A DNA stretch of 51,105 nt, taken from assembly GCA_001767435.1 (NCBI GenBank), contig MEKT01000119.1, forward strand, positions 1 through 51,105, given 5' to 3'. Both the position numbers and the translations under genes were made by a program. Below, one piece after another: positions 1-51,105 of this stretch. Below the pieces are notes generated by a model that saw nothing but the letters and a program-made list of their open reading frames with translations, was not told the origin of the DNA and did not search any database. This DNA is from Acidobacteria bacterium RIFCSPLOWO2_02_FULL_65_29. Its GTDB lineage: Bacteria > Acidobacteriota > Vicinamibacteria > Vicinamibacterales > CAVVIG01. The first letter of the stretch is position 1. Every line of letters begins with the position of its first letter.

Positions 1-2
1 CC

Positions 3-584
3 GCAAACTGGTTCGGCGACAGCCTGGACGGCACCGTGGCCCGAGTACGGGGCCACCAGCGTCCCCGGTACGGCTTCTACGTCGACCACGCGATCGACCT
101 GGCCGGATCGACAGCCCTTCTGGCAGGACTGGCCTGCTCGGGGCTCATGAACCCTCTTCTCGCCGCGGCGCTGCTCTGTGCGTACCTGCTGGTTTCGGCC
201 GAGTCCTACCTGGCCACGCATGCGGCAGGGGTCTTCCGCATGTCGTTTCTTGGTTTCGGTCCGACCGAGCTTCGAATCGTGCTCGCCGTTGGCGCGATGA
301 AGGCCGCCGAGACGCCGGTCGTCGACGTGGCCGGCCTCGCCTCGATGCGCCTCTTCGACCTCGGAGGCGGCGTCGCCATCGCCGGACTCGTGGCGGCCTT
401 TGTCGCAGCCGGCGTTCGCAACACGCGAGCGCTCTATCAGGCTGAACCTCTGCCTCGGGTCACTCAACCTCTTACCGCCGAGGACGCGAAGGACACACAG
501 GTAGGACCCAAGGGCTCGGCTTCCTCAAGAGACGCGAAGGACGCAGGCGAACGCTCGCTGTCCTCGGTCGTGAGGGTGTCATGA
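3..584 (+). CDS. CDP-alcohol phosphatidyltransferase family protein (5' truncated by window edge)
   Basis: Integral membrane enzyme that transfers a phospho-alcohol from a CDP-linked donor, as in phospholipid synthesis. The open frame runs in from the window edge with no start in view. The first residues carry the family signature D-x2-DG-x2-AR-x9-G-x3-D-x3-D (SLDGTVARVRGHQRPRYG followed by the two Asp), which binds the CDP group and metal. Several hydrophobic segments follow, then a charged tail of about 45 residues. Its stop overlaps the start of the next gene by 4 bases, so the two are probably co-translated. Which alcohol it uses cannot be told from the sequence. Confidence 0.85.
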   Translation, partial: ANWFGDSLDGTVARVRGHQRPRYGFYVDHAIDLAGSTALLAGLACSGLMNPLLAAALLCAYLLVSAESYLATHAAGVFRMSFLGFGPTELRIVLAVGAMKAAETPVVDVAGLASMRLFDLGGGVAIAGLVAAFVAAGVRNTRALYQAEPLPRVTQPLTAEDAKDTQVGPKGSASSRDAKDAGERSLSSVVRVS

Positions 585-1666
585 CGCCTCGAATTCCGGT
601 GTTCATCGCGATCGGCGCGATCGGGTTTCTCATCCAGCTGGGCTCGCTCGCGGCGCTGACGATGGCTGCCGGCTGGCCGTATGAGCCAGCGACGGCCATC
701 GCCGTGCAACTGGCCGTGATGCACAACTTCGGCTGGCACGAGCGATGGACCTGGCGCGACCGCCTAGTGTCCCGCCCCAGTGGTTCGCGACACGCGGGTG
801 TTTTCTCGAGGTTCCTGCGATATCAGATCACCACTGGGGCCACCTCGATCGTCGGCAACTTGGTGTGCGTGACGGTGCTGGTCGAAGCACTCGGCCTGAA
901 CGCCATCGCCGCCAACGCGGTGGCCGTCGCCGCGATGAGCCTGGCGAACTTTGTCGTCTCGGACCGGTGGGTCTTCACGCGCGCCGCCGCGGTGCTGGCG
1001 ATCACGATTGCGGTCGCACCGTCGCGCGCCGCCGCAGCGGAACTGACGCCGCAGACCATCGCCGCCTGGAACCAGTACGTCGCGGAAACCGAGGCGCGCG
1101 TGGCGCGTGCGAGGCCCGCGGATCCGCGCGCGCAGGAGCCGCGCGGCCACGGCGTCGGCGTGCCGGGCGGCACGATTCACCATTGGCGGGGCTCGACCCT
1201 CGTACGCGGGACAACGGTCGGCGCGCTCGTGGAGGCGCTGACTCGCCCTGGGATGCGGCCGCCGCAAGAGGACGTCCTCGAGTCGCGGGTACTGGCGAGA
1301 TCGGGCGGCTCGTCCCGCGTCTACCTGAAACTCGTGCGCCGCACCATCATCACGGTCACCTACGACACCGAGCATCAGGTGACGTTCGTCTCGGAGTCGC
1401 CGCGCCTCGCGGCCAGTCGCAGCGTGTCGACGAAGATCGCGGAAGCCGACGGCCGCGATCGTGGGTTCCTGTGGCGCCTGAACTCGTACTGGCGCTATTC
1501 ACAAGCGGGCAACGACGTGCTCGTGGAGCTCGAATCGCTCTCGCTCAGTCGTGAGATGCCGATGCTGCTCACGCCGGTCGCCGGACCGATCGTCAACCGC
1601 ATTGCGCGCGAATCGATGACGCGGACGCTCGACTCGGTGCGGGACGTCGTCGAGAACAACCAGTGA
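581..1666 (+). CDS. GtrA-like membrane protein fused to an extra exported domain
   Basis: Residues 1-130 form a GtrA/DPMS-type domain with four hydrophobic segments; this family helps move lipid-linked sugars across the membrane. Usual GtrA proteins stop near 130-150 residues, but this one has 361. After the RWVF end of the GtrA domain comes a hydrophobic stretch ending in AAAAE, like a secretion signal, then about 210 soluble residues with beta-rich character ending in an amphipathic segment. The tail loosely resembles START/SRPBCC-like proteins, but I cannot assign it firmly. The ATG overlaps the stop of the phosphatidyltransferase (ATGA), suggesting both act on the same lipid. Either a true fusion or two genes joined by loss of a stop. 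Confidence 0.7.
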   Translation: MTPRIPVFIAIGAIGFLIQLGSLAALTMAAGWPYEPATAIAVQLAVMHNFGWHERWTWRDRLVSRPSGSRHAGVFSRFLRYQITTGATSIVGNLVCVTVLVEALGLNAIAANAVAVAAMSLANFVVSDRWVFTRAAAVLAITIAVAPSRAAAAELTPQTIAAWNQYVAETEARVARARPADPRAQEPRGHGVGVPGGTIHHWRGSTLVRGTTVGALVEALTRPGMRPPQEDVLESRVLARSGGSSRVYLKLVRRTIITVTYDTEHQVTFVSESPRLAASRSVSTKIAEADGRDRGFLWRLNSYWRYSQAGNDVLVELESLSLSREMPMLLTPVAGPIVNRIARESMTRTLDSVRDVVENNQ

Positions 1667-1679
1667 TTTCACGCCTCCC

Positions 1680-2447
1680 TCAGACAGCTCCGCCCAACGC
1701 GCGCACGGCGACGCCGGCCGCCTCGAGACCGGCGCGCAGGCGAGAGGCGAGATCGTCGGCGCCGGGTGTGTCGCCGTGCACGCAGATGGTATCGATGTGA
1801 AGCGTGAGGCGCGTGCCGTCGCTGGCGGCCACCGAATGTTCCTTGACGAGACGAATCGCGCGAGCGACGACGAGATCGGGATTTGAAATCACCGCGCCGG
1901 GTCTGCGCCGCGCCATCAACGATCCGTCGGGCTCGTAGGCGCGGTCGGCGAACCCTTCAGCGGCGGCCCGCAGCCCCACCGCCCGCGCGGCCTTCAGGAG
2001 CTCCGAGTTGGGCAGCCCGTACAGGATGAGCGAGGGGTCGACCGACGCGACGCCGCGTGCGATGGCTCCAGCCAGCTGAGCATCGCGCGCGGCCATGTTG
2101 TAGAGCGCTCCATGAGGCTTGACGTGTTGCAGCCCGGCGCCTTCGGCAGCGGCCACACCCGCAACCGCAGCCACCTGATAGAGCACGAGGTCCTCGGCTT
2201 CCTGTGGCGTGACCCGCAACTCGCGCCGGCCGAACCCGGCCAGATCCGGAAACCCTGGATGCGCGCCGATGGCCACGCCGCGCGCCTTCGCCAGCCGCAC
2301 CGTCTCGCGAAGCACGGAAGGGTCGCCGCCGTGAAAGCCCGCTGCGATGCTGGCGGACGTAATCGATCGCATCAGGCTCGCGTCGCACCCGATGAGGTGG
2401 GCACCGAAGGATTCGCCGACGTCTGCGTTCAGATCGATGGATAACAT
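1680..2447 (-). CDS. pxpA: 5-oxoprolinase subunit A (LamB/YcsF family)
   Basis: Component of the ATP-dependent 5-oxoprolinase that opens 5-oxoproline to glutamate. The 255-residue length matches the family, and the diagnostic blocks are present: IDLNADVGESFG at the N-terminus, SIAAGFHGGDP near residue 35, GAHPGFPD near 62, and VKPHGALYN near 108. PxpB and PxpC partners are not in this window, which is unusual because they are often adjacent. The gene stands alone between the GtrA gene and a repeat-rich spacer. Confidence 0.93.
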   Translation of the reverse strand: MLSIDLNADVGESFGAHLIGCDASLMRSITSASIAAGFHGGDPSVLRETVRLAKARGVAIGAHPGFPDLAGFGRRELRVTPQEAEDLVLYQVAAVAGVAAAEGAGLQHVKPHGALYNMAARDAQLAGAIARGVASVDPSLILYGLPNSELLKAARAVGLRAAAEGFADRAYEPDGSLMARRRPGAVISNPDLVVARAIRLVKEHSVAASDGTRLTLHIDTICVHGDTPGADDLASRLRAGLEAAGVAVRALGGAV

Positions 2448-2801
2448 TCAGATCAGCTATCAGCTATCAGCTGTCAGCAGCTTACTTCGTCTGATGGGTC
2501 TGTAGAGAGCAGAGGGCTCAGGGCAAAGGGCCAAGGGCTCAGGGCAAGGGGTGGAGGGAGAGGGCCGATGGCTGAGAGCTACCGGCAGTACAAACAAGCA
2601 GTACAAACAAAAGGACATCACGACATGTGATGCCCTCCTGCCCCGCCGGTCCGGCTCCCCCAGCATTATTACGGCGCCCTGCCGTAATCAAACCGGCGAT
2701 ATACCAGGGGAAGAGGCAAGGCGCGTGCCCGGTCGATCCTGCGAAATCAGGCCTGTTTTCCCGTGGTGCCGTCGGGGCCGCCGCCCACTTCGTGGATCCC
2801 G
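2448..2801. repeat. Gene-free spacer with short tandem repeats and small hairpins
   Basis: About 350 bases with no supportable gene. It opens with tandem CTATCAG heptamers (2455-2475), continues with G/A-rich imperfect repeats of GGGCTCAGGGCAA type (2515-2555), and holds two short hairpins: CATCAC/GTGATG near 2618-2634 and TTACGG/CCGTAA near 2667-2685. The second could end transcription of the rml cluster, but no T-run follows. The heptamers recur at 9880 and 10400. Confidence 0.5.
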
Positions 2802-3174
2802 TTACAAAGTTGTTGGCAGGTAGATGGGAAGCCGCTCCCGGACGGCAGCGAGTCGGGGGTTGGCGCGATCGCGGCCGGAAAGGATCGGCCGCCCGATCGG
2901 CCATCGGATCCCGATCTCGGGGTCGTCCCAGGCAATGCCGAGCTCCGCATCGGGGTCGTAGACGTCAGTGCACTGGTACGCGACCTGAGCGGTCTCGCTG
3001 ATCACGGTGAAGCCGTGCGCGAAGCCGACCGGCACGTCACACTGCCGGTGGCTGTCGGCGGACAACGTGACGCCGACCCAACGCGCGAAGGTCGGCGATC
3101 CGCGACGGGACATCGACGGCCACGTCGTAGATCTCACCCTCGATCACGCGCAGCAGCTTGGCCTCGGTCGGGAC
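2802..3174 (-). pseudogene. rfbC: Remnant of dTDP-4-dehydrorhamnose 3,5-epimerase (rmlC)
   Basis: Two frames on the minus strand together give the C-terminal two-thirds of RmlC. The upper piece reads TEAKLLRVIEGEIYDVAVDV; the lower resumes with RRGSPTFARWVGVTLSA and contains VGFAHGF, the CTDVYDP stretch and a PILSGRD end, all typical of the family. The frame changes near 3110. The first 60 or so residues, including the DRGFF and RGLHYQ blocks, are missing, and there is no room for them before rmlA, so this is a deletion plus a frameshift and not an assembly slip alone. It lies directly downstream of rmlA, where an intact rmlC would be expected. Confidence 0.85.
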
Positions 3175-3268
3175 AAACCGCACAGCTAGTCTCCCGTCCC
3201 TGTGCTGTTTCTTCTTCGTGTTTTCGAGCTTTCGTGGCGACATCCGTTCATGACATACCCTCTAGACA

Positions 3269-4141
3269 CTAGCTCTCCTGCTCGAGCACACGGCACAGGT
3301 ACTGGCCGTAGGCGCTCGACTCCATCGAGCGCGCGAGACTGGCGAGCCGGGTACGGTCGATATACGCCATGCGGAACGCGATCTCCTCGAGACAGGCCAC
3401 CATGAGCCCCTGGCGTTCCTCGATCGCCTGAACGTAGTTGGCGGCCTGCATGAGCGCCTCGTGGGTGCCGGTGTCGAGCCAGGCCACGCCGCGCGGCAGC
3501 TTCTCGACGTGCAAGCGGCCGCGATCCAGGTACGCCCGATTGATGTCGGTAATCTCGAGCTCGCCGCGGGCCGAGGGCGTGAGACCAGCGGCGATGGCCG
3601 CCACTTCGTTGTCGTAGAAATACAGGCCCGTGACGGCGTAGTTCGAACGGGGCCGCGCGGGTTTCTCCTCGAGGCTCACGGCGCGTGCCTGCGCATCGAA
3701 CTCGACCACTCCGTACCGTTCCGGATCGCGCACCTGATAGCCGAAGACCGTCGCGCCGTGCTCGCGCGCCGCCGCGGCGCGAAGGTAATCCGAAAGATGC
3801 GCCCCGTAGAAGATGTTGTCGCCGAGCGCCAGTGCCACCCGATCGCCGCCCATGAAGGCGCGGCCGATCAGGAACGCCTGCGCGATGCCCTCGGGTCTTG
3901 GCTGCGCGGCATACGCGAAGCTGAGCCCCAGGGCAGAACCGTCGCCGAGCACTCGCCGGAAGCTCTCCTGTTCGTGGGGCGTGGTGATGATCAAGACGTC
4001 GCGGATGCCGGCGAGCATCAGCGTCGACAGCGGGTAGTAGATCATCGGCTTGTTGAAGACTGGCAGCAGTTGCTTGCTGACGGCGAGCGTCAGCGGGTGC
4101 AGCCGCGAACCGGTGCCACCAGCGAGAATGATGCCCTTCAT
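3269..4141 (-). CDS. rfbA: Glucose-1-phosphate thymidylyltransferase
   Basis: First enzyme of dTDP-L-rhamnose synthesis: joins dTTP and glucose-1-phosphate. At 290 residues it has the family length. Visible motifs are the nucleotide-binding [13 protein letters not shown] at the N-terminus, [29 protein letters not shown] near 82, and GDNIFYG near 110. It follows rmlB on the same strand after a 23-base spacer that contains tandem CTCTGAA-like heptamers. The pathway's rmlD is absent from the window and rmlC is broken, so rhamnose synthesis would need copies elsewhere. Confidence 0.95.
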
Positions 4142-4164
4142 GATGAAATGCGAAATTTCAGAGT

Positions 4165-5279
4165 TCAGAGTTCAGATTTTCGATTCCAGGGTTCGGACGT
4201 GAGGCCCAGCCGCTCGCGATTGTAGCGTCCCTCCTGCACCTGCGCGCACCAGTCGCGATGCCGCAGATACCACTCGGTGGTCTCACGCAGGCCGTCTTCA
4301 AAGGATCGTCGCGGCGTCCAGCCCAATTCGCGGCGGATTTTTTCGGCGTCAATCGCGTACCGCCGATCGTGGCCGGGCCGATCCGGCACGAATGTCTTGA
4401 GCGTCCGGTAGCTCGCCGCGCTCCCGAGCGCGGGATTCCGCGAGGGCGGGAGCAGGTCGTCGAGCGCCGCGCACAGCCGATCGACCACCTCGAGGTTGGT
4501 CCGCTCTGCCCCGCCGCCGATATTGTATTTCTCGCCCACGCGGCCCTTCTCGAGAACCAGGCGCAAGCCGGCGCAGTGGTCGTCGACGTGCAGCCAGTCC
4601 CGCACGTTGCCGCCGTCGCCATAGACGGGCAGCGCGCGGCCGTCGATCGCGTTGAGAATCATCAGCGGTATCAGCTTCTCCGGAAACTGATACGGGCCGT
4701 AGTTGTTCGAGCAATTGGTGATGATCGCCCCGAGCCCGTACGTATGGACGTAAGCCCGCACGAGATGATCGGCCGACGCCTTGCTGGCCGCATACGGGGA
4801 GTTCGGCGCGTACGCCGTCTCCTCGCTGAACGATCCGGCCGGCCCGAGCGTGCCGTACACTTCGTCGGTCGAGACGTGCACGAAGCGAAAGCGCTCGCGC
4901 GCCTGCGGCGAAAGATCCGCGGTGAACCGGCGCGCGGTCTCGAGCAGGACGAAGGTTCCGACGACGTTCGTGTCGAGGAATGCACGGGGGCCGTCGATCG
5001 AGCGGTCGACATGGGTTTCGGCCGCCAGGTTCATCAGCGCATCGGGCTGGTGCTCCGCGAACACGCGGGTCATCGCCTCGCCATCAGCGATGTCGGCGCG
5101 CACGAACACCACGCGCGGGTCGGCCCGCACGTCTTCGAGATTCAGCAGGCTGCCTGCGTACGTCAGCTTGTCGACGACGATCAGCCGTTCGGCGGTGTGA
5201 GCGAGGGCGTGGCGGACGAAGTTCGAGCCGATGAACCCCGCGCCGCCCGTGACGAGCAGCGTGCCTATACGGCCGCTCC
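4165..5279 (-). CDS. rfbB: dTDP-glucose 4,6-dehydratase
   Basis: Second step of the dTDP-rhamnose pathway, an extended short-chain dehydrogenase that binds NAD. It shows the Rossmann motif [12 protein letters not shown] at the N-terminus, THVDRSI, STDEVYG, the YAASKA catalytic block and [14 protein letters not shown]. The open frame reaches back to a GTG at 5394, but that adds about 45 non-homologous residues inside the upstream gene. A strong AAGGAG site lies 7 bases before an ATA codon at about 5271, directly before the conserved LLVTGG; CTG is the next candidate. I infer a non-standard start here; the printed start is approximate. The last residues run into an AT-rich repeat. Confidence 0.9.
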
Positions 5280-6401
5280 TTCTGGATACTGCAGCGCGAG
5301 CCGAAGCTCCTTGGCGAGCGAATCCACCGTCGTGCCACTGCGCTTCCAGGCGCCTTCGGTTTCGAACCTGAGATCGCCGATCCGGCGGCCCCACGGCGCG
5401 ATGACGCGTCCGATGGCCCGGAAATCTCCGCGATCGGCGTGCTCCTGATCCAGGCGGCGAACCACGTCGGGCGCCACCCGGATGAACGCGCGAAGAGCCG
5501 ACGCGCTCCGGATGCTGTACTTCCGGCCGTTCCAGGCGCCCCCGAATACGAGCGCGATCTGCTTGAAGTAGTTCACGAAGAACTTCTTCGCGTCTTCGTG
5601 CAGGTCTCCCCCGCGGCGCGTGAAGCCGTCTGCCGCAAACATCTTCTTCAGCTCCTGCGCGAGGGGCGCCTGCGCCACACGGCCGCGGCCGACGCCGAGC
5701 AGCTTGATCTCGTCGTACAGCGGGGAATCCTCGCGATCGTTGAGCGCGCGCACCACGTCGTGCGACGCCGCCAGCGCCTCGTCGCGGTACAACTGGCGGC
5801 CCGACAGGCTCACCAAATGCGACGCGTTCAGCCGCGTGTGCTTCGCATTGATCGTGACGAACATCTGAACGACGTGGTCCTCGGGGAGCCGGTCGAAGAT
5901 GATGGCCGGCACGCTGAAGTCCTCGCCCTGGAAACGATCGATGTCCGCGTGCAGCGCGAGCAGCCGGTGCTGCCCGTCAATCGCGCGCAAGATGCCCTCC
6001 CGCTCCGGCACCTTCAGGATCCCGACCCGCGCATCGTCCCCGGACGGCTGGAACGTCAGCTTTTCGTCGCAGCTGATGATGACGGCGCCGGGAATCGACG
6101 GCAGATCGCGCGCCTGCCGGCATTGCTCGTAGTACTGCACGAGCTCGTCGATCTTGCGGCGGATGATCTGGCGCTGATACGCCTTCTCGCTCGACGCAAT
6201 CCGCCGCTCGAGCAGGTCCCAGTTGACTTTCGACGGGATGACGCCGGGCCGCGGCTTGCCGCCGCGGACCGGCGGCTGCGCGCCTTCGCCGTAGCTCAAC
6301 ACCTCGAAACGGACCAGCTTGTCGATATCGCTCGCGGTCAGTGATGCCTGGTAGAACTGCACCCCGAACTGCTGCATGCGGATCGCGGCTACGTTGATCA
6401 T
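5265..6401 (-). CDS. DGQHR-domain protein (DndB/DpdB-like fold)
   Basis: A 378-residue protein with the DGQHR motif at residues 142-146 (RAIDGQHRLLAL), followed by a region rich in family features such as VTINAKHTRLNASH. DGQHR proteins include DndB, which controls phosphorothioate DNA modification, and DpdB of 7-deazaguanine DNA modification; others have no known role. No dnd or dpd partner is near. The gene sits directly upstream of rmlB, its stop lies a few bases before the rmlB start region, and both are on the minus strand, so they may share a message. Function is unknown here; the motif is clear, the link to DNA modification is only by family. Confidence 0.75.
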   Translation of the reverse strand: MINVAAIRMQQFGVQFYQASLTASDIDKLVRFEVLSYGEGAQPPVRGGKPRPGVIPSKVNWDLLERRIASSEKAYQRQIIRRKIDELVQYYEQCRQARDLPSIPGAVIISCDEKLTFQPSGDDARVGILKVPEREGILRAIDGQHRLLALHADIDRFQGEDFSVPAIIFDRLPEDHVVQMFVTINAKHTRLNASHLVSLSGRQLYRDEALAASHDVVRALNDREDSPLYDEIKLLGVGRGRVAQAPLAQELKKMFAADGFTRRGGDLHEDAKKFFVNYFKQIALVFGGAWNGRKYSIRSASALRAFIRVAPDVVRRLDQEHADRGDFRAIGRVIAPWGRRIGDLRFETEGAWKRSGTTVDSLAKELRLALQYPEGAAV

Positions 6402-6607
6402 AAAGTTGTGGGCAGGCCCAAAGAGACGGATTCTACCGAGCGGGCACGGCGCATCTCAAGGCTTTTCGGCCGTCGGCCGACGTAGCCGGATCGGGAATCC
6501 CAGGCATTTAGACAGTCAAATACTTATCACAGAAGGACTTCTGTCGGGAAGGTCTGGCGTGCCCTGGGTCCACCAGGGGGTGCAGCTGGCTGACGGCTCC
6601 GTGCGAG

Positions 6608-7378
6608 CTAGGCCTGGACCTTCGCGGTTTCCGGCCGCCGCGGCATCAACGAACTGATGACAAGCCAACCCAGGGGCAGCATCACGAGCAAGTACGACAA
6701 GTACTGGCCGTAGCGGCCGTCGGGCCCGTAGGGCTCCGTCGCCCAGTGCAAGGGCTCGCTGTAGGGGAAGATGTTGGCCTCGGTCAGCTCGTGGAAGCCG
6801 TAAATCAGCAACTGCACGACGAACACGAGCAGGAACACGGCAGTCACCTGGAAAAACAGCGTCAGGTTCACGCGGTGGCCATACCGCGACCAGAGCCACG
6901 CCACGAACGCCGCCGACAGAGTGCCGACGAGGGCGCCCATGATGATGCTCATCGACTTGACCTGGAACCACAACGTGCCCATGAGGAGGGCCGTCTCCAT
7001 GCCCTCTCGCGTGATCATGAGCATCGTAAAACCGAGGACGCCGAGAAACGCCGCCCGACCCGTCTTGAGGGTCGAGCTCTCGAGGTGCCCCTCGATGTCT
7101 TGCTTGATGCGCCGCGCGGTGCGCCACATGTGGACGGTCAGCGACGCCACCGAGACGGCCGCGGCCACGGCCAGCAGTCCCTCCCAGAGCGCCTGGTTTC
7201 TCGCTCGCTGGAAGAAGAAGGCCGCTCCTATGCTGATGAGAACAGACAGCGCGATCCCCCACCGCACGGCCGGCACGAGCTCCTGACGGCCCGACTTGCG
7301 GAGGTACGCGAGGCTGATGGCGACGATGAGAAACGCTTCCAGCCCTTCGCGCAGAGTGATGATGAACGCCTGCATCAT
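6608..7378 (-). CDS. FTR1-family iron permease
   Basis: Polytopic membrane protein for iron uptake. Both diagnostic REGxE motifs are present: REGLE at residues 10-14 and REGME at 124-128, each in a hydrophobic helix; these Glu residues bind iron in the FTR1 family. About seven membrane segments are visible over 256 residues. I chose the ATG at 7378 (MMQAFIITLREGLEA) because the family starts a few residues before the first motif; the open frame extends two codons further to a TTG. A Fur-box-like palindrome lies about 160 bases upstream. Oxidase or periplasmic partners such as EfeO/EfeB are not adjacent. Confidence 0.92.
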   Translation of the reverse strand: MMQAFIITLREGLEAFLIVAISLAYLRKSGRQELVPAVRWGIALSVLISIGAAFFFQRARNQALWEGLLAVAAAVSVASLTVHMWRTARRIKQDIEGHLESSTLKTGRAAFLGVLGFTMLMITREGMETALLMGTLWFQVKSMSIIMGALVGTLSAAFVAWLWSRYGHRVNLTLFFQVTAVFLLVFVVQLLIYGFHELTEANIFPYSEPLHWATEPYGPDGRYGQYLSYLLVMLPLGWLVISSLMPRRPETAKVQA

Positions 7379-7461
7379 GACCAAGTAACCGACATGAGTT
7401 TGGGCTTTAGGCTCTGGGCTTTAGGCTTTACGAGTTCTTGCCAGGGCCCGAAGCCTGGAGC

Positions 7462-7525
7462 CATGTAGTGCAGGACTTCAGTCCTGCCTACCGCCATGTA
7501 GTGCAGGGACTTCAGTCCTGCCTAC
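7462..7525. repeat. Two tandem copies of a palindromic dispersed repeat
   Basis: Two near-identical copies (7462-7491 and 7496-7525) contain TGTAGTGCAGG followed by a hairpin with arms GCAGGACT and AGTCCTGC; the second copy has one extra G. The same unit recurs at 16917. It lies in the FTR1 upstream region between the candidate Fur box and the gene. Confidence 0.8.
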
Positions 7526-7537
7526 TGTTGCAGTCTA

Positions 7538-7556
7538 AACGAGACTGAGTCTCAAG
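7538..7556. promoter_or_regulatory. Candidate Fur box upstream of the iron permease
   Basis: The 19 bases AACGAGACTGAGTCTCAAG contain a perfect GAGACT-G-AGTCTC palindrome and match the widely used Fur consensus AATGAGAATGATTCTCATT at 14 of 19 positions by eye. Placement upstream of an FTR1 permease supports iron control; it also lies 128 bases before the VWA gene on the other strand. No promoter hexamers were firmly identified next to it. Confidence 0.45.
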
Positions 7557-7683
7557 ATGAGAAAAAGCTTACTTCGGCATATACGACCTGTCAAGTCCTA
7601 GATAATAAGCGTCCTCGCTTCAGGGCGTTTGCGCGGGCCGCTGCGCACAGATCCGGGCACGCCGGTTGCTGTAAGCTGGGGTC

Positions 7684-8598
7684 ATGCGTAGCCGAATCAT
7701 GTCGACGGCGGTGCTGTCGGCCGTCGCCGCCGGTTCAGCCCTGACCCTCGCACAGCAGCCCACGTTTCGAGCCGGCACCGAGCTCGTGTCGCTCTTCGTC
7801 ACGGTCACCGACGCCCAGCGGCGCCTCATCCCAGACCTCCTGCGGGAGGACTTCGAGATCCTCGACAACGACAAGCCGCAACCGATTGTGTTTTTCGAAA
7901 ACCAGGTGCAGCCGATCAGCGTCGTGGTGATGCTCGACACCAGCGGCAGCATGACGGGCAATATCGCGTTGCTGAAATTGGCCGCCGAGCAGTTCCTGCT
8001 CCGGCTGTTTCCCGGCGACACGGCGAAGGTCGGCGCGTTCAACGACAAGATCGAAGTGAGCGCGCGCTTCACGGGCGATCGTGACGATCTCATCGCCGAG
8101 ATGAAGAACCTCGACTACGGCAACGGGACTCGCCTGTTCGACGCGCTGGCGATCAGTCTCGACGAGCTGAAAGGGATCGAAGGACGCAAGGTGGTGCTCG
8201 CCTTCACCGATGGCGAGGACACGGCGAGCCGCACGAGCCTCGGATCGTCCATCGAGCGGGCGCGGGCCGAGGAGGTCATGGTGTACTCGATCGGGCTCGA
8301 GAGCGAGTACTTCAACGGCCAGCGCATGATCCGCAGCAAGCCGGACGGAGGCCTGAGGAAGATCTCCGACGAGACCGGCGGCGGGTACTTCGAGCTGAAG
8401 AAGACCGCCGACCTCGCCCCGACGTTCACGCGCATCGCCCAGGAGCTGCACAGCCAGTACGTGCTGGGCTTTACGCCGACGCAGCTCGACAACCGCGTGC
8501 ACAAACTGACGGTGAGAGTGAAGCAGTCTGGGATGACGGCGCGGGCGCGCCGCAGTTACGTGGCCGCCGCGGACAAGTTCCAGATCACAGAGAGGTGA
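7684..8598 (+). CDS. VWFA-related exported protein (acidobacterial type)
   Basis: A 304-residue protein with an N-terminal signal peptide (hydrophobic segment ending near residue 23, ALTLAQQ) and a von Willebrand factor A domain. The metal-binding MIDAS motif DTSGSM is at residues 85-90, with later Thr and Asp blocks (GNGTRLFDAL, AFTDGEDTAS). The region before it, FRAGTELVSLFVTVTD and LLREDFEILDN, is typical of the Acidobacteria-expanded VWFA family (TIGR03436). The C-terminus ends in a conserved LHSQYVLGFTP and RARRSY block. Ligand and role are unknown; probably periplasmic or surface adhesion or scaffold. Confidence 0.88.
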   Translation: MRSRIMSTAVLSAVAAGSALTLAQQPTFRAGTELVSLFVTVTDAQRRLIPDLLREDFEILDNDKPQPIVFFENQVQPISVVVMLDTSGSMTGNIALLKLAAEQFLLRLFPGDTAKVGAFNDKIEVSARFTGDRDDLIAEMKNLDYGNGTRLFDALAISLDELKGIEGRKVVLAFTDGEDTASRTSLGSSIERARAEEVMVYSIGLESEYFNGQRMIRSKPDGGLRKISDETGGGYFELKKTADLAPTFTRIAQELHSQYVLGFTPTQLDNRVHKLTVRVKQSGMTARARRSYVAAADKFQITER

Positions 8599-8613
8599 GC
8601 CAGGCGATCCACT

Positions 8614-8700
8614 TCACGGGAACATCATCGCGACGATCACGACCGCCAGGAGCACGCCGACCACGACTTCGGCTGTCGACGAAAACGACCATTCATACAT
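8614..8700 (-). CDS. Possible 28-residue single-pass membrane microprotein
   Basis: ATG at 8700 opens a 28-codon frame, MYEWSFSSTAEVVVGVLL then a hydrophobic run ending in MMFP and TGA. It has one predicted membrane helix with a short polar N-terminus. A GGTGAT ribosome-binding-like stretch lies about 5 bases upstream, within a longer AAGGCGGGTGAT. It is divergent from cyaY (62 bases apart) and convergent with the VWA gene. There is no recognised family; the hydrophobic profile and spacing are the only support. Confidence 0.4.
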   Translation of the reverse strand: MYEWSFSSTAEVVVGVLLAVVIVAMMFP

Positions 8701-8762
8701 TGCCCATCACCCGCCTTTCAGAGAGTTAGACGCGAGCACACCGCCAAAGGTTTAATGCGCTC

Positions 8763-9083
8763 ATGACCACGCTATCCGAGCAGCAATTCCGCGTGAAGAG
8801 CGATGACGCGTTCGAAGAGGCGAGGCGCGCCCTGCTGCCGCTCGCCGATACGGAAGAGTTCGAGGTCGAGCTGCAGAACGGCGTGCTCGTCCTCGTCTTT
8901 GAAGCGCCGCAGGACGCCAAGTTCGTCGTGTCGCCCAACGCGCCGGTCCGCCAAATCTGGGTCTCGGCCATGGCAAAGAGCTATAAACTCTCGTGGGTGC
9001 CGGAGTCCGGCGTGTTCGCGCTGAACGGCGAATCGCTTTCGGCGCTGCTCGATCGGTTGACGCGGGAGTTTCTCAGAAGCTAG
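8763..9083 (+). CDS. cyaY: Frataxin-like iron donor protein
   Basis: A 106-residue protein of the CyaY/frataxin fold, which binds iron and modulates iron-sulfur cluster assembly. The N-terminal acidic helix (FRVKSDDAFEEARRALLPLAD), the ELQNGVLVLVF strand and the PVRQIWVSAMAKSYKLSW block match the family. The gene is near the FTR1 permease, which fits iron handling. No Shine-Dalgarno motif is obvious before the ATG. Confidence 0.85.
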   Translation: MTTLSEQQFRVKSDDAFEEARRALLPLADTEEFEVELQNGVLVLVFEAPQDAKFVVSPNAPVRQIWVSAMAKSYKLSWVPESGVFALNGESLSALLDRLTREFLRS

Positions 9084-9194
9084 AACTGGGGACTCGCCGC
9101 CTTCGCGGCGAAGGCGCTTCGGCGAGCCACGCCGTAGCTCGCCAGCATTCGAAGCGAGCGGAGGCGGGGGCCTCGGGAATCAAACGGAGGGCAC

Positions 9195-9878
9195 ATGTGT
9201 CGTAACCTGGCGTTCATGTTGGCGGCATCGGTGGGGCTCGCGGCGTGCGGAGGCTCCCCGGCCGAGCCACCGGCGAAGCAGATCGAGAAAGCGGCCGCGG
9301 ACCTGCAGAAAGGCGCGGAGACGGCCGCGGCCAAGGGCGCTCAGGGAATGGCCAAGGGCGTCGAGGGAATGGCCAAGGGATTCGAGGACCTCGCCAAGGG
9401 TCTGAGCGCGATGGCTGGCGGCGATCCCAACGCGAAACCGGTCAATCCTCTCACGATCGACGCGCTCAAGAGCGCGCTGCCCGATGTGAAGGGCTGGGAA
9501 AAGGGGAAACCCACTGGCGAGCGCATGAGCAGCCCGATCAACTACGCGGAAGCCAAGGTGACCTTGACGAAAGGCGATTCCGAGATCAACGTCAAGATCG
9601 TCGACTCGGCGCTCAACCAGCTGATCGTCGCGCCCTTCGCGATGTTCCTGGCTGTCGGGTACGAGAAGGAAACCGACCACGGCTACGAGAAGGGCGTGAA
9701 GATCGGCCAGTATCCCGGGTGGGAGAAATGGGACAGCGAGGACAAGGACGGCGAGCTGAACGCCATCGTCAACAAACGATTCATCGTTCAGATCGAAGGA
9801 CGAAACATCGACGGCATGAAGGTGCTGCACGCGGTGATGGACAGCACCAATCTCGAAAAGCTCGCTAGAGAGAAATAG
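9195..9878 (+). CDS. Predicted lipoprotein with KG-repeat segment
   Basis: A 227-residue protein with a lipoprotein signal: hydrophobic N-terminus and lipobox LAAC at about residues 15-18, so it is probably anchored to a membrane. Residues 30-70 contain repeated short units of the type GMAKGVE, GMAKGFE, DLAKGL, predicted amphipathic helix. The rest is a mixed alpha/beta domain with no family I recognise. A GGAGGG site lies 3 bases before the ATG. It is convergent with the bcp gene, with tandem heptamers between them. Confidence 0.75.
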   Translation: MCRNLAFMLAASVGLAACGGSPAEPPAKQIEKAAADLQKGAETAAAKGAQGMAKGVEGMAKGFEDLAKGLSAMAGGDPNAKPVNPLTIDALKSALPDVKGWEKGKPTGERMSSPINYAEAKVTLTKGDSEINVKIVDSALNQLIVAPFAMFLAVGYEKETDHGYEKGVKIGQYPGWEKWDSEDKDGELNAIVNKRFIVQIEGRNIDGMKVLHAVMDSTNLEKLAREK

Positions 9879-9882
9879 ACGG

Positions 9883-9905
9883 CTATCAGCTATCAGCTAT
9901 CAGCT
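9883..9905. repeat. Tandem CTATCAG heptamers
   Basis: Three tandem copies of CTATCAG lie between convergent genes. Similar heptamers occur at 2455-2475 and, as GCTGATG, at 10400-10452. Confidence 0.8.
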
Positions 9906-10381
9906 TTTTCGGCCCGGAGGGCGTCGACCGCGGCGAGCACTGCCTCTGCGTGGCCGTCGACCTTCACCTTGTCCCAGCGCCTCGCCACTTTGCCGTTACC
10001 ATCGATGAGGTACGTCGTTCGCGCGATGCCCATGAACGACCGGCCGTAGAGCGATTTGTTCTGCCAGACGCCGTATTTCTCGGCAACTTCGTGGCCAGCG
10101 TCGGCAAGCAGCGGGAACGACAGGTCGTACTTCTCCGCGAAGCGTGCCTTGCTCGCCTCGTCGAGAATGCTCACACCCAGGACAGCCGCCTTGCTCGTCT
10201 TGAAGCGGGGCAGGTTGTCCTGGAACGCGCAAGCTTCCTTCGTGCAGCCCGAGGTGTCGTCCTTCGGATAGAAGTACAGCACCACCGGACGCCCGGCGTA
10301 CTCCGAGAGACGATGCAACCGTTGGCGTTGATCCTTCAGTCCGAAGGCGGGCGCCTTCTTTCCCGGCTCAATGAGGGGCAC
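9893..10381 (-). CDS. bcp: Thioredoxin-dependent thiol peroxidase (Bcp/PrxQ)
   Basis: Peroxiredoxin that reduces peroxides using thioredoxin. At 162 residues it has family length, with the peroxidatic Cys at 46 in YPKDDTSGCTKEAC and the resolving Cys at 51, the C-x4-C arrangement of the alpha-type PrxQ. A GTG start at 10381 has a good AGGAG site 8 bases upstream. The stop lies in the heptamer repeat at 9893. It sits downstream of the cytochrome oxidase operon on the same strand but is separated by repeats. Confidence 0.93.
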   Translation of the reverse strand: MPLIEPGKKAPAFGLKDQRQRLHRLSEYAGRPVVLYFYPKDDTSGCTKEACAFQDNLPRFKTSKAAVLGVSILDEASKARFAEKYDLSFPLLADAGHEVAEKYGVWQNKSLYGRSFMGIARTTYLIDGNGKVARRWDKVKVDGHAEAVLAAVDALRAEKADS

Positions 10382-10399
10382 GGATGCGACTCCTCTCCA

Positions 10400-10452
10400 G
10401 GCTGATGGCTGATGGCTGATGGCCGATAGCTGATGGCTGATGGCTGATGGCT
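10400..10452. repeat. Tandem GCTGATG heptamers
   Basis: Six to seven tandem GCTGATG units, with GCCGATA and GCTGATA variants, fill the spacer between bcp and coxB. The last unit touches the coxB stop codon. Confidence 0.85.
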
Positions 10453-11194
10453 ATTGAGTCAAGCCTTTTGCTTGTTCGTCCAGATAGCTTCTGAAATCGG
10501 CCTCGCTCTTGATGTGCAAGAAACCGCGCATGCGATAGTGCCCGAGGCCACAGAGCTGCGAGCAGTTGATCTCGTACTCGCCGATCCTGTTCGGAATGAA
10601 CCAGACGGGGATGTCCATCCCGGGCACGGCGTCCTGCTTCACGCGCATCTCGACCAGACCGAAGCTGTGGATGACGTCCATGCTCGAGAGATGGATGAGA
10701 ATCGTCCGGTCGACCGGCAGGGTCAGGTTGTTGGTGTCGACGAAGTCGTCCTTGGCGTCTGGATCGGTCCGGTCGAGGCCGATCGGATTTTCCGCCGCCA
10801 CGAGTCTGACCTCCCGCCGCCCGAACCTGCCGTCAGCCCCCGCATAATGCACCTGCCATTCGAACTGCTTGGCGACGACGCGAACGACGACCGCCTCGCT
10901 CTCGGAAGGAAACGAACCGACACGGATGGCCCAGGCGGGAATGGCGTAACCCACGAGCAGCACGGCCTCGACGACGATGACGGCATACTCGGTGTACTTC
11001 GCGACCTTGCCCTTCGCTCCTGAGTAGCTGGCGGTGGGATTCGCGCTCTTCCGGAAACGGAAGAGGACGAACACGAAAAAAATTCCCCAGCCGACAAACA
11101 GCACCGCCATCAGCCAGTGGATGAGCGCGATCATGTTGTCGATGTCCGCGGCGTGGGTGGACGCCTGGGTCGGCATCCCGAGAAGCTCTAGCAT
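10451..11194 (-). CDS. coxB: Cytochrome c oxidase subunit II
   Basis: Carries the CuA centre that accepts electrons from cytochrome c. The 247-residue protein has two N-terminal membrane helices (about 22-45 and 70-90), then a cupredoxin domain with the ligands His176 (DVIHSFG) and CSQLCGLGHYRM, giving C211, C215, H219 and M222. No heme c domain is fused, unlike many caa3 subunits. It is the last gene of the operon and overlaps the preceding 85-codon gene by 7 bases. Confidence 0.95.
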   Translation of the reverse strand: MLELLGMPTQASTHAADIDNMIALIHWLMAVLFVGWGIFFVFVLFRFRKSANPTASYSGAKGKVAKYTEYAVIVVEAVLLVGYAIPAWAIRVGSFPSESEAVVVRVVAKQFEWQVHYAGADGRFGRREVRLVAAENPIGLDRTDPDAKDDFVDTNNLTLPVDRTILIHLSSMDVIHSFGLVEMRVKQDAVPGMDIPVWFIPNRIGEYEINCSQLCGLGHYRMRGFLHIKSEADFRSYLDEQAKGLTQ

Positions 11195-11445
11195 TGAACG
11201 GTTCCTTCCTGTGGCTCAGACCGCGCGACAGGCGGCGCGGCGTCGGCGAGCCGCGCGCGCCGCGCCAGCGACGCGATGAACGAGAGAAATCCCCCGAGGA
11301 CGCACACGACGACCACGAGCATCAGCATGATGCCGAGATTCATGGCCTTGGCCATCGGCGCGTCGCTCTGGCCGAAGCACACCGGACACGCGAGGGCAGC
11401 CCCAGGAGCCATGACCATCAACAGCGTGAAGAGCGTGCGCCGCAT
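11188..11445 (-). CDS. Small membrane protein with CPVC motif in the oxidase operon
   Basis: An 85-residue protein starting at ATG 11445 (MRRTLFTLL). It has a signal-like helix followed by ACPVCFG, then a second long hydrophobic helix and a polar tail. The CPVC pair just outside the first helix is characteristic of small acidobacterial proteins found next to oxidase genes, and could bind metal or form a disulfide. Position between subunits suggests a role in assembly or structure of the oxidase; this is inference from location. Confidence 0.65.
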   Translation of the reverse strand: MRRTLFTLLMVMAPGAALACPVCFGQSDAPMAKAMNLGIMLMLVVVVCVLGGFLSFIASLARRARLADAAPPVARSEPQEGTVQC

Positions 11446-11447
11446 GC

Positions 11448-11645
11448 CTACAGATTCCTGGTCTTGCGTCGAAACATTGCGCCGTAGGCGACGAGTGATC
11501 CGCTGGTCGCCACGGCGACGATGCTGGTCGCCAAATACAGCGTTTCGTGCTCGAGCCGATACTGTCCGACGGCCCACGCGGCCACGAAGATCGCGAGGAC
11601 GACCGACAGGGCTATGAACAGGAGATGAAAGGCCTTGAGCGACAT
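11448..11645 (-). CDS. Small two-helix membrane protein in the oxidase operon
   Basis: A 65-residue protein with two hydrophobic helices (about 5-27 and 36-57) and a basic end (FRRKTRNL). It is spaced 1 base after the subunit IV gene and 2 bases before the next, so it is part of a tight operon. No named family is recognised; by position it could be an accessory subunit. Confidence 0.65.
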   Translation of the reverse strand: MSLKAFHLLFIALSVVLAIFVAAWAVGQYRLEHETLYLATSIVAVATSGSLVAYGAMFRRKTRNL

Positions 11646-11646
11646 C

Positions 11647-12000
11647 TCAGTGGCCTTCGTGCCCGCCCTCCGCGCCGCTGAGGGCGCTCGGTGCGTGAAT
11701 CGGCGTGCCGATGTGGTCGGCCGTCGTCAGCACCGGCAGCATCATCAACACGATGAAGAAGACCACGGTGAGCACGAGCGAACCGTAGATCCACCTTTTC
11801 TCGTGGCTGAGATGCATGAACACCGCGGCCACCATCGACCCTTTGATGCTCGCAATGACGAGCGCCGCCGTGATGGCCAGTGGCACCGCGAAATGGATCT
11901 GGTTGGCCGCGACGGTGATGACCGTGCCGACAAACAGCGCCGCGCCCACCATCAGGTAGGTACGAATCGTCTTTTTGACTTCGGCCGCGTCAGAATGCAT
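11647..12000 (-). CDS. Cytochrome c oxidase subunit IV
   Basis: A 117-residue protein with three hydrophobic helices, matching the prokaryotic subunit IV (CtaF/CyoD-like) family; the central block IKGSMVAAVFMHLSHEKRW is typical. The C-terminus is His-rich (GGHEGH). It follows coxC after an 87-base gap containing palindromic repeats, and is followed immediately by the 65-residue gene. Confidence 0.85.
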   Translation of the reverse strand: MHSDAAEVKKTIRTYLMVGAALFVGTVITVAANQIHFAVPLAITAALVIASIKGSMVAAVFMHLSHEKRWIYGSLVLTVVFFIVLMMLPVLTTADHIGTPIHAPSALSGAEGGHEGH

Positions 12001-12017
12001 GAGTCACGATCCTCTCG

Positions 12018-12087
12018 AGAGTGCGCGAAGCTTCGGTCCGCCTAAAGGTGGATACTACCTCGTGTGTCGTGTCCGGCTTCAGGCGGA
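12018..12087. repeat. Palindromic TCCGCC/GGCGGA repeat between coxC and subunit IV
   Basis: Contains TCCGCCTAAAGGTGGA and GTCCGGCTTCAGGCGGAC, members of a dispersed palindromic family also seen at 15350-15400 and inside the giant gene at 38325 and 39255. The coxC stop codon lies at the repeat edge, so the repeat splits the oxidase operon between two genes. Confidence 0.75.
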
Positions 12088-12672
12088 CTACAGCAAATAC
12101 AACACCGGAAACAGGAAGATCCATACAAGGTCGACGAAATGCCAGTAGAGACCCGTTGCCTCGATGCGGTTCGAGAACTGGTCGGGCCTGGTCTTCCACA
12201 TCTTCGCGCCCGGCCCAAGCAAGTACGCCATCACCACCATCCCGCCAACGATGTGCAGGCCGTGAAGGCCCGTCATCGTGTAGTAAACGGCGAGGAACGT
12301 GCTGTGCGACGGCAGCTCCCCTCGCGTGACGTGATCGGCGTACTCGAAGTACTTGTTCACCAGGAAGATCCCGGCCAGCACGAACGTCCCGATGAGGTAG
12401 AGGCGGTGCTTGCCGAAGTCGTTCAGCTTCAGCGACGCCCACGCCATCACCATCGTCACCGACGATCCGATCAGGATGAACGTGTTGGCCATGCCCAGCC
12501 ACACGTTGAGCTCACCGAACGGCCACTCGACCGCGCCGGTTCGCAGGATGATGTAGGTCGAAAAGAGGGCGCCGAACAGCATGACTTCCGACGCGAGGAA
12601 CAGCCAGATGCCCAGCTTGCAGTTGTGCAGACCGGTGTCGGGCCGTGCGTCGACGATGTAGGGAATCTCCAT
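12088..12672 (-). CDS. coxC: Cytochrome c oxidase subunit III
   Basis: A 194-residue protein of the subunit III family with five hydrophobic helices, the short prokaryotic form. Family blocks include LGIWLFLASEVMLFGALFSTY near the N-terminus and MTGLHGLHIVGG around residue 130, then WHFVDLVWIFLFPVLYL at the end. It lies 9 bases after coxA. Confidence 0.93.
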   Translation of the reverse strand: MEIPYIVDARPDTGLHNCKLGIWLFLASEVMLFGALFSTYIILRTGAVEWPFGELNVWLGMANTFILIGSSVTMVMAWASLKLNDFGKHRLYLIGTFVLAGIFLVNKYFEYADHVTRGELPSHSTFLAVYYTMTGLHGLHIVGGMVVMAYLLGPGAKMWKTRPDQFSNRIEATGLYWHFVDLVWIFLFPVLYLL

Positions 12673-12681
12673 CCTAGTGTC

Positions 12682-14511
12682 CTAAGCGCGCTCCGGTTCG
12701 AATTGAGGCGAGAAGTCCTTCGCGGCGCCCGGGACGCTGTACTCGTACGGGCCACGATACACGACGGGCTCGGTCAGGAAGTTTCCGTGCCCGGGCGGCG
12801 AGGGCGCCGACCACTCGAGCGTCGTGGCGTCCCACGGGTTGTCACTGACCTTCTTCCCCCACTTCATGCTCGCGAAGAAGTTGATGATGAACGGAATCTG
12901 GAACAGGCTGAGCGTCCACACCGCCATGCCGATCACCACGTTCAGCTGAAGGGGCAGGCCCTGATTGTTCGCATACAGCAAGCCACCGTCATACATCCGG
13001 CGGTTCATGCCCGCCAGCCCCTGGATGAACATCGGCATGAAGACAATGTTGATACAGACGAACGATCCCCAGAAATGGATCGCGCCGAGGACGTCGTTCA
13101 TCTTTCGCCCGGTGGCCTTGGGGAACCAGTAGTAGATCCCCGCAAAGAGGGCAAAGATCGTTCCCGGCGCCACGACGTAATGGAAGTGCCCGATCACGTA
13201 GTACGTGTCATGCAGCGGGATGTCGGAGGGCGCCAACCCGAGCGGCAGGCCCGTGAGCCCGCCGATGGCGAACATCGGTAGGAACGCCAGCGCGAACAGC
13301 ATCGGCGTCGTGAACCGGATCGATGCGCCCCAGAGTGAGAGCAGCAGCGCCGTCAGAATAATCACCGACGGGATCGAAATGATCATCGTGGTCGTCTGGA
13401 AGAACGCGCTGATCGTGGTGCCCATCCCGGTCATGAACATGTGGTGGGCCCAGACGATGAACGACATGAAGCCGAGGAACGCCACCGCGTAGACCAGCGT
13501 GCGATAGCCCCAGAGCGGCTTGCGCGTGTTGTTGGCGATGATTTCGCCGACGATGCCCATCGCCGGAAGGACGAGCACGTAGACCTCGGGGTGCGCGAGG
13601 AACCAGAACAGGTGCTGCCACATCAATGGGTTGCCACCGCCTGAGACCTGCACCGGCACATTGCCGACAACGAGCCCACTCGGCATGAAGAAGCTCGTGC
13701 CGGCCACGCGGTCCATCAGCTGGAGCACGCCTGCCGCTTCGAGCGGCGGAAACGCGAGCAGGAGCAGGAAGGCCGTCACCAGCTGCGCCCAGACGAAAAA
13801 CGGCAGGCGCATCCACGAGAGCCCTTTCGCGCGCAGCTGGACGATCGTCACGATGAAGTTGACCGAGCCGAGGAGCGACGACGTGATGAGGAACACCATG
13901 CCGACGAGCCACAGCGTTTGGCCGAGCTGCCCCGGCTGCGCGATGACCGAGAGCGGCGCGTATGAGGTCCAGCCCGACATCGCCGCGCCACCCGGCACGA
14001 AGAAGCTCACAAACATGGTCACGCCGCCGAGGAAATACACCCAGTAGCTCGCCATGTTGAGCTTGGGGAACGCCATATCGGGGGCGCCAATCTGGAGCGG
14101 CACCACGAAGTTGCCGAAGCCGCCGACGGCGAGGGGCACGACGCCCAGAAACACCATGATGGTGCCGTGCATGGCGCCGAGCTGGTTGTAGAACTCCGGC
14201 AGCATGATGCCGCCCGGCGCACGCGTCTGACCGAGGAGCGAGCCGATGAGCGGGATGGGACGGATGGGATACGCCATCGACCACCGCATGATCATCATCA
14301 GCGTAAAGCCAAAGAACAGGAACACGAGCCCGGTCACGGCGTACTGGATGCCGATGACCTTGTGATCCTGCGAGAAGACGTACTTCCGCCAGAATCCCAG
14401 CTCGTGGTGCTCGTGCGTGTGCTCGTGCGCATGGCCGTGCGCGGCTGCTCCGGAGGTCGCCACCTTATCCAACGCAAAGCTCCTTGATGTCCGGCGGTCG
14501 TTCGTGGCCAT
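12682..14511 (-). CDS. coxA: Cytochrome c oxidase subunit I
   Basis: Catalytic core of a heme-copper oxidase, 12 membrane helices. Visible metal sites: HPEVYVLVLP (CuB His and the cross-linked Tyr of A-type oxidases), AHHMFMTGM (the two CuB His), and HDTYYVIGHFHYV (heme a and a3 His). I start at ATG 14511 (MATNDRRTSRSF); an earlier in-frame start at 14667 adds about 50 non-homologous residues that overlap the divergent gene region. Residues 25-37 form an unusual His-rich run (HGHAHEHTHEHHE) before the first helix. First gene of the operon I, III, IV, two small genes, II. Confidence 0.95.
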   Translation of the reverse strand: MATNDRRTSRSFALDKVATSGAAAHGHAHEHTHEHHELGFWRKYVFSQDHKVIGIQYAVTGLVFLFFGFTLMMIMRWSMAYPIRPIPLIGSLLGQTRAPGGIMLPEFYNQLGAMHGTIMVFLGVVPLAVGGFGNFVVPLQIGAPDMAFPKLNMASYWVYFLGGVTMFVSFFVPGGAAMSGWTSYAPLSVIAQPGQLGQTLWLVGMVFLITSSLLGSVNFIVTIVQLRAKGLSWMRLPFFVWAQLVTAFLLLLAFPPLEAAGVLQLMDRVAGTSFFMPSGLVVGNVPVQVSGGGNPLMWQHLFWFLAHPEVYVLVLPAMGIVGEIIANNTRKPLWGYRTLVYAVAFLGFMSFIVWAHHMFMTGMGTTISAFFQTTTMIISIPSVIILTALLLSLWGASIRFTTPMLFALAFLPMFAIGGLTGLPLGLAPSDIPLHDTYYVIGHFHYVVAPGTIFALFAGIYYWFPKATGRKMNDVLGAIHFWGSFVCINIVFMPMFIQGLAGMNRRMYDGGLLYANNQGLPLQLNVVIGMAVWTLSLFQIPFIINFFASMKWGKKVSDNPWDATTLEWSAPSPPGHGNFLTEPVVYRGPYEYSVPGAAKDFSPQFEPERA

Positions 14512-14714
14512 GCCTTCCGGCGTGCATCGACAGAAAGCAGGCCGTGAGATTGTATGCAGAAGGCACAAGCGGCGCAAGGGTTCGGCTTGCTGCGCTGCCC
14601 TATGAAGCGGACGGCCCGGTCGGGGTCGACGTAATTTCCCCGTAAAACCGGCCCGTGCGAGTGGCACAGCGCTTGAACTGGCTGGGTACGCCAGCTCTGC
14701 CAGTCGAGGACACC

Positions 14715-15296
14715 ATGGACCGCGTCCATCGCCTGTTACCCGCCGCGCTCGTCGCGGCCGTATCGATTGCCTCGTCGGCCTGCGCCGCGACGGCCGCCTT
14801 CTATCAGTACGAACCGGCCGTCCGCGCCGTGGATCAGCGCGTGTACGCCCGCGGCTACGATGAAGGCCGCGTTCGTGGGGAGAGCGACGCGCGGCGCAAC
14901 AGGAGTTTCGACCACATGCGGCATGGCGACTTCCGCGACGCCGACGTCGGCTATCGCGGCGACGGAGATCGCGTCGCGTACCGTACCCTCTTCCGGCAAG
15001 GCTTTGTCGCGGGGTACAGCGACGGCTATCGACGGAACGCGCGTGTCGCCGAATACTCGGCGCCGGTCTACCCGCCTCGGTATGGATCGCCGGCGGCGCA
15101 GGCCGGTTATCGCGACGGTTACGAGCAGGGACGCGACGACGCCCGCGGCGGCGATCGGTACGATCCGATTCGCGCGCCGCGGTATCGCGCGGGCGATCAC
15201 GACTTCACCAGCCGATACGGGTCGCGCGAACGCTACAAACGCGAATATCGGGCGGCGTTCGAGCAGGGCTACGAACGCGGTTATCGCGACTCCTAA
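14715..15296 (+). CDS. Exported Tyr/Gly/Arg-rich repeat protein
   Basis: About 193 residues from ATG 14715 (MDRVHRLLPAALV). The N-terminal signal ends in SIASSAC, a possible lipobox. The mature part has repeated Y-x2-G-Y/R-x2-G units (ARGYDEGRVRGE, YRDGYEQGRDDA, FEQGYERGYRDS) and is rich in Arg, Asp, Tyr and Gly. Such low-complexity envelope proteins recur in Acidobacteria without known function. An earlier start at 14655 is open but overlaps the coxA leader. Confidence 0.65.
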   Translation: MDRVHRLLPAALVAAVSIASSACAATAAFYQYEPAVRAVDQRVYARGYDEGRVRGESDARRNRSFDHMRHGDFRDADVGYRGDGDRVAYRTLFRQGFVAGYSDGYRRNARVAEYSAPVYPPRYGSPAAQAGYRDGYEQGRDDARGGDRYDPIRAPRYRAGDHDFTSRYGSRERYKREYRAAFEQGYERGYRDS

Positions 15297-15335
15297 CTCT
15301 TGACTTCTCAGAGCCCGTGAAGAAATCGCGGCCCG

Positions 15336-15402
15336 TAACTGTCGGGTACGTAATGTCCGCCTTCAGGCGGACCGCGAAATCCGGCCGAAGCCGGACAACC
15401 TG
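15336..15402. repeat. Palindromic repeats between convergent genes
   Basis: Two adjacent hairpins, TGTCCGCC/GGCGGACC (15352-15371) and TCCGGC/GCCGGA (15377-15395). They belong to the dispersed family at 12018 and could also act as a bidirectional terminator for the exported protein gene and the MscS gene. Confidence 0.65.
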
Positions 15403-16830
15403 TCAGTGCGTGGCGACGTGGAGAAAGCGGCGCACGCGCGCAAGAAAGGTCTGCGGCGTATCGACGTGTTCCGGCGTGGCGGCGCCGGCCGCGTGATGCT
15501 CCCGCAGCTTCGCGGCCCGGGCAGCCACCGCCACGCCGATCTGCTCCAACACGGCCGGATTGCCGAGCACGAAGTGACGGAACGCCTCGTGGGTGATCTC
15601 CAGCAGCTCCAAATCGCGGCTGGCCGTCACGGTCGCGGAGCGCGGCTCGCCGGTCAGGAGCGACATTTCGCCGAAGAAGTCGCCCGGCCCCAGGCGGGCC
15701 ACCTCCGCGCCTGCAGGCGCAATCGTGACGCGCACGCCGCCGTGCGCGATGATGAACATCGAGCTGCCGGCATCGCCCTGCCGCACGACGGTTTCGCGCG
15801 TCGCGTACAGCCGCAAGTGCGTCGCGCGCGCCAGCGCGGTCGACTGCTCCTCGGACAGGCTCGAGAAAATCGACACCGCGCGGAGCGTCATCTCCGCGAT
15901 CGCGGGATCGGGCGCCCCGGGCGCCATGTCCTCCTTGAACAGGTTCGTCATGATCGGAAACGGAATGACGATGCCCGCGCGGCGGAACGCGTAGTACACG
16001 GCCGAGCGAACGCGGTCGCGGATGATATCGTCGAGCGCGAACTCGCGCGTCCAGACGCGCACGCGGTAGGCCACCGAAAAGGCCGCGAAGTCCCAGAGCA
16101 GCACCTCGGGCGGGGGCGTCCTCAGAATCAGCGGCTCGTCCTTGATGGCCCCCAGAATGGCCTCCTTCACGTGGTTGGGCGCCGCATCGTAGCTGACGCC
16201 GATGTCCACCTCGACGCGCGTTTCGTCGGTTGGTTCCGAATAGTTCGTGATGGTGTCGCGCGCGAGCGCGCTGTTGGGCACGATGACGAAGTTTCCCAGC
16301 TTCGTCCGAATCTTGGTCGCGCGCCAGGTCACCTCGGTGACCATCCCATCCTTGCCCGCGACGTTCACCCACTGGCCGACGCGGAAGGGTTTCTCGATCT
16401 GGACGGCCAGCCCGGCGAAGAAATTGCCGAGCGTCTCCTGCAGCGCGAGACCGATCACCACGGCGCCCACCGCGGTCGTCGCGAAAATCCTTTCCTGGAG
16501 GACGAGCGTGGCGGTCAGGGTGAACAGCGCGATGACGATCGTGTCCTGGACTATCGTCGGAAATCGATCGGGCAGCTTGTCGACCCGCCAGGGATTCAGG
16601 GCAACCGCGACGGCCGCGTTGATGACGCCGAAGGCCAGCAGAAGAGGCAGGGCGAGCCCCAGCTGCTGCGCAAGCGCAGGCGACAGAGGGACGTTGGCCA
16701 GCGCCGCGGCGGCAATCGCGTAAGCGACAAACGCGACCGACGAGGCCACCAGACGCCCGCGGACGTGCCGGTTGGCGTTCGCGCCGCGCGCGATTAGGGC
16801 AAGGACCAGGAGCGCCAGTCCGACAACCAT
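15403..16830 (-). CDS. MscS-type channel with C-terminal cyclic nucleotide-binding domain
   Basis: A 475-residue protein. Residues 1-125 hold four hydrophobic helices; the pore-lining helix and beta domain follow (LALQETLGNFFAGLAVQ, IEKPFRVGQWVNV, TWRATKIRTKLGNFVIVPNS), the MscS signature. Residues 335-450 form a cNMP-binding domain with VVRQGDAGSSMFII and PGDFFGEMSLLTGEPRSATV, including the phosphate-binding cassette Arg. This is the bacterial cyclic-nucleotide-gated branch of the MscS superfamily, in which the domain tunes opening. The single gene is flanked by repeats. Confidence 0.9.
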   Translation of the reverse strand: MVVGLALLVLALIARGANANRHVRGRLVASSVAFVAYAIAAAALANVPLSPALAQQLGLALPLLLAFGVINAAVAVALNPWRVDKLPDRFPTIVQDTIVIALFTLTATLVLQERIFATTAVGAVVIGLALQETLGNFFAGLAVQIEKPFRVGQWVNVAGKDGMVTEVTWRATKIRTKLGNFVIVPNSALARDTITNYSEPTDETRVEVDIGVSYDAAPNHVKEAILGAIKDEPLILRTPPPEVLLWDFAAFSVAYRVRVWTREFALDDIIRDRVRSAVYYAFRRAGIVIPFPIMTNLFKEDMAPGAPDPAIAEMTLRAVSIFSSLSEEQSTALARATHLRLYATRETVVRQGDAGSSMFIIAHGGVRVTIAPAGAEVARLGPGDFFGEMSLLTGEPRSATVTASRDLELLEITHEAFRHFVLGNPAVLEQIGVAVAARAAKLREHHAAGAATPEHVDTPQTFLARVRRFLHVATH

Positions 16831-16916
16831 TGGGGCGGAATCGTACCAAAAAACGCCCCGGTTTGGGCTACGATGGCTGGCAGCTAATCTCGGAAGGTAC
16901 TTGAGTCGACCGCGCC

Positions 16917-16980
16917 GATGTAGTGCAGGACTTCAGTCCTGCTCCGCCGGCGGCCGCAGGTCTAAAGACCTGCACTACAC
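16917..16980. repeat. REPIN-like composite palindrome
   Basis: Two hairpins face each other: TGTAGTGCAGG plus an inner GCAGGACT/AGTCCTGC hairpin on the left, and GCAGGTCT/AGACCTGC plus CCTGCACTACA on the right. The outer 11-base arms (TGTAGTGCAGG/CCTGCACTACA) also pair. The left half matches the 7462-7525 copies. This doublet-in-inversion layout is typical of REP doublets. Confidence 0.8.
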
Positions 16981-17051
16981 ACGTCAACACAAGTGCCTTC
17001 CGGGATTAAGGTCCCGCGAAAGCGGGCCCTAAGAGGGGTCGCGGACTGAGA

Positions 17052-19424
17052 ATGAAGCATCGAGGGGCCAGCGTCCTGGGTCTGCTCGGTATTGGTGTGA
17101 CACTCTGCGTCGCCGCGACGCCGGTGCGCGCACGCCAGCAGCCGGACTCGGCGCGGCCGCCCGCGACCGTCCCGGCGAAGTCCCCGCAGCAGATCCTGCT
17201 CGACCGCTACTGCGTCTCCTGCCACAACGATCGGCTGAAGACGGGCGGTTTGACGCTGGCTCCGCTCGATCTCGCGGACGTCGGCGCGCATACGGAGACC
17301 TGGGAAAAAGTGGTCCGCAAGCTGCGCGGCGGTCTGATGCCCCCCGCCGGACTCCCCCGGCCCGACGAGACGACCTCGGTCGGCTTCGTGACGTGGCTCG
17401 AGACCGCCCTCGACCGGGCCGCGGCGGCGCGGCCCAATCCAGGGCGGACAGAGACGTTCCACCGGCTGAACCGCGCCGAATACCGGAACGCCGTCCGCGA
17501 CGTGCTCGCGCTCGAGATCGACGTCGACAGCCTCCTTCCAGCCGACACCGCCAGCCACGGCTTCGACAACGTCGCGGGCGGGATCAAGTTGTCGGAGTCT
17601 CTGATGGAGCGGTACCTGCTGGCGGCCAGGCAGATCAGCCGATCCGCCGTGGGCTCGCCTCCAGCCGCCCCGGTTGCGCAGACGCACAAGATCTCGCCGG
17701 CGATTCCCCAGGACGTGCACATCGAAGGGCTTCCCTTCGGCACCCGTGGCGGCGCGCTTGTCCAGCACTTCTTTCCACAGGACGCCGAGTACGTGTTCCG
17801 CTTCGAGCTTGCGAACACGACGGCGGGCGCGGATCTCGAGTTCCTGCTCGACGGCGAGCGCCTCAAGCAGTTCAGCGTCAACCGCGGACAACGGTCGGTC
17901 GACGCCGACGGCAACGAAATCAACGAGAAACTCGAGGTCCGCCTGCCCGTGAAAGCAGGCCGTCGCGAGGTCGCCGCCGCGTTCCTCGGCGGGTCTCCCC
18001 CAATCGCCGAGGCGAACCGCCGGCCGTTTCTGAACCCGACCGTCAGCCGGCCCGCCGCGGCGGCGCTCCGCAGTATCACGGTGACGGGCCCATTCGACGC
18101 GACCGGCGCGGGAGATACCGCGAGCCGGCGTCGGATCTTCTCGTGCCGACCGCGTGCGATGGGAGACGCGACCTCCTGCGCGACGACGATTCTTTCGGGC
18201 CTGGCCCGGCGCGCGTACCGACGGCCGGTCGAGAGCGCCGACATCGAAACCCTGCTGCTGGCCTATCGCGCGGGTGCGGCCGACGCGGGCTTCGAGCGCG
18301 GCATCGAGCGCGCGCTGCAGCAACTGCTCGTCAGCCCGGAGTACCTGTTCCGCCTCGAGGTGGATCCGCCTGGCGCCGCCGTCGGCGCCAACTACCGGAT
18401 TAGCGACCTCGAGCTGGCGTCCCGCCTGTCGTTCTTCCTCTGGAGCAGCGTGCCGGACGATGAGCTGCTCGAGGTGGCGTCCAGACGGCAGCTGCGGGAT
18501 CCTGCGGCTCTCGAACGCCAGGTACGCCGCATGCTCGCCGACCCGAAGTCCGGGGCGCTCACGAACAACTTCGTGGGGCAGTGGCTGCGGCTCAGGAACC
18601 TCGAGTCGGCGTCACCGTCCGAAGTGCTGTTCCCGGATTTCGACGATGGGCTGAAGGCGGGGTTCAAGCGCGAGACGGAGCTGTTCTTCGACAGCATCCT
18701 CCGCGAGAACCGCAGCGTGCTCGACCTGCTGTCGGCCGACTACACGTTTGTGAACGACCGCGTGGCGCGCCACTATGGCATTCCGAACGTGAACGGCAGC
18801 CATTTCCGCCGCGTGACGCTGCCCGACAAACAGCGTCAAGGCCTGCTCGGCCAGGGCAGCATCCTGACCATCACGTCGCATCCCGTGCGCACCTCGCCGG
18901 TGTTTCGCGGCAAGTGGATTCTCGACAACGTCCTCGGCACGCCCCCTCCCCCGCCGCCCCCGAACGTCCCGCCGCTGGCCGAGAGGACGGGCGTGTACGC
19001 CGACCGTCAGCCGTCGATGCGCGAGCGGATGTCGGAACACCGCAGCAACCCCGTGTGCGCGAGCTGTCACGCCATGATCGACCCGCTCGGGTTCGGCCTG
19101 GAGCAGTTCGACCCGGTCGGCCGCCGGCGCGAGGTTGACGAGCTCTACAAGCCGATCGACGCCTCAGGCGTCCTCCCCGATGGGACCAGGTTCAACGGCG
19201 CCGCCGAATTGAACGCCGCCCTCTTGCGGCGACCCGATCGCTTCGTCACGACACTGACCGAACGATTGCTGACCTACGCGCTCGGCCGCGGCCTCGAGCC
19301 GTACGACATGCCAGCCGTCCGCGCCATCGTCCGCGCCTCGGCGGATAGTCGTTACAGCCTGCAATCGATCATGCTCGGCATTGTGAACAGCCTCCCGTTC
19401 CAGCACAGGAGAGTTTCGTCATGA
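17052..19424 (+). CDS. DUF1592/DUF1588-type exported c-type cytochrome-like protein
   Basis: A 790-residue protein with a signal peptide, then a CVSCH heme-binding motif near residue 56. Domains follow in the usual order: DUF1587 (about 130-200), an inserted carbohydrate-binding-like segment, DUF1595 (about 375-435), DUF1592 (about 450-590), DUF1588 with a second CASCH near 670 and HAMIDPLGFGLEQFDPVG, and DUF1585 at the C-terminus. Two CxxCH motifs suggest two heme c groups. The family is widespread in Planctomycetes and Acidobacteria and thought to be periplasmic; substrates are unknown. It overlaps the DUF1552 gene by 4 bases. Confidence 0.9.
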   Translation: MKHRGASVLGLLGIGVTLCVAATPVRARQQPDSARPPATVPAKSPQQILLDRYCVSCHNDRLKTGGLTLAPLDLADVGAHTETWEKVVRKLRGGLMPPAGLPRPDETTSVGFVTWLETALDRAAAARPNPGRTETFHRLNRAEYRNAVRDVLALEIDVDSLLPADTASHGFDNVAGGIKLSESLMERYLLAARQISRSAVGSPPAAPVAQTHKISPAIPQDVHIEGLPFGTRGGALVQHFFPQDAEYVFRFELANTTAGADLEFLLDGERLKQFSVNRGQRSVDADGNEINEKLEVRLPVKAGRREVAAAFLGGSPPIAEANRRPFLNPTVSRPAAAALRSITVTGPFDATGAGDTASRRRIFSCRPRAMGDATSCATTILSGLARRAYRRPVESADIETLLLAYRAGAADAGFERGIERALQQLLVSPEYLFRLEVDPPGAAVGANYRISDLELASRLSFFLWSSVPDDELLEVASRRQLRDPAALERQVRRMLADPKSGALTNNFVGQWLRLRNLESASPSEVLFPDFDDGLKAGFKRETELFFDSILRENRSVLDLLSADYTFVNDRVARHYGIPNVNGSHFRRVTLPDKQRQGLLGQGSILTITSHPVRTSPVFRGKWILDNVLGTPPPPPPPNVPPLAERTGVYADRQPSMRERMSEHRSNPVCASCHAMIDPLGFGLEQFDPVGRRREVDELYKPIDASGVLPDGTRFNGAAELNAALLRRPDRFVTTLTERLLTYALGRGLEPYDMPAVRAIVRASADSRYSLQSIMLGIVNSLPFQHRRVSS

Positions 19425-20761
19425 TCATCACGAAGATGGCGTTGCCCCGGCGGACGTTCCTTCGAGGCCTCGGCGCGGTGGTCGCGCTGCCGGTCCTCGA
19501 CGCGATGGTGCCCGCGCTCAGCGCGGCGCAGACGGCCGCGCGTCCAGCGGTGCCGCGCCTCGGGTTCGTGTACGCGCCGAACGGGTCCTTCCTGCCGAAT
19601 TTCTTCCCGCAGCAGGTGGGTCGCCAGTTCGAGCTCACGCCGGTTCTCAAACCGCTCGAGAGCGTTCGGGACCGCATCGTCGTCGTCAGCGGCCTGGCCA
19701 ACAAGGGCGCCGAGAACCTCAGCGAGGGCGGCGGCGTGCACACGCGAATCGGGGCGGCCTGGTTGAGCGGCACGCGTCCCAAGAAGACCGAGGGCACCGA
19801 CATCGAGGCTGGGACCTCCATCGACCAGATCGCGGCGGCCCAGATCGGGCGCGACACGCCGCTGCAGTCCCTCCAGATCACCCTGGACCACGACATCATC
19901 GTCGGCAGCTGCGAGAACGGCTACAGCTGCGTCTACCAGCACACGTTCTCGTGGAAATCGCCGACGACGCCGATGCCGATGGAGAGCAATCCCCGGTCGG
20001 TGTTCGAGCGGCTCTTCGGCGAGGGCGGGACGGCAGCCGAGCGCATGGCGCGCCTCAGGCAGGATCGGAGCGTCCTCGATCTGGCCAAGGGAGACATGGC
20101 TCGCCTGCGTCGCCGGCTCGGGCTGAAGGACCGCTCCACGGTGGACGATTACCTGACGGCCGTCCGCGACGTCGAGCTGCGCATCCAGCGCGCCGAGCGC
20201 AGCACCGACCCCACGCGCCTGCCCGACATGCCGGCGCCAGTCGGCGTGCCGGACTCCTGGGACGAGCACGCGAAGCTCATGTTCGACCTGACGCTCCTCG
20301 CCTATCAGGCCGACATCACGCGTGTCGTCGCCTTCCAGATTTCGCGCGAGCTGAACGGCCGGGCGTATCCGTGGATCGGCGTGCCGGACGGCCACCACTC
20401 CGTGTCGCACCATCAGCTGGATCCGGAGAAGATCACCAAGGCGACCAAGATCAACGCGTACCACATGTCGCTCTTCGCTCGGCTCCTCGAGCGGATGCGC
20501 GACACGCCGGACGGCGACGGGTCGCTCCTCGACCACTCGCTGATGATGTACGGCACGGGCATGGGAGATAGCGATCACCATACGCCGGTCAACATCCCGA
20601 CCGTGCTCGCGGGCGGCGCGTGCGGCAGGCTCGACGCGGGCCGGTTCGTGCAATACCCGGCGGATACGCCGATGATGAATCTCGGGATGACCGTGCTGGA
20701 CAAAGTCGGTGTTCAAGTGGAGCGCGTCGGCGACAGCACGGGCCGGCTCGCGAATTTGTAG
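19421..20761 (+). CDS. DUF1552 protein with Tat-type signal
   Basis: A 446-residue protein whose N-terminus carries PRRTFLRGLG followed by a hydrophobic segment and an A-x-A-like site, a twin-arginine export signal. The body matches DUF1552 with RLGFVYAPNGSFLPNFFP, SVFERLFGEGG and the C-terminal SLLDHSLMMYGTGMGD block, related to the DUF1501/sulfatase-like fold. It is translationally coupled to the DUF1592 gene (ATGA), the standard pair in this family, so both probably work together outside the cytoplasm. Confidence 0.9.
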   Translation: MIITKMALPRRTFLRGLGAVVALPVLDAMVPALSAAQTAARPAVPRLGFVYAPNGSFLPNFFPQQVGRQFELTPVLKPLESVRDRIVVVSGLANKGAENLSEGGGVHTRIGAAWLSGTRPKKTEGTDIEAGTSIDQIAAAQIGRDTPLQSLQITLDHDIIVGSCENGYSCVYQHTFSWKSPTTPMPMESNPRSVFERLFGEGGTAAERMARLRQDRSVLDLAKGDMARLRRRLGLKDRSTVDDYLTAVRDVELRIQRAERSTDPTRLPDMPAPVGVPDSWDEHAKLMFDLTLLAYQADITRVVAFQISRELNGRAYPWIGVPDGHHSVSHHQLDPEKITKATKINAYHMSLFARLLERMRDTPDGDGSLLDHSLMMYGTGMGDSDHHTPVNIPTVLAGGACGRLDAGRFVQYPADTPMMNLGMTVLDKVGVQVERVGDSTGRLANL

Positions 20762-20765
20762 AACT

Positions 20766-20940
20766 TTGTAGGCCGGGTCCATATCAATTGGTGAGGATTG
20801 CGAAATTAAGAATCAAGAATTCGGAATTAAGAATTCGGGCGACGAAATCTGAATTCTCAATTCCTAATTCCCAATTTTTCGCAATGCTCTTAGGACCCGG
20901 CAACGTAGCGAGACGTAGGCCGGGTCCTGTGGACCCGGCG
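20766..20940. repeat. Nested AT-rich and GC-rich palindrome
   Basis: An inner AT-rich inverted repeat (arms ATTGCGAAATT at 20797 and AATTTTTCGCAAT at 20873, filled with AATTAAGAATTC-type heptamers) sits inside outer arms GGCCGGGTCC (20771) and GGACCCGG (20893). A further CCGGGTCC/GGACCCGG hairpin lies at 20920-20938, right before the ankyrin gene. It looks like one palindromic element inserted in another. Confidence 0.65.
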
Positions 20941-20957
20941 AGGCAGTGAGGCGAGGC

Positions 20958-22577
20958 ATGGATCTGAAACGTGCGACCGCGCTGGTTTTGGCTTTCTTCG
21001 CGCTCGGGACAGGATCCGTCGTCGGGGCGGGCGACACGGCGCTGGTCCAAGCGGCCAAGGACGGCGACAAGGCGGCCGTTCAGCGTCTGCTCGGACAAAG
21101 AGTCGATCCGAACAGTGCGGCCACTGACGGTTCCACGGCCCTGCACTGGGCGGTCCACCGAGACGCCGCGGACCTGGTCGAGACGCTCGTCACGGCCGGG
21201 GCGAGCGCCAACGCGGTCAACCGCTACGGCGTGACTCCTCTGTCGCTCGCCAGCACCAACGGGAACCTCACGATCGTGAATCGTCTCCTGGCAGCCGGCG
21301 CGGATCCGAACGCCGCCCTGCCGAACGGCGAGACCATTCTGATGACCGCCGCACGGACCGGCCGGCCGGAGGTGCTGAAGGCACTGCTCGACAAGGGCGC
21401 GAACCCCAACGCGCGTGAAAAGTCACGGGGGCAGACCGCGTTGATGTGGGCGGCCGCCGAGAACAACGCGGCCGCGATTCCCGTGCTCCTTGCCGGTGGC
21501 GCTGATCGCGACGCTCGTACCGGCGACGCCGCCCCTGCGGCTCCCGGCGCCGGCTCGTTCTCGCGCGCGGCCGGCGTCGCGCCCGCCGCCAACCTGCGGC
21601 CGACGTTCACCGCCTTTCTCTTCGCCGTTCAACGCGGCAATACGGAGTCTGTCCGCACGCTGCTCGACGGCGGCTCGAGCGTCGACGAGGGATTGCCGGA
21701 TGGCACGAGCGCGCTCGTGCTCGCCGTTCAGAACGGGCACTGGGAGCTCGGCGGCTACCTCGTCGATCGCGGAGCCAACGTGAACGCCGCCGGGCAGGGC
21801 TTCGGCGCGCTCCATCAGATCACGCGCATCCGCCGGACGAACATCGGGTTCATGCCCCCGCCCTCCGGCAAAGGCAACATCAGCAGCACGGATCTCGTGC
21901 GCAAGCTTCTGGCCAAGGGCGCCGACGTCAACGCTCCGATGGCGCGCGACTTCCGCGACGGCTATCGCAACCGGTTCAACCGCATCGGCGCCACGCCCTT
22001 CCTCCTCGCCGCGAAGAACGTCGATACCGAGCTGATGAAGATCTACCTGGCAGCCGGCGCGAACCCGATGACGGCGAACGCGGACAAAACGACCGCGCTC
22101 ATGGTCGCAGCCGGCGTGGACATCTGGAACCCGGGCGAAGACGGCGGCTCGGCCCCGGGCTTCGAACCCGAAGCGCTCGCGGCCGTGAAGATGCTCGTTG
22201 AGCTGGGCCACGACGTCAATGCCGCCAACGATCGCGGCGAGACGGCTCTGCACGGCGCCGCCTACCGCGGCGCCAACTCCATTGTCGAGTACCTGGTGTC
22301 GAAGGGCGCGAAGCTCGACGCGAAGAGCGCGCAGGGCTGGACGCCGTGGACGATCGCCAACGGCGTGTTCTACTCGCTCTTCTTCAAGGAGCAGCGCAAC
22401 ACGGCCGCGCTTCTCGAAAAGCTCATGGCCGATCGTGGCATCTCGACCGCCGGAATGGCCGACGATGGCCGGACCTGCTTCGATTGCGGACGAAACGACC
22501 GCACCCGCCGCGACGCCGAGGGCAACCGCCTCGTGCAGCCGGCGCCGGACCAGGTGCCGCCGCCGAGACCGCAGTAG
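20958..22577 (+). CDS. Exported ankyrin repeat protein with C-terminal CxxC
   Basis: About 539 residues from ATG 20958. A signal peptide (ATALVLAFFALGTGSVVGAG) is followed by many ankyrin repeats with the classic GSTALHWAV, GVTPLSLAS, GQTALMWAA and GETALHGAA units. A long linker near residues 190-220 and a C-terminal DDGRTCFDCGRNDR segment depart from plain ankyrin proteins. The CFDC pair lacks the His needed for a heme c motif, although related proteins in similar clusters may have one. The position after the DUF1592/DUF1552 pair and before a cytochrome c suggests a scaffold in the same periplasmic module. Confidence 0.85.
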   Translation: MDLKRATALVLAFFALGTGSVVGAGDTALVQAAKDGDKAAVQRLLGQRVDPNSAATDGSTALHWAVHRDAADLVETLVTAGASANAVNRYGVTPLSLASTNGNLTIVNRLLAAGADPNAALPNGETILMTAARTGRPEVLKALLDKGANPNAREKSRGQTALMWAAAENNAAAIPVLLAGGADRDARTGDAAPAAPGAGSFSRAAGVAPAANLRPTFTAFLFAVQRGNTESVRTLLDGGSSVDEGLPDGTSALVLAVQNGHWELGGYLVDRGANVNAAGQGFGALHQITRIRRTNIGFMPPPSGKGNISSTDLVRKLLAKGADVNAPMARDFRDGYRNRFNRIGATPFLLAAKNVDTELMKIYLAAGANPMTANADKTTALMVAAGVDIWNPGEDGGSAPGFEPEALAAVKMLVELGHDVNAANDRGETALHGAAYRGANSIVEYLVSKGAKLDAKSAQGWTPWTIANGVFYSLFFKEQRNTAALLEKLMADRGISTAGMADDGRTCFDCGRNDRTRRDAEGNRLVQPAPDQVPPPRPQ

Positions 22578-22666
22578 AAAGTGGGCTACAGGCTATCCCG
22601 GGGAGAAGGACTACACTCTGGACGAGCGGATTCACGTGCTGGCGTTGCGGAATGTCGAAGGGCTGA

Positions 22667-23149
22667 CTAGGGCCGGCTGACCGGCATCGCAATCGCTTTC
22701 AACCTCTCGACCTCAGGCGGCAGTTCGGTCTGCCCCGCGGGAACGTCGTTCGCCTTCAGCAGGAAGCTCACGATGTCGACCACGGTCTGCGGCGCGAGCG
22801 TGTCCGGCTTGTTCTGGGGCATCGTCGTGCCGATCGTGACGAAGAGATCGGCGACCGGCTGATCGCGCCAGCGATGGACGAAGATGGGGCCCACGAGCGC
22901 CGGCGCGCCGGCCTCGCTTCCCCCGCCCGTCAGGTTGTCCCGATGGCAGTACCCGCAGTGCTCTTTGTACAAGAGCTGGCCCCGCACGGCCTGGGCCTCC
23001 GTGTACACGCCATCCCAGATGGTTCGCGGCGCGTCCTGCTCTGCGCGGAGCGTCTCGCCGATGGCACCGGCTGCGCAGACCGCGAGGGCGGCGCCACATG
23101 CGGCTCCGAGCACGGCGATGCGCGACTGGCGCTCACGAGACCGGCTCAA
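22667..23149 (-). CDS. Single-heme c-type cytochrome
   Basis: A 160-residue protein with an N-terminal membrane/signal segment and the heme motif CGYCH near residue 65, followed by GGGSEAGAPALVGP and the axial Met region TIGTTMPQNKPD. Size and layout match class I cytochromes c of quinoprotein-type electron chains. It is convergent with the ankyrin gene, 90 bases apart. It probably serves electron transfer for the neighbouring exported module. Confidence 0.85.
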   Translation of the reverse strand: MSRSRERQSRIAVLGAACGAALAVCAAGAIGETLRAEQDAPRTIWDGVYTEAQAVRGQLLYKEHCGYCHRDNLTGGGSEAGAPALVGPIFVHRWRDQPVADLFVTIGTTMPQNKPDTLAPQTVVDIVSFLLKANDVPAGQTELPPEVERLKAIAMPVSRP

Positions 23150-23261
23150 TGCCGAGATTATAGCGGCGCTCGGTTCCCCTTGACGAGGGCTTCAAGAGCG
23201 TACACAAGACCGTTGGCGACTACGCGGCGGATCGTTGCGACGAGATGGCCGCGCGGCAGCG

Positions 23262-23466
23262 CCGGAGATCTTGTTGTGACGAAGGCCAAACTCGAAGGAC
23301 TGTTCGGCAGACGAACTCGCCCTGCTGCAGCCAACGCCAGGCGACCTGCGGCGACTCAAGGAATCCGTTCTGTGGATCTGGAAGGCACGGAAAGCGGCCG
23401 TGCGCGAGGAACTCGCGACCGCCGAGCGTGCTGCCAAGGCGATTCAGGACAAGCTGAACCGTCTCG
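23262..23466 (+). pseudogene. C-terminal fragment of a large serine recombinase
   Basis: Reading on the plus strand, with a one-base frameshift near 23306, this matches residues about 343-400 of the intact recombinase at 40217-41788: KAKLEGLF, then ADELALLQPTPG, then RKAAVREELATAERAAKAIQ. No start or catalytic part is present. It abuts, in opposite orientation, the N-terminal fragment that follows. Confidence 0.8.
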
Positions 23467-23469
23467 TCA

Positions 23470-23800
23470 CGCGGGGCGTTCAAGTACCCGATCGGCGCCA
23501 GGAACGTCCATCGTCCCAGTTCCAGCCAGCGCAGCCTTCATGCCGGCGCGGGTGCGGTCTGAGCGACAGTCGTTGTCGAACTGCGCGAATGCGGCCAGCA
23601 CGCCTTCCATCAGCTTGCCCGTGGACGTGTCGTCGATCGGCTCCGTTGCCGACCGCAGCGAGATGCCGAGCGATTGCAGGTGCGAGCGCAGCGCGAAGGG
23701 GTCGTATGTGTCCCGCGCGAATCGCGTCAGGTTGAACACGACGACGAAGTGCACGCGGCCCTTATTCAACCGGCAGTACGTGAGCAACGCGCGTGACGTG
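23470..23800 (-). pseudogene. N-terminal-half fragment of the same serine recombinase type, inverted
   Basis: The minus strand encodes LLTYCRLNKGRVHFVVVFNL, RFARD and LQSLGISLRSATEPIDDTS, nearly identical to residues 79-165 of the intact recombinase. A frameshift near 23520 is followed in another frame by GRWTFLAPIGYLNAPR, matching residues 169-183. The catalytic Ser region (residue 29) is missing. It ends where the plus-strand fragment ends, so the old gene was cut and one part inverted. Confidence 0.85.
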
Positions 23801-23869
23801 AGGTCAGACGCGCTGATCGCGTGAGTTGGCGATCGCGCGATCGATCCAAGTAGTTGTTGAGGAAGTTTC

Positions 23870-26859
23870 TTAGAGCGGCAGCTTGGCGTATTCCGCCTGA
23901 GCTTGCTTGAGGATCGGGATGTCGGGGTCGGCGTCCTTCCACAGTGCGAAGAAGTCCTGGAAGGCTCTACGGGCGTTCGCCGCGTCGCCCGCGAGCGCGG
24001 AGCCACGCGCGAGACCCACGTAGGAAATCGAATAGTACAGTCCCCAATTCGGATAGCGCCAGGTACTACCCCAACTGGCGCCCTTGTGATCCAGGATCTT
24101 CCGGAACTCGGCCGCGGCCTCCGCGCCCTTCTGTAGACGCAGATACGCCAGGCCTCGCAGGTACACCGCCTCGGGGTAAGCGCGCTCGTAAGGCGAGGCG
24201 GATACCAGCAGCTCCACGGCCCTTGCGGGCTGACCGCGCTGGAGTTCGCTAGCTGCGCGAATCTCAGGGAGTTGCACCGCATTCCAGAGGGTTCCATTTG
24301 GAAGACGCTTGGAAGCCTCCGCGGCGAGCTTCTCCGCCCGGGCCGCATCGCCGCACAGAGCCAGCGCCAGCGCCGGACGCCCCAGGCGGCGCACGGTGTC
24401 GCAGTTCCCCGACAGCGCGTCGGCGCGCGCATCCGCTTCTTCGAAGTCCGCCCCGACGTCCCGGAGCCCCCGGCGCAGCGCCGTCTCCGCGGCTCGCGCG
24501 TACAACTTGCTGGATTCACCACGCTGGCCAAGCACATTCCGATTGGCCGCCTGCAAGCCAAAGCTCAGGTACTCCTCCGGCTTGCCTGCGTACCATTGAA
24601 TTTCCCTGGCGACCGCTGCCTGATCGCCGTCGATGTAGGCGATTTCGAGGAAACGCTGGTGGATCCTCGCGCCGCCGATTCCCAGCGTCCGCAGTTTCTC
24701 AGCGACTTGCTTGGCCTCGTCGAGCCGGTCCAGGCACATATAGGCGTCCAACAGCCGTCGATAGGGCGGTTCCGCGTTCGGCTGCAACTGAGCCGCCGCC
24801 TGGCCTTCCTTGAGTCCCTCTTCGAATTGCCCCAGGGTTATGTAGTTTTCGCTCAAGTTGTTATGAAATCCCCAGGTGCGGGGATAGCTCCCGATACCCG
24901 CTCGAAAGGCGTCAATTGTTTTGTCCAACTCGCCAGTCGACTCGTAGTAGCCGGCCGCTATGTGGTGCCGCTCATACTCGGAGACGCGGTCGATCAACGA
25001 AAAAGCCTTGCGCTTGTATTCGGCCTCGAGCCCTGCGTCCCCAGCATTGTTGAAAGCGGTCGAGAGGTGGTGGTAAGCCATGGCGAAATTCGGATCGAGC
25101 GCGATAGCGCGCTTGAACAACGGAACAGCCGCGAGAAATCGGCCCTGGGCCAACTCGGCGTAGCCCGCCGTGTAGCTCTGGAGAGCTTCCAGCGAACCCG
25201 TGGTCGCCTGCTCCAGCGGACGATTCAATTTCTGGATTGAGCTACGCGATTCTCCAAGTTTGCCGCGCATGGCCGTCGCGGCGGTTCCCAGCGCGTTCAC
25301 CACGTGCTCCTTGTCGTCCGTTTGGATCTGCTCCCGAGCAAGGGTTTCGCCACTCTCGCAAGTGATCGCCTGGAGCGCGATGATGTAACTGTTACCGAGA
25401 CTGGCGATGGATCCTTCGATGGTCGCCGCGGCCGCGTCGCGCACGCAGATCTCATGGGCGATCTGGTTGGTGATGCGCGCGGTGGGAGGCAGGCTCATCA
25501 GCCGCAGGTTCTGTCGCACCTGCTCATCGTCCATGATTTTCAGGAAGGGCGATTGTTCAAGCTGTATTGCCAACCCTTGGCGAAGCGTCCCGTCAAAGAC
25601 GGGGTCGCCTGTCGTGTTCGTGAAATCAGCGAGGACAATCGTGTTCTTGTCTGTGAGTTTTGGTGGGCGCTGAAAGTAGACGTAACCTGCGACGAAGAGC
25701 GCCAGCGCAGCCGCCGCCGCAGCAGCAACCATCGCCTTCCAGCGTTTGGTGATGGCTGGTGTGACGCCGGGCTTCGCACTTGTTGTCACCCGCGTCAACC
25801 GCCGCAGGTCAACGACCAGTTCACGTGCGGTCTGATAGCGTTCGGCGGGATCTTTTTCGAGGGCCTTCTCGACCACATTCCGGAAGCCGGCGGGCAGGTC
25901 CAGCGATTCCGCCAATGGCGGCGCCGGCCGGCTGACCAGAGCCTGCAGCCGTTCCAGATCTGTCGCGCCTTCAAACGGCCGCCGGCCCGCGAGCAGCTCG
26001 TACAGGACGACGCCGAATGAGAAGATGTCGCTGCGCGCGTCCACCGGCTGGCCCGCCGCCTGCTCCGGTGACATGTACGTGATGGTCCCCACGATCATGC
26101 CGGGTCGCGTGTGCCCTGCCGAACGCGTTCGGGTCGCCGCCTGGCTGTCCGTGGCTTCCCAGAGCTTGGCCAGCCCGAAGTCCGCGAGCTTGGCGTAGCC
26201 GTTTTTCGCCACCAGGATGTTCTCGGGCTTGATGTCCCGGTGGACGATGCCGGCGGCGTGTGCGGCGGCAAGGCCGTCGGCCACGCCTGTCAGCAGCTCG
26301 ATAATCTCCCGCCAGGTGCGCTTCGTGGCCTGAGCCCAGTCCTTGAGCGTGCCGCCGTCGACGAACTCGGTGACCAGATATTGACGGCCATCGACCTCCC
26401 CAACGTCGTAGACCGTCACAATGTGTGGGTGGTTCAACGAGGATGCGGTCTGCGCTTCGCGCTGAAAACGGCGGCGAGCGGCAGCGTCGGCCAGGTCGTC
26501 GGACAGCAACTTGATCGCGACCGGCCGATTCAACTTCGTGTCGAGCGCGCGGTAGACGACGCCCATGCCGCCCGCGCCGAGGGGGGCCTGAACCTGATAC
26601 CCGCCGATTCGATGGCCAACTGGTATCGACGGGCCGGGACCGGTCACGAGGCGTGCCGCCATGACCACAGCCGGTCCGGTTGTCCGAGAAATGCCTCCGC
26701 CGACGTCGGCTGTGCGAGCAGCGACTCGACATCGCGTCGCAATGCGTCATCCCCCGCACAGGCGTCCCCGAGAAACAGCGCCCGGTCGCGTGCGTCACGC
26801 GCGAGCGCCGCGTGATAGAGCTCCTCGACGCGCCGCCAGCGCTCGGGTGTCATGGGCAT
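23870..26859 (-). pseudogene. Ser/Thr protein kinase with TPR domain, split by a frameshift
   Basis: The main frame (23870-26668, 932 codons) has a kinase domain with GAGGMG at 31-36, the catalytic Lys at 53, HRDIKPEN, DFGLAK and SPEQ, then a membrane helix near residue 320 and a long tetratricopeptide region. The preceding frame (26644-26859) encodes the usual N-terminal helical lead of such kinases, MTPERWRRVEELYHAALA and ACAGDDALRRDVESLLAQ, which in this family is fused upstream of the kinase. A shift of one base near 26675 would join them. The kinase might still start at ATG 26662. Either a real frameshift or an assembly error. Confidence 0.85.
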
Positions 26860-27031
26860 GATGGTGCAGTATCGCGATTATAGGCGCCAAGCGAATACGG
26901 AGGGAACTGAGCTTCTCCAGCCTGAACCGGCGTGTGAACCGGCGGGAGTGGACGCGCCCTCCACACAACGCTCAAGCGCCCTCCGTTCGACCAGCTCCGC
27001 AGATAGCAGCAAGAACGCTTGCGTCCTTGAA

Positions 27032-27469
27032 TCACCCCAACTCCTCAAACGGGTTGTGAACGGTCACGCCCGCGATCACTTGGCCCGAGTTCAGATCCTC
27101 GGAAAGAACACGTCTTGCGCCGCTTCGCACCGCGACGGCCACGATGAGGGCATCCCAGAAACTGATGCTCGCCTCGTCTTCGATTCGGAAAGCCGCATCG
27201 ACATCCGCGATCGTGGGGTCGACACACCAGCGGACGTACGTGCCGACGACGCTTCGTGCAGCGGGTTTCGGCAACGGCGTCCGAATCTTGCGCGTCACGT
27301 TCACATAGAACTCGTGCAAGACCTGTGTGCTGAGAACCCCGGTGCGCGCGACCCACAGGTCGCGGAGCAAGCCCTTGGCGATCTCGTGCCTGCGACCCGC
27401 ATCGACGTCGTGGGCGTAGATCAAGACGTTCGAGTCGACGAACGTCTTATCGCTCGTGCCACTCGTCAC
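27032..27469 (-). CDS. VapC-like PIN-domain toxin
   Basis: About 145 residues from the GTG at 27469. The PIN-domain acidic residues are visible: FVDSNVLIYAHD near the start, Glu in LHEFYVNV, and SFWDALIVAV plus VLSEDLNSG near the end. PIN toxins are Mg-dependent RNases. The start lies within the end of the antitoxin gene (23-base overlap), which supports a co-translated pair. The open frame extends further upstream, but only this start gives the family length. Confidence 0.85.
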   Translation of the reverse strand: MTSGTSDKTFVDSNVLIYAHDVDAGRRHEIAKGLLRDLWVARTGVLSTQVLHEFYVNVTRKIRTPLPKPAARSVVGTYVRWCVDPTIADVDAAFRIEDEASISFWDALIVAVAVRSGARRVLSEDLNSGQVIAGVTVHNPFEELG

Positions 27470-27698
27470 GGGTTGATTCGATTCGGCCACCAAGATGGAA
27501 TCCTTGGTCAAGGAGCGCCAGCGCCCGACGCTGCGCCTGCTCATACGCGTCGTCCTCGCCCACGAGCGTCTCGATCTGCTCGGCGAGTAGGCCGCTGATC
27601 GACGTGTTGCGTTTGGCGGCGAGGATCTTTGCCTTTCGCAGCGTTCGGCGTTCGAGTCGGATGGTGATGTTCTGGGTGGTAGGCTCTGGTGTGGCCAC
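27447..27698 (-). CDS. Ribbon-helix-helix type antitoxin
   Basis: An 83-residue protein from GTG 27698 with an AGAGG site 6 bases upstream. The N-terminus TQNITIRLERRTLRKAKILA followed by NTSISGLL is the ribbon-helix-helix DNA-binding pattern of VapB/CopG antitoxins. The C-terminal half is charged, as in toxin-binding tails. It immediately precedes and overlaps the PIN toxin gene, and a perfect operator lies 10 bases upstream. Confidence 0.8.
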   Translation of the reverse strand: MATPEPTTQNITIRLERRTLRKAKILAAKRNTSISGLLAEQIETLVGEDDAYEQAQRRALALLDQGFHLGGRIESTRDEWHER

Positions 27699-27707
27699 GG
27701 CAACCTC

Positions 27708-27726
27708 TGCACGTATTATACGTGCA
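27708..27726 (-). promoter_or_regulatory. Operator and -10 element of the vapBC-like pair
   Basis: TGCACGTA-TTA-TACGTGCA is a perfect 8-bp inverted repeat with a 3-base centre. On the minus strand its middle reads TATAAT (27720-27715), a consensus -10 hexamer. The antitoxin start is 10 bases downstream, so transcription would start almost at the gene. This layout fits autoregulation by the antitoxin. Confidence 0.75.
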
Positions 27727-27832
27727 GCACGTAGTTTGCGGGCAAGGCCTCTTGCTGGGGTGTCAATTCAACGCGGGCCTGGCGTGGAGGGCCAGCCTTA
27801 TCGCGTCGAGCCGGGCGAGTCACGCCCTCAGG

Positions 27833-27866
27833 CGGTTCCAACTGACGATGTTCTGGTCCACCAACT
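27833..27866. repeat. Left copy of a 34-bp direct repeat
   Basis: Begins CGGTTCCAACTG and ends CTGGTCCACCAACT; 32 of 34 bases match the copy at 46384-46417 in the same orientation. On the minus strand both copies read LVDQN-x2-SWNRL in frame, so they may be remnants of the same gene end; the left copy has TGA where the right has a Trp codon. The surrounding 27727-27990 holds no other recognised gene. Confidence 0.7.
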
Positions 27867-27990
27867 TCCTTTCCTTTGGGTACTGGGGTAACAGCGAGCG
27901 GCCGCGTCCACCACCGATATTGCGCTGTGCCGCTCGGCCTGCTCGCCCACGCCATCGGGTACCGCGATTCGACAGAACACCCATCGTCCT

Positions 27991-28598
27991 CTAATCGATC
28001 AAGTCCGCAAGCAGCCAGCAAGGGAGGCAGCCAGCGAGTGCCGGGTTCAACCTTAATTCGCCTCTTCCGAGGGTGACGATGCCCAAAGCGTGGCCATCGG
28101 CAGTCACGACCGGCGAACCCGAGGTGCCAAGCCACGTGACGTCCATCGTCGTATCGTTCAGCAACAACCCATTGCCCCAGCCGTTGAGTGTCACGGTGCC
28201 ATGGGTCCACTGCCGAGAACGCGACAGTAGCCATGCGGGACCGGGCTCCCTTGTTGCCCTGCCGATGCGTAGCGTTGGTCGGTCACTGACCAGACGGCGT
28301 AGGCGTCAGCTTGTCTCGTGAACTCATGGCCCTGCAGCTCACGGAGGACTGCGATGTCTTCGACCGGATCTGCGAAGAGACATTCCGCCCGAACGGTCGC
28401 CTTCTTGCCCAACTGGCCGAGAAGCTTGCCGGGGCAAATCCGCTCGGTAGAGTCTGGGTGTGGGTCTGTCTGCGGCACTTTCGGCAGGCAATGCGCGGCA
28501 GTGACAACCACTACGCCACACTGAGCCTTGACGAGAAAGCCCCGACCGTGACCCACGGTGACTATAGCGTCTTGTGACCAGCTTGGTGTCTCCGGCAT
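27991..28598 (-). pseudogene. Broken trypsin-like serine protease
   Basis: The first frame from ATG 28598 has VGHGRGFLVKA, the catalytic His in VVTAAHCLP and the Asp in DPVEDIAVL. A frameshift near 28200-28220 leads to the second frame with GTSGSPVVTADGHALGIV, which holds the catalytic Ser. The full triad exists but in two frames. The start overlaps the stop of the integrase fragment (TGATG), suggesting the protease was once translationally coupled to the integrase as element cargo. Small trypsin-like proteins of this type are common in mobile and defence loci, but the role here is unknown. Confidence 0.75.
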
Positions 28599-28735
28599 CA
28601 GACGCCGCCTTTCGAGCCGTGCAACAGCGCGCCAAGGGTGCCGCCGCATCGTGCTGCATATCCAGTAGGACGTGCGTAGATGTTCAGCGTCATCTCGACC
28701 TTACTGTGGCCGAGGCGTTGGGCCACAACAAGGAG
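28598..28735 (-). pseudogene. C-terminal tail of a tyrosine recombinase (phage-type integrase)
   Basis: Encodes VVAQRLGHSKVEMTLNIYAR followed by a short tail. LGH plus the catalytic Tyr in x-Y-A-R is the end of the integrase catalytic domain. The rest is missing, replaced at 28736 by a serine recombinase fragment. Confidence 0.75.
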
Positions 28736-28747
28736 CGGTTCACGCGC

Positions 28748-29020
28748 TTGAATTCCGAAGGCGTCCCTGCGCCACGCGGACCGGTCTGGCGACCGAGCAC
28801 GATTCGCGGCTACCAGAAGACTGGCGTCGGCATTTTGAACAACGAGCTCTACATCGGCCGGCTCGTTCATGGCCGTCGGGAATACCGCCGGAATCCGAAG
28901 AACGGTCGGCGAGGGAAGGCCATCGAGAATCCGGCGTCTGCGCTGAAGGTCAAGGATGTGTCCCACCTGCGAATTGTCGACGACGAGCTGTGGCAGGCCG
29001 TCAAGCTGCCCGGGCGGCAG
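28748..29020 (+). pseudogene. Internal fragment of a second serine recombinase
   Basis: Reads LNSEGVPAPRGPVWRPSTIR, then GILNNELYIGRLVHGRREY, then VDDELWQAVKLPGRQ. These are the recombinase-domain blocks that follow the catalytic domain in serine recombinases (PF07508). The sequence differs from the recombinase at 40217. Both ends are missing; it is wedged between an integrase tail and a transposase. Confidence 0.8.
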
Positions 29021-29643
29021 CGGCGCATGTCGGCGACGGCGGGCTTGAATGCTCGTTTTTTCGTCGGCCGACAGGACGTAGTCGTCCGACGCCATCGGTT
29101 CGCCCTGGCAGAGGCCGGCATACAGATCGAGGATGGGACCCGCTGTCGTTGCAAGGTCGGGGTCGCGCGGGAACAGCCAACTGCGATGGCGCCACGGCCG
29201 GATCGCATCGGCGGCGAGCCAGCGCCACACGGTCGTGCCGCTGATCGTGGCGACGACCCCGCGCGTGACGAACTTCGCGCTGCAACTCCCGCAATGACCA
29301 GCGAGCCAGCGGGACGCCGGCCGTGCGGGGACTTTCGCACGCGAGGCGTTTGATCTCAACGACGACGCTGGGAGGAAAAGCGGGCTTTCCGCCCGCCTCG
29401 TGGCTCTTCGTCCAAGCCAGCCAGACGTTGGTAGAAGAAGCGCTTACGCCATTTGCTGACGATTTGACGCTGAAGACTGACGCGAGATGCGATGATGTCG
29501 TTGCCCAGGCCGGCGGCGGCCAGGAGGATGATCTTCGCGCGAACGACGTCCCGATACGGAGACGTATACTTACGCGTCCTCTCTTCGAGGGTGGCTCGTT
29601 CCTCGCGACTGAGCGTGATGGCGAAGGGGCTCTGTCTTGGCAC
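29010..29643 (-). pseudogene. Degraded IS630-family transposase
   Basis: A GTG at 29643 opens an N-terminal helix-turn-helix part (ITLSREERATLEERTRKYTS, GNDIIASRVS, VSKWRKRFF). The frame then changes near 29390 to VEIKRLACESPRTAGVPLAR, and again near 29280 to SGTTVWRWLAADAIRPW, FPRDP and SADEKTSIQARRR, the DDE-region hallmark of IS630 relatives. It stops at the junction with the recombinase fragment, so the last catalytic part is lost. At least two frameshifts and a 3' deletion. Confidence 0.85.
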
Positions 29644-29868
29644 GAGTCCTGGTCCGCTGCGACCGAGAGCGTACCATCTGAGGCCGACCGAGTAACAACA
29701 CCGGGCAAGGTGGGGGCCGGGACCGAGCAGCAGCACGGACGGCGTCGCGAATCGGTCCCGCCGGCGGCGGGACGGGCGGGCTGTAACCTTAATACGCGGA
29801 ATCCTTCATAGTGTCTTGAAACGGACGCGCGGGGCATGTCGCGGCTATTGCCTTCGGCGGAGGGCCCC

Positions 29869-32800
29869 ATGACGAAGTCATCGTACGTTGTCGCCTGCTT
29901 TGCCTTCGTGCAGCTTTCACTGGCTGTCCTCGTGGGTCAGCCTGCCAACGCACAGCCGCCCACATACACGTTTCACACGATCGCGGGGCAGCCCCCGGGG
30001 TCGCCCTTCTCATTTGCCTCCGGCATTACTGTGGACGGCGCGGGCACGATCTACATCTACGATTCCAGCCATTTCGTCATCCGCAAAGTCACGCCCTCCG
30101 GGCTCGTGAGCATCGTGGCGGGCTCGCCCGTTCGGGCTGGGATCCGGCCTCGCCGTCGACAGCGCGGGAAACCTGTATGTTGCGGATTCGTGGTCCGCCA
30201 CGATCCGCAAGATCACCCCGGCGGGCAGTGTGACCACGCTGGCCGGATCGCCCGGGCAGAAAGGTAGCGCGGACGGTCTCGGCAGCGAGGCACGCTTCGA
30301 TCACCCGTTCGCCCTCACTGCCGACGCGTCGGGCAATTTGTTCGTCGTCGAGGCCTCGAACCACACGATCCGCAAGATCACGCCGGGTGGGCTCGTGACA
30401 ACCCTGGCCGGGCTCGCGGGTGCGACGGGCAGCAACGATGGAGCGGGCAGTGCCGCCCGATTCAACAGCCCGCGAGGGATCGCGGTCGGTGCCGCCGGCA
30501 ACGTCTATGTGTCCGACAGTTCGAACCACACCATCAGGATGATTACGCCGGCGGGCGAAGTGACCACGCTGGCCGGGGTCGCGGGCGTCCGGGGCACGGT
30601 GGATGCAACCAGCAGCGCGGCGCGGTTCAGCTACCCGGGTCCGCTCAGCGCGGGTGCAGGTGGCAATCTATACGTGGCTGAAAGCTTTGCCGGTGAGACT
30701 TGTCGCATCCGGACAATCACGCCCGGAGGAACCGTCACGACGCTGGCGGGCCAGGTCGGCGTGTGCGGCTCGGTCGACGGAACCGGGTCGTCCGCACGTC
30801 TGTCGGGAGTCACGGGCCTCGCTGTCAGCCCCACCGGCACCGCGTATTTCCTTGAGGTGGGCTACGTCACGGCTTTGCGTGCGATGGCTGCCGACACCAC
30901 CGTGACGACGATGTTTCCCGCAAGCGGCCCGTCTTACCCCAGCCAGAACGACGGCGCGGGAGCAGCGGCTCAGTTCCTGTCCCCAGGCGCCGCCGCGTTT
31001 CACCTCGGTGAGGTCTGGGTGACCGACGGCATGAAGACTCGCCGGGTCACCCCGGGCGGCGTCGTACGGTCGGACCAGCAGGTGGACGCAGTGCGCGGCG
31101 TGGCGTTCGATTCAGCCGGAACTATGTACCTGACCATCGGCTGTGGCGTCCAGAAAGGGCCGTCGACGCTGGCAGGGGCGTTTCCGGCTGTGTTACCCGA
31201 GCAGTGCGGGTCGATCGACGGCGCGGGCACCGCTGCGCGCTTCAGCCGAGCGGTTGGCCTTGCCGTGAACAATGCCGGCACCGTGTACGTGGCCGACAAT
31301 GGCAACTCGACGATCAGAGCGATCACCCCGGCCGGCGACGTTACGACGCTCGCCGGCCTCGCCGGCAACCCAGGCAGCAGCGACGGCGCGGGCAGCACGG
31401 CGCGTTTCAGCGTTCCGGCAGGCCTGGTCGTCGACGGCTCGGGCGACGTGTATGTCGCCGACAGCGGCAACCACACGATCCGGCGTGTGACGCCGGCTGG
31501 TGTCGTGACGACATTTGCTGGCGTTGCGGCAACGCCCGGCAGCAGCGACGGGACAGGCAGCGCCGCACGATTCAGCGAGCCGTACGGGCTGACGATCGAC
31601 GGCAGCGGGAACCTCTTCGTCAGCGAGCTCGGCAACTCCACGATCCGGCGAATCACGCCGGCAGGAGAGGTCACGACCATCGGGGGCCTGGCGCCGTTCG
31701 TGGGTCGAGCGGACGGTGTGGGGGCCGCGGCGCGGTTCTCGTCACCGAAGGGCATCGCCGCAGACGCCGCCGGCACGCTGTACGTCGTGGATAGCGGCAA
31801 CTACGCGGTTCGGCAGGGCTTCCTCGGGTCGGCCATAGCGCCCACGATCACCACGCAGCCAGCGAGCCAGTCTGTTGCCGCAGGGCAGACCGTGCAGTTT
31901 ACCGTCGCCGCCAGCGGCACGCCGCAACCGGGGTATCGCTGGCAGGTGCAGGGGTTTGTGAGCGGCGAATCGTGGCTGGACCTCCCGAACTTTGCGCCAT
32001 TCAGCGGTGTCTCGACGCCGACGCTGACGCTGGCGCCGGCATCCCCCCAGGAGACGGGCTTCAGATTCCGCTGCGTGATCACGAACCTGGCTGGAACCGC
32101 GACGAGCGAGGCGGCGACGCTCACGGTCTCATCGCTGACCCTGATTCCGTTCGTGCTGACATTCGGTGCGACGAAGGCCGGTGCCTTCGGGGATCTGATC
32201 ACGGTCACGCCGGCGCAGACGGTGTCGGTGAGCTACAACGCGCCGTCTGTTCCCGTCTGGACCGCCACTGTTGATCAGCCCTGGCTGCAGGTCTTCAACG
32301 GGTCGGGTACGGGGGCCGGCCACTTCGTCGTCCGCGTGATCAATCCGGCCAACGTCATTGGCTCGAGCACGTCGCTGAGCGGGTCGGTGACAGTGACGGC
32401 CGTGAATGTCGGCCTGACCGCGACGATTGCGATTGCTCTGCGGGTGCAGTTGGCGGGGACGAGCTTGGCGCCGGTCGGCGTGTTCGACACGCCCGTCAAC
32501 AACGCCACCATTCAGGGATCGATCGCGGTGACGGGGTGGGCCCTGGACGATGTGGGCGTGGAGCGCGTGGAGATCTGGCGCGACCGCGCCGCGGGTGAAA
32601 CGACGCCGGTGTACACGGGCTCCGGTCCGGGGGACGGCAAGATCTTCATCGCGAACGCGCTGTTCGTCAGCGGCGCGCGCCCGGATGTGGAACGTCTGTT
32701 TCGCAACGAGCCTCAGGCCAACCGCGCCGGCTGGGGATACCTGATGTTGACGTGGGGGCTGTGGAACCTGGGGAACGGACCATTCACGCTGTATGCGTTT

Positions 32801-34036
32801 GCGTACGACGCAAACGGTCACTACACGACGGTGGGCACCAAGACCGTGACGGCGAACAATGCTGGCGCGATCAAACCCTTCGGGGCACTGGATACGCCGA
32901 CGTACGGGCAGACCGTCACGGGCGCGTTCTGGAACTACGGGTGGGCGCTGACGCCGAACCCGAACGCGGTGGACACTCGCACGTGCGCGATCACGAACGG
33001 GAACGTGTTCATGGCCGTCGATTCCGGGGCGCTGACGCCGGTGATTTACGGCGATCTGCGCACGGACATTGCGGCGTCGTTCCACGGGTTCAGCAATGGG
33101 ACGAATGCCGGCGGCGCGTGGCTCCTCGACAGCACGGCGCTTAGCGACGGCGTGCACCAGATCGGCTGGTACGTCGTCGACAGCTGCGGCCGGGCGGACG
33201 GCATCGGCAGTCGGTTCTTCACGGTGCTGAACGGGAGCAGTCTGACGGCGGCGGATGCCGGGACCAGACGACGTGGCCTCGCGATCCAGGAGGGCGGGCG
33301 GACGCAGTCGGACCCGGCCGTGCAGACGGACGGCGCTCATGGGATCCAGCGTGTCGCGGGCGATGCGCCTGCGACGACGGTGACGGCGCGGACCACGGGC
33401 GGCGAGTGGCGGGCCGTCCCGCCGAGCGCCGCAGGGGTGCACGTGGTGGCGGTTGGGCAGAGCGAGCGTGTGGAAGTGCACCTCCCGCCGGCCGACGGTG
33501 TCACGTACACGGGCGCGCAGATCGTGAATGGCGAGACGCGCGCGCTGCCGCTTGGATCGTCGCTCGACGCGGAGCAGGGGATCTTCTACTGGCAGCCGGC
33601 GGCGGGGTTCCTCGGCGGTTTCGATCTCGCGTTCACGCGGACCGATGGAGGGCGGGTCCGCGTGCGGGTCGTCGTCGGGCCGTCGATGCGGCTGGCGATC
33701 GACACGCCGGCGGACGGCGTCGTGTCGCAACAAACGGTCGTCGTGGCGGGCTGGGCGATCGATCTCGCCTCGACCGACGGATCCGGCATCGACACGGTAC
33801 ACGTCTGGGCGTATCCGACGGCAGGCGGCGATCCCGTCTTTCTCGGCGTGGCCAGCATCGGCGACGCGCGTCCCGACGTCGCCGCGATCTACGGGCAACA
33901 GTTCGAGCGGTCATCTTTCAGTCTGGTTGCGCCGCCGCTCGCCCTCGGAACGTACGATATCGTCGTCTATCCACACCGCGCCGCGACCAACGCGTTCGAC
34001 GGTGCTCAGGTTGTCCGCGTGACCGTCGTGCCGTAG
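29869..34036 (+). pseudogene. Giant secreted NHL-repeat/Ig-like protein with one early frameshift
   Basis: ATG 29869 with a GGAGGG site opens a signal peptide (ending PANAQ) and the first NHL blades. Near 30130 the frame shifts by one; the rest continues to 34036 with at least eight NHL units (NHTIRKITPGGLVTTLAGLA, GSSDGTGSAARFSEPYGL). An Ig-like domain follows (TTQPASQSVAAGQTVQFTV), then a BACON-like region, and a C-terminal module with GSIAVTGWALDDVGVERVEI and VVAGWAIDLAS blocks shared with the next gene. Likely surface-exposed. A single-base sequencing error would restore a gene of about 1390 codons. Confidence 0.85.
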
Positions 34037-37000
34037 CACCCCCTTCGGCTTCGGTGGGGTGTGCGCGCACAAGACCCGGAACGGTTTGTTTCGCAATCCG
34101 TGCCAAGGCAACAGCAGCTCTCGCATGGAGATGGCGATGAACCTGGCGAGGATTCTTGGGGCAGCTCTCTGCTGGTGGATGTTTGCCGTACCGACGGCGA
34201 TTGCGCAGACGTTCAATGAAGTCGGGGATGCGGGCGACCTGCCGGCGACAGCCCAGGCCACAATCGGTACTGGATCCCTGACGACGATCAAGGGCGATCT
34301 CGCTTTCGGAAACGTCGATATGTACGAGATTGTCTTGACCGGCGGGGCAACTTTCTCAGCCCTTGCACAAAGCGCATCGTCACCCTATTCCTTGGACCCC
34401 CAGTTATTCCTGTTCGATTCAACGGGACGCGGCGTTTATGCTGCAGACGATGATGAGTTTCCTCCAGACCCGAATTTGGCCCCGGGCTCTGCGAAGCTCC
34501 CTGCGGAGCATCCGCTAACTCCCGTCCAGCCCGGTCGCTACTTTTTGGCTATCTCGAGCATAGATGTCTACCCGATTGGTGGTTCAGCGCCCATTTTCCC
34601 TTGCGTGATCTGCACTCCGTACGCGGTGCTCGGTCCGACCGGATCAGGCGGCGGATCTCCGATCACAGGGTGGTCGGGGACGGCGTTTACGAGCGGGACC
34701 TATACCATTGCACTGACGGGCGCTGAGTTCGCGTCGCCTGTCCAGGTGACGGCCGTGGACGGCTTCGATCCAGGCGCAAACAATCAGGTCAACGCCATCG
34801 CGGTGCAGCCGGACGGAAGAATTCTGGTCGCTGGAGAATTCACAACGCTGGGCGGCGGCGGAATCGGCGCGACAGTTCGCAGCAGGATTGGCCGGCTCAA
34901 CCCTGATGGCTCGCTCGATTCATCTTTCGATCCCGGCGCCAATGGAATGGTCAAAGTTCTGGCCGTGCAGCCAGACGGAAAGATCCTCGTCGGCGGGTTT
35001 TTCACGATGCTGGGGGGCGGTGGAACGGGCACGACGACACGGAACCACATTGGTCGGCTCAACGCCGACGGCTCACTTGACCAGACCTTCAATCCGGGCG
35101 TGAACGGCACCGTCTTCGCTTTGGCCGTGCAAGCGGACGGAAAGATCGTCGTCGGCGGCGAGTTCACGAGCTTGGGCGGCGGCGGGAGCGGCACGACGCC
35201 GCGCAACAACGTTGGGCGGCTCAACGCCGACGGGTCCTTGGATAACACTTTCAATCCGGGCTCGGGCAGCTTCGTCTACGCCGTGGCAGTGCAGCAAGAC
35301 GGGAAGATCCTGATCGGCGGAAGCCGGGTCAACGCGGATGGCTCGCCCGACACCAGCTTCAGAGGCGCGAATGCGAACGGTCTCGTCACTGCCATCGGGG
35401 TCCAGCCGGACGGGAAGATTCTGGTCGGTGGGCTCTTCACGACGTTGGGCGGCGGGCCGAGCCCGACAGCGCGGAATCGGATGGGGCGCCTCAACGCTGA
35501 CGGCTCGGTCGACCCGAGCTTCGATCCTGGGGCGAACGACGAGATCCGGACCTTGGGAGTGCAGCCGAACGGGAAGATCCTCGTCGCCGGCGCATTTACG
35601 ACGCTGGGCGGTGGGGGGACGGGCGCGACGACGCGCAACCACCTCGGCCGACTCAACCAAGATGGTTCGCTCGACGCCGCCTTCGATCCGGGCGCAAACG
35701 CCAGCACCTATTCCGGCTCCGCCATCGCGGTGCAGGCGGATGGGCGGATCCTGATCGGTGGCGCGTTCACAATGTTGGGCGGCGGTGGAACGGGCACGAC
35801 GCTGCGCCGTTATATCGGCCGGCTGTACGGCGATGGAGCGCTCGACGCGGATCTCAATCCGGGCGCAAACGGACCGGTTACGGCGATGGCGGTGCAGGCG
35901 GACGGCAAAATCCTGGTCGTCGGCGAATTCACCGGGCTCGGCGGCGGGAACGGCAGCACCACGCGCAACCACATCGGCCGACTCAATCCCGACGGCTCGC
36001 TGGACCCCAGCTTCGATCCGGGCGCGAGCAGTGTGGCCTATGCGGTGGCCGTGCAGCCAGATGGCCGTATCCTGGTCGGCGGGGCTTTCACGGGGCTCGG
36101 CGGCGGGACTGGTGTCACCACGCGCAACCGCATCGGCCGGCTCAACGCCGACGGCTCGCTCGACACCACCTTCGATCCGGGCGCGACCGCCGCGGTCTAC
36201 GCCCTCGCGGTGCAGGCGGATGGACAGATCCTCGTCGGCGGCGCCTTCACCGGACTCGGCGGTGGGACCGGCACCACATTACGAAGCCGGATCGGCCGAC
36301 TGCATCCCGACGGGTCGCTCGATACGACCTTCAACCCGGGCGCGTTCGGGTCCGTCTACGCGTTGGCGCCGCAATCAAACGGGCAGATTCTCGTCGGTGG
36401 CGCCTTTACGACGCTGGGCGGTGGAGGCGTCGGTACGACTGCACGAAACTCGCTGGGCCAGCTCAACCCCGACGGCTCGCTTGACCCCAGCTTCAATCCG
36501 GGCGCGAACGGCCCGGTGTACGCGCTCGCGGTGCAGCAGGATGGAAAGATTCTGGTTGCCGGCGGCTTCACGACGCTGGGCGGCGGCGGGACCGGCACAA
36601 CGACGCGCAATTACATCGGCCGGCTCAACCCCGACGGCTCACTCGATCCCAGCTTCGATCCCGGTGCGAACAGCACCGTCTACGTTCTGGCGACACAGAC
36701 GGATGGCAAGATCCTCGTCGGCGGCGCCTTCACCACTCTGGGTGGTGGCGGCTTCGGTACGACGCCGCGCTATGACATCGGCCGGCTCAACCCCGACGGA
36801 TCGCTCGACACCACCTTCAATCCGGGCGCGAATTACATCGTCTACGCGTTGGCGGTGCAGCCGGATGGGAAGATTTTGGCCGGCGGCAATTTCACGCGCC
36901 TCGGCGGCGGGGCCGGCACGACGACGCGCAACTATCTCGGCCGGCTAACCAATACCGATGCTGCGCTCCAGGGTCTCGGCGTAACTGGCGGTGGCAGTCT

Positions 37001-38324
37001 TGTGACCTGGTTGCGCAGCGGCGCCGGGCCAGACGTCTGGCGGGTGACATTCGACGCGTCGACCGATGGCGTCACGTACACGTCGCTCGGGAGCGGCACG
37101 CGCGTCGCCAACGGGTGGCAGTTGGCTGGCCAGAGCCTTGCCACCAATCAAAACTTGTTCATCCGCGCGCGCGGATACTACGTGACGACGGGCTGGACTA
37201 CCGGGTCCGGCTCAATCGACGAATCGATCCGAAACGTGTTCGTCTCATGCCCGACGATTGCGCCGACGTCTTTGGTCGCCGGCACCGCAGGCCTCGCATA
37301 CTCCACGACGTTCACGGCGACGGGCGCCATCGGCGTCGTCAGCTTCGGGGAAACGGGCACGCTGCCCGCTGGGGTCACCTTCAGCGGTGGAGTCCTCTCG
37401 GGCATGCCGACACAGACTGGGACATTTCCTCTCACGGTGACCGCGACCGACACATCCAGCGGATGCGCCGCATCGCAGAACGTCACGCTGACCATCAACT
37501 GCCCCACGATCACACTGAGCACGACAAGCTTCGCCGACGGGACGGCTGGCGGCGCGTACGCGAACACGGCGATCACGCAGATCGGCGGTGTGGGGACGAC
37601 GACGTTCGCAGTGACGAGCGGGGCGCTGCCGAGCGGGATGACGCTGTCGAGCGCCGGCGTGGTGAGCGGCACGCCAACTGCGACCGGGACATTCACCTTT
37701 ACGGTCACTGCGGCCGATGCCAACGGGTGCACCGGATCGCGCGCTTACACGCTCACGATAGGGTGCCCGACGATCACGCCAGTCCGACGACGATTGCAAA
37801 CGGCGCGATGGGTACGGCGTACTCGGCGGCGATCACGCAGACCGGCGGCGTGGGGACCGCGACCTTCGCGGTGACGAGCGGGTCGCTGCCGGCTGGTGTG
37901 ACGCTCTCGACGGCGGGCGCGCTCACGGGCACCCCCACGGCCTCCGGCACGTTCAACTTTACGGTGACCACCACGGATGCGAACGGCTGCACGGGGTCAC
38001 GCAGCTACAGCCTGATCGTTGGAACGCCGACGCTGGCGCTCACGCCCTCGACCGTGAATTTCAGCGTGGTCAACAGCGCGGGGACGCTGACGGTCGCAAC
38101 CCCGCCGCAGACGCTCACCCTCACGCAGACCGGAGGCTCTGTGGCGTGGACGGCGGCGGCCGATCACTCGTGGATCACGCTTAGCCCGACGTCCGGATCA
38201 GGGTCGGGGACGCTAACCATGTCGATCAATAACACAGGTGGCGTGCTGCCGGCGTCCGGATCGTTGACGGGCACGATCACCGTGACGCCGGCTGCGGGCG
38301 CCGATGCGCCGGCACTGTGGGACC

Positions 38325-38382
38325 CGGCTTCAGCCGGAGTCGGCGCTCCACCGTGGGATCCGGCTTCAGCCGGATTCATTGC
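38325..38382. repeat. Palindromic GGCTTCAGCCGG repeat pair inside the delta-60 gene
   Basis: Two copies of CCCGGCTTCAGCCGGA and TCCGGCTTCAGCCGGA are separated by about 18 bases and are read in frame as WDPASAG, twice. The paralogous upstream gene lacks this stretch at the corresponding site. Confidence 0.75.
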
Positions 38383-39249
38383 TTCAACGGCGTGGCCCGC
38401 CAACGCGCCGATGACGACCGTGAATCTGACGATCCGCGCGCCCACGCAGCCGCCGGAGGCGCCGTTTGGCGTGTTCGATACGCCGGCCGCAAACACGACG
38501 ATCCAAGGGTCGATTGCGGTCACGGGCTGGGCCCTCGATGACGTCGCGATCGATCGCGTCGAGATTTGGCGGGACTTGGTTACGGGCGAAACGACGGTGC
38601 CGTTCAACGCGCCGGGGCATCCGGGGCACGGCAAAGTGTTCATCGCGAAACCGCTATTCGTGGCAGGCTCTCGGCCCGACGTCGAGGCAGCGTACCAGAA
38701 TCATCCGTTTGCGAATCGCGCCGGGTGGGGATATCTCCTGCTGACGTGGGGCTTGTGGGATCAAGGAAACGGGTCGGTCACATTGTATGCGTTCGCGTTT
38801 GACCAGGAGGGGAACAATACGACGCTGGGGACGAAGACGCTGACATCGGACAACGCGAACGCGACCAAGCCGTTCGGGGCGCTGGACGTGCCGGCGTATG
38901 GGGAGACGAAGGCGGGGCTGTTCTTCAACTTCGGGTGGGCGCTGACGCCGAATCCGAACGCGGTCGACAGTCGCACGTGCACGATCACGAACGGGAATGT
39001 GTTTGCGGGGATCGACTCGGGGCCGCTGACGACGGTGGACTATGGAGACAACCGCACGGACATCGCGAGCGCGTTTCCGGGGTTCTCGAACGGAAGCGGC
39101 GGCGGCGGCCATTACCTGGTCGACACGATGACGCTGGCCAACGGCGTGCATCAGATCGGGTGGTACGTCGTGGACAGCTGCGACCGGGCGGACGGCATCG
39201 GCAGCCGGTTTTTCTCGGTGCTGAACGGGAGCAGCCTGACGACGGCGAC

Positions 39250-39286
39250 TGTCCGTAGTGTCCGGCTTCAGCCGGATTTCGAGGGC
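39250..39286. repeat. Palindromic GTCCGGCTTCAGCCGGAT repeat read in frame
   Basis: One copy, translated as RSVRLQPD within the delta-60 gene. The corresponding place in the paralogous gene (about 33245) has unrelated sequence, so this is best read as an insertion. Confidence 0.75.
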
Positions 39287-39867
39287 AGCGACGTAGTTCG
39301 CGTGCGCCGGCTGAACGGCGACTGGACCGAAGTCTCGCCCTCCGCGACGGGCGCACACATCATCGCGATCGATCAGAGCGAGCGGATCGAAGTCCAGCTG
39401 CCAGTCGCCGACGGCCCAACGTACACGGGCGCGCAGATCCTGAATGGTGAATCACGCGCGCTGCCGCTCGGCTCGTCGCTCGACGCGGAGCAGGGAATCT
39501 TTTACTGGCAGCCTGCCGCGGGATTCCTCGGGAGTTTCGAGCTGGAATTCTCGAACCTCTTGAACCCCTCGATCCAAGTGCGCGTCGTCGTCGGCCCGTC
39601 AGTAAGGTTGGCGATCGACACGCCGGCCGGGGGTATTGTTGCCGAGCAGCTGTTTGTTGTTGCGGGCTGGGCGATCGATTTCGCATCGACCGACGGATCG
39701 GGCATCGACACCGTGCATGTGTGGGCGTATCCCACGGCCGGCGGCGACCCGATCTTCCTCGGTGTCGCGGACATCGGGGATCCGCGTCCAGACGTCGCCG
39801 CTGGTCGCGCCTTCTTGCGAGCAGCAGCGAGGCTGATCACCGGATACGTACCGAGCGTCCAGCGGCG

Positions 39868-39995
39868 TCTAGGCCCGGAACATCGCCGTCTGGACGCGTG
39901 ACGCGCCGACCCGATTCCGCCCTCAGCGCAACGACGGTGCGATCGGTGAGCCGCTTCGGGTTGCGGCCCTTGGCGGCTGCGCCGGACGTGTCCAT
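39868..39995 (-). pseudogene. N-terminal fragment of a tyrosine integrase
   Basis: ATG 39995 with CAGGAGAG upstream opens NPKRLTDRTVVALRAESGRR and VTRPDGDVPGLD, the arm-binding N-terminal pattern of phage-type integrases. Homology ends near 39868, where it joins the truncated delta-60 gene. Orientation matches the integrase tail at 28598-28735, so they might be the two ends of one split gene. Confidence 0.65.
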
Positions 39996-40216
39996 GCACT
40001 CTCCTGCGGCGCTCGGCCGCTCGGTGCGTGCGATCTCCCAAAGAAGCTCCCCACGCCGGGGGTAGCACCGGGGTCACAACTATAGATGGCCTCGCGTGAA
40101 ACCGCATGACACACGATAGTGGGGTCACATGGCACTTTTGCGCCTGAAAACAGCGATTTCGAGGGAACGTGTTACCCGGTGAAACTGGACGAAACTCGGC
40201 GGCTATTGAATGGCAT

Positions 40217-41788
40217 TCATGAGGTCACCGGTTCGATCCCGGTCTGGTCCACCACTCTTTCATTTCCTGTCTGAATTTCCCGCAAGTAGCTGAAGGCCTG
40301 TGCGGTTACGCGGGTTCCAACAAAGCCTTTTCCGTCGAACGCGATTCCACCTGGAAAGAACAACAGTTGGAACCGCTGGCGCTGTTCGAGCGATGCCTGC
40401 ACCCAGAGGTCGGCGGCGCGCGGCAGAACGCGTTCTGCGAACGCCACGATGCCCTCTACGTCGAGTTCATCGAGCTGGCCGGAGTGACGGTCTATCCGAG
40501 CGAGCGTCAGCTCCTCGCGCAGTTTCTCGGCGTGACGGTCGTACGTCTCGATGTCGATCGAGCGCTCGAAAAGGAACGCCTCGTCCAGACGGTCCAGCTT
40601 CTGTTGGATGGCCTTCGCTGCTCGCTCAGCGCTTTCGATCTCCTCGCGCACGGCCGCCTTCCGCGTCTTCCAGATCCGCAGCACGGATTCCTTCAGTAGT
40701 CGCATGTAGCCTGGCGTCGGCTGCAGCAGGGCGAGTTCGTCTGCGAACAGCCCTTCGAGCATGGCTTTCGAGACGTTCACCGCACGACAACCAGGGCGGC
40801 AGTGGTAGTACGCGTAGTACTCGCTGCGTCCTTTCGACCAACTGCCGGTCAGGCCACGTCCGCAGGATTCGCAACGAACGAAGCCGCGCAGCGGGAAATC
40901 GGGATGCGCTCGTTGCCTCGGCGCCGTGCTTGGCACTCGCCCGGACAAGATCGCCTGAACGCGATAGAACAGCTCGTCGGAGATCAGCGGCTCGAAGTCG
41001 CCACGCTTGCCGCGAACGCCGTACTCGGGCACGTCCACGATGCCGGCGTACAACTGGTTGCGCAGCAGCACGCCGATCGCCTGTGACGTGAGCAGCTTCC
41101 CGCGGCGATTGGTGAGGCCCCAGGTCCTGGCCCGCTTCAGTAGTTGTTCTTTCGTGTATCGGCCTGTCGCGTAATCCTCGAATGCGCGTCGTACAAGCGG
41201 TCCGCGTTCCGTATCGTGCATCAAGCTCCTGCCCATCGATCGCGGCGCATTCAGATAACCGATTGGCGCAAGGAATACCCATCGACCGAGTTCGAGCGCG
41301 GCCTTCATGCCGGCGCGTGTTCGATCGGAGCGCACGTCGTTGTCGAACTGCGCGAACGCTGCGAGTACGCCTTCCATCAACTTGCCCGTGGACGTGTCAT
41401 CGATTGGCTCAGTGGCTGAACGAAGCGAAATGCCAAGCGATTGCAGGTGCGAGCGCAACGCGAAGTGGTCGTACTTGTCACGCGCAAAGCGCGTCAGGTT
41501 GAAGACGACCACGAAGTGCACACGGCCTTTGTTCAAGCGGCAGTACGTGAGCAGGTTCTGGAGCTGGCTGCGATCCGTGGTCTTGGCGCTCTCGCCTTCC
41601 TCGTGGAAGCGTTCGAGGACTTCGTAGCCTTGGCGGCGGCAGTACTCCTCGCACGCCCGAAGCTGTGTCGGCAGGCTGAGATTCTCGGTCTGCTCCTTCG
41701 TGCTGACGCGAACATAGACCACCGCGCCGACCATGATCGGCAGCGTAGATCCATTCGCCGAGTCGGGCAAGCTGCGTTTTCGAGGCAT
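40217..41788 (-). CDS. Large serine recombinase
   Basis: A 523-residue site-specific recombinase. The catalytic Ser29 lies in VVYVRVSTKEQ, the resolvase domain spans about 20-170, the recombinase domain about 190-290, and a zinc ribbon has C306, C309, C330 and C334 (VRCESCGRG, HCRPGC). A coiled-coil region (about 385-440) follows, as in phage-type large serine recombinases. The last residues (VVDQTGIEPVTS) are encoded by the reverse complement of a tRNA 3' end, so the reading frame runs into the attachment region. It looks intact, unlike the copy at 23.3-23.8 kb. Confidence 0.93.
   Translation of the reverse strand: MPRKRSLPDSANGSTLPIMVGAVVYVRVSTKEQTENLSLPTQLRACEEYCRRQGYEVLERFHEEGESAKTTDRSQLQNLLTYCRLNKGRVHFVVVFNLTRFARDKYDHFALRSHLQSLGISLRSATEPIDDTSTGKLMEGVLAAFAQFDNDVRSDRTRAGMKAALELGRWVFLAPIGYLNAPRSMGRSLMHDTERGPLVRRAFEDYATGRYTKEQLLKRARTWGLTNRRGKLLTSQAIGVLLRNQLYAGIVDVPEYGVRGKRGDFEPLISDELFYRVQAILSGRVPSTAPRQRAHPDFPLRGFVRCESCGRGLTGSWSKGRSEYYAYYHCRPGCRAVNVSKAMLEGLFADELALLQPTPGYMRLLKESVLRIWKTRKAAVREEIESAERAAKAIQQKLDRLDEAFLFERSIDIETYDRHAEKLREELTLARIDRHSGQLDELDVEGIVAFAERVLPRAADLWVQASLEQRQRFQLLFFPGGIAFDGKGFVGTRVTAQAFSYLREIQTGNERVVDQTGIEPVTS
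40221..40254 (+). other. 3' fragment of a tRNA gene (probable attachment-site remnant)
   Basis: GAGGTC is followed by a T-arm with stem ACCGG/CCGGT around TTCGATC, an acceptor strand CTGGTCC and ACCA. The variable-loop and T-arm form resembles tRNA-Ala or tRNA-Ile. No D-arm, anticodon arm or 5' acceptor GGACCAG lies upstream, so it is not a whole gene. It directly abuts the recombinase gene. Confidence 0.8.
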
Positions 41789-41792
41789 AGTG

Positions 41793-41978
41793 CTACTCGG
41801 AAGTGCGGCACTGCTCCTGGTACATCTCGACCACGATGCACGCCATCGTGTCTGCGTGGCGACGGATGTCCTCGATGTCCTGATCGGTCATCGATTCCGC
41901 GTCCTCGCCGAGCAGCTCTCGACAGCGCGCGATCGAGATCGGTTCCGGCCTCGGATCTGGTTGTTCGACGTACTCCAT
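41793..41978 (-). CDS. Small acidic protein paired with the serine recombinase
   Basis: A 61-residue protein from ATG 41978 with AGGGG 6 bases upstream. It reads ISIARCRELLGEDAESMTDQ, then DIEDIRRHADTMACIVVEMY, acidic and helical. Similar small proteins with a LG-x-E-x3-L-x-D/E-x2-I pattern occur upstream of recombinases in mobile elements; the role is unknown. It ends 4 bases before the recombinase start, so it is the first gene of that operon. Confidence 0.7.
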   Translation of the reverse strand: MEYVEQPDPRPEPISIARCRELLGEDAESMTDQDIEDIRRHADTMACIVVEMYQEQCRTSE

Positions 41979-42034
41979 GGGCAACCCCTGCGAAGTCATT
42001 GCAGACGTTCGTGATGGGGTGGAGTGCGCTCGAA

Positions 42035-42059
42035 GCGCGCCGACATGGTGTCGGCGCGC
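42035..42059. repeat. Perfect hairpin, 11-bp arms
   Basis: Arms GCGCGCCGACA and TGTCGGCGCGC with a TGG loop, about 55 bases upstream of the small recombinase-partner gene. It could be an operator or recombinase site. Confidence 0.85.
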
Positions 42060-42314
42060 CGAGACGATGAGCGTGGATGTGGCGTGACGCCGACACCGAA
42101 GCGCGAGACTTGAAGTCGAGCACGCTGATCGCAACGGGATGTGCGCGATCAATCGACAGGTTGTTGAAGGGGCTGAGAGCTTTGCTCTGAGAGCGTTGGC
42201 TACAGCGCTCCGCGTCTGGCAGGACTGCGGAGGGGTACGCGATGGCACCGACGAGATCTTCACGATACGACAGCGGACGCGCCGGGTCAACGCACAAATG
42301 AGGACGAGCTTCGT

Positions 42315-42440
42315 CGGCCATCACATAAGTGCGACCTCGAGCTGCGCGGAGGCGCCGTCAAGGCCGTAGCCCGCAGGGTCGAGCGCAGCGAGAGCCTTGA
42401 CGACGCCGAGCACAGCTCGATCCTGGTCATGTGATGGCCG
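42315..42440. repeat. 126-nt near-palindrome
   Basis: The ends CGGCCATCACAT and ATGTGATGGCCG pair perfectly over 12 bases. The inner arms pair imperfectly through CGAGCTG and CGTCAAGG against CAGCTCG and CCTTGACG, leaving a loop of about 25 bases. A further ATGTTC/GAACAT hairpin follows at 42441-42456. Confidence 0.8.
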
Positions 42441-42576
42441 ATGTTCTGGCGAACATAGTCGTGAAAAAGTACGGCGCGTTTCGCGAGGGATCTGCGGCGC
42501 GTTCGCACGTGACGACACGCGTACATTCGGCGCGCAGATCAACGCGGGAACCCGCGAGCATTCCGGCACGGACATC

Positions 42577-42648
42577 GGGGCGTGAGCAACCCTCCGGGCC
42601 GGGGCCGGGGTCGGCATCCTCTCCAAACCGGGGGGTTGCTCACGCCCC
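42577..42648. repeat. Hairpin C, 21-bp arms
   Basis: Left arm starts GGGGCGTGAGCAACCC; the right arm ends GGGTTGCTCACGCCCC; five more positions pair, one as a T-G wobble. Followed 30 bases later by a smaller hairpin (42679-42703) with arms GCGGACGGC and GCCGTCCGC and loop ACAAAAC. Confidence 0.85.
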
Positions 42649-43004
42649 CACTGACAGCCAGCCTGCGAGCGCCGAGCAGCGGACGGCACAAAACGCCGTC
42701 CGCCCGAACGCGCCAGGCATTCACTGGAAGTGGTTGGCGCCGTGACGGATCCGACTGTGGGACTTCGTTACGGCTGGCACTGGTATTCCGCGCAGTGGTC
42801 GTCATTCGGGCTCCGGTTTTCGACGCCAACCACCGCGCTCTGTCGCGGCTCCCCTCGCGGCGTCAGCCGGTTCAATCCAGATGCTGGGGCCACTGTGAAA
42901 AGACAGCCGCAAAGTTCATCAAGTTCTTGCTCAGAAACGAGCGGATTCTTCCCCGCTTCCAGCGGACGGACCGCCGCTGACACGGGGCGCCAACAGTCTT
43001 TCAG

Positions 43005-43081
43005 CGTGGCGTGAGCGACCACGTCCGTGGCCGCGAGCTTGGCAGGTCAAGCGGTCATTTCGAGTGGTCGCTCACGCCACG
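43005..43081. repeat. Hairpin D, 18-bp perfect arms
   Basis: Arms CGTGGCGTGAGCGACCAC and GTGGTCGCTCACGCCACG; outside them GCCAACAG (42989) and CTGTTGGC (43087) extend the symmetry. It is followed 41 bases later by a smaller hairpin (43123-43143) with arms GGGCGGC and GCCGCCC and loop ACAGTGC, the counterpart of the hairpin after C. Confidence 0.85.
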
Positions 43082-43250
43082 GATGGCTGTTGGCGACCGC
43101 TCCGGCAGTGGCGCCACCAAGCGGGCGGCACAGTGCGCCGCCCGAGGACGACGGCTGCAACCTGCTCGACGTCTTGCAGTTGTCCCGCGGGCTCGCCGCG
43201 TGTCAGTCGTGTTCGTCAACCAGAACGAGATCCTCGAAGGAGACCAATCC

Positions 43251-43299
43251 AGGGGGAACACCTCGCGCTGAGGGGGTGTTCCCCCCCGGTGTTCCCCCT
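43251..43299. repeat. Hairpin E, 12-bp arms with an extra half-site
   Basis: AGGGGGAACACC pairs with GGTGTTCCCCCT; a second GGTGTTCCCCC at 43275 can compete for the same left arm. A further CTTGAAGCG/CGCTCAAG pairing lies at 43300-43331. Confidence 0.75.
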
Positions 43300-43413
43300 C
43301 TTGAAGCGCTGATTGCGCACCGGTCGCTCAAGATGTGCCCCTGCTATGGCAAACGAATCTGACAACGCCTTTGAGGTGTGACCGGGTGGTACGATCGGCC
43401 CGCCAGAGGCTCG

Positions 43414-43671
43414 ATGCCGACATTCCCGGAGTGGTGGAATTGGGACCTTTCGTTCACCGGCCACGCCGAATTGCGCATGGAGCAACGAGGCGTGACCGAG
43501 GTGGAGGTTCGCGCTATGCTGGAGCGAGCTGCGCGTTTCGAGCCGAACGTCGTCGAGGGCAGATTCATGATCCACGTTCGCCACCTGGAGAGCTCGTGGA
43601 TCGTGATCGTCGAGCCGGATGCCGACGCCAAACTATTGGTCGTCGTGACGGTTTACGGGGTGTCCGAATGA
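43414..43671 (+). CDS. DUF4258-type protein, possible toxin of a two-gene module
   Basis: An 85-residue protein from ATG 43414 with AGAGG 5 bases upstream. HAELRMEQRGVTEVEVRAML followed by GRFMIHVRHLESSWIVIVEP fits the DUF4258 pattern (His, R-M-x-x-R-G, then a beta sheet), related by fold to small RNase-like toxins. It overlaps the next gene by 4 bases. Toxin function is inference from pair layout. Confidence 0.65.
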   Translation: MPTFPEWWNWDLSFTGHAELRMEQRGVTEVEVRAMLERAARFEPNVVEGRFMIHVRHLESSWIVIVEPDADAKLLVVVTVYGVSE

Positions 43672-43940
43672 CAGAACGGTCGCTACAAGTCACTTACCGG
43701 AAGGGCCGGGCGTTCGCCGCGTATTTGCATTTGTCCCACGCGACAGGTGAGAAGAGCGCGAAGACGGTGGCGTCTCAGGACGGCCTGCTCATCGTCGACT
43801 ACAGTGCTACCGGGCGGCCCGTCGGCGTAGAGATCACGGCTCCGCAGGCCGTCCCCCTTGAGCGACTGAATCAGTTGTTGGCGGACCTCGGAGAGACACC
43901 GTTGGCTGAGCAAGATTACCGGCCTCTCAGAGCAGCATAG
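43668..43940 (+). CDS. DUF2283-like protein, possible antitoxin of the pair
   Basis: A 90-residue protein starting at the ATGA overlap (43668). YRKGRAFAAYLHLS followed by GLLIVDYSATGRPVGVEI is the DUF2283 signature, in which the Asp-Tyr and G-x-x-V-G-x-E blocks are conserved. DUF2283 genes are often found next to DUF4258-type genes. The fused frame upstream of this start has no homology. Confidence 0.65.
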   Translation: MTERSLQVTYRKGRAFAAYLHLSHATGEKSAKTVASQDGLLIVDYSATGRPVGVEITAPQAVPLERLNQLLADLGETPLAEQDYRPLRAA

Positions 43941-44009
43941 ACGGACCAGCCCACAGGCTGTCGACCGAGCGCAGCGATAGCATCCTTGGTCTTTTCGGGG
44001 TGATTAGGT

Positions 44010-45032
44010 TTACACCGCTTCGACGATGCTCGCTCCAGCGGCAGTGGGCTGGACGTGAGTCAGCTCGAATCTCGCCGCCTGAAGGAGTTGTTGATATTCC
44101 GCGGCCGTCCGCTCGCGTCCACTGGCCATCACGAGCATGTGCAGATCCAGCCACTTCCCGAAGAACGGTCCATCGCCCGGCGGCAAGACAAGCTCCACAA
44201 TCAACAGCTTCCCGCCATCGCGCAGTGCGGTTCGGCAACGACGGAGAATCGCTACACACCGTTCGTCGTCCCAGTCGTGAAGAATCTGCGCCATCACGTA
44301 CAGGTCCCCGCCGGCTGGAACCGCTTCGAAGAAATCGCCGCCGATGTGCGTGCACCGGTCCGCCACTCCCTCCGCGGCTAAATGTTCCGCGGCACCGGCG
44401 ATCACATTCGGCAGATCGAACAGGATTCCGCGGGTCGCGGGGTTTTTTCGCAGGATCGCGGCGAGCAGCGTGCCATGACTGCCACCGACATCAACAACGG
44501 TACTGAACGGAGAAAAATCGAACGCGGCCACGACCGCACCGGCTAGCTGGTTGGTCCACGCGGTCATCGCCTCGCCGAAAGTCCAAGCGGGCTCTGGATT
44601 CTCGCGGAAGTACTCGAAGATACCCTTGCCGAACGTGTGCTCGAACGCCGGCTTCCCCGTCCGGACGCTGAAAAGCAGGTCTGCCCAAGCGCGGTATTGT
44701 TCCTCGTTGTACATAATCGCCAGCGCCCGCATGGAGTCGGGTGTTCCGGTGCGCAGCAGCGCGCTTACCGGTGTGAGTCCGTACTCTCCTGGCGTGGCTT
44801 CTGAAAAGACGCCGATGCTCACCAGAGCGCGCAGCAGGCGCTGAAGCGATTGCGCATCGGTATGCGTGGCATCAGCAAGATCCCTGGAATCCGCGGCACC
44901 CGCAGCTATGTGGTCTGCGATCCCGAGCTTCGCCGCGACGTATATCGCTTGCGATACCCAATAGCCGGTCATCATTTGAAGCAAGCTCACGGGGGTGCCG
45001 GGGCCGTCAACGCTTCGTGCGTCCGCTGCCAT
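44010..45032 (-). CDS. SAM-dependent O-methyltransferase (hydroxyneurosporene/ASMT type)
   Basis: A 340-residue enzyme with an N-terminal dimerisation winged-helix region (SLLQMMTGYWVSQAIYVAAK) and a C-terminal Rossmann SAM domain with DVGGSHGTLL at 181-190. The LHDWDDERC block at 251-259 holds the family catalytic His. Members methylate hydroxyls on small aromatic, polyketide or isoprenoid compounds; the substrate is unknown. An AGGAG site lies 4-5 bases before ATG. The gene is 151 bases downstream of the hydrolase-LuxR regulator on the same strand, so it may be its target. Confidence 0.9.
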   Translation of the reverse strand: MAADARSVDGPGTPVSLLQMMTGYWVSQAIYVAAKLGIADHIAAGAADSRDLADATHTDAQSLQRLLRALVSIGVFSEATPGEYGLTPVSALLRTGTPDSMRALAIMYNEEQYRAWADLLFSVRTGKPAFEHTFGKGIFEYFRENPEPAWTFGEAMTAWTNQLAGAVVAAFDFSPFSTVVDVGGSHGTLLAAILRKNPATRGILFDLPNVIAGAAEHLAAEGVADRCTHIGGDFFEAVPAGGDLYVMAQILHDWDDERCVAILRRCRTALRDGGKLLIVELVLPPGDGPFFGKWLDLHMLVMASGRERTAAEYQQLLQAARFELTHVQPTAAGASIVEAV

Positions 45033-45183
45033 AGGTCTCCTCGAGAAATGCCGGTGTCGGCGAGGTCTGGCGACACATGAGTCGTCAGACTACTCGTGAC
45101 ACCGCGGCTCCGCATCCTCGAAACCATGTAGCGCCGTCTGAGGGAGATCTTGTAGGCCGAGAGAAGGCCGGCAGGATGTCGAA

Positions 45184-46287
45184 TTAGGAACCCAGCCTCA
45201 GGAGACCGTGACGGAGAGCCCACGCCGTCGCGTCGACGCGCCCTCGCGCTCCAATCTTGGAGTAGAGATTGGCCACGTGACGCTCAACGGTCGGAACGGA
45301 GATGCGCAGGTCGAGGGCGATTTCCTTGTTCGTCAGGCCCGACGCCAGACGCGTCAGCACTTCACGCTCGCGAGCGGTCAAGGAAGAGCGCGTTTCAGTG
45401 GACGGCGCCGCAACCGGCGGACCCGATCGCTCGAGAGACAGATTGCTTGCGGACTCTCTGCCTACGCCCGAGCGCAGGAATTCGTCGATCGCCGCCACGT
45501 GTCCATGATGAGCCGTGCCAGCGATCGATTTCTCCCTGACGACAACAAATTGTGCGTGAGGGATCTTCTTTGCCACAGCCTGGCAAAGGTCCAATGATCC
45601 GAAAGGGAAGGCCGGTTCGTGAATAACGAGAACCGGAACGTTCAGATCCGGCAGGAGATCGGATAGATCGATATCGGCCGACGCCGAGTAGTACGCTGCG
45701 AGCCGATCAGGGCTCGTGCTCTGCCGAATCGCGGCAGCGATCTCGTTGCCCAGCGCGGCGTCCTCAAAGGCGCTCGCCACGTTGCCCAGGACGTTCGTGA
45801 AGACGTTCCACTCGCGATCCCCGGTGGCCATCATGCCCGACGCCACTCGAAGGTCTGGAAGCGCAAACATCTCCTGGCCCGAGACCCAGGGGCTGAGAAG
45901 CACCAGTCGCGACACGATCGAAGCGTGGCGGACGGCGTAGGCCACGGCAGTCGCGGCGCCGAGATCCACACCGGCGAGGGCGAAGCGGTCGAGGCTCAGA
46001 CGGTGTATGACTGCTTCGAGGTCTCTGACTCTTGCGTCGAGGGACAGGTCAGGCGGGTTCCGATCGGATGCGCCCATTCCGCGAACGTCATACCGGACGA
46101 CTCTCCATCCGAGCGCAGACAAACCATCGGTGACGCCATGTACGTGCTGCCATTCGAGGCTTCGGTACAGGTGCGCGTCGCCGAAGATGTTCGAGGCAAA
46201 TACGATTGGCAGGCCGCTCCCAACGGTGAAATAGGCGATACTCACTCCGTCGCTCGTCCTGGCATACTCGAGTGCCGGCACCATCAT
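45184..46287 (-). CDS. Alpha/beta-hydrolase fused to LuxR DNA-binding domain
   Basis: A 367-residue protein. Residues 1-285 form an alpha/beta-hydrolase of the type seen in adenylate cyclase and LuxR fusions (YARTSDGVSIAYFTVGSG, VVRYDVRGMGASDR). The nucleophile elbow reads AGVDLGAA, so the nucleophile position is Asp108 and not the common Ser; the His is in HHGHVAAIDEF. Residues 300-365 are a LuxR helix-turn-helix (LTAREREVLTRLASGLTNKE, VPTVERHVANLYSKIG). It probably senses a small molecule and regulates transcription; enzymatic activity is uncertain. The methyltransferase is the nearest downstream gene. Confidence 0.88.
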   Translation of the reverse strand: MMVPALEYARTSDGVSIAYFTVGSGLPIVFASNIFGDAHLYRSLEWQHVHGVTDGLSALGWRVVRYDVRGMGASDRNPPDLSLDARVRDLEAVIHRLSLDRFALAGVDLGAATAVAYAVRHASIVSRLVLLSPWVSGQEMFALPDLRVASGMMATGDREWNVFTNVLGNVASAFEDAALGNEIAAAIRQSTSPDRLAAYYSASADIDLSDLLPDLNVPVLVIHEPAFPFGSLDLCQAVAKKIPHAQFVVVREKSIAGTAHHGHVAAIDEFLRSGVGRESASNLSLERSGPPVAAPSTETRSSLTAREREVLTRLASGLTNKEIALDLRISVPTVERHVANLYSKIGARGRVDATAWALRHGLLRLGS

Positions 46288-46383
46288 GATGTGTGCTATT
46301 CAAGCACGGTAGCCCGCTGACGTGTCCAGCAAGGCTATGCGAACCGCCGAAGACCTTCCAGGTCACGAAGCCAGCTGGTCAAT

Positions 46384-46417
46384 CGGTTCCAACTGGCGCT
46401 GTTCTGGTCCACCAACT
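46384..46417. repeat. Right copy of the 34-bp direct repeat
   Basis: Matches 27833-27866 at 32 of 34 bases in the same orientation. On the minus strand it reads FRELVDQNSASWNRLTSWLR before a stop at about 46335, apparently the C-terminus of an unidentified protein. The flanking 46288-46693 has no other recognised gene apart from a possible PIVVVKRRLK end on the minus strand near 46440. Confidence 0.65.
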
Positions 46418-46693
46418 CCCTAAAGCCTTTTATTTCAGCCGCCGCTTAACGACGACGATCGGGGCAGTAGTCGAATCGCTGCCGGTGGGCACGCCGCGGC
46501 CGTCAGCCACCTGTTGTCGGTTCATGCGAACGTGCGCTCGAAGGGTCGAACGGGGGAAGCCCTCGTCGCGACTGCTTCACGGCGAGGAGAGTCCTCACCC
46601 ACGCTCCGTGAGAGGCGTTGCGCGGCCTCGGATGTTTCTGCATTCATAGAAAAAAGTCGCGACTTTTTCCCACCTATATGTGAGAATCCGTGG

Positions 46694-47890
46694 GTGCGAT
46701 ACATCGCCTCCGCCGTTGAGGATGCGCTCGCAGAACGCAAGATGGCCTTCGTCGCCGGCCCGCGCCAGGTCGGGAAGACCACGCTCGCGCGGAGCCTGCT
46801 CCAGGATCCCAAGCAGTTCTACTTCACCTGGGACCTCGAGCGCGATCGCCGCCGCATTCTGCGCGCGAACGGTGCGTTCTGGACCTCTCCCCCGGGGGCA
46901 GCCAGAGCGAGAATCGTTCTCGACGAGATTCACAAGTATCCGCGATGGAAGCGATTCCTCAAGGGGCTGTTCGATACCTACCGCGACGACGTCGACCTCA
47001 TCGTCACCGGCAGCGGTCGGCTCGATGTCTACCAGAAGGGCGGGGACTCTCTGCTCGGCCGTTACCGGCTTAACCGGCTGCACCCGTTTACGGTCGGCGA
47101 GCTCCTCGCGGATGGTCGTCAGGACCTCATCACGCCCACGCAGCTCGACGCCGAGCTCGCCGGGCCAGCCCCAGTGCCGGGCGCGGAGGAGGCGCTCGCA
47201 CAGATCGAGCGGTTCACCGGCTTCCCCGAGCCCCTCTTCGGCGGTCGTATGGATCGGCTGCGACGGTGGCGGCGCGCGCGGCGCGACCTGGTTCTGCGCG
47301 AGGACCTGCGCGACCTCACACGGATCCGCGAGCTCGGGCTCGTCGATCAGCTCGTCGCTCTACTGCCCGAGCGCGTTGGCAACCCATTGTCGGTCAACGC
47401 GATCCGGGAGGATCTTGGCGTCGCGTTCGAGACCGTGAAGTCGTGGCTCGGCACGCTGGCGCGCCTTTACTTCTTGTTCGAGCTGCGCCCGTTCGCCGGC
47501 AAACTGGCGCGCACCTTGCGTCGCGAGGCCAAGGTGTACCTGTTCGACTTCACCGAAGTGGATGATCCCGGAGCACGCTTCGAAAATCTGGTTGCCCTCC
47601 ACTTTCTCAAGCTGGTCGATGCCTGGAACGACCGTGGGCACGGAGACTTCGCGCTCTGGTACGTCCGTGACAAGGAGCGTCGCGAGGTCGACTTCCTGAT
47701 CACCGAACGCCGCCGCCCCTACCTCCTGCTCGAGACCAAGCTCTCCGATCATCAGCCGAGCCCCGCCTTGCGCTATTTTCGGGATCGACTGCGGCCCACG
47801 CACGCAGTTCAGCTCGTTCGGCAGGGCTCACCGCGCAAGGTGGATGGCATGCTCGTGGTGCCCGCCGATCGACTCCTCGCGAGGATATAG
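46694..47890 (+). CDS. AAA ATPase with DUF4143 domain
   Basis: About 398 residues from GTG 46694 (RYIASAVEDALAERKMAFV), the usual family start; the frame is open to 46514 but that part has no homology. Walker A is GPRQVGKTT at about 22-30, Walker B is RIVLDEIHK, and DLIVTGSGRLDVY is the sensor region typical of AAA_14. The C-terminal part has KVYLFDFTEVDDPGARFENL and EVDFLI of DUF4143, similar to restriction-nuclease-like folds. These proteins are common in prokaryotes with no settled role; some sit in mobile regions. Confidence 0.85.
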   Translation: MRYIASAVEDALAERKMAFVAGPRQVGKTTLARSLLQDPKQFYFTWDLERDRRRILRANGAFWTSPPGAARARIVLDEIHKYPRWKRFLKGLFDTYRDDVDLIVTGSGRLDVYQKGGDSLLGRYRLNRLHPFTVGELLADGRQDLITPTQLDAELAGPAPVPGAEEALAQIERFTGFPEPLFGGRMDRLRRWRRARRDLVLREDLRDLTRIRELGLVDQLVALLPERVGNPLSVNAIREDLGVAFETVKSWLGTLARLYFLFELRPFAGKLARTLRREAKVYLFDFTEVDDPGARFENLVALHFLKLVDAWNDRGHGDFALWYVRDKERREVDFLITERRRPYLLLETKLSDHQPSPALRYFRDRLRPTHAVQLVRQGSPRKVDGMLVVPADRLLARI

Positions 47891-47894
47891 GCCT

Positions 47895-50645
47895 TCATCG
47901 AGGAGCCTTCTCCCAGTTCGAGATCACGTTCACGATCGGATCGGCGTCGCTGACCGACACCTTGACCAGGAAGCGCTGTCCGTCCGCGGCGGGACTGTAG
48001 GCGAACACGTTGCTCTGCGGAACGATCGTGCCGGTGCGGAACTCGAACAGCGGGACCGGCGATCCGATTCGAAGCTGCGCGGACGCTGCGGCCTGGATGG
48101 ACACACTCATGAGCCTGTTTCGCCCGCCCGAAAGGAACTCCAGGTAGTACAGTTCCTTCCCATCCCGCCGCCAGCGCGGCTCGCGGGCGGTGCTCGGCGA
48201 GATGCGGGACGCCGCTCCAGTGGGAAAGGGACTGATGTACACCGCGAGCTGGCCGGACTCGTTGGACGTGTACGCCAGCCACCGGCCGTCTGGGGAAAGC
48301 TGGGCCTGGCTTTCGATAGCGTTCGTCGCGAGAACCTGAACCGGTTTCCGGTCCGCGGCCTTGCTCAATGGATCGACCAGATACCAGATGTCTGCCTGAG
48401 TCTTGGGATCCACGTTGGTGTACAGCAGCGTCCGGCCGTCGCCCGACCAGTCGGATGGGGCCTCGGCGTTGGGGGTGCTCTGACTGACGGACAATTCCTC
48501 TTCCTGTCCGCTGCCAAGGTCCCGGACAAACAGTTTTCCCCCAGGGCGTCCGAACGCGAGGTGCCTGCCATCGGGCGACCAGACGGTGATCCGGGTCAAA
48601 TTCTCGAGCAGACGTGTTTCGACGTCGCGCGTCAAGTCACGAAGGAAAATACCCTGATTCCTGCGCCAGAATGCCACGGTCTGTTCGTTCGGCGACAGCG
48701 ACGCCCCGACCAGTTCGCCCGGCGGTCCGGCCGTGCTCAACTCCTTGCCGCTTCGATCCATCCAACGGAGCTGGGTGATCGCGGACGGGTTCGTCAGATA
48801 GACAAGCAGCCCGTCGTCCGACACGCCTGCCGCCACCTGCAGAAGAGAAGAGCTTCTGGACGCGTCGGGCGCGACAGGAAAGACGTCGCCGGCGAGCTGA
48901 AGCGTGCGCGCATCGAACGGCTGGGCCATGAGCGTGCTTTCGCGCAGGAACACCAGGTGCCCGGGGCCTGCTGACGATGACGGCGGCGCAAAGATGGCGC
49001 TCGACTGATCCGCCAGAAGCCGCCGACTGGTCGCGTCGCCAAGAGCCGACAGATACAGACCTCTTTTCGCTTCTTCGCCGCCGCCGACGACGTACACGAA
49101 GTGCTGGCCATCGGGCAGGAAGACCGGAAATGCATGTCCGGCCGTCCCCTCGGGCTTCGTCACCTCCGTACAGGCGCCGCCGGCAGCGCTCACGCGCCTG
49201 ACTGGACCCGGCTGGCTTCCGAACAGGATCACGCCGTCATGATTCCAGGTCCCGCCGCTGCCGAGGCCCGTGCCATCACACAAGGCCTGCGATGGACCTC
49301 CAGTCGCGGGGATGATCTTCAGCTTTCCGTCGGCAAAGAAGCCGATGGAACGGGCGTCCGGCGACCAGAACGGCGCTCGGGCGCCGGCTGTGCCCGACAG
49401 CAGCTGCACTTGCGGTGCGTCAAGGGAACGGACCGAGAGCCCACTCCCTTTTTCGCCCCCGTCGAACGACGTCGTCGCCAGTCGACGGCCATCGGATGAA
49501 AGGGCAAGGTGGCCAGGGCTGCCAGGAAGAGGAATCGACAACCGAAGCACCTTCTGGTCGGGCGGCCGCGGAAGAAGGTAGAGAAGGGCGACAGCAGACG
49601 CCGCCAGCGATACGAGCAACGCGCCGGCCCAGAGCAGCCGTTCGCGGCGCATGGACGTCGGCGTGCCTGCGCTCGACTGCGCGGAGGCTGCGCCGGGCAG
49701 CGCCGCCAGCATCGCCGGCTCGTTCAGCACGAAGAGCACGGCCGCAACGTCTCCGATCCGCCGCCGCCGGTCTTTTTCCAGGCAGCGGTGCAAGAGGGTC
49801 CGAAGCGCGGGCGGAACGTTGGAGGGCAGAGCGTCCCAGTCCGGCTCACCGCGCAGAATGGCCGCCAGCGTGTCGGACACTTCGTCGACTTCGCCCTTCG
49901 ACGAGGCTCGTGGCGATCCCGTGCCCGTCGACGGATCGAATGCGCGCTTTCCGGTCAGCATTTCGAAGAGCATGCAACCGAACGCCCAGACATCCGTGCG
50001 CTTGTCGACCGTTCGCCCACGCGCCTGCTCCGGCGACATGTAGGCGGCCGTGCCAATGATGACGCCGGCGCGCGTGGCCATCGCCGACAGCGTCGGCGAG
50101 TGCGTGGCGCCGGCCGGATCGGAATGCGGGGCGTCAGAGGGACCACTCAGCTTGGCGAGACCAAAATCGAGCACTTTCACGACGCCGTCCGGTGTCAGCT
50201 TGACGTTCGCGGGCTTGAGATCGCGGTGGACGATGCCGCGATCGTGCGCGGCTTCGAGCGCTTCGGCCACCTGGCGCGCGATGGGGAGGACTTCGTCGAT
50301 CGGCATGGCCGGTGACGCGGCACCATCTCGCGAGCGCCTCAAATCTCCGATGACCTCTTGAAGCGTCTGGCCTTCGACCAGCTCGAGGATGATGGCGTTC
50401 GAGTGATCGAACGGCTCGAGCCCGTACACGGCCGCTATGTTTGGATGATTCAGCGACGCGAGCACTTGCGCTTCGCGCTGGAACCGGGCGAGACGTTCGG
50501 GATCCACTGCGAAGGCTTCTGGCAGGACTTTGATGGCGACCTCGCGTCCCAGCCGCGCATCCTTCGCGCGGTAGACTTCACCCATCCCGCCTGCGCCGAG
50601 AGGCGAAACGACCTCGTAGTGTCCAATCCTGGTTCCAGGCTGCAT
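47895..50645 (-). CDS. Ser/Thr protein kinase with PD40 beta-propeller domain
   Basis: A 916-residue membrane kinase. The N-terminal kinase domain has GAGGMG at 17-22, Lys39 in [22 protein letters not shown] and [10 protein letters not shown] membrane helix lies near 338-360 ([20 protein letters not shown]). The extracytoplasmic part holds repeated SPDGR/SPDAR propeller blades ([32 protein letters not shown]), the PD40 type. A typical acidobacterial receptor kinase. Its 3' end lies 4 bases after the convergent ATPase gene. Confidence 0.92.
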
Positions 50646-50784
50646 GCCTCTCCCGGATCTTCCCTGATCTAATCCCTGGCGGCCCTTGAGATGAAACGAA
50701 GCATTAGGGACCGAATCAAGGGTGAAGTGCGGCGATTATAGCCTCGCCTCAGTTGGTGTCGCGTATTCCCCCCCGCAGACGATG

Positions 50785-50804
50785 ACATCATTTATAAATG
50801 ATGT
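50785..50804. promoter_or_regulatory. Perfect 20-bp palindrome upstream of the HipB-like gene
   Basis: ACATCATTTATAAATGATGT is a perfect inverted repeat, about 30 bases upstream of a TATAAT (50832-50837). It is a plausible operator for the adjacent helix-turn-helix protein. The TATAAT lies 7 bases before the ATG, which would give a nearly leaderless message. Confidence 0.6.
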
Positions 50805-50843
50805 AATTTAATATGTATGCTGTTTCAGTGATATAATCCGGGT

Positions 50844-51105
50844 ATGTCACCGAGGAATCACTCACGTAAAAGTGATAATCGCTATCTTGTATCCCCTAAA
50901 GATGATAATTACAAGACCCTCCGCGACGTGTTGCGCGAATCACGTCTGAACCGTCACCTCACCCAAGAGCAACTCGCTCGCAAACTTGGAGTTCATCAAC
51001 GTCAGATCTCGGATCTCGAGCGCTCAACAATCGACCCGCGGCTCTCGACCATCCAGAACGTCGCGAGAGCGCTCGACCTCGAGCTGATGCTGATTCCCCG
51101 TCAGC
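50844..51105 (+). CDS. HipB-like XRE-family regulator (3' cut by window edge)
   Basis: From ATG 50844 the first 87 residues are visible. A Lys/Asp-rich lead (SRKSDNRYLVSPKDDNY) precedes an XRE helix-turn-helix: LTQEQLARKLGVHQRQISDL, then ERSTIDPRLSTIQNVARALD, then LELMLIPRQ, where LMLIPR is typical of HipB-type antitoxins. A HipA kinase toxin would be expected just beyond the window. No Shine-Dalgarno is seen. The A/T-rich lead codons differ from neighbouring genes, hinting at transfer. Confidence 0.75.
   Translation, partial: MSPRNHSRKSDNRYLVSPKDDNYKTLRDVLRESRLNRHLTQEQLARKLGVHQRQISDLERSTIDPRLSTIQNVARALDLELMLIPRQ

Follow-up and report, generated by a model that had tools for sequence, protein, structure and literature searches.

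A recurrent paired-hairpin site on tRNA islands of Acidobacteriota, a probable origin of transfer of an ICE family

The DNA analyzed here, a stretch of 51,105 nucleotides (contig MEKT01000119.1) from Acidobacteria bacterium RIFCSPLOWO2_02_FULL_65_29 and referred to in full as the window, carries the left end of a genomic island, marked by a partial tRNA gene and followed by a recombinase operon, a gap of about 1.4 kb and a pair of overlapping cargo genes beginning at 43378. The gap houses two hairpin units (sites 1 and 2), which are the subject of this report (Table 1).

Table 1. Features of the island within the window
Feature	Position	Strand	Description
tRNA-Ala(GGC) 3' half, without 5' half	40207..40254	+	attachment-site copy, island left end
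Large serine recombinase (island integrase)	40217..41788	-	Pfam Resolvase, Recombinase, Zn_ribbon_recom
Small conserved protein directly upstream of recombinase gene	41793..41990	-	no Pfam match
Nested hairpin	42309..42441	+	GGCCATCACAT...ATGTGATGGCC, inner GTCGAGCGCAGCGAGAGC; on integrase side of unit
Site 1, long hairpin	42577..42648	+	arms 42577-42597/42628-42648, 21 nt, 95% complementary; GGGGCGTGAGCAACC...
Site 1, small hairpin	42679..42703	+	GCGGACGGC-acaaaac-GCCGTCCGC; 7-nt loop ACAAAAC
Site 1, conserved block at terminal-repeat position	42818..42873	+	CACCGCG ... TGTCGCGG ... CTCGCGGCG; read as repeats by eye
Site 2, long hairpin	43005..43081	+	arms 43005-43022/43064-43081, 18 nt, 100% complementary; CGTGGCGTGAGCGACCAC...
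Site 2, small hairpin	43122..43144	+	CGGGCGGC-acagtgc-GCCGCCCG; 7-nt loop ACAGTGC
Site 2, terminal repeats	43251..43299	+	left arm AGGGGGAACACC once, right arms GTGTTCCCCC twice, 13 nt apart
DUF4258 cargo gene	43378..43671	+	Pfam PF14076; homologues in islands L067, L077, L143
DUF2283-like cargo gene	43668..43940	+	PF10049 below cut-off (E 0.004); overlaps DUF4258 gene

The tRNA fragment is 100% identical to the 3' part of a tRNA on another contig of the same genome (C127, 10569-10644), and the last codons of the recombinase gene traverse it in antisense. The same boundary lies beside a full tRNA in five loci (L025, L066, L067, L075 and L077), and homologues of the recombinase occur at this tRNA in the last four of them. 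The small protein encoded upstream of the recombinase, also present in L066, L067 and L068, is 44% identical over 55 residues to an 84-residue protein that precedes the recombinase of a full conjugative element (L163, 69-323), and is possibly a directionality factor or regulator. The cargo genes recur as a pair in L067, L077 (where their order with respect to the unit is changed) and L143, while L025 has the DUF2283-like gene only; homologues of the latter gene were recorded in L025, L067 and L077. That the pair is toxin-antitoxin-like is a guess. Queries for VirD4, VirB8, VirB10, TrbL, TrbB, RHH and the two protein families described below (TERQ and DLDL) gave no match in the window, and a search of it for the island's right end, in the form of a second tRNA repeat allowing up to 3 mismatches in 25, failed to locate one. 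Contig C127 (locus L025), which holds the only full-length tRNA-Ala(GGC) match found in this genome, carries a site and island left-end sequence and no recombinase match; it and the contig of the window (C119) may both come from an array of tandem islands at a single tRNA. A large gene for a repeat-type protein at 37115-39901 appears by eye, against its paralogue at 30230-34036, to be frameshifted near the end, at its C-terminus.

Each unit consists of a long hairpin followed, after 30 nt in unit 1 and 40 nt in unit 2, by a small one. The two lie on the same strand some 430 bp apart and are unlike in long stem and in the repeats considered below. All four hairpins were located in the sequence where the initial annotation had placed them, and the sequence bears out its observations that the small stem exchanges an A-T pair for G-C between the units and that the long stems differ while staying paired (AACCC versus GACCA). 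Folded as DNA, the units reach z-scores of -4.95 (unit 1) and -6.47 (unit 2), with none of 200 dinucleotide shuffles as good in either case; the opposite strand gives -4.75 and -5.75. Further inverted repeats in the gap, overlooked in the initial annotation, lie at 42314-42441 (with a nested one inside), 42730-42833, 42985-43098 and 43251-43299. The nested hairpin is kept in L066, L067 and L068, and BLAST also shows it in L077, L079 and L083.

A third feature, often found about 250 bp past the unit start, comprises one inverted and two direct repeats: a left arm is followed by two right arms, at distances from it of roughly 25 and 37 nt, in words that differ between loci but match one another (GGGGGAAC, GGGGGAAG, GGACAACC, CTAGACAA and others). 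A strict test on 8-mer repeats detected this double-arm pattern in 36 of 64 units, against 108 of 1280 mononucleotide shuffles (about 5 in 64 expected); the left arm lies at +242 to +257 in 25 of the passing units and elsewhere in 11, several of which are chance-like. The arms of site 2 lie at +249 (left), +275 and +288 (right) from the unit start, and closely similar repeats occur in the conjugative elements L071 and L072; site 1 shows no double-arm pattern in the strict test. Homology was also tried as a guide to the limits of the site, and was dropped because the ends of the matches differ (that between the window and L066 stops at 43299, that with L067 continues to 43942) and because L025 and L066 are alike past the repeats as well.

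The near-copy on C127 is 84% identical over 710 alignment columns, beginning inside unit 1 and running to the end of the terminal repeats, and two further genomes hold homologous stretches, L028 of 42203-43299 (73%) and L029 of 42203-43330 (75%). The hairpins are the most conserved blocks, the sequence between them being more variable. A covariance model of the long and small hairpins (R1) was built from 16 units. These had been chosen by a regular expression that demands pairing, so that the pairing test on them leans towards structure; even so selected, they did not exceed shuffles in one of five measures (further pair types; 435 of 500 shuffles as high). Units 1 and 2, both in the training set, score 103 and 92 bits, and the C127 unit, which was outside it, scores 84 bits. 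Searches with R1 (E up to 0.001) showed that the unit, first noticed as two copies in the window, is present in 56 of the 162 genomes searched from the same order. In an even draw from the phylum under stricter filters, 20 of 396 genomes were positive, all 20 from that order, which is probably Vicinamibacteria judging by the names of relatives. The segment 42560-43310 has no DNA match among 72,556 plasmid records or 50,697 phage records (E up to 0.001), and literature searches showed no paper on this system.

Variation among the 65 units retained confirms that the hairpins are maintained: both stems vary on both sides yet remain paired, the core of the long stem being near constant and its outer part varying with pairing kept. 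Switching between Watson-Crick pairs is evident in the long stem at columns 5/149 (GC in 36 units, TA in 17, AT in 8) and 14/141 (GC in 44, AT in 17). These figures come from model-fitted hits, after 62 of 127 rows had been dropped, nearly all of them opposite-strand shadows of the same hairpins and including a partial second hit in L025 (8468-8590). The loop of the small hairpin has the consensus A-C-A-R-A-R-C among the 57 of 65 units that fit the search pattern, which itself imposed the 7-nt length and which 8 units did not fit; position 2 is C in only 34 of the 57 and the last position is C in 56. The view originally taken of the locus, that of a structure which is conserved, shows compensatory changes and sits on a mobile element adjoining a recombinase, is supported by these results; with copies in many genomes, the refuting condition set out in the initial annotation does not hold.

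The genomic setting of the unit was surveyed in 60 loci, a non-random sample favoring genomes with many copies and made up of the window, L025, 19 of 20 pieces around DNA matches and 39 of 40 around model hits; L074, which matched only the terminal block of site 1, and L159, which overlaps L081, were left out. Genes were called by a simple script, with uncertain starts. Apart from the window, 30 of the remaining 59 loci contain a tRNA or tmRNA gene in the piece examined; the one nearest the unit precedes it in the same orientation in 26 of these loci (by 2.1-3.9 kb in 21 of the 26) and is placed otherwise in 4. The genes represented include tRNAs for Ala, Lys, Glu, Leu, Arg, Gln, Asp, Gly and Met as well as tmRNA. 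Ten candidate proteins encoded between tRNA and unit comprised seven tyrosine integrases (Phage_integrase), one serine recombinase, one Fic protein and one without a match, and a match to the serine recombinase of the window lies within 3.5 kb upstream of 19 of the 65 units, two of these matches (L127, L136) being only 24-30% identical. Since it is seen with both tyrosine and serine integrases, the unit is a component of tRNA islands in general and not of one recombinase.

Two undescribed winged-helix families accompany many copies of the unit. TERQ, named here from its motif FTERQARFL and about 325-414 residues long in most copies, is encoded downstream of 36 of the 65 units on the opposite strand. 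The spacing is nearly fixed: in 31 of these 36 cases its conserved part ends 301-355 bp from where the unit starts (median 311.5). DLDL, of about 290-370 residues, is encoded near 30 units. On the other side of 10 units, in six genomes, lies a gene for a VirD4-type coupling protein, and all ten of these units have TERQ; a gene for a 105-residue RHH-like protein (read as RHH by eye, without a Pfam match) lies near 11 of the 65. The order in full elements is the RHH-like gene, the VirD4-type gene, the site and the TERQ/DLDL pair, within a cluster of conjugation genes. One such element, in genome G079 (L162, L071 and L163), encodes TrbC, CagX/VirB9, TrbI, TrbL, VirB8, VirD4, TrbB/VirB11-like and RepB-primase-like proteins, and ends with the small protein and a serine recombinase at tRNA-Ala(GGC), the same integrase type and target as in the window island; its unit lies about 10 kb from the recombinase, and a search of 60 kb around the element, allowing up to 4 mismatches in 25, revealed no second tRNA repeat. 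Across the 162 genomes, 46 have both unit and TERQ, 10 the unit only, 17 TERQ only and 89 neither (Fisher p 1e-16, uncorrected for kinship). The genome of the window itself has a TERQ-DLDL pair at L210 8810-10641 (G000:C120) next to which no unit is recognizable; contig C12 holds a TERQ fragment as well.

Neither family could be assigned by sequence. Profiles of both gave only weak rows against PDB sequences (best E 0.04 for DLDL and 0.027 for TERQ), and tblastn with one TERQ and one DLDL protein against plasmid records gave no match. Structures were predicted with pLDDT 90.5 for TERQ and 78.2 for DLDL; Foldseek returned no match to these models with E up to 0.001 (best 0.073 and 0.0056 for the two), and VIA-align aligned their N-terminal parts with MarR/RosR-like winged helices (top Z 8.2 and 8.6). 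Beyond this N-terminal winged helix there is no trusted fold match: TERQ residues 99-314 were aligned with the restriction endonuclease SdaI (Z 7.4, rmsd 3.7, 121 residues aligned), a value within the tool's noise range, and the absence of HUH relaxases from the VIA-align rows excludes nothing. We take both families to resemble Replic_Relax (PF13814) in the winged-helix N-terminus and, for DLDL, in a C-terminal PD...E motif read by eye; they differ in that a scan of four TERQ and two DLDL proteins, run to an E-value of 1, did not list PF13814. Known relaxase families were absent from the ORFs of the G079 element submitted to Pfam, a set that omitted a few short ORFs and the largest one. Among eight genomes searched, PF03432 matched only on G079:C9, a contig without a listed unit, and PF08751 only at G014:C18:1387, some 129 kb from a unit. 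The coupling-protein domain PF10412 matched in six of the eight, G050 and the genome of the window being the two without a match; no resident helper with a PF10412 coupling protein is therefore visible in the latter assembly (239 contigs, 97% complete).

We interpret each site as acting in cis in the processing of DNA, and most likely as the origin of transfer (oriT) used by a family of ICEs in one order of Acidobacteriota; to this reading we assign a probability of about 0.62. Like known origins of transfer, the site adjoins genes for coupling or relaxosome proteins, as seen in the units next to VirD4-type and RHH-like genes and in the G079 element, other units being without these genes nearby. 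An oriT would further be expected to have inverted repeats near a conserved nic sequence; what is seen here is inverted repeats and a conserved 7-nt loop. Under the proposed mechanism, proteins of a helper element would recognize the site, probably through its variable repeats, the hairpins would present the strand to be cut, and nicking would take place on single-stranded DNA, perhaps within the small hairpin or next to it. A coupling protein would then bring the DNA to the T4SS. The initial annotation had offered a single-strand recombination site among its suggestions; this came closest, in that the single-strand component is retained here, with conjugation put in place of recombination.

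The window island, in turn, is best explained as a small hitchhiking island that carries oriT-like sites of 'MOBless' ICEs. It has its own integrase and attachment site, the first attribute of an iOriT (an integrative mobilizable element with an oriT only), and, as the second, a transfer site like that of a conjugative element, insofar as site 2 resembles the putative oriT of L071 and L072. Equipped with these and with two sites, it would be moved by helpers, whose T4SS would export it once excised. As its sites differ in long stem and repeats, the two may serve two helper specificities.

The closest precedent for the sites in the window is the pWBG749 family of Staphylococcus. Its oriT subtypes have a common core and vary in the repeats to which an RHH factor binds, and certain plasmids bear two or three oriT mimics, mostly of different subtypes (PMC8136818, PMC4652767). 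The two systems have in common a conserved core with variable repeats, an adjoining RHH gene, carriers that lack a relaxase and multiple, differing sites; the staphylococcal carriers, however, are plasmids of Firmicutes with a putative relaxase, SmpP, whereas the present sites lie on chromosomal tRNA islands of Acidobacteriota in which no relaxase was found. The orientation of the sites also counts against the oriT reading, since staphylococcal plasmids with two oriTs are described as always having them on opposite strands (PMC4652767), in contrast to the same-strand pair in the window. Integrative elements with an oriT only are a known kind (PMC5704250, PMC11389934). Of these, islands mobilized by SXT/R391 elements, such as MGIVflInd1 (PMC5704250), likewise combine an integrase with an oriT resembling that of a conjugative element and have no relaxase of their own, although their integrase is of the tyrosine type and the helper relaxase is MobH. 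T4SS clusters without a recognized relaxase were raised as an open problem, and ICEs reported in acidobacteria, in the portion considered of a 2011 survey (Guglielmini 2011; PMC3158045), to which the present elements conform on both points; that portion names no transfer site or candidate relaxase for them.

Several further observations count against an oriT. Unit and TERQ are separable, in the 10 genomes with the unit alone, in the 17 with TERQ alone and beside the TERQ-DLDL pair of the window's own genome; for 14 of the 65 units, both TERQ and the serine recombinase family are missing from the neighborhood; and the own genome lacks a PF10412 match. The failure to find known relaxase families near the sites, or a significant fold match for TERQ and DLDL, weighs in the same direction. 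The strongest rival, which we consider unlikely, is a replication origin (oriV or rolling-circle) of the excised elements, with TERQ and DLDL as initiators, the repeats as iterons and the hairpins as single-strand initiation sites. Direct repeats spaced about 12 nt apart beside a gene with a MarR-like winged-helix N-terminus would suit such an origin, as would the RepB-primase-like gene of the full element and the presence of the site on islands with neither TERQ nor transfer genes nearby. Against this, integrated islands replicate with the chromosome, and transfer origins typically have the position seen here, beside VirD4-type and RHH-like genes in a T4SS cluster. The two functions are compatible within a single site.

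The suggestion, made in the initial annotation, of a structured RNA is disfavored by the kinds of pairs observed. An RNA helix is expected to show wobble intermediates, yet over all 25 pairs in the 65 units, with 1494 Watson-Crick cells, G-T is rarer than A-C (13 versus 23), the remaining 77 cells being other mismatches, many of them in the two outermost pairs of the small stem; over the 16 pairs of the long stem the counts are 1 and 6. This scarcity of wobbles favors reading the stems as a palindrome of DNA. Rfam points the same way, with no family at gathering score anywhere in the window; in E-value mode it returned 21 rows for 41950-43420, the best a microRNA family at 29.5 bits against a gathering score of 100. 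A non-coding or leader RNA controlling the transfer operon or the integrase would be in keeping with hairpins that fold well as single strands in either sense, and with the location of the unit, which in the window lies upstream of the integrase operon and in full elements stands inside a cluster of genes sharing one direction; the occurrence of the unit on islands with no transfer operon nearby, beside unrelated integrases, adds to the case against, and we hold such an RNA to be improbable.

Recombination sites, next to a recombinase operon, were likewise suggested at the outset. A binding or recombination site for the serine recombinase, such as an accessory attachment site, would agree with the adjoining operon in the window and with the recombinase matches close upstream of 19 units. 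This too is not upheld, and we now judge it very improbable: the unit also stands beside tyrosine integrases and lies far from the recombinase in the full element, and attachment is assigned to the 3' half of the tRNA (40207-40254). Least probable is some other cis site of mobile elements, for example for partition or for packaging of a phage satellite, to which a noncoding, structured sequence on islands of varied content could conform, since T4SS genes are linked to 10 units and the phage records hold no DNA match.

If the site is an oriT, the missing relaxase, or a factor accessory to it, might be sought in TERQ or DLDL. Tentatively, and with less confidence than in the oriT itself, we raise the possibility of a new class of conjugation initiation, in which a palindrome-rich oriT is served by a non-HUH relaxase (TERQ and/or DLDL) and tandem copies of two specificities are carried on tRNA islands for different helpers; such a class, if real, would explain part of the 'MOBless' T4SSs. 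The compactness and recognizability of the site in over a third of the genomes of the order, often together with two conserved candidate proteins, make the relaxase question directly testable. The site would also serve as a sequence marker by which hitchhiking islands could be recognized in a phylum of soil bacteria, and the window island would join the staphylococcal plasmids as a second case in which one element carries several oriT-like sites that differ.

When named genomes were scanned for TERQ, 25 loci were obtained, 22 of them in records named Acidobacteria, Acidobacteriota or Luteitalea. The other three homologues (L187, L193 and L205) are in MAGs labeled Chloroflexi, Gemmatimonadaceae and Cyanobacteria, one each, and reflect either binning errors or a spread of the element beyond Acidobacteriota.
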